Source: Pseudomonadota bacterium (GTDB lineage: Bacteria; Myxococcota; UBA9042; PHBI01). From it: a DNA stretch of 37,374 nucleotides. The position numbers and the translations under genes were made by a program. The notes below the pieces were generated by a model. It was given only the letters and a program-made list of their open reading frames with translations, did no database searches and had not been told where the DNA came from. The stretch's first letter is position 1. Each line of letters opens with the position of its first letter. Below are positions 1 to 37,374 of the stretch, in pieces. The stretch is taken from the NCBI GenBank assembly GCA_005772945.1, contig SXIE01000416.1, positions 1 through 37,374 on the forward strand, read 5' to 3'.

Positions 1-106
1 AGATGCCCTTCGCTTCCGCGACGGCACCGAACTGTTCGAACGCCTGCTTGAGACCGGCATCGGTGGTCACCCAATTGAGCCCACCGACAAAAAGTTTCTT
101 CGACAT
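1..106 (-). CDS. RRM-type RNA-binding protein (5' part only)
   Basis: Only the first 35 codons are in the window; the gene runs off the left edge. The N-terminus reads MSKKLFVGGLNW, the typical start of a small bacterial RNA-recognition-motif protein, where KLFVGGL is the RNP2 strand that contacts RNA. A helix rich in acidic and Gln residues follows (residues 16-26), then the start of strand 2. The start codon has a GA-rich stretch just upstream (TGAGGGTC before ATG). In bacteria such glycine-rich RRM proteins are small cytoplasmic RNA binders, often cold- or stress-induced; that role is family knowledge. The rest of the RRM, including RNP1, cannot be seen. Confidence 0.85.
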   Translation of the reverse strand, partial: MSKKLFVGGLNWVTTDAGLKQAFEQFGAVAEAKGI

Positions 107-495
107 GACCCTCAACCCTGACTAGGCGAGCACCGTCCGGGTGCGCGCGCGCGATTGGCACCATCCAGGCCCGAGAAACCGACAATGTCCGGCGCGATCG
201 GCCACCCCGTCGACCGCGCCCGCCCGTGGCCGGCCGCGCTCTGGTGGGAGCCTGCTCTCCTCGGAAGAGCAGGCGAACGCTCGATTCCGTAGCATAGGGT
301 CCGAGCGCCGCCTAGGTGGGGGCCGCCGGTTTCGACATCTTTGTCTGCCGGGTGGCGCGAGCGGGACTTTAGTGCTGTAGGTACGACGACAACTTCTGTT
401 ACGCGATACTTGCCACGAATTAGAGGTTTATCTACTAGCGACAGAGAGATCATGGCCGGGTTGCCGTCGCGCCGCGATTCGGTTCTCATGCCTCC
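107..495. other. Divergent intergenic region, no gene seen
   Basis: This 389-bp stretch separates the leftward RRM gene from the rightward DUF58 operon, so it should hold both promoters. Its right part (about 370-450) is clearly more AT-rich than the surroundings. Short open frames here look like chance frames without a ribosome site or recognisable product. Apart from one sigma-70-like candidate (410-438) I see no convincing regulatory site or RNA gene. Confidence 0.5.
410..438 (+). promoter_or_regulatory. Candidate sigma-70-type promoter for the DUF58 operon
   Basis: TTGCCA (410-415, five of six matches to TTGACA) is followed after 17 bp by TACTAG (433-438, three of six matches to TATAAT) in the AT-rich part of the intergenic region. 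It would give a leader of roughly 50 nt before the start at 496. The -10 match is poor, so this is a weak prediction. Confidence 0.3.
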
Positions 496-1812
496 GTGCA
501 CCCCTCGCGCCGCGCCGTTCTCATCGTTGCCGCTGCGACCGTCTTGGCGGTCGTGCCGGTGCTGATCGCGCCGGCGCTGTGGGCGCTCTGGCTCGCGTGC
601 TGGGCGGGGCTGGTGCTGGGTCTGGTCGCCGATCTCTTCTTCACGGCGCACCCGAGTGCGCTCGAGTTGCAGGTGGCCACGCCGGAGGTGCTCTACGTCG
701 GCCATGCGGCGACGCTCGAGGTGCGCCTGCGTTGGGCCCATGGCTGGCAGGCCGCGATCCATGCCTGGGTGCGGCCGGATCTGTCGCCGACGCTCGTCGC
801 CGCCGAGCGGCAGCGGGCCGAGATCCGTCGTGGCGATCGGCAGACGGTCCTTCACTTCGATCTGCGCGCGCGGCGCCGCGGCGAGGCGCATATCGAGCGC
901 GTGTGGCTGAGCTGGCGCGGGCCGCTCGGGCTCTTGCAGCGCACGCTCGTCGTGGTCGTCGACCGCCGCGTCGAGGCCGTGCCGAACATCTCGGCCGTGC
1001 GCCAGCTGGCGCTCAAGTTCGCGGCGCGCGAGCACAGGAGCGGGCTGCGCATCGAGCGCTACCTCGGGGACGGCACCGAGTTCGACTCGCTGCGCGACTT
1101 CATGCCCGGCCTCGACCGGCGCAGCATCGATTGGAAGGCGTCGGCGCGACACACGCATCTGCTCGCGCGCCACTTCCGCGCCGAGCGCAATCGGCAGGTC
1201 ATCGTCGCGCTCGACACCGGGCACCTCATGGCCGAGCCGCTGGGCGGCGTGCCGCGCGTCGACCACGCCATCCACGCGGCGCTGCTCCTGGCGTTCGTGT
1301 CAGTGCGCTCGGGTGATCGGGTCGGGCTCTTCGCGTTCGACGAAAAGCCGGGCACGTTCACGGAGCCGCGCGCCGGGATGGGCGCCTTCCGAAACATGCT
1401 CGCGGTCTCGGGCGGGCTCGCGTACAGCGATTCCGAGACGAACTTCACGCTGGGCCTGACGGCGCTGCTTCAGCGCCTCCATCGGCGTTCGCTGGTCGTC
1501 GTGATGACCGACTTCGTGGACGCCACGACCGCCGAGCTGATGGTCGAGAACCTCCAGCGACTGGCCGCGCGGCACCTGGTCGTCTTCGTGTCGCTGCGCG
1601 ATCCGCTGCTCGAGCGCGTGTCCGCGGCGGCGCCGGCAGACCTCATCGCCCTGCAACGATCGGTGGTGGCCGACGCCGCGGTGCGCGAGCGCGAGGTCGT
1701 TTTGTCGCGACTCCGGCGCCGCGGGGTGCTGTGTCTGGACTCGGATCCGACGCACGTCGACACGCGCCTCCTGAATCAGTACCTCGAGATCAAACGCCGT
1801 GAGCTCGTCTGA
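496..1812 (+). CDS. DUF58 domain protein (von Willebrand A-like fold)
   Basis: A 438-residue protein with two N-terminal membrane segments (about 8-25 and 27-48), a beta-rich part, then the DUF58 signature: GDGTEFDSLRDF (191-202), followed by RRSIDWKASAR (208-218). After it comes a von Willebrand A-like fold in which the MIDAS Asp position reads VALDTGHLM (237-245), so the usual DxSxS is not intact. The start is a GTG at 496, the first in-frame start; no strong ribosome site precedes it. Its stop overlaps the next gene. DUF58 proteins usually sit beside a MoxR AAA+ ATPase and are thought to act in assembly or maturation of envelope complexes. No MoxR gene lies in this window. Confidence 0.88.
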   Translation: MHPSRRAVLIVAAATVLAVVPVLIAPALWALWLACWAGLVLGLVADLFFTAHPSALELQVATPEVLYVGHAATLEVRLRWAHGWQAAIHAWVRPDLSPTLVAAERQRAEIRRGDRQTVLHFDLRARRRGEAHIERVWLSWRGPLGLLQRTLVVVVDRRVEAVPNISAVRQLALKFAAREHRSGLRIERYLGDGTEFDSLRDFMPGLDRRSIDWKASARHTHLLARHFRAERNRQVIVALDTGHLMAEPLGGVPRVDHAIHAALLLAFVSVRSGDRVGLFAFDEKPGTFTEPRAGMGAFRNMLAVSGGLAYSDSETNFTLGLTALLQRLHRRSLVVVMTDFVDATTAELMVENLQRLAARHLVVFVSLRDPLLERVSAAAPADLIALQRSVVADAAVREREVVLSRLRRRGVLCLDSDPTHVDTRLLNQYLEIKRRELV

Positions 1813-2858
1813 TGAGCGACTTCCGCCTCAAGTCCTATGAGTTCCGCCGCGAGCGCGAAAAGAGCTGGCACGAGCTCGGCGAGCTGGTGACGCGCGTCGA
1901 GCGGCGCGGGCTCCATAAGCTCACGGCCGAGGAGCTGCAGCGCTTGCCGCAGCTCTATCGCGGGGTCCTCTCGTCGCTGTCGGTGGCGCGCGCGATCTCG
2001 CTGGACAAGAACGTCATCGCGTTTCTCGACGGCCTGGCGACGCGCGCCTACTTCGCGATCTACGCGCGGCGGCGCGGGTTCTTGCGGGCGATCGGGACGT
2101 TCTTCGCCGAGACATTTCCGGTGGCGGTACGGCGGATCCGCTGGGCCTTCGCGCTGTCGCTCGTCGTGATGCTGCTCGGGGTGCTGACCGGGTACGCGCT
2201 GACCGATCAGGATCCGGATCGCTACTACGCGTTCGTGCCGGAGGCGCAGGCCCAAGGGCGGACGCCCGAGTCGAGCGCGGAGGACCTCGAGGCGATCCTG
2301 TATCAAGACGTCGACGAGGGCGGCGCGCTCGCGCACCTGGCGGCGTTCCTCTTCACGAACAATGCGCGCATCGGGATTTTGTGCTTCGCGCTCGGCTTCG
2401 CGGCGGGCGTCCCGGTCCTGTTGCTCCTCTTCACGAACGGGGCGGCGCTCGGGGCGATGTGGGCGCTCTATGCGTCCAAGGGGCTCGGGCTCGACTTCTT
2501 TGCGTGGGTCATGCCGCATGGCGTGACCGAGCTCCTGGCGATCGTTTTGTGCGGCGCGGCGGGACTCTCGATCGGCTATGGCGTCGTCTTCCCAGGGCGC
2601 TATCGACGGCTCGACAACGTGGCTATCCGCGGGCGACAGGCCGCCGCGATCGCGATGGGGGCAGTCGCGATGCTGTTCGTCGCGGCGCTCATCGAGGGCA
2701 TCCTGCGACAGGTCGTGCAGGCGATCGACTTCCGCATCGCCGTGTTGTCGGTCACGGCGATCGGCTGGACCGCGTATTTCGTGCTCGCGGGCCGGCGGCG
2801 CGAGCGCGCCGAGGCGGAGGCCATGCAGGCGCTCGCTCTCGAAGCGAGCCCACCGTGA
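1812..2858 (+). CDS. Stage II sporulation protein M family (SpoIIM/DUF95) membrane protein
   Basis: A 348-residue protein with an N-terminal helical cytoplasmic part (1-108), a membrane segment (about 111-130), a loop, and then a hydrophobic core carrying the family motifs NNARIGILCFALG and PHGVTELLAI, with further membrane segments to the C-terminus. It overlaps the DUF58 stop codon (start 1812) and the following gene by 4 bp, so the three genes are probably translated together. In Bacillus SpoIIM acts with SpoIID/SpoIIP in cell-wall remodelling during engulfment. In non-sporulating bacteria the family commonly accompanies RDD and DUF58 proteins in an uncharacterised envelope module. Nothing here indicates sporulation as such. 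Confidence 0.88.
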   Translation: MSDFRLKSYEFRREREKSWHELGELVTRVERRGLHKLTAEELQRLPQLYRGVLSSLSVARAISLDKNVIAFLDGLATRAYFAIYARRRGFLRAIGTFFAETFPVAVRRIRWAFALSLVVMLLGVLTGYALTDQDPDRYYAFVPEAQAQGRTPESSAEDLEAILYQDVDEGGALAHLAAFLFTNNARIGILCFALGFAAGVPVLLLLFTNGAALGAMWALYASKGLGLDFFAWVMPHGVTELLAIVLCGAAGLSIGYGVVFPGRYRRLDNVAIRGRQAAAIAMGAVAMLFVAALIEGILRQVVQAIDFRIAVLSVTAIGWTAYFVLAGRRRERAEAEAMQALALEASPP

Positions 2859-3730
2859 CCGGACGCCGGCTCCTGCTCCCGACCCCGGACGAGGTGCCGC
2901 TGGTCTTCACCGTCGCGCCGGCGTCGTCGCGCCTGCTCGCGTACCTCTTGGACCTCACGGTGTTCAGCGCGCTGTCGGCGATCTGCGGTTCGCTGGTGCT
3001 GTGGATCGCCGACGACCTCGCGCCGCACGAGCTGTTCGCGCTCGTGACGATCCCGATCTTCAACATCTACTTCATCGGGTCGGAGCTGCGTTGGCAGGGT
3101 CGGACGCTTGGCAAGCGGGTCCTCGGGATCCGGGTCGTCGCGCGCGACGGCGGACCGCTGACGTCGGATCTGGTCTTCGCGCGCAACCTGACGCGGATGT
3201 TCGAGACGTTTCTGCCGGTCTTCGCGCTGCTCGAGCCGCGCATGATCGGGCTCGAGTCGAACGGGTGGATCGTGATCGGCTGGCTGTGGCTCGGGATCAT
3301 CCACCTGCTTCCGCTGCTCAATCGGTACCAGGCGCGGGTTGGCGATCTGGTGGCCGGGACGATCGTCGTGGAGTCGCCGACCGAGGCGCTGCTCCAGGAT
3401 CTGGTGGCGAGCGGCGAGGGGCCGGTGGTGGCACGGCCCGGGGTCGGGGCGAGTCCGCCGCGCTACGCGTTCACCAAGGAACAGCTCGATACCTATGGGA
3501 TCCACGAGCTGCAGATCCTCGAAGATGTCCTAAGGCGCTATCCGAAGAGCGTCGAGGACGAGCTGCTGGTGACCATCGCCGATCGCATCCAAGCCAAGCT
3601 GAAATGGCGCCCGGCGGAAGGTCAGGACGTCGACACGCACGCGTTCCTGATGGCGTTCTATGCGGCGCAGCGGGCGCGCCTCGAGCAGGAGCTCTTGTTC
3701 GGCAAGCGGCGCGAGCGCAAGCGCCGCTGA
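2855..3730 (+). CDS. RDD family membrane protein with C-terminal extension
   Basis: The gene starts at GTG 2855 inside the GTGA overlap with the SpoIIM-like gene; an earlier in-frame start would run far into that gene. The 291-residue product has the RDD layout: the Arg/Asp motif SRLLAYLLDL (about residues 24-33), two membrane helices, the loop RTLGKRVLGIRVV, and RVGDLVAGTIVV after the last helix. From about residue 195 there is a roughly 95-residue hydrophilic, helical C-terminal extension ending in a basic tail (KRRERKRR) that is not part of the RDD core. RDD proteins are often treated as possible transporters or ion exchangers, but the function in this operon context is unknown. Confidence 0.85.
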   Translation: MTGRRLLLPTPDEVPLVFTVAPASSRLLAYLLDLTVFSALSAICGSLVLWIADDLAPHELFALVTIPIFNIYFIGSELRWQGRTLGKRVLGIRVVARDGGPLTSDLVFARNLTRMFETFLPVFALLEPRMIGLESNGWIVIGWLWLGIIHLLPLLNRYQARVGDLVAGTIVVESPTEALLQDLVASGEGPVVARPGVGASPPRYAFTKEQLDTYGIHELQILEDVLRRYPKSVEDELLVTIADRIQAKLKWRPAEGQDVDTHAFLMAFYAAQRARLEQELLFGKRRERKRR

Positions 3731-3865
3731 GACACGCACAGCTGGCGGGTGAGCGCACGTTCGCGGTCGGTCAAAACTTTGGCCTCACGATCGGCGGACG
3801 AAGTGCCGAGCGCAGATCCGAGTAGGGGTTCTAGTCTCCGGGGTCGAGAGGCGACCGGCGCGAGG

Positions 3866-3886
3866 CTTGGCCGCGGCGTGGCCAAG
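3866..3886 (+). promoter_or_regulatory. Hairpin overlapping the Shine-Dalgarno sequence of the next gene
   Basis: CTTGGCC and GGCCAAG form a perfect 7-bp stem with a 7-nt loop. The 3' arm contains the start of the AAGGAG ribosome site (3884-3889) of the gene at 3897, so when folded it would hide the site. It could limit translation. The pairing is seen directly; the role is inferred. Confidence 0.4.
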
Positions 3887-3896
3887 GAGTTCCGCG

Positions 3897-4574
3897 ATGA
3901 AACACGTGCTGGAGCAAAGCGACGGCACGGCGTCGGGGGCGAAGCCGTCGAAGGAGCGCGCGGAGCGCTTGACCGCCGGGGGTGAGCAGGCGACGGGGCA
4001 GACGCGGCGCTATCAACGCGCGCGCAAGGCGCTCGCGACAACGCTCGCACAGGAGGCGACGCAGAGCTTCGAGGCGCCCTCCAATCGCGGCGTGCGGACG
4101 CGCGTCAAGACGAACACCGACACGCAGAGTGGCGCGCCGCGGCCCGGGATGTTGCCCGCGGGGATTCGGCCGGGGGCCGAGCTGAAGTCGAATGAGATGG
4201 GGGGGATCGCGGCGGGCGACGCGCCGCGCGCGCTGCGGGAACCGGACGAGATGCGGGCGCGCGGGCCCCGGGTCAGCGCGGCAATGGCGGACCCGGCGGC
4301 CAGGGCGAGTATTCGGCGCGAGGCGGAGGTCGCGCGCGAGGACCGCCAGCCGCTGGGGCGCGACGCGCTATCGCGTGTTCCACTCAGGCGCGATCCGCTT
4401 CGGGTCGAGACGCGCTATCTCGGTCGGCCGAAGGACGCTCCGGGCGCGGGGCGAGCGGGCGCGGGCGCAGGCGTCGGCGAGGCGAGAGAGGAGGGACACG
4501 GGGGTTGGATCGCGGCGATGGTGCTGGCGATCGTGGCGTTGGGCGCGTCGATCTACGTCGCGTTTGGGCGCTGA
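3897..4574 (+). CDS. Hypothetical tail-anchored, Arg/Ala-rich protein
   Basis: I do not recognise this 225-residue protein. It is hydrophilic, rich in Arg, Ala, Gly and Glu, probably largely disordered, and ends in one hydrophobic helix (GGWIAAMVLAIVALGASIY) with only a few residues after it, as in a C-terminally anchored protein facing the cytoplasm. The ATG at 3897 is chosen because AAGGAG lies 7 nt upstream; another in-frame ATG 10 codons earlier lacks such a site. Residues 3-23 (from HVLEQSDGTASG) are encoded by a short repeat that recurs at 19546, outside any gene. So either the repeat was recruited into the N-terminus or the true start lies downstream. It follows the DUF58-SpoIIM-RDD genes after 166 bp on the same strand and may or may not be co-transcribed. 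Confidence 0.6.
   Translation: MKHVLEQSDGTASGAKPSKERAERLTAGGEQATGQTRRYQRARKALATTLAQEATQSFEAPSNRGVRTRVKTNTDTQSGAPRPGMLPAGIRPGAELKSNEMGGIAAGDAPRALREPDEMRARGPRVSAAMADPAARASIRREAEVAREDRQPLGRDALSRVPLRRDPLRVETRYLGRPKDAPGAGRAGAGAGVGEAREEGHGGWIAAMVLAIVALGASIYVAFGR
3903..3966 (+). repeat. Short dispersed repeat, copy A (within a coding start)
   Basis: This 64-bp segment matches 19546-19609 at 56 of 64 positions by hand alignment. Its centre is a hairpin with a GAA loop (TCGGGGGC-GAA-GCCGTCGA), whose stem is imperfect here and perfect in the other copy. This copy lies in the first codons of the hypothetical gene at 3897 and stays in frame. Confidence 0.75.
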
Positions 4575-4595
4575 CCGCTTGCGGCGCTCGCGTGG

Positions 4596-5477
4596 TCAGG
4601 CGGCCGAGCGCGCGCCGGGTCGAGGTTTCGCGCCGAACATCACGCGCGCGACGAGCCAGTCGACCAGCGGCGTCGGCAGGAGGTTGAGCGACGCGAGCAT
4701 GAGCCGGGAGCTGGCGGGCGCGACATAGCGCGCGCGCGGTCGGCGCGCTTCGATCGCGTCGGTGATCGCCTTCGAAATGACGATCGGATCGCCGACGAAG
4801 CGATGGCTCAGGTCGAGCATCTTGTCGCCACGTGCGAGGAGGTCGGCATACGGCGAGTTCGGATCGCGATAGGCGTCGGCCGCGTCATTGGCGCGCGCGC
4901 CGAACTCGGACTTGATCGGCCCGGGCTCGATGACGGCGACGCCGACGCCGAAGCTGAGCAGCTCGCGGCGCAGCGTGTCGGAGAGCGCTTCCACCGCGAA
5001 TTTGGTCGCGTGATAGGCGCCGCCGAGCGGGAATACGAAGCGACCGCCGACCGAGCTGACATTCACGATGCGGCCCGCGCGACGCTCGCGCATCGCCGGA
5101 AGAAACGCGCGCGTCACCGCGAGCAGACCGAAGACGTTCGTATCGAACTGCTTGCGCAGGTCGACATCGGTCAGGGCTTCGAGCGGCGCGAATTGACCGA
5201 AGCCGGCGTTGTTGACGAGCGCGTCCAGGCCGTGTCCGTCCGTGAGCGTGTCCACGGCGCGGGCGGCGGCGGCGATCGACGCGGCGCTCGTGACGTCGAG
5301 GACGAGCGTGTCGAGCCGCAGCGTCTCGGCGGCGGCTTCGTCGCGCAGCGTCGCGAGCTGTGCTTCGCGACGGCCGGTGGCGATGACGTGATGGCGGCGC
5401 CGGGCCAGGTGCAGGGCGGCGTGGCGACCGATACCGGCGGTGGCGCCGGTGATCAGAATGACGTGGGATGGGGCCAT
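4596..5477 (-). CDS. Short-chain dehydrogenase/reductase (SDR), paralogue 1
   Basis: A 293-residue classical SDR oxidoreductase. It has the Rossmann nucleotide motif TGATAGIG (residues 10-17), TGRRE after strand 2 (NADP-type basic residues), NNAG (89-92), and the catalytic set Ser142, Tyr155 and Lys159 (NVSSVGG, YHATK). The ATG at 5477 is preceded by GGAG at a 7-nt distance; the open frame upstream has no comparable site. The substrate cannot be read from the sequence. It is clearly a paralogue of the gene just upstream (5552-6493): the same motifs and the same C-terminal LPTP..DWLVARVMF. The two are 74 bp apart on one strand and probably share the TetR-controlled transcript. Confidence 0.92.
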   Translation of the reverse strand: MAPSHVILITGATAGIGRHAALHLARRRHHVIATGRREAQLATLRDEAAAETLRLDTLVLDVTSAASIAAAARAVDTLTDGHGLDALVNNAGFGQFAPLEALTDVDLRKQFDTNVFGLLAVTRAFLPAMRERRAGRIVNVSSVGGRFVFPLGGAYHATKFAVEALSDTLRRELLSFGVGVAVIEPGPIKSEFGARANDAADAYRDPNSPYADLLARGDKMLDLSHRFVGDPIVISKAITDAIEARRPRARYVAPASSRLMLASLNLLPTPLVDWLVARVMFGAKPRPGARSAA

Positions 5478-5551
5478 GATGATTCTCCAGAGTCGGGCGT
5501 GGACGGCGCGAGTGGGTCGAAAGCAGCCGCTTCGCGCCCCTCGCGAACAGG

Positions 5552-6493
5552 TCAGGCGGCGAGCTTGGATGGAGGTGCGCCGGCTGCGGCAGGCGCGACG
5601 GCGACGCGGCGCGCGCGACCGGGACGCTTGATTTGGAACATCACGCGCGCGACCAGCCAGTCGAACGCGGGGGTCGGCAGGACGCGCAGGAAGCGGAGCA
5701 ACAGCCACGAGCTGAACGGCCGAACGTAGCGCGCGCGCGGACGGCGGGCTTCGATCGCGTGCGCGATGGCTTTGGAGACGGTCATCGGATCGGCGGCGAA
5801 GCGCTCGTTGAGACCGATGATCTGATCACCGCGCGCCAACATCGCGGCATACGGCGACGCGGGGTCGCGGTAAGCAGCGACGCTGCTGATCGCGCGATCG
5901 GCGAACGCGCTGCGGATCGGCCCGGGCTCGATGATCGACACGCCGACGCCGAAGCCGCGCATCTCCAAGCGCAGCGAATCGGAGAACGCTTCGACCGCGT
6001 ACTTGGTCGCATGGTAGGCGCCGCACAGCGGGAACGAGAGCTGGCCGCCGACCGAGCTGACGTTGACGATGCGGCCCGCGCCGCGCTCGCGCATCGCCGG
6101 CGCGAAGGCGCGCGTGAGCGCGAGCAGGCCAAAGACGTTCGTCTCGAACTGCTTGCGGACGTCGGCGTCGGTGAGCTCCTCGACGGTGCCGAATTGGCCG
6201 TAGCCGGCGTTGTTGACGAGGGCATCGAGGCCGCGACCCGCGGTCAGCGCGTCGACGCTACGCACCGATGCCGCAATCGAGATCGCGCTCGTCACGTCGA
6301 GGACGAGCGTCTCGATCGCGAGGCGCTCGCCCGCCGCTTGGTCACGCAGGCTCGCGAGCGCGTCTTCGCGGCGGCCGGTCGCGATGACGCGATGGCCGCG
6401 GCGGGCTAGGTGCAAGGCGGCGTGGCGGCCGATGCCGGTGGTGGCGCCGGTGATGCGGATGGTCTTCGGGGTCTTCTTGGGGGTCTTGTCCAT
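5552..6493 (-). CDS. Short-chain dehydrogenase/reductase (SDR), paralogue 2
   Basis: A 313-residue classical SDR with TGATTGIG (15-22), NNAG (94-97), catalytic Ser147, Tyr160 and Lys164, and a GPIRS segment following the active-site region. The start at 6493 has AGGAGA 7 nt upstream. Against its neighbour it carries a short Lys-rich N-terminal extension and an Ala/Pro-rich C-terminal tail. A perfect 18-bp palindrome (6523-6540) lies 30 bp before the start, between this gene and the TetR gene, and is the likely operator. Such SDRs reduce or oxidise carbonyl/alcohol groups with NAD(P)H; the actual substrate is unknown. Confidence 0.92.
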   Translation of the reverse strand: MDKTPKKTPKTIRITGATTGIGRHAALHLARRGHRVIATGRREDALASLRDQAAGERLAIETLVLDVTSAISIAASVRSVDALTAGRGLDALVNNAGYGQFGTVEELTDADVRKQFETNVFGLLALTRAFAPAMRERGAGRIVNVSSVGGQLSFPLCGAYHATKYAVEAFSDSLRLEMRGFGVGVSIIEPGPIRSAFADRAISSVAAYRDPASPYAAMLARGDQIIGLNERFAADPMTVSKAIAHAIEARRPRARYVRPFSSWLLLRFLRVLPTPAFDWLVARVMFQIKRPGRARRVAVAPAAAGAPPSKLAA

Positions 6494-6522
6494 GTCGGTT
6501 CTCCTGAACTGCGTCGCGCCGT

Positions 6523-6540
6523 GGAATGAAAGTTCATTCC
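6523..6540 (-). promoter_or_regulatory. TetR-type operator upstream of the SDR pair
   Basis: GGAATGAA-AG-TTCATTCC is a perfect 18-bp palindrome (8-bp arms, 2-bp centre). The same arms, with one change, recur at 7205-7222 just before the TetR gene. Dyads of this GAATGAA type are common TetR-family operators. A weak hairpin (CGGGC, 8-nt loop, GCCCG at 6547-6564) lies between the TetR stop and this site and may end part of the tetR transcript. Confidence 0.7.
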
Positions 6541-6592
6541 CAATTTCGGGCAAAAGAAAGCCCGCGCAGGCAGATGCCTGGCGAGCGAAAAA

Positions 6593-7186
6593 TCAGAGGC
6601 GAATGGCCTCCCAGATGCACTGCTCGCTGTCGGCGATGACGTCGTCGGTGAGCTTCAAGCGCCCTTCCCAAAACGCCTTCATCACGCCCGTGAAGCCACC
6701 CCAGACGAGCGCCATGATGAGCGCCGAGGACACCTTCTTGGTGACGCCCAGGCGCGCGGTCTTTTCGAAGAGGCCCGTCGCGAGGACCTCCATCTGCGCC
6801 GAGCGCTTCTTGCTCTCGACGTCCAGATAGTTCGCGTGATGGTGAAGCTCGAGGAAACGCACGACCTGCGGGTGCTTCTTCGCGAACGCGATGACGCGGG
6901 TCCAGAAGGCGTGAAACTGGTCGCGCGGCGCTTTGTCGAATGGAAAATCCTTGAGCAAGGACTCACCGACAGCGCCCTTGTGGGTCTGGTAGAGCGCGTT
7001 GACGAGCGCTTCTTTGCTCTCGAAGTAGCGATAGATGGTGCCGGCACCGACCTCGGCCTTGGCGGCGACCTCCGGGACCGAAACGCCGTGAAACCCACGC
7101 TCGGCAAACAAAGCCAGGGCGGCCGCCATGATGGCGTCGCGCTTGGGGCCGGACTTGGGGCCAGACTCGGAACCTGGGGGCGGCAT
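6593..7186 (-). CDS. TetR family transcriptional regulator
   Basis: A TetR/AcrR-type repressor of 197 residues from the chosen start. The N-terminal DNA-binding domain is clear: ALALFAERGFHGVSVPEVA followed by GAGTIYRYFESKEALV, the helix-turn-helix and the family-typical YRYF.SKE block. The rest is the variable helical ligand and dimer domain, with a His-rich patch (LELHHHANYL). I place the start at 7186, with GGAG 10 nt upstream. An in-frame ATG at 7219 is possible but has no usable ribosome spacing and lies inside the operator palindrome. It is upstream of and co-directional with the two SDR genes. The two matching palindromes (6523-6540 and 7205-7222) suggest that it represses both itself and the SDR genes. 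Confidence 0.92.
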   Translation of the reverse strand: MPPPGSESGPKSGPKRDAIMAAALALFAERGFHGVSVPEVAAKAEVGAGTIYRYFESKEALVNALYQTHKGAVGESLLKDFPFDKAPRDQFHAFWTRVIAFAKKHPQVVRFLELHHHANYLDVESKKRSAQMEVLATGLFEKTARLGVTKKVSSALIMALVWGGFTGVMKAFWEGRLKLTDDVIADSEQCIWEAIRL

Positions 7187-7204
7187 CGACGGGCGTCTCC
7201 GTGC

Positions 7205-7222
7205 GGAACGAACATTCATTCC
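7205..7222 (-). promoter_or_regulatory. TetR-type operator before the tetR gene
   Basis: GGAACGAA-CA-TTCATTCC has the same arms as 6523-6540 with a single mismatch between its halves. It ends 18 bp before the chosen tetR start (7186) and covers an alternative in-frame ATG at 7219, which argues against that start. Autoregulation is inferred. Confidence 0.62.
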
Positions 7223-7351
7223 TTAGCGACCTGGCGTGAGCCGGTCAACCACAAAATGCACGGGCACGGTCTTGTCTCTGGGACACACGCCCGGCGCTGC
7301 CCGGTGCTTGGCGTGCTTGCAAGGGCGTCCCTCGCGGCATAGCGTCCGCGC

Positions 7352-8419
7352 GTGGAACTCGGAGCCCTCGAACAGAGCCTGAAGAAGGATGGCGTGGCGC
7401 CCGTGTGGGTCGTCATGGGCGAGGAGTCGTGGCTGGTCGAGGCCGCGATCGCGCGGATCCTGGCGGCGGCGGTGCCGCGTGCGGACGACCCGATGGCGGT
7501 CACGCGCGTGGATCTGGCCGAGGGAAAGCGCGGCGCCAAAGACGTGGTCGCGGCGTGTCGGTCGATCGGTCTCTTTGCGAGCCGCGTGGCGATCGTGGTG
7601 CGGGCGGCGGAGCTGCTCGACAAGCGGGCCGAGGATCGCGAGGAGATCGGGCGCTACTGCGAGGCGCCGGTGCGCGAGGCGACGCTCATTTTGAAGGCGA
7701 CGGAGCTCGACGGGCGGAGCGCGCTCATGAAGCGCGTGAAGAAGAACGGGCGCATCCTGAGCTACCCGCTCATGAAGCCGCGCGATGCCCAGAAGTGGCT
7801 CACGGAGCGGGCGCGCGCGACCGGACAGCCGCTCGACTACGACGCTGCTGGGCGGATGGTCGAGCTGGTCGGGTCGTCGCTGCTGATGCTCGACACGGTG
7901 CTGACGCAGCTGTCGCTGTTCGTCGGGCCGGGGAAAGCGATCAGCGCGCTCGATGTGGAGGAGGCGCTGGCGGCGACGCGGGCGCATTCGGTGTTCGAGC
8001 TGGTCGATGCAATCGGCGCGCAGAGCGCGCGGGATGCGATCGGGCACCTGTCGGCGATGCTCGAGCAGCGCGAGAGTCCGCTCGGGATCCTGGCGATGAT
8101 CGTCCGGCACTTCCGGCAGTTGGTCGAGGCGCAGGCGGTCGTCGCGCGCGGTGGTGGGCCCGACGAGGTGCAGTCGCGGCTCAAGCTGTCGCATCCGTTC
8201 ATCGCGCAGAAGCTCGCGCAACAGGTCGAGCGCTTCGACCAGACGATGCTGCGGACGGCCTTCGAGGCGTTCTTCCGGACCGAGCTCGAGCTGAAGTCGT
8301 CGCGCGTGGATCCGGTGCTGCGGCTCGAGGGGCTCATCTTTCGGCTCGCGGAGCCGCGTGCGCGGCCCGGACGTGGGGGGGGTCGGCGGCCGCCGGACCC
8401 GAGGGCGCGCAGCTCATGA
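7352..8419 (+). CDS. holA: DNA polymerase III subunit delta
   Basis: A 355-residue delta subunit, the clamp-loader wrench that opens the beta sliding clamp. It shows the family's three parts: an N-terminal AAA-like domain beginning VWVVMGEESWLVEAAI (18-33), with the RVAIVVRAAELL segment for clamp contact; a middle lid domain (AARMVELVGSSLLMLDTVLTQLSL region); and a helical C-terminal collar with SPLGILAMIVRHFRQLVEAQ. Length is normal. Start is GTG 7352, the first in-frame start. The final residues are a Gly/Arg/Pro-rich tail. The stop overlaps the start of the following membrane protein gene (ATGA). Confidence 0.92.
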   Translation: MELGALEQSLKKDGVAPVWVVMGEESWLVEAAIARILAAAVPRADDPMAVTRVDLAEGKRGAKDVVAACRSIGLFASRVAIVVRAAELLDKRAEDREEIGRYCEAPVREATLILKATELDGRSALMKRVKKNGRILSYPLMKPRDAQKWLTERARATGQPLDYDAAGRMVELVGSSLLMLDTVLTQLSLFVGPGKAISALDVEEALAATRAHSVFELVDAIGAQSARDAIGHLSAMLEQRESPLGILAMIVRHFRQLVEAQAVVARGGGPDEVQSRLKLSHPFIAQKLAQQVERFDQTMLRTAFEAFFRTELELKSSRVDPVLRLEGLIFRLAEPRARPGRGGGRRPPDPRARSS

Positions 8420-9111
8420 CATCGCCTTCGCACGAGATGACCTCCGTCGAGGTTCGCGGCGCGCTGCAGCTGATTCGCAGGAGCATGCGCTGGCGGATCG
8501 CCATCACGATCATCAATGGCTTTCTGGCCGGGTTCTTCGCGGCGGCGCGCGGATCGGACGCGTCGTGGATTGCGGCCGCGGCGATCGTCGTGTCGCTGGG
8601 CGCGTGGGTCGCGGCGGACCTGTTCGAGTGGCGCGCGCTGCGGGTCTTGCGGCGGGCGGCGTTGCTCGCTGGGCTCCGGGGGGCCGTGGTGGCCGAGCGG
8701 GCGGCTCTGGCCGTGTTGGCACTCGCGGTCGCCGCGGGACTCGCGGGCATCGTGAAGCTGGTGGGTCTCGAGGTGGCGCTGCCGCCGGCGGCGATCGCGG
8801 GTGTTTCGGGCGCGCTCACGCTCGCGCTGTTGGTGCGACGCGCGGCGTTTCTGGGGGCGATCGGGAAGTTGGTCGCGCGCTCGCTCATTCGCAGCGATCT
8901 GGTGTCGGCGGCGCGGACCGATCAGGTCCTCTGGACGGTATGGTACGCGGGCGCGCTCGCGCCGGTGATAGCGCTCGCGGCCGGGCTCGAGATGGGGACG
9001 GTGTTGGTCGTGTTGGCGCTGCTGACGGCGACGGCGGGGCTGGTGGCGCTCGCGGAGGGCATGCTCGTCATCGATGATGTGACGGACGCGCTGTTCGAGC
9101 GCTTCGGATGA
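8416..9111 (+). CDS. Hypothetical multi-pass membrane protein
   Basis: A 231-residue protein that begins with ATG at 8416, overlapping the holA stop by 4 bp. I see a short cytoplasmic N-terminus (to about 27) and about six hydrophobic segments in pairs (near 28-45, 51-66, 93-112, 116-133, 178-192, 196-215), with few charged residues between them. The C-terminus, EGMLVIDDVTDALFERFG, is acidic. I do not recognise the family. Coupling to holA may be only positional; nothing in it suggests a role in replication. Confidence 0.7.
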   Translation: MTSPSHEMTSVEVRGALQLIRRSMRWRIAITIINGFLAGFFAAARGSDASWIAAAAIVVSLGAWVAADLFEWRALRVLRRAALLAGLRGAVVAERAALAVLALAVAAGLAGIVKLVGLEVALPPAAIAGVSGALTLALLVRRAAFLGAIGKLVARSLIRSDLVSAARTDQVLWTVWYAGALAPVIALAAGLEMGTVLVVLALLTATAGLVALAEGMLVIDDVTDALFERFG

Positions 9112-9130
9112 GCGCGCCGGGTCAGCGCTC
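9110..9130. terminator. Hairpin between two convergent stop codons
   Basis: GAGCGC and GCGCTC form a perfect 6-bp stem with a 9-nt loop exactly across the 10-bp gap between the rightward membrane gene (stop 9109-9111) and the leftward response regulator (stop 9122-9124). It lacks a T run on either side, so intrinsic termination is only possible. Confidence 0.35.
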
Positions 9131-9832
9131 GAGCTCGGCGCCGATTTCGAAGCGATAGCCGACGCCGCGTAGGGCCACGATGCGCCAGGGCGCGGACGGG
9201 GACCAGGCGAGCTTCTTCTTGAGGGCCGAGACGAAGTTGTCGACGGTGCGCGGATCGACGAGCACGTCGGCGCCCCAGGCGGCATCGAGCAGCTGATCGC
9301 GGGTGCGGACGAGCCCGGGGTGGGCGACGAAGGCGGCGAGGAGATCGAACTCGGTCTTGGTGAGGACGATGGGGGTGCCGTCGGCGGCGAGGAGCTCGCG
9401 GGCGTCGAGATCGAGCGTGAAGCCGGCGAAGGTGGCGAGGCGGCGCTCGGGCGCTTGGGGAGCGGGCGCGCGGCGCACGAGCGCGTGGACGCGGGCCATC
9501 AACTCGCGCAGGCGATAGGGCTTGACGACGTAGTCGTCGGCGCCGGCGTCGAAGCCCTGCACGATGTCGTCTTCGAGGGAGCGCGCCGTGAGGAGGAGGA
9601 TGCGCGTCGCGAGGCGTTGGCGCCGGATCTCGGCTGCGAGCGCGTGGCCGCTGCCGTCGGGCAACATCACGTCGAGGACGATGAGATCATAGGGTGCGAG
9701 CGCGACGGCGCGGCGGGCCTCGGCGAGCGTCGCGGCGCTCGTGACGGCGTAGCCGGCGGTCTCGAGGTTGTCGGCGAGGACGAGGCGCAGGCTCTCGTCG
9801 TCCTCGACGACCAGGATGCGATGAGGGTCCAT
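9122..9832 (-). CDS. OmpR/PhoB-type response regulator
   Basis: A 236-residue response regulator. The receiver domain (1-118) has the acidic pair Asp11/Asp12, phospho-acceptor Asp54 (LIVLDVMLPDG) and Lys104 (YVVKPY), so it should be phosphorylatable. The C-terminal winged-helix DNA-binding domain (about 133-230) has the features LTKTEFDLLAAF, RDQLLDAAWG, VDNFVSALKKKL and the wing LRGVGYRFE. It lies 3 bp downstream of the histidine kinase gene, its evident partner, in the operon von Willebrand lipoprotein, kinase, regulator. Targets cannot be deduced; autoregulation is common in this family. Confidence 0.95.
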   Translation of the reverse strand: MDPHRILVVEDDESLRLVLADNLETAGYAVTSAATLAEARRAVALAPYDLIVLDVMLPDGSGHALAAEIRRQRLATRILLLTARSLEDDIVQGFDAGADDYVVKPYRLRELMARVHALVRRAPAPQAPERRLATFAGFTLDLDARELLAADGTPIVLTKTEFDLLAAFVAHPGLVRTRDQLLDAAWGADVLVDPRTVDNFVSALKKKLAWSPSAPWRIVALRGVGYRFEIGAELER

Positions 9833-9835
9833 GAA

Positions 9836-11659
9836 TCACCTCGGGCGGCTCGGGAAGGTGGCTTCGAAGGTCGTGCCGTCGGGGCCGGTCGTGTGGAGCT
9901 GGAGCTGGCCGCGGTGAAGGCGCATGATCTGGCGCGCGATCGCGAGGCCGAGGCCGTGCCCCGCGAGGCCGCCTGGAGGGCCCGCGGAGCCGCTGGCGGG
10001 GCCGCCGCGCGTGTAGGGATCGAAGAGGGTCTTGCGGGCGCCGTCAGGGATGCCGGGGCCGTCGTCACGAACGCGGAGGGTGACGCGGGCGTCGTCGGAG
10101 CGGGCTGAGAGAGTGACAGTGACCGTGTCGCGGGTGGCATATTTGATGGCATTATCGACGACATTCGAGAGCAGGATCTTGACGAGATCGAGGTCGGCGA
10201 CGAGGTGGAGTCCGTCCTCGATGAGCGCCTGGAATGAGACCGTGCGGCCCGGTCGCTGCATGAGCGAGGCGTCGTTGGCGATCCAGGCTGCGAGCTCTGC
10301 GACATCGAAGCGCGTCTTGCGGGGACGCCAGGCGCCGCGATCGAGGCGGCTCCAGGAGAGGACGTTGGCGACGAGCCAGGTCAGGCGGTCGGCAGCCGAG
10401 ACGATGCGGGTCGGGTAGTCGCGGGCGCGCGGGTCCTCGGCGAGGCGGGCCTCGAGGGTCTCGGCGAGTGCGCGGATGGAGGCGATCGGGGTCTTGATCT
10501 CGTGCGACACGGCGGAGAGGAGCTGACTGCGTGCCTCGATGGCGCGCGCGCGACGGCGGAGGTACCCAAGCCCGAGGAGCGCGGACGCCAAGGTCGCCGC
10601 GCCGAGGCCGACGAGGAGCCCGAGCTTGGTCGCGTAGCGGGCGTCGGCGAGCGCATCGGAGGCGCTCCAGCGCTCGCTCGTGAGAATCGGCGCGAGGGCG
10701 TCGAGCGGCACCGGATCGCTCGGGGCGGCGAGTGTCACGTCGATGTCCGGGCCCACGACGACGCGGGCGACGAGGGACGCGCGCGCGACGCGGCGGCCGA
10801 CAATGCTCGCGGGATCGGCGGGGCTCGGAACGAGGACCCAGTCGCGCCAGAGGCTCGGCGCGACGATGCGCGGAAGGGTGAGCGGAGCGTCGGGCGGAGC
10901 GGCCGCAGCCGCGAGGAGGAAGTCGTCGACCCGAACGCCGGCGCGCCGCGCGAGCGCCGCGACCCGCGGTACGAGCAGCGCGAGATCGTTGGTACTCAAA
11001 TGATCGCCGAGGCGCAGGACGTCGCGCTCGAGGCCGGCAACGGTGGCGCCGCCATCGACACGGATGCCGTCGCGCAGGAACCGACGTGCCTCGTCGGCGC
11101 TGAGTGCCGAGGCCGACACCAGCGCCTCGAGCGCGACGATCGTGGACGCGAGCTCGCAATCGGCGCGCAGCACGTGGTGGGCCCGGTGGGCGAGCCAGCG
11201 CGCGCGCAGCTCGGGATCCCGGGGTGCCGCCGCAAGGGCACGGACGAGCGCGAGTCGCTCCGACGCCGGGTCGTCGTCGGGAGTCGGCGCGTTGGGGTCC
11301 GCGAGTCGGGCCAGGATCGCGCCGACGTCACTCGGGCGGGGCGGCACGGGCATGCGCGGCCAGCGGCGCTCGGGGCCCTCGAACCAGAGGACATCGGGCG
11401 CGGCAAGGAGCGGATCCGCCAGGGCGGCGCGCGCCTCGACGTCCGCGCCCGCGGCGGCCTCGCTCAGGAGATCGCGTAGCAGGCGCGCGGTCCAGCGCTG
11501 GAGCGCCGCGCGCTCGGCAAGGACTGCCGCGTGGGCTTCCTTGCGCTCGGCTGCAAATGTTCCGCCGAGCGCGACGAGGCCGCCGGTGATCACCGCGACG
11601 CCGATGACGGCGAGTGCGGCGCTCGGAAGCCAGCGCGGGGGGCGGCGGTCGGGGGTCAT
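9836..11659 (-). CDS. Membrane sensor histidine kinase with large periplasmic domain
   Basis: A 607-residue kinase. Membrane helix 1 is at about 13-33, helix 2 at about 345-367, and between them lies a roughly 310-residue, mostly helical periplasmic region that I cannot assign to a known sensor domain. No HAMP domain is visible after helix 2. The dimerisation box carries His386 (LLSAVSHEIKTPIASI). The ATPase domain shows the N box (NVVDNAIKYA), G1 (RDDGPGIPDG) and G2 (GHGLGLAIA). The ATG at 11659 overlaps the stop of the upstream von Willebrand gene; the open frame continues further upstream but only as a shadow of that gene. It should phosphorylate the regulator encoded next. The signal it senses may involve the co-encoded lipoprotein (inference). 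Confidence 0.93.
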   Translation of the reverse strand: MTPDRRPPRWLPSAALAVIGVAVITGGLVALGGTFAAERKEAHAAVLAERAALQRWTARLLRDLLSEAAAGADVEARAALADPLLAAPDVLWFEGPERRWPRMPVPPRPSDVGAILARLADPNAPTPDDDPASERLALVRALAAAPRDPELRARWLAHRAHHVLRADCELASTIVALEALVSASALSADEARRFLRDGIRVDGGATVAGLERDVLRLGDHLSTNDLALLVPRVAALARRAGVRVDDFLLAAAAAPPDAPLTLPRIVAPSLWRDWVLVPSPADPASIVGRRVARASLVARVVVGPDIDVTLAAPSDPVPLDALAPILTSERWSASDALADARYATKLGLLVGLGAATLASALLGLGYLRRRARAIEARSQLLSAVSHEIKTPIASIRALAETLEARLAEDPRARDYPTRIVSAADRLTWLVANVLSWSRLDRGAWRPRKTRFDVAELAAWIANDASLMQRPGRTVSFQALIEDGLHLVADLDLVKILLSNVVDNAIKYATRDTVTVTLSARSDDARVTLRVRDDGPGIPDGARKTLFDPYTRGGPASGSAGPPGGLAGHGLGLAIARQIMRLHRGQLQLHTTGPDGTTFEATFPSRPR

Positions 11660-13020
11660 CGGGTCGGAAGGGGAAATGGGCTCGAGACGGGCCGTTCGAG
11701 GCCGGCACCCGTGGCGTGGGCGTCGAGGGCCGCCGCCCGTTCGACAAGCGCCGCCAGGGGACCGGCGCGCGTGGCATCGATGAGGCTTGGCCAGGACACG
11801 CGCTGGGCCCAATAGCTGCCGCGGAGCTTCTCGGCAAAGATCGCCGCCGCGTAGAGGCGCGTGGCGTCGGCGAGCTCGCGGATCGTGGCCGGCTGGACCC
11901 CGAGCTCGAGCTGGCCGACCACGTTTCCGCCGTCGTACAAGGTCGCGCTTCCAACGCGTGCGCGGTCTTCGAGGCGCTTCAATTCGATGAAGACCGTGGT
12001 CGTGGTTCCGGCGGCGAGCGCACGGCCCGGTGGCCGCTCGGGGCCGCGCGGGACGAGGTTCTCGTGGCCGACCAAGCGCCAACGCGCGACGACGCCAGGG
12101 TCCAGATCGATCGAGAGCCACGCGGCCTCGAGGGCGCGCTCGAAGCTACGGGCCAACCCCTCGGCGAGCGCGTCGTGGGCAAGCGCTCCGCGCGGATCGT
12201 CGAGGACGTAAGTGCCTCCGCCGGCCTGCGCGAGCGCGCGCAAGAACGCGTCGTCGTACCCGGAGCCGAGCACGCCGACGACCGTGACGTGGAGGTTCGG
12301 GCGCGCCGCCGCGACGGCGTCGAGCAGCACGCGCTGCGCCTCTGGGCCGCCGAGGCCTGCGCCGTCCGAGATGATGACGAGCTCTTGCCCGGGTGCGGCG
12401 CTGGCGAGTGCCGCGCGAAGGGATGGGACGACATCGCGGCGCTCGCGCGCGAACGGCACGCCCGGTGTCCGTGCCTGCAACGCACGCGCGATCGATTCGA
12501 CGAGCGGCCCGGTCGCGGTGCCATCGACGTGCGGATCCACGATGACGCGCACATCCGTCGGGGCCCGCACGCCGGCGCCCACCGGGGTCGTGACACGGGT
12601 CGCGAGCACGTCCCAACCAGGCCGAAACGGGCTCGCGAAGACCGTCGAAGCCAAGACAACCGTGGCCGTCGGCATTGCCGGAGGCACGGCCAGCGCGTTG
12701 CAGAAGTCCTCGGGCCGCACGGCCCCTGGCGGCGGCCATTGCCCGCCCTCCAGCCAACGGCGCGCGAGCCCGAAGCTCGCCGTGTCGCGCGCGAGGCCGA
12801 CGCGCACGACATGCTCCTCTTCGGCGTCGACCACGGGATGCGTGCCCGCGAATGCAAACGTCGCATACGGCGCGGGCGACTGCACGGCATACGGAACCTG
12901 CGGCGACGCCGCGCAACCGGCGATGAGCGCGGTCAGCGCGAGGGGCACCAGAGGCGCGCCCGGAGCGGGTCGGACGGGCACGCCGCCGGTCCGGCGATAG
13001 ACTGAAAGCCGTCGCACCAT
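11656..13020 (-). CDS. YfbK-like von Willebrand factor A domain lipoprotein, MIDAS degenerate
   Basis: A 454-residue predicted lipoprotein with lipobox LIAGC (Cys36). After it comes the YfbK-type N-terminal domain (DTASFGLARRWLEGGQWP, then VRPEDFCNA), a von Willebrand A-like domain (about 170-300) and a DUF3520-like C-terminal domain starting at GVVARWRLVGHENL. Family members normally carry the metal site DxSxS; here the equivalent first strand reads VRVIVDPHVDG, so the Ser residues are missing, while the later ISDGAGLGG loop is kept. Metal-dependent binding may be lost or altered. The ATG at 13020 gives a long N-region before the hydrophobic stretch; in-frame GTG codons at residues 14 or 16 are alternatives. 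It is the first gene of a coupled operon with the kinase and regulator. Confidence 0.85.
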   Translation of the reverse strand: MVRRLSVYRRTGGVPVRPAPGAPLVPLALTALIAGCAASPQVPYAVQSPAPYATFAFAGTHPVVDAEEEHVVRVGLARDTASFGLARRWLEGGQWPPPGAVRPEDFCNALAVPPAMPTATVVLASTVFASPFRPGWDVLATRVTTPVGAGVRAPTDVRVIVDPHVDGTATGPLVESIARALQARTPGVPFARERRDVVPSLRAALASAAPGQELVIISDGAGLGGPEAQRVLLDAVAAARPNLHVTVVGVLGSGYDDAFLRALAQAGGGTYVLDDPRGALAHDALAEGLARSFERALEAAWLSIDLDPGVVARWRLVGHENLVPRGPERPPGRALAAGTTTTVFIELKRLEDRARVGSATLYDGGNVVGQLELGVQPATIRELADATRLYAAAIFAEKLRGSYWAQRVSWPSLIDATRAGPLAALVERAAALDAHATGAGLERPVSSPFPLPTR

Positions 13021-13091
13021 GGCCGCGAGCCTAACAGAGCGGTCCGCAGAAAGTCGTGACCGATCGACCATCATCGTGTCATCGTTCGGTC

Positions 13092-13793
13092 ATGACGAGC
13101 GTGTGGATCGCCGAGACCTTCGCGTCGGTCCAGGGCGAAGGGGTCTTGGCCGGGGTCCCGTCGTTCTTCGTCCGCACGAGTGGGTGCAACCTGCGCTGTC
13201 ACTTCTGCGACACGCCGTATGCGTCGTGGGATCCGGAGGGCGAGCACCTGGCGGTGGCGGCGATCGTCCGGCGCGCGGCCGAATACGCGGCGATCCGGCA
13301 TGTCGTCGTGACGGGCGGCGAGCCGCTGGTGGCCAAGGGGATCGAGGCGCTGGTCGCCGCGTTCGTCGCGGGCGGGTATCACGTCACGATCGAGACGGCC
13401 GCGACGGTGTTCGTGCCGCTGCCGGGGGTCGCGCTGTGGTCGATCTCGCCAAAGCTCGCGGGCTCGACGCCGGCGGCCGACCGGGTTCCGGAGTGGGCGG
13501 CCCGCCACGCAGCGACGCGCCGACGGGATGACGTGGTGCGGGCGATGATGGCCGCGGGGGGCGCGTATCAGCTGAAGTTCGTGGTGTCGGCGCCCGCCGA
13601 TCTGGACGAGGTCGACGAGCTGGTCGCCAGCTACGGTGCGCCTCCCGAGCACGTCCTGCTCATGCCCGAAGGCACGTCGGCGGCGGCGGTCGATCGGATC
13701 GCGGCGTGGCTCGTGCCCGTCTGCATCGCGCGCGGGTTTCGCTTCGCGGATCGGCTCCAGGTGCGCCTTTTCGGCCACACGCGCGGCACGTAG
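13092..13793 (+). CDS. queE: 7-carboxy-7-deazaguanine synthase
   Basis: A radical-SAM enzyme of 233 residues that converts 6-carboxytetrahydropterin to 7-carboxy-7-deazaguanine in queuosine biosynthesis. Diagnostic features are the start [12 protein letters not shown] (6-17), the cluster motif CNLRCHFC (Cys32, Cys36, Cys39), which is the CxxxCxxC type, DTPYASW, and VVTGGEPL. I chose ATG 13092 because the QueE N-terminus normally begins a few residues before the SVQGEG motif; an in-frame GTG at 13056 would add 12 unlikely residues. No other queuosine gene is in the window. It diverges from the von Willebrand lipoprotein gene across about 70 bp. Confidence 0.93.
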
Positions 13794-13864
13794 ACCCATT
13801 CGCGGAACGTTGCGTCTCTGCCCACGGACCGCCGCTCGCGCGGCACGTTGCAGAGGAGAGATCC

Positions 13865-15301
13865 ATGCGTCGCTTCGTCGTTCGTTGCTTGCTGACCGCC
13901 CTTGGCCCGAGTGCCGCATTGCCCGCGGCCGTGGTGCGCGCCGAGGTCCCTCGTTCCCACGCCAGCTACACGCAGGTCCTGACCGACACGGTCCAGATGG
14001 TGTCGGACTCCGAGGCCCAGCGGCTCGCGCTCGCGCGGGGTCTGAACATCCTCAATGTGACCTGGGAGGACACGGGCCGCTACAAGGGCTCGTCGGTCGG
14101 CTCGAACATCAGTGACATGACCATTCAGGTGCAGGCGAAGGACCCGGCTTCGGGGCAGCTCCGCATGTTCCTGATGCCGGTCATCCGCTTCCCGAACTTC
14201 GAGGACAAGTCGGGCGACGTCTCGCTCGATCGTTTCTCGTTGCTGGTCGGCAACGAGGAAGGCAACTCCCTCCGCCGCGTCTCGCTGCGCGAATTCCTGG
14301 GGAACATTCGCGAGTTTCTGCATGACCCGCGCTCGTGGAAGGGCAACACCAAATCGCTGCTCGCGCCGCGCGATACCCACGCTCTCGTGTCGGCCCAGGC
14401 GGCGTTCCTGCCGATCCCCAAGAGCGGTGAAGCGCAGTTCAACCCGGTGCTCTTCAACTACCAATCGGGCCCCAAGAACCCGGCGGTACTGACGATTCTC
14501 GCCACGCGCGAAGGCACCAGCGTCACCATCATCGACAACCAGCGCGACGGCTTCGAGGCCGGCGGCGTCTGGGGGCAGCGCCTCTTCTTCAACGACGACG
14601 GCAAGCGCGCCAGCCTCACCGGCACGCGCCTCTCGGACGTCAAGCTCGCGCCCGGCCCGAGCGGCTCGAACAGCCCGTCGGCGGCCGGCGAAGAGGGCCT
14701 CAACATGGTCCTGCTCATTCAGGTGCCGCTCAAGCACACGGCCAACGCTCGCAGTGGGATGTACGACGCCGAGATGGCACCGGCCCCGTCGATGGCGGGC
14801 GCCAAGTCGGAGGGCCGGCGCGCGAGCGACGTCGAGAACGCCGTCATCGGCCACGGCGCGCTCGAAGGGCCGTTCACCGAGATCGACGACCTGCCGATCG
14901 AGCGCGACGCGAACTACCCCGTGCGCGTCACGGTCCAGTTCTACAAGGCGACCTCGAACGGCGTCGTGTCGGCGACCGACCTCGATCAGATCAAGGCACA
15001 GATCGACCGCGTCTACCGCGACGCCGAGTACGTCGGCAGCCTGGTGACCGGCGGCGAGACCGGGCGCCCCACCGAGTTCACCGGCAACAAGCACGAGCCG
15101 GCCGGGTGGTGGGACGACTTCTGGACCCGCAACTACCGGAACACGGGGCTCACGCGCGAGCAGGTGATCTGGGCGCTCAACACGCTCTACATCCCCGGGT
15201 GGGTCGCGCGCCCGGGGCCAGGCGATGGGCCGTGGGACGACGACGATCGGCGCATCCATCCGATCGAGCCCCCCCTCGATCCGATCGTCTACGAGGAGTA
15301 G
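13865..15301 (+). CDS. Secreted protein of unknown function
   Basis: A 478-residue protein with a Sec-type signal peptide (MRRF, hydrophobic core, cleavage likely after VVRA near residue 26) and no lipobox Cys. The mature part is hydrophilic and well ordered in appearance, with segments such as LNILNVTWEDTGRYKGS, LRMFLMPVIRFPNFEDKSGD and the aromatic WWDDFWTRNYRNTGLT, where it ends in an acidic/Pro-rich tail. I do not recognise the family. The start at 13865 has GAGGAGAG upstream. It sits alone between queE and pncB. It has no Cys in the mature chain that I can find, unlike the Cys-rich lipoproteins elsewhere in the window. Confidence 0.8.
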   Translation: MRRFVVRCLLTALGPSAALPAAVVRAEVPRSHASYTQVLTDTVQMVSDSEAQRLALARGLNILNVTWEDTGRYKGSSVGSNISDMTIQVQAKDPASGQLRMFLMPVIRFPNFEDKSGDVSLDRFSLLVGNEEGNSLRRVSLREFLGNIREFLHDPRSWKGNTKSLLAPRDTHALVSAQAAFLPIPKSGEAQFNPVLFNYQSGPKNPAVLTILATREGTSVTIIDNQRDGFEAGGVWGQRLFFNDDGKRASLTGTRLSDVKLAPGPSGSNSPSAAGEEGLNMVLLIQVPLKHTANARSGMYDAEMAPAPSMAGAKSEGRRASDVENAVIGHGALEGPFTEIDDLPIERDANYPVRVTVQFYKATSNGVVSATDLDQIKAQIDRVYRDAEYVGSLVTGGETGRPTEFTGNKHEPAGWWDDFWTRNYRNTGLTREQVIWALNTLYIPGWVARPGPGDGPWDDDDRRIHPIEPPLDPIVYEE

Positions 15302-15390
15302 CGGCGCGGGGGCCGGGCCCACGCGACCGGCTGGACCGGCGGGTGGCGCTCGACGACGGGGCGCTCCCTGTTCTAAAGGTAGGCCGGGTC

Positions 15391-16920
15391 GTGCGCGCGT
15401 TCATGCGCGAGCCTCGCGACCCGGCCGAGGCCCCCGTGACCACCACATCGCTCGCGTCGCTCTATCGCCCGTCGCTCGGACTCCTGACGGACCTCTACCA
15501 GCTCACGATGGTCTACGGCTATTGGCGCTCGGGGCTCGCCGAGCGCGAGGCCTGCTTCCAGCTCTTCTTCCGCAAGACCCCGTTCGGCGGCGGCTATGCG
15601 GTCGCGGCGGGGCTCGAGCCGGCGCTCGATTTTCTGACGGATCTGCGCTTCGACGCCTCCGATCTCGCCTACCTCGCGACGCTCCGCGGCAACGACGACA
15701 AGGCCCTCTTCCCGGCAGAATTCCTCGATGCGCTGGGCGCCCTGCACTTCACGTGTGACGTCGACGCGATCCCCGAGGGGACGCTCGCGTTCCCGCAGGA
15801 GCCGCTCCTGCGCGTGACCGGTCCGCTGCTTCAGGCGCAGCTCGTCGAGACGGCGCTGCTCACGATCTTGAACTTCCAGACCCTCATCGCGACCAAGGCC
15901 GCGCGCGTCGTCGAGGCGGCCGGCGACGGGCCGGTCCTAGAATTCGGACTGCGCCGCGCGCAGGGGATCGACGGCGGCCTCGCGGCCAGTCGCGCCGCCT
16001 ATCTGGGCGGGTGCGCGGCCACATCGAATGTGCTCGCCGGCAAGCTCCATGGGATCCCGGTGCGCGGCACGCACGCCCACGCGTGGGTCATGAGCTTCGA
16101 GAGCGAGCGCGAGTCGTTCGTCGCCTACGCGCGCGCGATGCCGAATAATTGCGTTTTTTTGGTCGACACGTTCGACACGGTCCAGGGCGTGAAGCACGCG
16201 ATCGAGGTGGGCCACGAGCTCCGCGCGAACGGCCACGAGATGGCCGGGATCCGCCTCGATTCGGGCGATCTGGCCGATCTCTCGCAGCGCGCGCGGACGC
16301 TCCTCGACGCCGCCGGGTTCCCGAAAGCGGCGGTCGTGGCGTCGAACGATCTCGACGAGACGCTCATCGAATCGCTCCGGCATCAGGGCGCCAAAATCGA
16401 CGTCTGGGGGGTCGGGACCAAGCTCGTGACCGCCTACGATCAGCCTGCGCTGGGTGGGGTCTACAAGCTGGCGGCGCTGCGCGATCCCGATGGCGCCTGG
16501 AACTACAAGATCAAATTGAGCGAGACGCCGGCGAAGGTGTCGACCCCGGGGATCCTGCAGGTGCGGCGCTACGAGAGCGATGCCGGATTCGTCGGCGATC
16601 TGATCTACGACGAGGCCCTCGGTGTCCCGACGGCGCCGTGCCTCGTGGACCCGCTCGACAGCACGTATCGCCGAACCTTCGACGCGGGTCAGATCGGCGT
16701 GGACCTTCTGAAACCCGCCTTGCGTAGGGGCGTGCGCGTGCTGCCGCCGGTGCCGCTGGCGACCCTGCGCGCGCACGCGCGGCACGAGCTGGCGCGCCTG
16801 CCGGCCGGCGTTCGGCGCTTCCTCAACCCGCATCGCTATCCGGTCGGGCTCGAGGAACGTCTCTTCCAGCGGCGCCAGGATCTGGTCCTCGCCGCGCGCA
16901 CGCGCGAGAGCCACCCGTGA
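15391..16920 (+). CDS. pncB: Nicotinate phosphoribosyltransferase
   Basis: A 509-residue enzyme that makes nicotinate mononucleotide from nicotinate and PRPP with ATP, the first step of the Preiss-Handler salvage route to NAD. Seen motifs: LLTDLYQLTM near the N-terminus, FRKTPFGGGYAVAAG, EFGLRRAQG, the loop GTHAHAWVMSF that carries the phosphorylated His of the family, and RLDSGDL. Length fits the family. I chose GTG 15391 because AGGTAGG lies 7 nt before it; an in-frame ATG at 15403 and GTG at 15436 are alternatives. It is followed after 19 bp by nadE, the last step of the same route, so this is a functional pair. Confidence 0.93.
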   Translation: MRAFMREPRDPAEAPVTTTSLASLYRPSLGLLTDLYQLTMVYGYWRSGLAEREACFQLFFRKTPFGGGYAVAAGLEPALDFLTDLRFDASDLAYLATLRGNDDKALFPAEFLDALGALHFTCDVDAIPEGTLAFPQEPLLRVTGPLLQAQLVETALLTILNFQTLIATKAARVVEAAGDGPVLEFGLRRAQGIDGGLAASRAAYLGGCAATSNVLAGKLHGIPVRGTHAHAWVMSFESERESFVAYARAMPNNCVFLVDTFDTVQGVKHAIEVGHELRANGHEMAGIRLDSGDLADLSQRARTLLDAAGFPKAAVVASNDLDETLIESLRHQGAKIDVWGVGTKLVTAYDQPALGGVYKLAALRDPDGAWNYKIKLSETPAKVSTPGILQVRRYESDAGFVGDLIYDEALGVPTAPCLVDPLDSTYRRTFDAGQIGVDLLKPALRRGVRVLPPVPLATLRAHARHELARLPAGVRRFLNPHRYPVGLEERLFQRRQDLVLAARTRESHP

Positions 16921-16939
16921 TGAGGACAAGGCAAATTCC

Positions 16940-19036
16940 ATGAAGAACGTCCGCGTCGCCGCTGCCGTCCTGAACCTGACGCCGCTCGCCTGGGACACCA
17001 ACAAGGCGCTCATCGTGGCCGCCATCCGTGCGGCGAAGGCGCGTGGGGTCAGTGTTTTGTGCCTGCCCGAGCTGTGTATCCCGGCCTACGGATGTCAGGA
17101 CGCGTTTCACTCGCCGAGCGTGCATCGCATGGCGTGGACCGTGCTCGTCGAGGACATCCTGCCCGAGACGCACGGCATCGCCGTGAGCGTCGGCCTGCCC
17201 GTCGTTTATCGCAACGCGATCTTCAATGCCGTCGCGCTCTGCGCCAATGGGCGCGTCGCGGGCCTGGTCGCGAAGCGCTTCCTCGCGGGCGACGGCGTGC
17301 ATTACGAGCCACGGTGGTTCAAGCCATGGCCGTCCGAGGTCGTCGGGACGTTCGAGCCGCCGGAGGTCGGGCTGACACCGGCCGCGCGCGAAGGGGCTCC
17401 AGGCGCACTTGGCGAGGTCGTCGCGGGCAAGCGCTCCGCGCTCTTCGCGAACGACATCCCTATCGGCGACCTCTATTTCGACGTCGGCGGAGTGAGGATC
17501 GGATTCGAGATCTGCGAGGACGCATGGGTCGCACAGCGGCCTGGATCGGTCCTCTCCGGGCACGGCGTCGACATCATCTTGAACCCGTCGGCGAGCCACT
17601 TTGCCTTCGGTAAGCTCGAGGTCCGCAAGCGCTTCGTCATCGAGGGCTCGCGCGCCTTCGGCGTGACGTACGTCTACTCGAACCTGCTCGGCTGCGAAGA
17701 GGGGCGCACGATCTATGACGGCGGCGCGATGATCGCGACGCAGGGGCGGCTCGTGGCGGTCGGCGAGCGCTTCGCCTTCGCCGATTGGCAGCTCACCGAG
17801 GCGGTCGTCGACATCGAGCAGACCCGCATGATCCAAGGCTGGACGAGCAGCTTCCGGCCGCGCTTCGACGAGCGCGTCGGCGCATGCGTGCAGGTCCCAT
17901 TCGCGTGGCCGGACATCGCGCCGGAGGCGGAGCACGTGACGCCGGTCGCGGCCTGGGAGTCGTCGCCGCACCGCAAAGAGGAAGAGTTCTGGCGCGCGCT
18001 CAGCCTCGCCCTGTTCGACTACATGCGGCGGAGCGCCTCCCGTGGGTTTGTCGTCAGCCTCTCGGGGGGCGCGGACTCGGCCGTCTGCGCGGCGCTCGTG
18101 AACCTGATGGCGCTGCGCGCCGAGCGCGAGCTGGGGCTCGCGGGGCTCAAGGCCAGGCTCGCGTACGATGCGCGGCTCGGGCCCGCGGAGAACGTGGCCG
18201 CGCTGATGCCGCTCCTGCTCGTGACGGCCTATCAGGCGACCGAGAACAGCTCCGAGGTGACACGCAACGCGGCGCGCGTGGTCGCCGCCGCGGTCGGGGC
18301 CGACCACCACGAGCTCGACGTCGACGCGCTCGGCAAGGGCTACGTCCGTATGATCGAGGGCGCGATCGGGCGGCCGCTGACGTGGGCCACCGACGATGTG
18401 ACGCTGCAGAACATCCAGGCGCGCGTCCGCGCTCCGAGCGTGTGGATGTTCGCGAACCTGCGCGGGGCCCTGCTCATTGCAACCTCGAATCGGTCCGAGG
18501 CGGCCGTGGGCTATACGACCATGGACGGCGACTGCGCCGGCGGGCTCGCGCCGATCGCCGGGGTCGACAAGGCGTTCATCCGGCGCTGGCTGCGCTGGCT
18601 CGAGACGACCGGGCCCGATGGGTTCGGGCCCATGCCGGCCATGCGCGCGATCAACGTGCAGCAGCCGACGGCCGAGCTGCGACCAGCCGCCGCGAGCCAG
18701 ACCGACGAGGCCGATCTGATGCCCTACGACCTCCTCGATGCGGTCGAGCGCGCGGCGATTCGCGACAAGCAGGATCCACTCGAAACGTACCGGCTGATGC
18801 GCGTGCAATTCCCGCAGTATGCGCCGGCGGATTTGGTGGTCTGGGTCGAGCGCTTCTTCAAGCTCTGGTGCCGCAACCAGTGGAAGCGCGAGCGCTACGC
18901 GCCGTCCTTCCACCTCGACGACGAGAACCTGGATCCCAAGACGTGGTGCCGCTTTCCCATCCTCTCGGGCGGCTTTACGCGCGAGCTGCGCGAGCTCCGC
19001 GCCTGGGTCGCCGCCCACGAGCCACAGCCTTCCTAG
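16940..19036 (+). CDS. nadE: Glutamine-dependent NAD+ synthetase
   Basis: A 698-residue two-domain enzyme. The N-terminal nitrilase-type glutaminase domain has the triad Glu44 (CLPELC), Lys112 (LVAKRFL) and Cys192 (GFEICEDAW), and releases ammonia from glutamine. The C-terminal domain (from about 345) has the ATP pyrophosphatase motif SLSGGADS (373-380) and amidates nicotinate adenine dinucleotide to NAD+. Further typical parts are TSNRSEAAVGY and FELPAEL-like INVQQPTAELRP. The size matches the bacterial long form. It is co-oriented with pncB 19 bp upstream. The missing middle step (nadD) is not in the window. Confidence 0.94.
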   Translation: MKNVRVAAAVLNLTPLAWDTNKALIVAAIRAAKARGVSVLCLPELCIPAYGCQDAFHSPSVHRMAWTVLVEDILPETHGIAVSVGLPVVYRNAIFNAVALCANGRVAGLVAKRFLAGDGVHYEPRWFKPWPSEVVGTFEPPEVGLTPAAREGAPGALGEVVAGKRSALFANDIPIGDLYFDVGGVRIGFEICEDAWVAQRPGSVLSGHGVDIILNPSASHFAFGKLEVRKRFVIEGSRAFGVTYVYSNLLGCEEGRTIYDGGAMIATQGRLVAVGERFAFADWQLTEAVVDIEQTRMIQGWTSSFRPRFDERVGACVQVPFAWPDIAPEAEHVTPVAAWESSPHRKEEEFWRALSLALFDYMRRSASRGFVVSLSGGADSAVCAALVNLMALRAERELGLAGLKARLAYDARLGPAENVAALMPLLLVTAYQATENSSEVTRNAARVVAAAVGADHHELDVDALGKGYVRMIEGAIGRPLTWATDDVTLQNIQARVRAPSVWMFANLRGALLIATSNRSEAAVGYTTMDGDCAGGLAPIAGVDKAFIRRWLRWLETTGPDGFGPMPAMRAINVQQPTAELRPAAASQTDEADLMPYDLLDAVERAAIRDKQDPLETYRLMRVQFPQYAPADLVVWVERFFKLWCRNQWKRERYAPSFHLDDENLDPKTWCRFPILSGGFTRELRELRAWVAAHEPQPS

Positions 19037-19051
19037 ATAGTTGGTGTACAA

Positions 19052-19537
19052 ATGAATTCGGAACCGCTCGCCCACCCGGATCCCATCGCCGACCACCGCC
19101 GCGCGACTACCGAGGACGTACCCGCGATCCTGCGCATGATGGAGGTCTTCAACCACGAGGAGCTCATCGCCTTCACGCCCGACAAGCTCGCGCGCGGACT
19201 CGCGGCGCTCCTGGCGCACCCGGAGTATGGCTTCGTGCTCATCGCCGAGATCGGCGGGGTCCCGGCCGGCTACGCCGTGCTCGCCTACAGCTTCGACATC
19301 GAATACGGCGGGCGCGATGTCTTTCTCAACGAGCTCTTCGTCGTCCCGCGCCATCGCTCGCGCGGCGTCGGCAACGAGCTCCTCCGAGCCGCCACGGCGG
19401 CCGTCCAGGCCGAGGGCTGCCACGCCATGCACCTCATCGTGCGACCCGAGAACCCGGGCGCGCAGCGGCTCTATCGGCGCGACGGCTTCCGCTTCGATCC
19501 ACGCCTCTTCATGACGAAGCACCTGGGCGAGGTCTAA
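19052..19537 (+). CDS. GNAT family N-acetyltransferase
   Basis: A 161-residue single-domain acetyltransferase. The acetyl-CoA fold is evident: AEIGGVPAGYAVLAY (strands 2-4), LNELFVVPRHRSRGVGNELL with the RSRGVG pyrophosphate loop (about 106-111), and VRPENPGAQRLYRRDGF near the C-terminus. The acceptor substrate is not predictable; the last motif resembles amino-group or small-amine acetyltransferases. The ATG at 19052 lies 15 bp after nadE with no strong ribosome site, so translational linkage to nadE is likely. Confidence 0.88.
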   Translation: MNSEPLAHPDPIADHRRATTEDVPAILRMMEVFNHEELIAFTPDKLARGLAALLAHPEYGFVLIAEIGGVPAGYAVLAYSFDIEYGGRDVFLNELFVVPRHRSRGVGNELLRAATAAVQAEGCHAMHLIVRPENPGAQRLYRRDGFRFDPRLFMTKHLGEV

Positions 19538-19545
19538 GCAACGGA

Positions 19546-19609
19546 CGCGTGCTGGAGCGCAGCGACGGCACAGCGTCGGAGGCGAAGCCTCCGAAGGAGC
19601 GTGCGGAGC
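19546..19609 (+). repeat. Short dispersed repeat, copy B (intergenic)
   Basis: This copy matches 3903-3966 at 56 of 64 positions. It contains a perfect hairpin, TCGGAGGC-GAA-GCCTCCGA (19576-19594), and short outer arms CGTGCT/AGCACG (19548-19553 and 19607-19612). It starts 8 bp after the GNAT stop and lies in front of the terminator of the opposite-strand lipoprotein gene. The shape is that of a REP-like palindromic element. No transposase is nearby. Confidence 0.75.
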
Positions 19610-19626
19610 ACGTCAGCTAGAAACAA

Positions 19627-19652
19627 GAGAGCCCAGCCGAAGCCGGGCTCTC
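19627..19652 (-). terminator. Rho-independent terminator of the lipoprotein gene
   Basis: Read on the minus strand, an 11-bp stem with one G-T pair closes a TTCG tetraloop (GAGAGCCCGGC-TTCG-GCTGGGCTCTC in two arms) and is followed by TTGTTTCT. The C(UUCG)G loop is a known very stable RNA fold. It lies about 70 bp after the stop of the minus-strand lipoprotein gene. On the plus strand the stem has no T run. Confidence 0.8.
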
Positions 19653-19721
19653 CTCGCTCAGACCTGCGCCTTCGCTAGGACCTCGTCGCGGGCAAGCGCG
19701 GTGCGCACTTCGCGAGCGACG

Positions 19722-21131
19722 TCACTCCCACTTCACGTCCGGGCACAGCTGCGCCATGCCCTGCTTCGAGGCGTTCAGCGCCTCCTTGCAGCCGGTCGCC
19801 AGTGCGCCCTTGGCCGCGTCGCCCGTGGCGGCCGCCTTCACCCACGCATCGACCACCTCTTTCATCGCGGTCTGCGCCGCGCCCCGCCCGGCCTCGGGCA
19901 TCTTGTCGACGCACGCCGTCATCGCCTTGACGTAGGCATCGCACTCCGCGACCCCGATCGCCGCACCGGTCGGTGCCTCCGGAGGCTTCTCGGCCGCGCC
20001 GCCGAGGAGCCCGAGCTGCGCGAAGGCCTCCAGCTGATTCGCATACGAGTGGTAGCTCTTCATCTTGCCACCGGCGAACTGCGCGAAGCCGAGCGCATGC
20101 ACCGTCACCTTGACCGGCGCCGCATCGGGCTTGCCCGGGACCTTCACCGAGAGCGTGTTGACCTCGCGCGTCACGACCCAATCTCCGACCGAGATCGCCT
20201 CCTCCGCCTTGGTCTCGAAGTCGGGTGACTCCGTGAGCATCGCCTTCAGGTATCCAACCGCAGCCTCGACGCCCGTCTGCTTCTCGTCCGAATTCGGGTC
20301 GTACATGACGAAGTCATCGGCAAACGCCGCCTTGGCAGCCGCCTCGACCTGGTCGAGCTTCATCTTGGCGGTGAAGGCCGCCACCGCGTCGAGGTTCGCC
20401 TGGACCGCCTCGCCCTTGACGACTTCGCTCGTCTCGGGCCACGCCGCATAGGCGATCGGCGCGGCCGGATCCTGGCCCGGGAGCTTGCCGAGCTGGGTCA
20501 GCTCGAGCGCGTTGTCGAGGAAGTGCAGCGCCTCGTGGATCTTGCCGTCGTCGCCAAAGCGCAGGACGAACCCGGCCGCGACACTGCGCTTCTTGCCCTT
20601 GGCGGCCTCGTCACCCTCGCCATTGTGCGTGCCCTGCGACACGACCTCGGCCACGACGGTGTTGCCCGACACCAGGACCCGCGCGGCCTTGTACTTCATG
20701 TCCGGGAACTGCGTGAGCGACTTGCGCAGCGCGTCGACGAGCGCCTGGCGCCCGTTGAGCACGATGTCGCCGGGGACGCCGACGGGCACGAACTTCACGT
20801 CGTCGGCGAAGATGGCGAGCGCCTCTTCGATCTTGCCGAGGCTGGCAGCCTCGAAGATCGCCTGCACCGCCGCACCCTTGTCGGCATTGACCGGGTTATC
20901 GGGTGGCTTGGTGGCGTCGGCTGTGTTGTCGACGGCCCCACCCGCATCGGCCTCGGGCGGCGTGGTCTCGGGGGGCTTGGTCTCGGGCGGGGCTCCGGCG
21001 TCGGGAGCGGCGGCGGTCGGCGCGGCGGTCGAGACGACAGCGGTGCCCGCGTCGGCACCGGCAGGACCCTTCTTCCCGCACGCCCCGAGCGACAGCCCCA
21101 ATGCCACCAGCGCGAATGAAATCAAACGCAT
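19722..21131 (-). CDS. Lipoprotein with two NTF2/SnoaL-like domains and a Cys-containing tail
   Basis: A 469-residue lipoprotein. The signal peptide MRLISFALVALGLSLGAC gives lipobox LGAC with Cys18. A Pro/Glu/Thr/Ala-rich linker (about 20-85) leads to two tandem SnoaL/NTF2-like domains: the first near 90-215 (AIFEAASLGKIEEALAIFADD), the second near 235-385 (AAKAAFADDFVMYDPNS). The C-terminal 75 residues form a helical domain with four Cys (ECDAYVKAMTAC, then GCKEAL and QLCPD). SnoaL-like domains bind or turn over small hydrophobic molecules in many proteins; no role is known here. The start at 21131 has GGAGGAAGAG directly upstream, which settles it against the longer open frame. A strong terminator lies downstream. 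Confidence 0.85.
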   Translation of the reverse strand: MRLISFALVALGLSLGACGKKGPAGADAGTAVVSTAAPTAAAPDAGAPPETKPPETTPPEADAGGAVDNTADATKPPDNPVNADKGAAVQAIFEAASLGKIEEALAIFADDVKFVPVGVPGDIVLNGRQALVDALRKSLTQFPDMKYKAARVLVSGNTVVAEVVSQGTHNGEGDEAAKGKKRSVAAGFVLRFGDDGKIHEALHFLDNALELTQLGKLPGQDPAAPIAYAAWPETSEVVKGEAVQANLDAVAAFTAKMKLDQVEAAAKAAFADDFVMYDPNSDEKQTGVEAAVGYLKAMLTESPDFETKAEEAISVGDWVVTREVNTLSVKVPGKPDAAPVKVTVHALGFAQFAGGKMKSYHSYANQLEAFAQLGLLGGAAEKPPEAPTGAAIGVAECDAYVKAMTACVDKMPEAGRGAAQTAMKEVVDAWVKAAATGDAAKGALATGCKEALNASKQGMAQLCPDVKWE

Positions 21132-21296
21132 GCTCTTCCTCCAGAAGATGGGTCTCGATCCTGATGAGCGCGAGCGCCCCGTTGCCCACGAGGCAACCGG
21201 CAAAGCCGCAGCACAGGCCGCGGGGGGACGCTCGGCGACGACCCGTGGGTCGTGAAGGCGACCTCTACGCGGGGTCGATCGGGATGGCAAGAAGAC

Positions 21297-21314
21297 TGTG
21301 AAAATGTTTTCACA
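21297..21314. promoter_or_regulatory. Perfect 18-bp palindrome, candidate operator
   Basis: TGTGAAAA-TG-TTTTCACA is a perfect AT-rich dyad in an otherwise GC-rich 288-bp gap between the kamA stop and the lipoprotein start (21131). A second small dyad, CCGCAT-AAC-ATGCGG, lies at 21328-21342. The first looks like a binding site for a dimeric regulator of the lipoprotein gene, about 165 bp upstream of its start. It might instead be part of the kamA transcript end. The regulator is unknown. Confidence 0.5.
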
Positions 21315-21419
21315 CCACGTTGATCACCCGCATAACATGCGGACCATGAGCGCCACCCTGACTACACACCGGATGATCCCCCTCTCTCGAGAGGGACCGG
21401 TCCTCGGTGCGCGACGGGG

Positions 21420-22811
21420 TCAGATCTGCCAGCGCCGCGCCTTGGCCAGCGCGTCGTGGATCATCTGGTGCCGGATCCGCTCGTCGCGCCACGCCTCGCG
21501 CATGTGCGGCGAGAGCTCGGCGAGCGGATCGAAGTAGGTGAAGAGGCGCCCCTCTTTGACCGCCGGCGCCGAGTACACGGAGATCCCGCTCTCTTGATCG
21601 TAGTGCTCGAAGCTGTGTGCGTCGCGCTTGCCGCCGCCGCCGAGCGCGTCGACGACGAAGGTCGGCGTGTTGAAGCCGGCCTGGGCACCGCGCAGGCGCT
21701 TCTCGAGTTTGACCGCGGTCGCGACGGTCGTGCGCAGCGTCTCGACGCCCTTCACCAGGTCGTGGACGTACACGTAATAAGGATGGACGTTCATGGCGCT
21801 GAGGCGGCGCGCGAGCAGGATCTGGGCGTCCGCGGTGTCGTTGACGCCGCGCTGCAAGACGCTCTGGTTGCGGACGTAGATGCCGCGGTCGAACAGCACG
21901 CGCGCCGCGTCCTCGGAGAATCCGGTCGCCTCGTTGGCGTGGTTGAAGTGGGTGTGGACGACGACGTCCTTGCCGAGCTTCTTGGCGCGCGCGTGGACCT
22001 GCGTCAGCGCCTCGAGCCACGGGTCGCCGGCCTTGATGCGCATGGGCAAGACCGCCAAGCCCTTGGTCGCGAAGCGGAAGCGCCGGATGTGCGGGATGTC
22101 GATGAGGGCGTTGCCGATCTCCAAGAGCTGCTGCGGTTTGAGGCGGTACGCGTCGCCACCGGAGACGACGACGTCCTCGAGCTCGACGCGCTCGCGCATG
22201 TACTGGAAGGCGCGCTGCCAGCGGTCGTCGTCGGCGCGCAGGTGGACTTTTTCGACGCTGTCGGTGTCGAGTCCGACCGCGTAACTGCGCGTGCAGAAAC
22301 GGCAATAGACCGGGCACGTGTCGAGCGCCAGGAACAGCGCCTTGTCGGGGTAGCGATGGGTCAGGCCGGGGACGGGCGCGTCGCCCTGCTCGTGCAGCGA
22401 GTCGAGCGTCAGCATCGGATGGTCGGGCTCGACCTCGGATCCGAGCGGCAGGAACTGGCGCCGGATGGGGTCGCTGAAGGGGTCGTTCCAGTCGATGAGC
22501 GACATCAGATAGGGGCTGATGCGGACGGCCATCGGCGCCATCGCGAAGCCCGCCTCGATGTCGGCGACGAACGCGTCGGAGACCAGCTCGCGCACGGTCT
22601 GGACGAGCTTCTTGGTGCTCGTGATGGCGTTCTTTTCCTGCCAGTTGTAGTCGCCGAACTCGGCGGCGTCGACCTCAGCCCAGGCGGGGATCTTGCGCCA
22701 GTACTCGTCGCGCCGGAACTCGCGGTGCTTGAGGCTGGCGGGGTCGACCTTGGGCTTGAGGTGCACGATCGGCTGGCCAGCGGCGGGCGGATTCGGGGAG
22801 TCGAGGCTCAT
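21420..22811 (-). CDS. kamA: Lysine 2,3-aminomutase
   Basis: A 463-residue radical-SAM, PLP-dependent enzyme that interconverts L-lysine and beta-lysine. The cluster motif is CPVYCRFC (Cys166, Cys170, Cys173). TPTFVVDALGGGGK carries the PLP lysine at Lys395. In the Clostridium enzyme Asp293 and Asp330 hold the side-chain amine of lysine and Lys337 binds PLP. Here Asp351, Asp388 and Lys395 have exactly the same spacing (37 and 7), which favours lysine over glutamate as substrate. The start at 22811 has GAGGAG 7 nt upstream. It stands alone; there is no beta-lysine acetyltransferase (ablB) or lysine fermentation gene beside it. The GNAT at 19052 is not adjacent and runs the other way. Confidence 0.9.
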   Translation of the reverse strand: MSLDSPNPPAAGQPIVHLKPKVDPASLKHREFRRDEYWRKIPAWAEVDAAEFGDYNWQEKNAITSTKKLVQTVRELVSDAFVADIEAGFAMAPMAVRISPYLMSLIDWNDPFSDPIRRQFLPLGSEVEPDHPMLTLDSLHEQGDAPVPGLTHRYPDKALFLALDTCPVYCRFCTRSYAVGLDTDSVEKVHLRADDDRWQRAFQYMRERVELEDVVVSGGDAYRLKPQQLLEIGNALIDIPHIRRFRFATKGLAVLPMRIKAGDPWLEALTQVHARAKKLGKDVVVHTHFNHANEATGFSEDAARVLFDRGIYVRNQSVLQRGVNDTADAQILLARRLSAMNVHPYYVYVHDLVKGVETLRTTVATAVKLEKRLRGAQAGFNTPTFVVDALGGGGKRDAHSFEHYDQESGISVYSAPAVKEGRLFTYFDPLAELSPHMREAWRDERIRHQMIHDALAKARRWQI

Positions 22812-23358
22812 GAATTCACTCCTCGCGCGAGCGCGGTGCGCGGGCGCGGAATCGGGGTTCGGGGTGTGGTTCGAGGCGGGTCGCCGCTCGGAGGCTCATC
22901 GCGAAGGCCCGGCCGGGCCCTTAGGGCCGTTGCCGGGCTGCCCGCGAGACTGCAGCACGAGGCCGGTCACGGGCAGGTCAGCGGACCGGACAGTCGGGTT
23001 GGTGCAAGACGGCGATGCCAAACCACATAGCGGGCGGATTGTCGGCGCGACGCGAGCGAAAAGCAAGGTTCGCGCGTGCCTCGTGCCTCGAGGCGGGTAA
23101 TGGGGTTGGGGCCCCATGGTCCTCGCGAAGCGAGTCTCGCGAAGCGAGGCGGGTAATGGGGTTGGGGCCCCATGGTCCTCGCGAAGCGAGTCTCGTGCCT
23201 CGAGGCGGGTAATGGGGTTGGGGCCCCATGGTCCTCGCGCAGCGAGTCTCGCGAAGCGAGGCGGGTAATGGGGTTGGGGCCCCATGGTCCTCGCGAAGCG
23301 AGTCTCGCCCCTCCCCAAGCGCGCGCGAATCTGACATGGTTCCCGCCCGGAGGAGACA
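22812..23358. other. Divergent intergenic region with tandem repeats
   Basis: This 547-bp gap between leftward kamA and the rightward dienoyl-CoA-isomerase-like gene has no credible gene. It holds a GC palindrome, GGCCCGGCCGGGCC (22906-22919), and a tandem repeat array (23090-23307). Open frames crossing the array are repetitive translations of the repeat. Promoters for both flanking genes should be here but are not obvious. Confidence 0.7.
23090..23307. repeat. Tandem array of a 56-bp unit with alternating unit ends
   Basis: Four head-to-tail units start at 23090, 23146, 23202 and 23258, an exact 56-bp period; the last lacks its final 6 bp. Each unit has ATGGGG-TTGGGG-CCCCAT, the self-complementary GGGGCCCC, and the hairpin CTCGC-GAA-GCGAG. 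The units are almost identical, with one base change in unit 3, except for the last six bases. Units 1 and 3 end CGAAGC, forming a second GAA hairpin with the next unit; unit 2 and the flank before unit 1 end TGCCTC. The array therefore has a higher-order period of 112 bp. It has no spacers, so it is not a CRISPR array. Confidence 0.93.
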
Positions 23359-24180
23359 ATGGCCGAGCAGCGAGACTCACAGCCCGTCGTGGTCGAGGCG
23401 AACGTCCAGGGCGTCGCGACGCTGACGATCCACAGCAAGACGATGACGCCCGAGATCTTCGAGGCCTTCGAGGCGGCCATGGTCGCGCTCGAGAACAACC
23501 TCGAGGTGCGCGCGGTCGTCATTCGCGCCGAGGATCCCAAGGCGTTCTCGTACGGCCTCGATCTGCCCAAGGCCTTCGCGAAGTGGGGCAACATCTTCCA
23601 GGGCGGGCTGGTGACCGAGCGCAGGAAGCTCCACCGCGTCATCAAGCAGCTGCAGCGCCCGCTCGATCTCCTCTTTTCGCTGCGCGTACCGACCATCGCG
23701 GCACTGCACGGGCACTGCATCGGCGGCGGTCTCGACCTCGCGGCGGCGTGCGATCTGCGCCTGGCGTCGAGCGACCTCAACCTTTCCTTGCGCGAGACGC
23801 GCATCGCCATCGTCGCGGATCTGGGCTCGCTGCAGCGCTTGCCGTCGATCATCGGCCAAGGACGGACGCGCGAGCTGGCGTTCACCGGGCGCGACGTGAG
23901 CGCGGCCGAGGCGCTGCAGATGGGGCTTGTGAACGCCGTTCACACTGACAAGGCCGCGCTCGATGTCGCTGCGCAGGCGCTCGCCGCGACGATCGCCGCC
24001 AACGCACCGCGCACCGTCGAGGGCGTCAAGGTCGTCCTCAACCGCGCCATCGAGGCGGAGATCCGCGACGGGCTCGACCACGTCGCGGCGTGGAACACGG
24101 CGTTTCTGCCGTCCGAGGATCTGGGCGAAGCGGTCGCGGCGTTCGCGACGCGGCGCGCCCCGCAATGGAAGGGACGCTGA
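23359..24180 (+). CDS. Enoyl-CoA hydratase/isomerase family, dienoyl-CoA isomerase-like
   Basis: A 273-residue crotonase-fold protein. The oxyanion hole is formed by FSYGLDL (Gly66) and GHCIGGGLDLAAACD (Gly122-124). The active-site region LRETRIAIVADLGSLQRLPSIIG matches delta3,5-delta2,4-dienoyl-CoA isomerase rather than a hydratase: Glu146 and Asp154 are 8 apart, as Glu196 and Asp204 are in the rat enzyme. It would shift double bonds during breakdown of unsaturated fatty acids with odd-position double bonds. GGAGGAGA lies just before the ATG. The stop overlaps the next gene. No other beta-oxidation gene is nearby, so the pathway link is inference. Confidence 0.87.
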   Translation: MAEQRDSQPVVVEANVQGVATLTIHSKTMTPEIFEAFEAAMVALENNLEVRAVVIRAEDPKAFSYGLDLPKAFAKWGNIFQGGLVTERRKLHRVIKQLQRPLDLLFSLRVPTIAALHGHCIGGGLDLAAACDLRLASSDLNLSLRETRIAIVADLGSLQRLPSIIGQGRTRELAFTGRDVSAAEALQMGLVNAVHTDKAALDVAAQALAATIAANAPRTVEGVKVVLNRAIEAEIRDGLDHVAAWNTAFLPSEDLGEAVAAFATRRAPQWKGR

Positions 24181-24665
24181 TGCCATCCGAGCCGCGCCCC
24201 CAGGACCCCAACGCCCCGACGCCCGAGAAGTACCCGAGGCTCTTCTCGCCGCGCGAGGCGGACAAGCTGGTGCCGTACCTCGATCAGATCTTCGGCGAGA
24301 TCGACGGGCTGCGCGTGGCCCTCGCGGCCGCGCTCACCGGGCTCGAGAAGTATGGCATCGACCTCGACAAGCCGCTGCCGGAGAACCTCGCTCACGATCC
24401 CGAGGTGACGACGGTCGTCGACAACGCGCTCGCCGCACACACGGGGCTGCGGGATGCGCTGATCGCGCTCGAGGATCTGGGCGTCGAGGTCAAGGCGCTC
24501 GACGGGCTGGTCGACGTGCCGAGCCGCTTCGAGGGCCGCATCGTCTTTCTGTGCTGGAAGCGGGGCGATACGCGCTTCGCGCATTGGCACGAGACCGACC
24601 AGGGATACGCGGCACGCGTGGCGATCGCGAACCGGCGGGCGTTCGAGGGGTCGCTCCTTCATTAG
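24180..24665 (+). CDS. DUF2203 family protein
   Basis: A 161-residue cytoplasmic protein of the DUF2203 type. It shows the family pattern: RLFSPREADKLVPYLDQIF at the start, a helical middle, then LGVEVKALDGLVDVPSRFEGRIVFLCWKRGD and AHWHETDQGYAAR near the end. The function of the family is not known. Its ATG shares a base with the stop of the crotonase gene (TGATG) and has GGAAGGG upstream, so the two are translationally coupled. An in-frame ATG 15 bp earlier is possible. Confidence 0.85.
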   Translation: MPSEPRPQDPNAPTPEKYPRLFSPREADKLVPYLDQIFGEIDGLRVALAAALTGLEKYGIDLDKPLPENLAHDPEVTTVVDNALAAHTGLRDALIALEDLGVEVKALDGLVDVPSRFEGRIVFLCWKRGDTRFAHWHETDQGYAARVAIANRRAFEGSLLH

Positions 24666-24730
24666 ATTAGATAGGCGGCTCGGCGTCGCGGTTGCTTGGC
24701 GGGTCGGGCGGCGACTGGTACCCTACGCGC

Positions 24731-25285
24731 ATGAAGCAGACGTTGGTGTCCGTCGCTCTCGGGTTCGTCGCTCTCACGCTCTCCGGCGCCGCGCGCGCAG
24801 AGACGCCGCGCTGCGAGCACCGCGCGGTCGTGCGCTGGGCGGCGCAGTTTCCGGGTAGCGGGCGCATCATGGTCGAGCGTGGCGCCGAGCTGACGCGTTG
24901 GCGCGATGCACGCTCCGGCGAGGTGCTGCTGGAGGCGCGTTGCGATGGGCTCGAGGTCCCGTTCGCGCGCGTCACGAAGGGCGACGGCCCGGCGCGCGTT
25001 CGTCCCGAGGTCGCAGGCGATGCGGTCGTCACCCTCGCCCGCACGGGGCGCGATGCCGTATCGCTGGACATCGCCGCGGGCGGGCTCGGGCGCGTCGCGG
25101 TGCACGTCCTCACGTTCGATGACGGCTCCTTCAGCGTGGCCGACAGTCGCGGCAAGGCGCTCTATACCGCGCGCGTCGGCAGCGAGGGCGCGCTCGTGGT
25201 GACCGAAACGGCGGCCGTCGGATGCGGCTGCGAGCGCACGACGACGCCCGAGGGACGCGTGTCGGAGCGCAAACTCCCGCGCTGA
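24731..25285 (+). CDS. Small secreted protein of unknown function
   Basis: A 184-residue protein with a clear signal peptide (MKQTLVSVALGFVALTLSGAARA, cleavage likely after ARA at 23). The mature part is beta-rich, with two Cys in the first half (RCEHRAVV and EARCDGLE) and GCGCERTT near the end, giving four Cys that may form disulfides in the periplasm. I do not recognise it. The start at 24731 is the first Met before the signal peptide. It follows DUF2203 by 65 bp on the same strand. Confidence 0.7.
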   Translation: MKQTLVSVALGFVALTLSGAARAETPRCEHRAVVRWAAQFPGSGRIMVERGAELTRWRDARSGEVLLEARCDGLEVPFARVTKGDGPARVRPEVAGDAVVTLARTGRDAVSLDIAAGGLGRVAVHVLTFDDGSFSVADSRGKALYTARVGSEGALVVTETAAVGCGCERTTTPEGRVSERKLPR

Positions 25286-25394
25286 GGCGCTCGCCGCGAG
25301 GGGCCGGCGCACCCGGTCCCCTACCCAGCCCGGGCGGCGCCTGCTAGGCTCGGCGCGGCCGACGCAAGCGCCTCGGCCGGATGAGGGGGACGCG

Positions 25395-27161
25395 ATGAGC
25401 GACGTCGAGACGAGTGCGCGTGCCTGGATGGCGGCGGCGGCCGATGCGGATCCGGAGACGCAGGCCGAGCTGGCCGCGCTCCTGGCGGCGGGGACGCCGG
25501 CGGCGGCGGCCGAGCTGGCCGAGCGTTTCGCGGCGCCGATGGAGTTCGGCACCGCGGGCCTGCGCGGCCTCATCGGGGCGGGTCCGGCGCGCATGAACCA
25601 GGTGACGGTGATGCAGGCGGCGGCCGCGGTCGCGCGGCAGATCCTCGAAGACGTCCCGGACGCGGCCGCGCGCGGCGTCGTCATCGGGCGCGATGCGCGA
25701 CGGGGATCGGACCTCTTTGCGCGCGTGACGGCCGAGGTCATCACGGGCCACGGCGTGCGCGTCCATTGGATTGCGGCGCCGGCGCCGACCCCTGTGGCGG
25801 CCTTTCTCGGCAAGCACCTCGGAGCCGCGGCCGTGTGCATCGTGACGGCCTCGCACAACCCGCCCGAGTACAACGGCTTCAAGGTCTACGGGCCATCGGC
25901 GTCGCAGATCGTGCCGCCGCAGGACACGCGTATCCGCGCGCACCGCGACCAGATCGCGGCGGCCGGTCGTCTCGACGACGTGCCGCGCGTGTCCTTCACG
26001 GAGGCGGTCCAGCGCGGGCTCGTCACGCACGTCACGCGCAAGGACCTTTGCGCCTTCGAGCAAGCGATCGACGCGCAGTGCCTCGGGCCGGTGCCGCCGC
26101 CGGCGCAGGTCATCGCGGTGACGACCGCGCTGCATGGGGTCGGGCACGTTTGGGTCATGGATGCGCTCACGCGGCGCGGGCATCGGCGCGTGTATTCGGT
26201 CTTGTCGCAGGCCGTTCCCGATGGTCGGTTTCCGACGGTGCGCTTTCCGAATCCGGAGGAAAAAGGCGCGCTCGATCTGGCGATGACGCTCGCGAAGCAG
26301 CGCGGCGCGGACCTGGTGTTGGCGAATGATCCGGACACCGATCGGCTGTGCGTGGCCGTGCGCTCGCCGCGCGAGACGCGCGTGTTGTCCGGCAACGAGG
26401 TCGGCCTCTTGCTCGCCGATTGGGTGCTGAGCGAGGGCCCGCGACGTGCCGCGGCGTGGCCGAAGAAGCCACTCGTGGCGTGCTCGCTCGTGTCGACGAT
26501 GATGCTCGAGCCGCTCGCCGAGGCGCACGGCGCGACGTACGGCGAGGTGCTGACCGGCTTCAAGTGGATCTGGGATCTGGCGCTCGAGGAGGCTGCGAAA
26601 CCCGATGGGGCAACGTTCGTCTTCGGGTTCGAGGAGGCGCTTGGGTATTGCGTGGGGCCGGCGGTGCGCGACAAGGACGGCATCGGGGCGGCCGAGGCGG
26701 TGATGGAGCTCGCGGCGCACGAGAAGGCGGCGGGGCGGACGCTGTTCGATCGGCTGGATGGGATCGCGCGGCGGATCGGCTGCTCGCACACCGATCAGTT
26801 GACGGTCGTCCTGCCGGGATTGGACGGGATGGCGCGCATGGCGCGGATCATGGCGAGCTGGCGGCAGGCGCCGGTGACGGCGATCGCCGGCGTGGCGGTC
26901 GTGCGGTCGCGCGATCTGGCCGGGCCGGACGCGGAGACGGCGGGGTTGCCGCGCGGGGATGTCCTGACGTGGTGGCTCGCGGACGGCAGCCGCGTCATCG
27001 CGCGGCCGAGCGGGACCGAGCCGAAGCTGAAGATCTACATCGAGGCGCGGGCCGAGGTGGCGGTCGAGGCGAATCCGCTGGACGCGGCGCGGGGGCGGGC
27101 GAAGACGCGGGTGGCGGCCGCCAAGGCCGCCTTGGCCGAGTGGGTGAACGCGGTGAGTTGA
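25395..27161 (+). CDS. Phosphohexomutase (phosphoglucomutase/phosphomannomutase family)
   Basis: A 588-residue alpha-D-phosphohexomutase. Four family landmarks are present in order: the phosphoserine loop TASHNPPEYNGFK (Ser153), the metal loop DPDTDR, the sugar loop GFEEALGY, and the phosphate-binding RPSGTEPKLKIY near the C-terminus. GTAGLRG at 52-58 is also typical. The long form with FKWIWDLALEEA resembles PGM2-type phosphoglucomutase/phosphopentomutase, so the substrate could be glucose, mannose or pentose phosphates. The ATG at 25395 is preceded by GAGGGGG. It is followed by a coiled-coil gene and hisC on the same strand. Confidence 0.93.
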   Translation: MSDVETSARAWMAAAADADPETQAELAALLAAGTPAAAAELAERFAAPMEFGTAGLRGLIGAGPARMNQVTVMQAAAAVARQILEDVPDAAARGVVIGRDARRGSDLFARVTAEVITGHGVRVHWIAAPAPTPVAAFLGKHLGAAAVCIVTASHNPPEYNGFKVYGPSASQIVPPQDTRIRAHRDQIAAAGRLDDVPRVSFTEAVQRGLVTHVTRKDLCAFEQAIDAQCLGPVPPPAQVIAVTTALHGVGHVWVMDALTRRGHRRVYSVLSQAVPDGRFPTVRFPNPEEKGALDLAMTLAKQRGADLVLANDPDTDRLCVAVRSPRETRVLSGNEVGLLLADWVLSEGPRRAAAWPKKPLVACSLVSTMMLEPLAEAHGATYGEVLTGFKWIWDLALEEAAKPDGATFVFGFEEALGYCVGPAVRDKDGIGAAEAVMELAAHEKAAGRTLFDRLDGIARRIGCSHTDQLTVVLPGLDGMARMARIMASWRQAPVTAIAGVAVVRSRDLAGPDAETAGLPRGDVLTWWLADGSRVIARPSGTEPKLKIYIEARAEVAVEANPLDAARGRAKTRVAAAKAALAEWVNAVS

Positions 27162-27200
27162 GAGCCGAGAGAGGCGCCCACGGGGCGCACGGGAGGAGCC

Positions 27201-27638
27201 ATGGTGCAGGAGTTGGAAGAGGGCTATCGGCTCGAGATGGCCGAGTACCTCAAGATGGAGCAGGAGCTGAACGCGAAGCTCGCGATCCTCGTGGAGCGAT
27301 TGAAGGTCCCGGAGGAGCGGCTCGAGAAGGCCAAGCAGATCCTCCTGAAGGCCAAGGCCGCCTGCGAGCAGATCCTCGAGGAGATACGGCCACTTCGGTC
27401 GGACAAGACGCTCATCGAGGGCGAGCTCCAGCTGCTCGGCGAGAAGAAGGCGACGCTCAAGCACGACGCGCTCATGGCGCGGGGCGGGGCCGGGATGCGC
27501 GTCGGGACGACGGCGTTCGTCGAGCAGATGAACCAGCTCGCGGGGGATCCGGCCGAGGCCTCGATGAAGAAGGAGGTCGCGCAGGCGGACGCGGCGGCGG
27601 CGCTGGCCGAGCTGAAGAAGCGCATGGGGAAGGGATGA
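27201..27638 (+). CDS. Small coiled-coil protein of unknown function
   Basis: A 145-residue protein that is almost entirely charged heptads. The first 95 residues (MVQELEEGYRLEM onward, with EERLEKAKQILLKAKAACEQILEE) and the last 35 look like coiled coil, joined by a Gly-rich turn (MARGGAGMRVG). It has no signal peptide or membrane segment, so it is probably a cytoplasmic antiparallel coiled-coil hairpin. GGAGGAG lies upstream of the ATG. It overlaps the hisC start by 4 bp, so their translation is coupled. I do not recognise a family. Confidence 0.75.
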   Translation: MVQELEEGYRLEMAEYLKMEQELNAKLAILVERLKVPEERLEKAKQILLKAKAACEQILEEIRPLRSDKTLIEGELQLLGEKKATLKHDALMARGGAGMRVGTTAFVEQMNQLAGDPAEASMKKEVAQADAAAALAELKKRMGKG

Positions 27639-28819
27639 GCGCTGCCTTGGCGGTGGCGCACGTCGCGGCCAATGCCCTCGACTTCGAGGCGATGGTGGCG
27701 CCGCATATCCGCAAGCTGCGCGCCTACGAGGCCGGCAAGCCGATCGAGGAGGTTCAGCGCGAGCTGGGGCTCAGCGACATCGTCAAGCTGGCCTCGAACG
27801 AGAACCCGTTCGGCCCGTCGCCGCGCGTCTTGGAGGCGCTGGCAGCCGCCGTTCAGAAACCCGAGCGGCTCTTTCTCTATCCCGATGCGGCGGTCGCCGA
27901 GACGCGAAACGCCATCGCGAGATTTCTCGGGATCGATGATCCCAGTTGGGTCGTCGTCGGCAACGGCTCGAACGAGATCCTCGCGCTCGTCGTGCGCACA
28001 TTCTTGCAGCCAGGCGAAAATGTCGTCACGAGCGTCGGGACGTTCCCGGCCTACGGGATCCTCGCGCGCGCGCACGGCGCGGAGTTGCGCGAGGCCCCGC
28101 TGGGACCCGGGTTCGCGTACGACCTCCAGGCGGTGGCGCATTTCGTCGACCGGCAGACGCGCGTGGTCTTCCTCGCGAATCCGAACAACCCGACCGGCAC
28201 CGCGTTCGGGCATGCCGAGCTGACGGCGTTTCTCGCGGCGATCGACGCCCAGGCCGATCCGGCGCGGCCTCCAATCGTGGTCCTCGACGAGGCGTACTTC
28301 GAGTACCTGGACCGCGATGCGTATGGCGGCGACACGCTCGCGCTGGTGCGGACGCGGCCGACGACGATCGTGGCGCGCACGTTCTCGAAGGCGTTCGCGC
28401 TGGCGGGTCTGCGCATCGGCTACGGCGTGATGCACCCGACCCTCGCGGGCTTCGTGAACCGCGTGCGCGAGCCGTTCAACGTGAACGCGCTGGCGCAGGT
28501 GGCGGCACGGGCGGCGCTGCAGGATCTGGCGTGGACCCACGCGCACGTCGCGATCTGCCGCGGTGAGCGCGCGCGCGTCCTCGGCGAGCTGCGGGCGCTC
28601 GGGCTCGCGGCCGTCCCGAGCGAGGCGAACTTCGTCTTCATCGATCTCGGCCGACCGGGGGTCCCGTTCTTCCAGGCGCTCTTACGGCGCGGGGTCATCA
28701 CGCGGCCGACTGCGGCGGGTGGATTGCCGGATGGGCTGCGCGTGACGATCGGGCGGCCGGAGGAAAACACGCGTTTCCTGGAGGCCCTCGCGGCGGTCCT
28801 TCACGAGGAAGGCATCTGA
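27635..28819 (+). CDS. hisC: Histidinol-phosphate aminotransferase
   Basis: A 394-residue fold-type I PLP aminotransferase of the HisC group: IRKLRAYEAGKPIEEVQRELG then KLASNENPFGPSP at the N-terminus, NPNNPTG (182-188), LDEAYFEY, the PLP lysine Lys252 in RTFSKAFALAGLRIGYG, and a C-terminal LRVTIGRPEEN carrying the carboxylate-binding Arg. It transfers an amino group from glutamate to imidazole-acetol phosphate in histidine synthesis; some relatives act on aromatic amino acids. The start at 27635 overlaps the coiled-coil gene. No other his gene is adjacent, so an isolated or secondary hisC is likely. Confidence 0.88.
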   Translation: MSAALAVAHVAANALDFEAMVAPHIRKLRAYEAGKPIEEVQRELGLSDIVKLASNENPFGPSPRVLEALAAAVQKPERLFLYPDAAVAETRNAIARFLGIDDPSWVVVGNGSNEILALVVRTFLQPGENVVTSVGTFPAYGILARAHGAELREAPLGPGFAYDLQAVAHFVDRQTRVVFLANPNNPTGTAFGHAELTAFLAAIDAQADPARPPIVVLDEAYFEYLDRDAYGGDTLALVRTRPTTIVARTFSKAFALAGLRIGYGVMHPTLAGFVNRVREPFNVNALAQVAARAALQDLAWTHAHVAICRGERARVLGELRALGLAAVPSEANFVFIDLGRPGVPFFQALLRRGVITRPTAAGGLPDGLRVTIGRPEENTRFLEALAAVLHEEGI

Positions 28820-28928
28820 AGCCGGCTGCCCGCGAATATTCGGAGATTCTTTTCGGATCCCTCACCCCAACGTGTCGAGACGCTGAGACGCCCGCGGGGG
28901 GCACTTCTCAGCCAGGAGACGACGGGGT

Positions 28929-30011
28929 ATGCGGAAGCTCAAAGTGACGGCGGCGGTGGGTGGCGCGGTGATGTGTACGTTCGCGGCGTGTGGTGACGGC
29001 GGTCAAGCGCCGGCCTCGCGCCAAGCGAGCTTCAGCGAGGCCGAGCAAGCGGCCTGCCTCGAGGGCTGGCAGAAGTGCATCGATGGCGGCGGCGACGAGA
29101 GCGCGTGCAAGGCCGGGTATCAGCAGTGCGCGGAGCAGGGCGGCGCGGTCCCCGGCGATGACACAACCGAGCCTCCCAAGGAAGAGCCGGGCCCGGGCGA
29201 CACGGGCGACACGGGCAGCGGGCCGGTGGCGAACGACTGCCAGGCGGCGCTCGACGCGTGCTTCGCGGCGGGTGAGTCGAGCGAAGTCTGCAAGGGCAAG
29301 TACGAATTCTGCGCAGCCGCGACGCCGACCGACCCCGGCACGAACCCCGACCCCACGACGGTCAACCCGGGCTGCCCCGATTTCGACTACAGCGTGTGCG
29401 TGAGCTCGGGCGGAACGCCCGAGGAGTGCAAGGCCAAGCTCGAAATCTGCCAGAACCTGACCCCGGTCGAGCCGAACCCCGAAGAGCTCCCGCCCGCCCC
29501 GTCGGCCGAAGAGGAGTGCCAGAAGCTGACCGCGGCGTGCTTCGAGACGGCCGAGGATCCGAGCGTTTGCAAGGAGAAGTACGAGGCGTGCGTCGCCGGG
29601 TTCTACCCGGAGGTCATCCCCGAGCCGGTCGCCAACGACTGCGCCGCGGCGGCCCAGGCGTGCTTCGATGCGGGCGAGGACCCCGAAGTCTGCAAGAAGA
29701 AGCAGGAGCTCTGCCTGGGTTACGAGCCGCCGCCGGCCGCCGACCTCTGCCAGGACGCATTCGCCGCGTGTGTCGCGGGTGGGGTTGACGAAGTCACGTG
29801 CAAAGAGAAACTGATGGCCTGCGAGGGCTGGTTCGTGGAGCCCCCGACGGACCCCGGCACGGGGTCGGACGACAAGGGCAATGCATGCCTCGCGGGGCTC
29901 GACGCCTGCCTGGGCGTGGCCGGCAGCGAGACCCAGGTCGATGCCTGCTACAATGGATTCCAGGCGTGTGATTGGTCGGTGCGACAGGCGGAAGGTGGTG
30001 CTGAGTTCTGA
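28929..30011 (+). CDS. Lipoprotein with seven four-Cys helical-hairpin repeats
   Basis: A 360-residue predicted lipoprotein (lipid Cys21 in FAACGDG) with seven repeats, each with four Cys, spaced C-x6-C-x9-C-x6-C. The first Cys of the repeats are residues 43, 104, 149, 197, 238, 274 and 320. Repeat 3 has x7 in the first gap and repeat 7 has x12 in the middle. A typical unit reads CFETAEDPSVCKEKYEAC. The spacing suggests helical hairpins clamped by two disulfides, joined by acidic Pro-rich linkers, so an exported stalk-like or binding protein. I do not recognise the family. AGGAG lies upstream of the ATG at 28929. It is the first gene of a five-gene cluster and shares a base with the sigma factor gene (TGATG). 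The 109-bp upstream gap holds CGAATATTCG (28833-28842) but no convincing promoter. Confidence 0.85.
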   Translation: MRKLKVTAAVGGAVMCTFAACGDGGQAPASRQASFSEAEQAACLEGWQKCIDGGGDESACKAGYQQCAEQGGAVPGDDTTEPPKEEPGPGDTGDTGSGPVANDCQAALDACFAAGESSEVCKGKYEFCAAATPTDPGTNPDPTTVNPGCPDFDYSVCVSSGGTPEECKAKLEICQNLTPVEPNPEELPPAPSAEEECQKLTAACFETAEDPSVCKEKYEACVAGFYPEVIPEPVANDCAAAAQACFDAGEDPEVCKKKQELCLGYEPPPAADLCQDAFAACVAGGVDEVTCKEKLMACEGWFVEPPTDPGTGSDDKGNACLAGLDACLGVAGSETQVDACYNGFQACDWSVRQAEGGAEF

Positions 30012-30511
30012 TGGGTGAGCCGCAGCCGAAGGACGGGATGGACATCGCTGCGCTGTACAAGCGCTACGGTCCTCTCGTCCTTCGGCGCGGACGCCGCTTC
30101 CTCGGCGACTCGGAAGCCGAGGAAATCGTTCATGAAGTCTTCCTGCGTGCCATCGAGCACGCGCACGAGTTCCGCGGCGAGGCCTCCCCCTCGACGTGGC
30201 TCTTCCGGGTCACGACCCACCTCTGCTTGAACCGACTTCGGGACCGTCGGCGGCAGGGCGAGCTTCTGACACAGCACGGTCCCACGGTCTGGGCGCAGAC
30301 CGATTCGGGGCAGGGTCCCGAGGCACACGCACTGCTCAATCAGCTCTGGCGCTCGTTGAGCGAGGAGCTCGTCATGATCGGCATCTACTACTACATCGAT
30401 GGGCTGACGACCGCGGAGATCGGGCGGATGCTCGGGGTCAGCGACCGCACGATCGCGAACCGGCTGAAGGACATCGCCAAGCACGCCGAGGGCGTCGGAG
30501 ACGCGGCATGA
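30011..30511 (+). CDS. ECF-type RNA polymerase sigma factor
   Basis: A 166-residue sigma-70 family factor of the extracytoplasmic-function type. Region 2 is at about 12-80 (YGPLVLRRGRRFLGDSEAEEIVHEVFLRAIEH, with FRGEASPSTWLFRVTTHLCLNRLRDRRR) and region 4 at about 105-160, including the helix-turn-helix LTTAEIGRMLGVSDRTIANRLKDI. There is no region 1 or 3. The start overlaps the lipoprotein stop, and its own stop overlaps the anti-sigma gene. It should direct polymerase to envelope-stress or regulon promoters when released; autoregulation of this cluster is the family rule but the -35/-10 site is not evident. Confidence 0.93.
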   Translation: MGEPQPKDGMDIAALYKRYGPLVLRRGRRFLGDSEAEEIVHEVFLRAIEHAHEFRGEASPSTWLFRVTTHLCLNRLRDRRRQGELLTQHGPTVWAQTDSGQGPEAHALLNQLWRSLSEELVMIGIYYYIDGLTTAEIGRMLGVSDRTIANRLKDIAKHAEGVGDAA

Positions 30512-31371
30512 GCGCGCTCGACCGCGGAGGACACCTGTCGGAGCTCGCGCTCGATCGGTACCGCTTCGACCTGGCGGAAGCAGCACCCGAGCTGCGGCGC
30601 GAGGTCGAGACCCATCTCGCCGCATGCGCCGAGTGCCGCGGGGTGATGGCGGCGCTCGAGACCGAGGATGCGGGTTTCGCGCTGGTGCCACCTTTGCAGA
30701 TTGGTGCAAGCGTGAACGCTCCGGCGAGCGACGCGGGACACGGCACGGAGGCCAAGGTCATCTCGCTGGCCGAGCGCCGCGCGCAGCGCCGGGCCGCCTG
30801 GACGACGGGGATCGTGGTGGTGCTCGCGGCGGCGGCGGCCGTCTTGCTGTTGGCGCGCTCGGACCTGATGGGGGATCCGAATGGTCCCGAGAGCCCCGAC
30901 CGAATCACCTTGCGCGGCGGCGCGATCGACTTCGAGATCATCGTCGACGACGGGCACGCGTCGCGGCTCGTGGCCGACGGCGCGACGGTCCACCCGGGCG
31001 AGCGGATGGCGTTTCGGATCAAGGCGCGCACCGACGGCTTCCTCGCCATTGTGGGCCGCGATGACACGGGCGTCGCCTACGCGTGCTATCCTCCGGGCGC
31101 CGAGCTCGGGGCCGTGCAGGCCGTCGCGGTGACGCATGCCGTGGAGCCCGAGGATCTGCCCGTGGCCCTTCGTTTCGACAGCGTGGTCGGCACCGAGCGC
31201 ATCAGCGCCGTCTTCTGCACGACGCCGTTCACGGCCGCCGAGGCCGCGACGCTGGCCGCCGACGGCGCCGCCCCGCGCGAGGGATGTCACGTCCGCACGC
31301 TGTCTCTGCAAAAGCGGCCGACCGGCCCGGACGGGACGGGCACGAGCGGCACCCCTGGGGCGCCTCGATGA
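30508..31371 (+). CDS. Membrane anti-sigma factor with DUF4384-like outer domain
   Basis: A 287-residue protein. The cytoplasmic N-terminus has the zinc anti-sigma motif H-x3-C-x2-C (His36, Cys40, Cys43 in THLAACAEC). One membrane helix is at about 98-117 (TTGIVVVLAAAAAVLLLA). The periplasmic part (about 130-275) resembles DUF4384: RMAFRIKARTDGFLAIVGRD and SVVGTERISAVFC. DUF4384 domains are frequently found with caspase-like peptidases in bacteria, and a caspase gene follows directly. The ATG at 30508 overlaps the sigma stop by 4 bp. It most likely holds the sigma factor at the membrane, and the outer domain probably receives the signal (inference). The periplasmic domain also has Cys residues (YACYPP, AVFCTT, REGCHV). 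Confidence 0.85.
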   Translation: MSALDRGGHLSELALDRYRFDLAEAAPELRREVETHLAACAECRGVMAALETEDAGFALVPPLQIGASVNAPASDAGHGTEAKVISLAERRAQRRAAWTTGIVVVLAAAAAVLLLARSDLMGDPNGPESPDRITLRGGAIDFEIIVDDGHASRLVADGATVHPGERMAFRIKARTDGFLAIVGRDDTGVAYACYPPGAELGAVQAVAVTHAVEPEDLPVALRFDSVVGTERISAVFCTTPFTAAEAATLAADGAAPREGCHVRTLSLQKRPTGPDGTGTSGTPGAPR

Positions 31372-32930
31372 GCCCGAAATGTGGCTGGCTCGCACTACTC
31401 CTGGTCGCGATGGGCATGGGCCAAACCGCCCACGCGGCCGATCGTTATGCGATCATCGTCGGCTCGAACGCCGGCGACCGCGACGAGCCGCGCCTCTCGT
31501 ACGCCGAGCACGACGCGCAGCGCCTCGCCGAGGTGCTGACGCGCATCGGCGGCGTGGCGCCCGAAAACTTGGTGCTGCTCCTCGCGCCCGATGCGGGTGC
31601 GGTCGAGCGCGCGCTGACCTCGCTCGCCGGGCGCATTCCCGCCGGTCCGCCCAAGACCGGCCCGGTCCTCTTCATCTATTATAGTGGGCATGCCGACGCG
31701 CAGTCGCTGCACCTGCGCGGGACGCATCTCGCCTTCGGCGATCTGAAGAAGGCGGTGCGCGCGATCCCGGCCGAGATCTCGGTCTTCATCGTCGACGCGT
31801 GCCGCTCGGGCGGCCTCGTCCGCACCAAGGGCGCGGTCCCGACCGAGCGCTTCGACATCAAGCTCCAAGACGACCTGAAGAGCGAAGGCCTGGCGATCCT
31901 GACGAGCTCCTCGGCCAGCGAAGACTCGCAGGAATCCGAGCGCCTCGGCGGCGGCGTCTTCACGCATCACCTGGTCACGGGTCTCCTCGGCGCCGCCGAT
32001 TCGTCGCGCGATCAGCGCGTCTCGCTGACCGAGGCCTATCGCTACGCGTACCAGCAGACGCTGGCCGCGACGAGCGTCACCGACTTCGTGCAGCACCCGA
32101 CCTTCGCCTTCGAAATCAAAGGCGAACGCGAGCTCATCATCACGCACACCGAGGGCAACGCGGGCTTTGGGCGCCTGCACCTCGCCGCCCCCGGGCACTA
32201 TCTCGTCTTCGAGCGCTTCGGCGCGCGCGAGCTCGCCGCCGAGCTCGATGCCGGCCAGAATACGGAGCTGCTTCTGCCGCCCGGGCCCTACCTCGTGCGG
32301 CGCCGCGAAACGGCCGTCGTCTACGAGCGCGAGGTCCGCCTGATCGCCAACGAACGCGCCACCATCGCGGCCGCCGATCTCGCGCAGGTCCCCTATCGTC
32401 ACGCGGTCCGCAAAGGCTACGGCCAGGTCCGCCGCTCGGCCTTCTCGCTCGGCGGCGACGTCGAAGTGATCGGCCCCATCGTCGCCGAATCCGGCGCCAT
32501 CGGCACCGTCGCCATCGCCGCCCAGCTCGACCTCCAAGACCTGGCGCTCCGGGCGCGCGTCCGCTTCGGGCACGGCTTCACCGAGGCTGGCGGCGCCAAC
32601 AAATCCGAGCTGCTCGTGGGCGCCGACCTCGGCATCTACAAGCTCTTCGATCTCGGGCCGCACGGCTTCGGCTTCGGCGTTCGGCTCGGTGCCGATTGGA
32701 TCCGCCAGGCCTTCGATTCCCGCGGCAACGCGCCCGCCCGCAACCAATTCGCCGGCCGCGGCGGGCCCTTCCTGCGCGCCGAGTTCGCGCTCGCGCCGAC
32801 GGTCGCGCTGACCCTCGACGGCGGCGTCGACGCCTACCTCATCGACGCCGCGCAGCCCGACGGCGGCTCCGCGCTCGAAGCGCGCGTCGTGCCGGTCGGC
32901 ACCATCGGTTTCGGTATCATGCTGCCCTAG
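31368..32930 (+). CDS. Exported caspase-family peptidase with C-terminal barrel-like domain
   Basis: A 520-residue protein. The signal peptide (MSPKCGWLALLLVAMGMGQTAHA) is probably cleaved near residue 23. The caspase/C14 domain follows (about 25-255) with the catalytic dyad His108 (FIYYSGHAD) and Cys145 (FIVDACRSGG); ILTSSSASEDSQE and GGGVFTHHLV are usual caspase p10-like segments. Residues 255-345 are beta-rich (GHYLVFERFGARELAAELDAG, LLPPGPYLVRRRE). The last 175 residues alternate hydrophobic and polar, have Gly-rich strands, and end GFGIMLP, as in an outer-membrane barrel. The start at 31368 overlaps the anti-sigma stop. It should be a periplasm-facing or outer-membrane cysteine protease. 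Substrate specificity cannot be read. Confidence 0.85.
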   Translation: MSPKCGWLALLLVAMGMGQTAHAADRYAIIVGSNAGDRDEPRLSYAEHDAQRLAEVLTRIGGVAPENLVLLLAPDAGAVERALTSLAGRIPAGPPKTGPVLFIYYSGHADAQSLHLRGTHLAFGDLKKAVRAIPAEISVFIVDACRSGGLVRTKGAVPTERFDIKLQDDLKSEGLAILTSSSASEDSQESERLGGGVFTHHLVTGLLGAADSSRDQRVSLTEAYRYAYQQTLAATSVTDFVQHPTFAFEIKGERELIITHTEGNAGFGRLHLAAPGHYLVFERFGARELAAELDAGQNTELLLPPGPYLVRRRETAVVYEREVRLIANERATIAAADLAQVPYRHAVRKGYGQVRRSAFSLGGDVEVIGPIVAESGAIGTVAIAAQLDLQDLALRARVRFGHGFTEAGGANKSELLVGADLGIYKLFDLGPHGFGFGVRLGADWIRQAFDSRGNAPARNQFAGRGGPFLRAEFALAPTVALTLDGGVDAYLIDAAQPDGGSALEARVVPVGTIGFGIMLP

Positions 32931-32946
32931 CCAGGAAGGAGTCCGC

Positions 32947-33951
32947 ATGAATCCGCATACGCGCCTTTTCTTGGCCGCAACGACCGCCGCCGCTGCCGCC
33001 GCTTGCGGCGACCCGCTCGTCGACGGGACCTACCCCGGCGAGGCGCTCTTCACCATCTCGGGCTGGGTCAACCTCACGACCGCCCCCGAGAACATCAGCA
33101 AAGATCCCGACGGCGGCGCTCTGCGCGTCGCGGTGTTCTGGGCGCCCGCCAAAGACGCCACGCAGTACAGCCTACCGGCGGCGGTCGAGCAGACCGTCGG
33201 GGCCGACGGCACGTTCCCGGCGCGCTTCAAGCTGTCGCTCTACGAGCCGCCCTCGGACTCGGTGCTGCGCGCGGAGTCGGACGGCAGCGGTCAATTCGCG
33301 GTCGCGCTCATCGTGGCGTACCTCGATGCGAACGGAAACCGCCGCTGGGATCAAGGCTCCGAGAACCTCATCGGCGGCGCCGAGCAGCGCGTCCTCATGT
33401 ACACGCCCGACGGCGTGACGGGCGCCCTCTTCGGCCAGTTGCCGGCGGGATTCCACCGCGTCATTCCGACGGCCGGCTGCGACGTCGTGGCCAGCGGCGT
33501 GCGCTACGAGGCGGACCTGGATCCGGACCTCGACCTCGCCGTCTCGGGCGACTTCCCCAGCGACATCGTCTTCGACTTCGACTGCGACGGGAAGATCGAC
33601 GAGTGGACGGGCGTGTGCCCGACGCTCGAGTCGATCCGCTTCAACTGCCGCGACGTCGAGGTTCCGAGCGATCCGAAGATGTGCTCGCTCTGTGAATCGA
33701 CCCTGTGGGCGATCGGCTCGGACGCGCTCGGATGCGATGCCTGGGCCAACAAGTACTTCGATCTCCTGCCGTCCAAGGAGGTCGTCAACGACTGGATCCA
33801 GTGCCGCACGAAAGCGGGCGCCGAGCTCGAGTGGAGTTGTCCGAGCTGCGCCTGCGAGTCGATCTACGGCCAGTGCAAGCTGTCGGGACTCGACCCGTCG
33901 TTCGAGAGCTGCGTCAAGCACAGGTCCGCGTGCGAGAGCGGCTTCAACTGA
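32947..33951 (+). CDS. Lipoprotein with a terminal four-Cys repeat
   Basis: A 334-residue lipoprotein with lipid Cys20 after an Ala-rich signal peptide (AAAAAACGDP). The middle part is beta-rich and includes YLDANGNRRWDQGSEN and FDFDCDGKIDEW, Asp/Asn-rich turns resembling calcium-binding loops. The C-terminal third is Cys-rich, and its end (Cys303, 310, 322, 329) has spacing C-x6-C-x11-C-x6-C, the same as repeat 7 of the lipoprotein at 28929 apart from one residue. AGGAAGGAG stands before the ATG, 16 bp after the caspase gene. It is the last gene of the five-gene cluster. I do not recognise the family. Confidence 0.8.
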   Translation: MNPHTRLFLAATTAAAAAACGDPLVDGTYPGEALFTISGWVNLTTAPENISKDPDGGALRVAVFWAPAKDATQYSLPAAVEQTVGADGTFPARFKLSLYEPPSDSVLRAESDGSGQFAVALIVAYLDANGNRRWDQGSENLIGGAEQRVLMYTPDGVTGALFGQLPAGFHRVIPTAGCDVVASGVRYEADLDPDLDLAVSGDFPSDIVFDFDCDGKIDEWTGVCPTLESIRFNCRDVEVPSDPKMCSLCESTLWAIGSDALGCDAWANKYFDLLPSKEVVNDWIQCRTKAGAELEWSCPSCACESIYGQCKLSGLDPSFESCVKHRSACESGFN

Positions 33952-34001
33952 GCGACTGAGCCGGATTCAGGCACGGGCGGCGCGCGCCCGCTATCGCTCA
34001 G
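33948..34001. terminator. Nested dyad between convergent genes
   Basis: Outer arms CTGAGCGA (33948-33955) and TCGCTCAG (33994-34001) are perfect complements and each covers a stop codon of one of the two convergent lipoprotein genes. Inside is a second hairpin, CGGGCG-GCGCG-CGCCCG (33974-33990). This fits a bidirectional transcript end, although no T run follows. Confidence 0.5.
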
Positions 34002-36013
34002 CACCCGCCGCCGTAAGTGCAGATACTCTCGACGCATTTGCCCGTCACGCAGCTCGCGCGGCTGGTGCATTCCGAGTCGTCGTCACACGGGCGCGGGATG
34101 CAGCTCGACAGGATCCGCACGTCGTCGATCGACACGCCGTTCCCGGTGTTGGCGACCCCGTCGACGGTGTCGAAATCCAGGCGCACCTGGACGAACTGCC
34201 CGGCCGCCCACGACACGTCGACCACAACCTCCTGCCAGCTGCCGACGGTCAGCTCCGATTTGTCGACGAGCTTCACGGTCTCGCTGCCGTTGGCCCCGAC
34301 GACCAGCGAGGCCTGGAACTTGTCGCGACTCGCGTCGCCCTCGACCGCGAGCGACACCCAGAAGACGAGCTGCAGCGAGACCCCGTCGGGCAGGCGTACA
34401 CGCGGGCTCGTGGCGCTGCCCTGATTGCGACCGCCCGACTCGTAGAAGCCCAGGGTCGGATGGCCGTAATAGAGGACCGACGTCCCGCTCTTGGCACTTG
34501 CATTTGCATGCAAGCGCCAGCCGATGTTGTTCATCGCCGGGCTCAACGTCCAGGGCAGCGTGCCGCTGTCGAAGTGCTCGGTCTGCACGTCCGGGATGCA
34601 GCAGCCGGGCGCGAACGAGAACGCGTTGGTGCACAGCCCACCGGCCTGGCATGCGTCTATGGTGCAGTCCTGGGCGTCGTCGCAGTCGGCGTCGACCGCG
34701 CAGCAGGCGTAGGCGTAGCGGCACTGCCCCGCGCTGCAGGTGCCGGCCGTGCACGCGTCGCCGTCGTCGCAATCGGCGTTCTCCACGCAGCAGATCGGCG
34801 CGTTCTTGCAGTGTTGGTCGGCGCAGACGTCCTCGGTGCACGCGTTCGCGTCGTTGCAGTCCGCGGCGCTCGTGCAGCACCCGGCGCGGGCCGTGTGTGC
34901 GCAGGCCTCCCCCGGCAGCGGGCATACATCGTCGGTGCATGCGTCCCCGTCGTCGCATTCGAACGCCGTCTGGCAGCACTCGGCACGCGCGGCGAACGTG
35001 CAGCTCCCGTCTGCACCACAGGCATCGTCGGTGCAGGCGAGCCCGTCGTCGCAGCCGCGCGCGCTGTCGGCGCCGTCGCAGCACGCCATGAAGACGTGGA
35101 CATCGTCGAGGTAGAAGCCCTCGAACTGGTTGATGCGCTCGTCGCCCGTGTCGGCCTCGAAGGCGATGCGCGCGCCGGCCGGCAGGTCGCTGCCGAGCGG
35201 CACCGCGATCGGGACGAAGACCCCGCGCGTGTCGCCGAGGATCGCGTCCGAGGTCCATAATTCGCGGCTCTGAGCCCCCTCGCCCGCGCCCCACACGAGC
35301 AGCACGCGCAGGCGGTCGAAGCCCAGCGTCTGCTCGGTCTCGGCCCACAGCCAGAACGTCAAGACCCCCGGATACCCCGGCGCGACCTCCAGCGGCGCGG
35401 TCGTCGCGGTCGCGGCGGCACGCTCGCCGACCTCGTAGCTCCCGCTCGCCGCGTCGCCGAAGTAGAGACTGCTCGCCCCGCGCCCCGCGCGCCGCGTCGA
35501 AATGGACCACGTCGCGAGACTCGGCGTGACCTTCTGTACCTCGAGCTGCACGCTCGTTCCGGCCTCGAAACCGGCCGCGAACGTGTCGGCCCCGAAGCCG
35601 CCGACCTCGATATCGGGGTTGCATTGGAAGCACGCGTGGGCCGGATCGGCCGCCCCTATGGCGACGCACGTCGGCGCCGTGCCCGGTGCGTCGATCACGC
35701 AGCCGGTCGCCTCGGGCGCCGGCCCCGCCCAGGTGCACGTGCCGCCCGCGCAGCGCCCGGCGGCACACGCGAGCACGCAGTCGCCGTCGTCCGTGCAGGC
35801 GCGCGGAACCACCGAATCCGGCACGTCGGTCACGTCGGACGCCTCGCTCTGGGTCTCGACCGCCGTCGGAACCGCGGTATCGACGACCGCGTCGATGGCG
35901 CTGTCGCTCGCGGCGTCGGCCGCGTCGACGCCGTGCGCATCGCCCGCACCCTCGTCGCCACCGCACGCGACTGCCACAAGGCCGAGGACCGCGACCGCGA
36001 CGAACCGCCTCAC
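33998..36013 (-). CDS. Large Cys-rich lipoprotein with slime-mould-type repeats
   Basis: A 671-residue predicted lipoprotein. The start is GTG 36013 (VRRFVAVAVLGLVAVACGGD, lipid Cys at about 17), overlapping the kinase stop. A low-complexity Asp/Ala/Val linker follows. There are two related jelly-roll-like domains, one before and one after the repeats (each ends in a DDV.. segment followed by Cys: LDDVHVFMACC and IDDVRILSSC). Between them lie about five Cys repeats of the type CDDGDACTDDVC, which resemble the Dictyostelium CTDC repeat (PF00526) found in many myxobacterial surface proteins. A final Cys-rich tail (CDDDSECTSRASC) ends the protein. It should be outside or on the outer membrane and may bind a ligand or surface. 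It is coupled to the histidine kinase gene upstream. Confidence 0.85.
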   Translation of the reverse strand: MRRFVAVAVLGLVAVACGGDEGAGDAHGVDAADAASDSAIDAVVDTAVPTAVETQSEASDVTDVPDSVVPRACTDDGDCVLACAAGRCAGGTCTWAGPAPEATGCVIDAPGTAPTCVAIGAADPAHACFQCNPDIEVGGFGADTFAAGFEAGTSVQLEVQKVTPSLATWSISTRRAGRGASSLYFGDAASGSYEVGERAAATATTAPLEVAPGYPGVLTFWLWAETEQTLGFDRLRVLLVWGAGEGAQSRELWTSDAILGDTRGVFVPIAVPLGSDLPAGARIAFEADTGDERINQFEGFYLDDVHVFMACCDGADSARGCDDGLACTDDACGADGSCTFAARAECCQTAFECDDGDACTDDVCPLPGEACAHTARAGCCTSAADCNDANACTEDVCADQHCKNAPICCVENADCDDGDACTAGTCSAGQCRYAYACCAVDADCDDAQDCTIDACQAGGLCTNAFSFAPGCCIPDVQTEHFDSGTLPWTLSPAMNNIGWRLHANASAKSGTSVLYYGHPTLGFYESGGRNQGSATSPRVRLPDGVSLQLVFWVSLAVEGDASRDKFQASLVVGANGSETVKLVDKSELTVGSWQEVVVDVSWAAGQFVQVRLDFDTVDGVANTGNGVSIDDVRILSSCIPRPCDDDSECTSRASCVTGKCVESICTYGGGC

Positions 36014-37152
36014 GCCGACCCCGGCCAGAACAGACACGCCACCAGCCCGCTCGCCGCGGGATCGGGCAGCCCCTCGAGCCACGCGCAGGCTCCGTGTCGG
36101 TCGGCGATCTTCTTGACCAACGCGAGTCCCATCCCCGTCCCGGGCGGGGCCTCGGGGTCGTGTGCGTGCTTGTCGAACATGCCGAAGACGCGCTCGCGCA
36201 CCGCCTCCGGAACGCCCGGCCCATCATCGCGGAAGCGGACGAGCCAGCCGCTCGGACGCGCTTCGCCCGCCGCGGTCGCCTCACGCGGGTCGCGCGCGGC
36301 CTCGATGCTGATCTCGCACCTCGGCGGTTCCCGCGGGTTCCAGCGGATCGCGTTATCGAGGATATGCCGGAACGTCGCGGCGAGCGCCCGCGCATCGGCC
36401 GGTACGCGCGCCGCGCTCCCGGCCTCGGGGGTCACGACCACCGTGATGTTCGGACGCCGCTTGAACCATTGCGTGCGCGCCTCGGCCGCGGCCTCGTCTG
36501 CGAGCGCGACCAGATCCACGACCGCCGTTTCGAGCGGCCGCGTGGCGACAACGATCCAGTCCGAGAGGTGGTCGATGAGGCGCGTCAGGCGGTGCCCCGC
36601 GGCCGTGATGCGACGCAGCCAATCGAGGCTCTCGTCGTCGGGCGCGCGCCGCGATTCCTCGATGTCGAGCAGCAGCGTCGACAGCCCGACCACGCCCTGC
36701 AGATGCCCGCGCAGCTCGTGACGCAGGCCCGACTTGAGCGTCACCATGTCGCGCTCGAGCACGCGCGCGACCCCGCCAGTCGCAAGGCGCAGGGCGCGCG
36801 TGCGGGCCGCCGCCGCGATGTGGCATGCGAGCGCCTCGGGCGTGAACGGACGCGGCACGAACGCGTGGACACCGGAGTGGGTCGACGGGCGCGGCACGCC
36901 CTGGAAGTCGTCCACGATGAGCAGGCCGACCGCCTCGATCCGGTGTGCCACGAGCGCATCGAGCAGCACGTAACCCGGCTCGGGCGCGAGCGATTGCGGC
37001 ACGAGCACGATCGGCGTGTCGAGCCCGGCGGCCGCCGAGATCAGCTCCGAGAGCCCGATCGCGGTCGTGACGGCGTAGCCCGTCCCGAGCAGATCGCGGA
37101 TCGCTTCGTGCCCGACGTACCCTGGATCGACGACGACGATGACCGGTATCAC
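36010..37152 (-). CDS. Soluble histidine kinase with degenerate receiver domain
   Basis: A 380-residue cytoplasmic kinase without membrane segments. The N-terminal 115 residues have a receiver-like layout, but the phospho-acceptor position reads IVLVPQS (Pro52 where Asp is expected) and the usual Lys is Arg101 (FVPRPF), so phosphorylation is not expected. The dimerisation box keeps His145 (LRHELRGHLQGV). The ATPase domain has the N box (HILDNAIRWNP), G1 (RDDGPGVPEA) and G2 (GTGMGLALVKKI). It is followed by the Cys-rich lipoprotein, whose GTG overlaps its stop. No cognate response regulator is adjacent. The start at 37152 is the first ATG of the frame and leads straight into the receiver strand. 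Confidence 0.9.
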   Translation of the reverse strand: MIPVIVVVDPGYVGHEAIRDLLGTGYAVTTAIGLSELISAAAGLDTPIVLVPQSLAPEPGYVLLDALVAHRIEAVGLLIVDDFQGVPRPSTHSGVHAFVPRPFTPEALACHIAAAARTRALRLATGGVARVLERDMVTLKSGLRHELRGHLQGVVGLSTLLLDIEESRRAPDDESLDWLRRITAAGHRLTRLIDHLSDWIVVATRPLETAVVDLVALADEAAAEARTQWFKRRPNITVVVTPEAGSAARVPADARALAATFRHILDNAIRWNPREPPRCEISIEAARDPREATAAGEARPSGWLVRFRDDGPGVPEAVRERVFGMFDKHAHDPEAPPGTGMGLALVKKIADRHGACAWLEGLPDPAASGLVACLFWPGSA

Positions 37153-37281
37153 GCGGCGACTTTGCCACGGTTCGGCCCGGGTTTGAAGGGGAGCATGTGC
37201 CGGCCGCCGAGCGGCGTGACGATCGCGGGGTCGCGCATCCGATGCTTGGAAGGCGCGCCGAGCTGAGGTATGCGCCTCGCC

Positions 37282-37374
37282 ATGGCTGATATCGTCATGA
37301 ATCTCGTCGGTCTCGAAAAGCGGCTTCCCACCGGGAAAGACCTCTTCAAGGGCATCTTTCTCTCCTTCTTCAAG
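37282..37374 (+). CDS. ettA: EttA-like ABC-F ATPase (5' part only)
   Basis: The first 31 codons run to the window edge: MADIVMNLVGLEKRLP, then TGKDLFKGIFLSFFK. This matches the N-terminus of EttA, the energy-dependent translational throttle, which begins with a short strand and then LKNISLSFF before the first Walker A motif (outside the window). EttA binds the ribosomal E site and gates translation by ATP level. An in-frame ATG at 37270 is an alternative start. It diverges from the histidine kinase gene across 129 bp. Confidence 0.75.
   Translation, partial: MADIVMNLVGLEKRLPTGKDLFKGIFLSFFK

Follow-up and report, generated by a model that had tools for sequence, protein, structure and literature searches.

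The reading proposed here, to which a probability of about 0.5 may be attached, is that a caspase predicted to be anchored in the outer membrane and to face the periplasm cuts a transmembrane anti-sigma factor after a near-invariant Lys or Arg close to the inner membrane, so releasing an ECF sigma factor. It draws on gene order and spacing, on catalytic residues, and on a Lys/Arg-Gly pair in both proteins, taken together with a predicted topology, a predicted barrel and a predicted preference for a basic residue at P1.

Organisation of the gene cluster

The genes concerned lie in a window (the whole stretch of DNA analysed) of 37,374 nucleotides, and their features are as follows.

28929..30011, + strand: gene 1 (360 aa), lipoprotein with seven CX6CX9CX6C-type units; accessory, conservation mostly absent
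30011..30511, + strand: gene 2 (166 aa), ECF sigma factor, assigned from Pfam and NCBIfam
30508..31371, + strand: gene 3 (287 aa), predicted anti-sigma factor with HxxxCxxC, one transmembrane helix and a periplasmic DUF4384-type domain
30913..30918, + strand: Arg136-Gly137 codons in the gene 3 linker, near-invariant as Lys/Arg-Gly; proposed cut site
31368..32930, + strand: gene 4 (520 aa), caspase with signal-like N-terminus and predicted C-terminal barrel
31443..32108, + strand: caspase domain (residues 26-247), containing His108, Asp143 and Cys145
31827..31832, + strand: Lys154-Gly155 codons of gene 4, in a disordered loop following Cys145; suggested site of self-processing
32436..32924, + strand: predicted eight-strand outer-membrane barrel (residues 357-519), from a structure model
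32947..33951, + strand: gene 5 (334 aa), lipoprotein with Cys-rich C-terminal half; recurrent caspase partner

All five open reading frames are real and lie on the + strand where the original prediction had placed them, and the spacing given there is exact, with successive overlaps of 1, 4 and 4 bp and a gap of 16 bp before gene 5. Since relatives repeat this order with equal spacing, the cluster represents more than a chance arrangement.

Occurrence of the module

A collection of 222 loci was reduced to 193 clusters at 90% identity, from which 10 clusters with weak caspase matches were dropped to leave 183 loci, the window included. A separate set of 169 pairs comprises those clusters that have an anti-sigma and a caspase in order; it includes weak caspase matches and leaves out short anti-sigma matches. 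Of the caspase places listed in the genomes, 90 were selected by hand so that near copies were avoided.

The outcome that was to count against the original prediction, namely that these genes would be found together nowhere else, did not materialise for the sigma factor, anti-sigma and caspase: the first two adjoin the caspase, on its own strand, in 158 of the 183 non-redundant loci, and divergently in two more. Within one phylum, such a caspase is present in 153 of the 195 genomes. Approached from the anti-sigma side, in six genomes, 44 of 49 matches fall within 2.5 kb of a caspase match. Taking the nearest possible start in each case, the 4-bp overlap recurs in 109 of 147 loci between sigma and anti-sigma genes and in 102 of 147 between anti-sigma and caspase genes. 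Loci from Myxococcus and Pyxidicoccus are among the caspase matches, many copies of the caspase module may occur in one genome, and in one Pyxidicoccus genome a sigma factor and an anti-sigma precede nine of the 12 caspase regions read (L079-L090), one of these nine with a weak caspase match. To judge from these sequences, the trio is a widespread and conserved gene module in the myxobacterial group.

The conserved neighbourhood nonetheless falls short of the five genes originally envisaged: it comprises the core trio and often gene 5, a lipoprotein of that type being found up to 600 bp downstream of the caspase in 50 of the 183 loci and upstream in 18, but not gene 1, the profile of which matches in just one of 78 loci. 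Five of the seven repeat units of gene 1 are exact. A protein search with it returned one near-identical protein as its sole relative, and among 19 loci that were read a Cys-rich neighbour was seen also at L107; gene 1 thus appears mostly local, lying outside the conserved core. The description of gene 5 as a second Cys-repeat lipoprotein has to be given up, as it is Cys-rich (15 Cys, 14 of them in the C-terminal half) without being a repeat protein of the gene 1 type.

The sigma factor and the anti-sigma factor

Gene 2 encodes an ECF sigma factor, with sigma regions 2 and 4 both found by Pfam and NCBIfam (in Pfam, Sigma70_r2 at 4.1e-19 and r4_2 at 1.8e-6). For gene 3 the family matches are below the curated cut-offs, at 23.2 bits against 27 for DUF4384 (PF14326) and 17.7 bits against 22.2 for zf-HC2 in Pfam, although some relatives do exceed the DUF4384 cut-off, and among 54 relatives DUF4384 is matched in 29 and zf-HC2 in 20 (E <= 0.01). 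It has the traits of a zinc-binding (ASD) anti-sigma, that is, an HxxxCxxC motif (His36, Cys40, Cys43), a single transmembrane helix and an adjoining ECF sigma gene, and is predicted to be one. In the structure model the stretch 121-139 is unstructured, and it is here, outside the modelled beta domain, that the Lys/Arg-Gly pair is located. A fold search with the anti-sigma gave weak beta-sandwich matches, RhoGDI and Wzt among them, which were set aside.

The caspase

Gene 4 matches Peptidase_C14 in Pfam at 2.5e-11, and C14 and C13 are the only Pfam families matched at E <= 1, CHAT being absent. It has the caspase fold and the His-Cys dyad (His108, Cys145) of peptidase family C14 (caspase / orthocaspase), and His108, Asp143 and Cys145 are kept in all 169 pairs, so that by its catalytic residues the caspase would appear to be an intact enzyme. 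Asp49 is Asp in 168 of these pairs and Glu in the other. In the passages cited for MALT1, acids on alpha1 and L4 occupy positions matching Asp49 and Asp143 (PMC4357240); this correspondence predicts a basic-specific pocket, and hence a preference for cleavage after Lys or Arg, as in subfamily C14B. A PDB sequence search with the single caspase returned no match.

Nine residues beyond the catalytic Cys there is a further Lys-Gly pair, position 154 being Lys in 164, Arg in two and Pro in three of the 169 pairs and position 155 Gly in 167; residues 147-185, which include it, have pLDDT values under 50 in the structure model. Orphan caspases also retain Lys154, which counts against the cleavage reading.

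The C-terminus is modelled as eight strands, with matches to OmpX, OmpA, NspA and Ail, and the last third of the protein is predicted to be an outer-membrane barrel. To call the protein simply an exported caspase, as was done originally, agrees with its signal-like N-terminus but is incomplete in this respect. The barrel also bears on the notion that the cluster might be an execution module, serving cell death or killing. Membership of the caspase family and the presence of multiple copies in each genome would be in keeping with such a role, but a barrel would tie the protease to the envelope of the cell that makes it, and Pfam and NCBIfam recognised no toxin or pore-former family in the five genes beyond a sub-threshold match of gene 1 to Toxin_25 (13.8 bits, cut-off 25); this explanation is accordingly rated very improbable.

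The candidate cleavage site

In the anti-sigma, position 136 is basic in 166 and position 137 is Gly in 164 of the 169 pairs, making these the two best-conserved columns of the whole protein, above even the zinc ligands. The pair lies in the periplasmic linker, at a median of 13 residues past the membrane. The proposal that the caspase cleaves the outer domain of the anti-sigma gains from this linker motif and from the predicted basic-specific pocket, so that cleavage itself may be inferred. Among the marks of regulated intramembrane proteolysis, the one found is a conserved candidate first-cut site.

The controls on this interpretation are mixed. When sampling was based on DUF4384, the motif was found in 16 of 16 anti-sigmas with an adjoining caspase. 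It is absent from L272, L273 and L274, which come from genomes without a strong caspase match, but also from L264 and L267, each from a genome with one caspase elsewhere, while L155 has Met-Gly despite an intact caspase. Splitting motif occurrence by genome gives a Fisher p of 0.06, which rises to 0.22 when L276 is taken as positive, the rows not being independent. L276 itself was aligned to Met-Gly, with Arg-Gly eleven residues earlier. The anti-sigma sequences lacking the pair mostly form one close group.

Six anti-sigmas without an adjoining caspase (L119, identical to L257; L120-L123; L250) keep Lys-Gly, so the pair is discarded as a strict mark of an adjoining caspase and may have a role in the beta domain or with a partner farther away. 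These six are also what one would expect if the caspase were output only, the DUF4384 anti-sigma sensing the envelope, the sigma factor driving the operon, and the caspase and lipoproteins remodelling periplasmic or surface proteins, with Lys-Gly as the structural start of the beta domain; moreover, in L120-L122, where no caspase is present, sigma and anti-sigma are accompanied by a small exported protein resembling a barrel. Against this, none of the 19 distinct DUF4384 proteins that are not anti-sigmas has the motif in the corresponding stretch of 12 residues, and L264, L265, L267, L272 and L273 have a DUF4384-type domain without it, from which it follows that such a domain does not need the motif; its position outside the modelled beta domain points the same way. 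The output-only explanation is thought unlikely, if still deserving of serious consideration. In L242 an Arg-Gly stands at the extreme edge of the matching 12-residue stretch.

Conservation of Lys/Arg-Gly and the gene linkage would fit equally well if the anti-sigma restrained the caspase, the linker acting as a pseudo-substrate in the active site until an envelope signal freed sigma factor and protease together. L086, L096 and L117, which keep anti-sigma and caspase together without a sigma factor, are in favour of this, but a basic residue followed by Gly resembles an ordinary substrate, and overall such an arrangement seems decidedly improbable.

Coevolution and promoter searches

Mutual information with APC was calculated over 169 and 162 paired loci. 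The highest z value for anti-sigma/caspase pairs is 10.9, but as sigma/caspase pairs, for which no contact is expected, reach 9.0, nothing is drawn from these values. Arg tends to occupy P3 of the two proteins together (odds ratio 7.2, p 2.7e-7, with no correction for kinship), but this association was discarded; the P3 column pair lies outside the first 2,500 of 72,974 mutual-information pairs. Identical P3 residues within a locus occur in 98 of 169 cases, where shuffling gives a mean of 78, whereas for P2' the difference is in the opposite direction (27 against 39).

A search for a shared promoter in 141 stretches upstream of sigma genes yielded no usable motif. The enriched words are GC-rich and probably coding, and GGAAC-N15-17-GTC/CGT occurs in six of the 141 stretches, against one of the control stretches taken from within the caspase genes of 147 loci.

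Proposed mechanism

On the preferred reading, cleavage of the anti-sigma by the caspase, a signal at the barrel or at the gene 5 lipoprotein would activate the caspase, which may process itself at Lys154-Gly155 and would then cut the anti-sigma at residue 136. What remains of the anti-sigma would be degraded by general membrane proteases, and the freed sigma factor would transcribe its targets, perhaps including its own operon. Several such modules might operate in parallel within one genome.

A more ambitious version, offered tentatively and with rather more doubt than belief, is that the outer-membrane caspase would act as site-1 protease in a relay from envelope to genes, in which the barrel senses the surface and the caspase matures at Lys154-Gly155 before cutting at the Lys/Arg-Gly of the anti-sigma, many insulated parallel copies in myxobacteria making up a periplasm-spanning caspase signalling network.

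Relation to known systems

This large family of prokaryotic caspases would gain one candidate substrate, one site and a readable output in the form of sigma activity, in a module that occurs in cultured genera. A protease joined to a predicted barrel is also an uncommon component, and through it the outer membrane would be linked to transcription. No description of a sigma/anti-sigma/caspase module was found in the literature searched.

The PCaspase cascade of Haliangium ochraceum provides another prokaryotic caspase from a myxobacterium, one whose reported target is a sigma/inhibitor set; it belongs to a type III CRISPR response and not to an envelope system. DegS is a serine protease, not a caspase, and has no barrel fused to it. 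In the E. coli DegS - RseA - sigma E system, as outlined in the passages cited, cleavage of the membrane-spanning anti-sigma begins with this envelope protease (PMC10028731). Myxococcus xanthus itself has, in the extracts relied on here, an ECF sigma factor with a transmembrane anti-sigma in DdvS - DdvA (PMC12288465, PMC4374960). A2 matches the zinc-finger part of PDB 8rot, a CHAT domain-containing protein, at 2.2e-4, and that of 8rlz (DdvA) at 0.011; 8rot has a caspase-like domain and an anti-sigma in one chain, whereas here the caspase is a separate protein. For ECF54, caspase-like CHAT neighbours have been proposed as regulators (PMC8999054), but that proposal, in the part of the paper cited, concerns a group without an anti-sigma factor, and here one is present.

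Two type III CRISPR systems offer further parallels, again as portrayed in the sections cited. In CalpL / CalpT / CalpS an ECF sigma factor is set free when a protease cuts the anti-sigma (PMC11417357); this protease is of the Lon type, carries a SAVED domain and is switched on by cA4. In CASP / Craspase (Csx29 (TPR-CHAT), Csx30 and CASP-sigma; type III-E) a caspase-like protease cuts the inhibitor of an ECF-type sigma factor (PMC10028731), but this is an RNA-triggered CHAT protease within a CRISPR effector. Gene 4, in contrast, is by its Pfam matches neither a CHAT nor a Lon-SAVED protease but a member of the C14 caspases, and both a barrel and a signal sequence are predicted in it. What Craspase shares with the present cluster is that protease, sigma inhibitor and ECF-type sigma factor are encoded together, the cleavage in the present case being proposed.

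Gene layout of the window

The five-gene plus-strand layout of the original prediction holds in full: successive genes overlap by 1, 4 and 4 bp, and 16 bp separate the last two. The features discussed here are as follows.

28929–33951, + strand: genes 1–5, namely lipoprotein, ECF sigma factor, anti-sigma, caspase and lipoprotein
30508–31371, + strand: gene 3, anti-sigma (287 aa)
31368–32930, + strand: gene 4, caspase (520 aa), its C-terminal third a predicted outer-membrane barrel
33998–36082, − strand: convergent, Cys-rich, lipoprotein-like ORF (694 aa), with CDD/DACT-type repeats seen by eye and no Pfam match at 1e-5
36010–37152, − strand: histidine-kinase-type ATPase domain (HATPase_c, 1.9e-14)

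Pfam places gene 2 among the ECF sigma factors and gene 4 among the caspases. Gene 3, whose Pfam scores fall under the curated cut-offs, is an anti-sigma on the basis of its HxxxCxxC motif, single transmembrane helix and DUF4384-type periplasmic domain; on its periplasmic side, Cys237 (Cys in 70 of 169 paired loci) and Cys260 (87 of 169) may form a disulphide. Gene 1 contains seven CX6CX9CX6C-type units, five of them exact; of the 15 Cys in gene 5, 14 lie within its C-terminal half.

Conservation of the module

A protein search using the window caspase as query returned 606 matches at E ≤ 1e-3, and an alignment of 26 of the 120 matches listed was then used to scan genome contigs, giving 78 loci chosen by caspase only; in most of these, sigma and anti-sigma genes adjoin the caspase. 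A further 148 loci brought the total to 226 plus the window, 222 of which have a caspase match, forming 193 clusters at 90% identity, and of these clusters 183 pass as strong matches (E < 1e-40).

Among these 183 loci the order sigma, anti-sigma, caspase occurs in 147, and in one more with a split anti-sigma match; the order caspase, sigma, anti-sigma is found in 10, and in two the sigma and anti-sigma genes lie on the strand opposite to the caspase. The 23 loci outside these arrangements are one sigma–caspase pair lacking the anti-sigma, one caspase–sigma pair at a contig end, nine anti-sigma–caspase pairs (in seven, the available sequence reaches 453–1,042 bp ahead of the match) and 12 with the caspase alone (two cut at the front edge, four with 435–900 bp fetched behind, one with no more than 917 bp in front). 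Taking the nearest possible start, 4-bp overlaps join sigma to anti-sigma in 109 of the 147 ordered loci, and anti-sigma to caspase in 102. When the anti-sigma was used as probe in six genomes, 44 of 49 matches (E ≤ 1.7e-19) lay within 2.5 kb of a caspase match, and 42 of these shared its strand.

The refuting condition set in the original prediction, that the genes would be found together nowhere else, does not hold for sigma, anti-sigma and caspase, and often not for gene 5: a match to the gene 5 family starts within 600 bp past the caspase in 50 of 183 loci, and 18 have it upstream. Gene 1 does not recur in this way, its profile having matched in one of 78 loci (L013); a Cys-rich neighbour was also seen at L107 among 19 loci read by eye.

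In the phylum-level group to which genome G001 belongs (a contig of G001 bears the title Pyxidicoccus), the caspase is matched at E ≤ 1e-60 in 153 of 195 genomes. A deeper search found 1–19 matches at E ≤ 1e-3, some weak, in 16 of 16 genomes, all picked for holding a locus. The module also occurs in L072, a locus from a MAG titled Borreliella garinii, a label that is probably wrong. Distant anti-sigma and caspase relatives (L124–L128, L130, L134) likewise adjoin each other, so that the two genes may have been paired before the family covered by these counts arose; their linkers mostly have Arg/Lys before Gly/Ser, with Met-Gly in L130.

A conserved Lys/Arg-Gly site and the predicted caspase pocket

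The two most conserved anti-sigma columns in the paired loci are 137 (Gly in 164 of 169) and 136 (Lys in 154, Arg in 12), which outrank the zinc ligands (146–148 of 169). This proposed cut site, Arg136-Gly137 in the window, falls in the linker, a median of 13 residues past the best hydrophobic stretch. In animal caspases self-processing occurs in the loop after the Cys; the window caspase has Lys154-Gly155 nine residues past its Cys, in a disordered loop (154 is Lys in 164 and Arg in 2 of 169; 155 is Gly in 167). Its S1 pocket is predicted to be acidic, the predicted pocket residues being Asp49 (168 of 169) and Asp143 (169 of 169). A review (PMC4357240) places the MALT1 acids on alpha1 and L4, with the opposite caspase-7 residues similarly placed, and C14B members are described in PMC6426788 as cleaving after basic residues. 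Asp49 and Asp143 would correspond to the MALT1 positions, judging by their location in the first helix and before the Cys.

Is the motif tied to an adjacent caspase?

Control loci were drawn via DUF4384 rather than via the caspase. In favour of a link, Lys/Arg-Gly was present in all 16 anti-sigmas with a caspase (E < 1e-20) in the locus and in three of six without, one of these three (L271) having a caspase match of 4.5e-5. Of 19 distinct DUF4384 proteins that are not anti-sigmas, none has it, with L242 a borderline case. Counting against a strict link, Lys-Gly is kept with no adjoining caspase in L119 (= L257), L120–L123 and L250. By eye, L120–L122 hold sigma and anti-sigma genes along with one for a small, exported protein that looks like a barrel, and no caspase, and their genomes (G001, G003 and G002) each also hold an anti-sigma–caspase pair lacking sigma (L086, L096, L117), so the partners may be split over two places there.

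The anti-sigma profile found a match in seven of the 42 genomes with no caspase match at 1e-60. Three of the seven, L272, L273 and L274, are full-length and do not have the motif. In L276 the motif position is occupied by Met-Gly, and an Arg-Gly stands eleven residues before it. L275 carries Lys-Gly and adjoins a caspase (4.7e-54), and L277 and L278 match by their N-terminal part only. L264 and L267 lack the motif although each genome has one caspase elsewhere. Split by genome, the motif stands at 6 of 8 versus 0 of 4 (Fisher p 0.06, or 0.22 counting L276 as having it), L264, L265/L274, L267 and L273 being close relatives. The exceptions beside a caspase are L155 and L130 (Met-Gly) and L078 (Phe-Gly), the caspase matches of the last two being weak. 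Coevolution analysis gave no usable signal.

Proposed reading and known systems

The reading with most support is a relay from envelope to transcription whose first proteolytic step on the anti-sigma would be made by the predicted outer-membrane caspase. No description of a sigma/anti-sigma/C14-caspase module was found in the literature searched, though other papers, above all the ECF classification, may mention the neighbourhood; our impression is that a caspase fused to a predicted outer-membrane barrel is new.

Such a relay would work like DegS–RseA, and like those CRISPR systems whose protease cleaves the inhibitor of a sigma factor (PMC10028731, PMC11417357). Gene 4 has no CHAT match, however, and the module is therefore not classed with them. 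Among myxobacteria, the nearest in kind may be DdvS–DdvA and the anti-sigma/CHAT chain of PDB 8rot. The latter is the structure of a 991-aa CHAT protein in which the anti-sigma zinc-finger profile matches the N-terminus, so that a single polypeptide combines an anti-sigma with a caspase-like domain.
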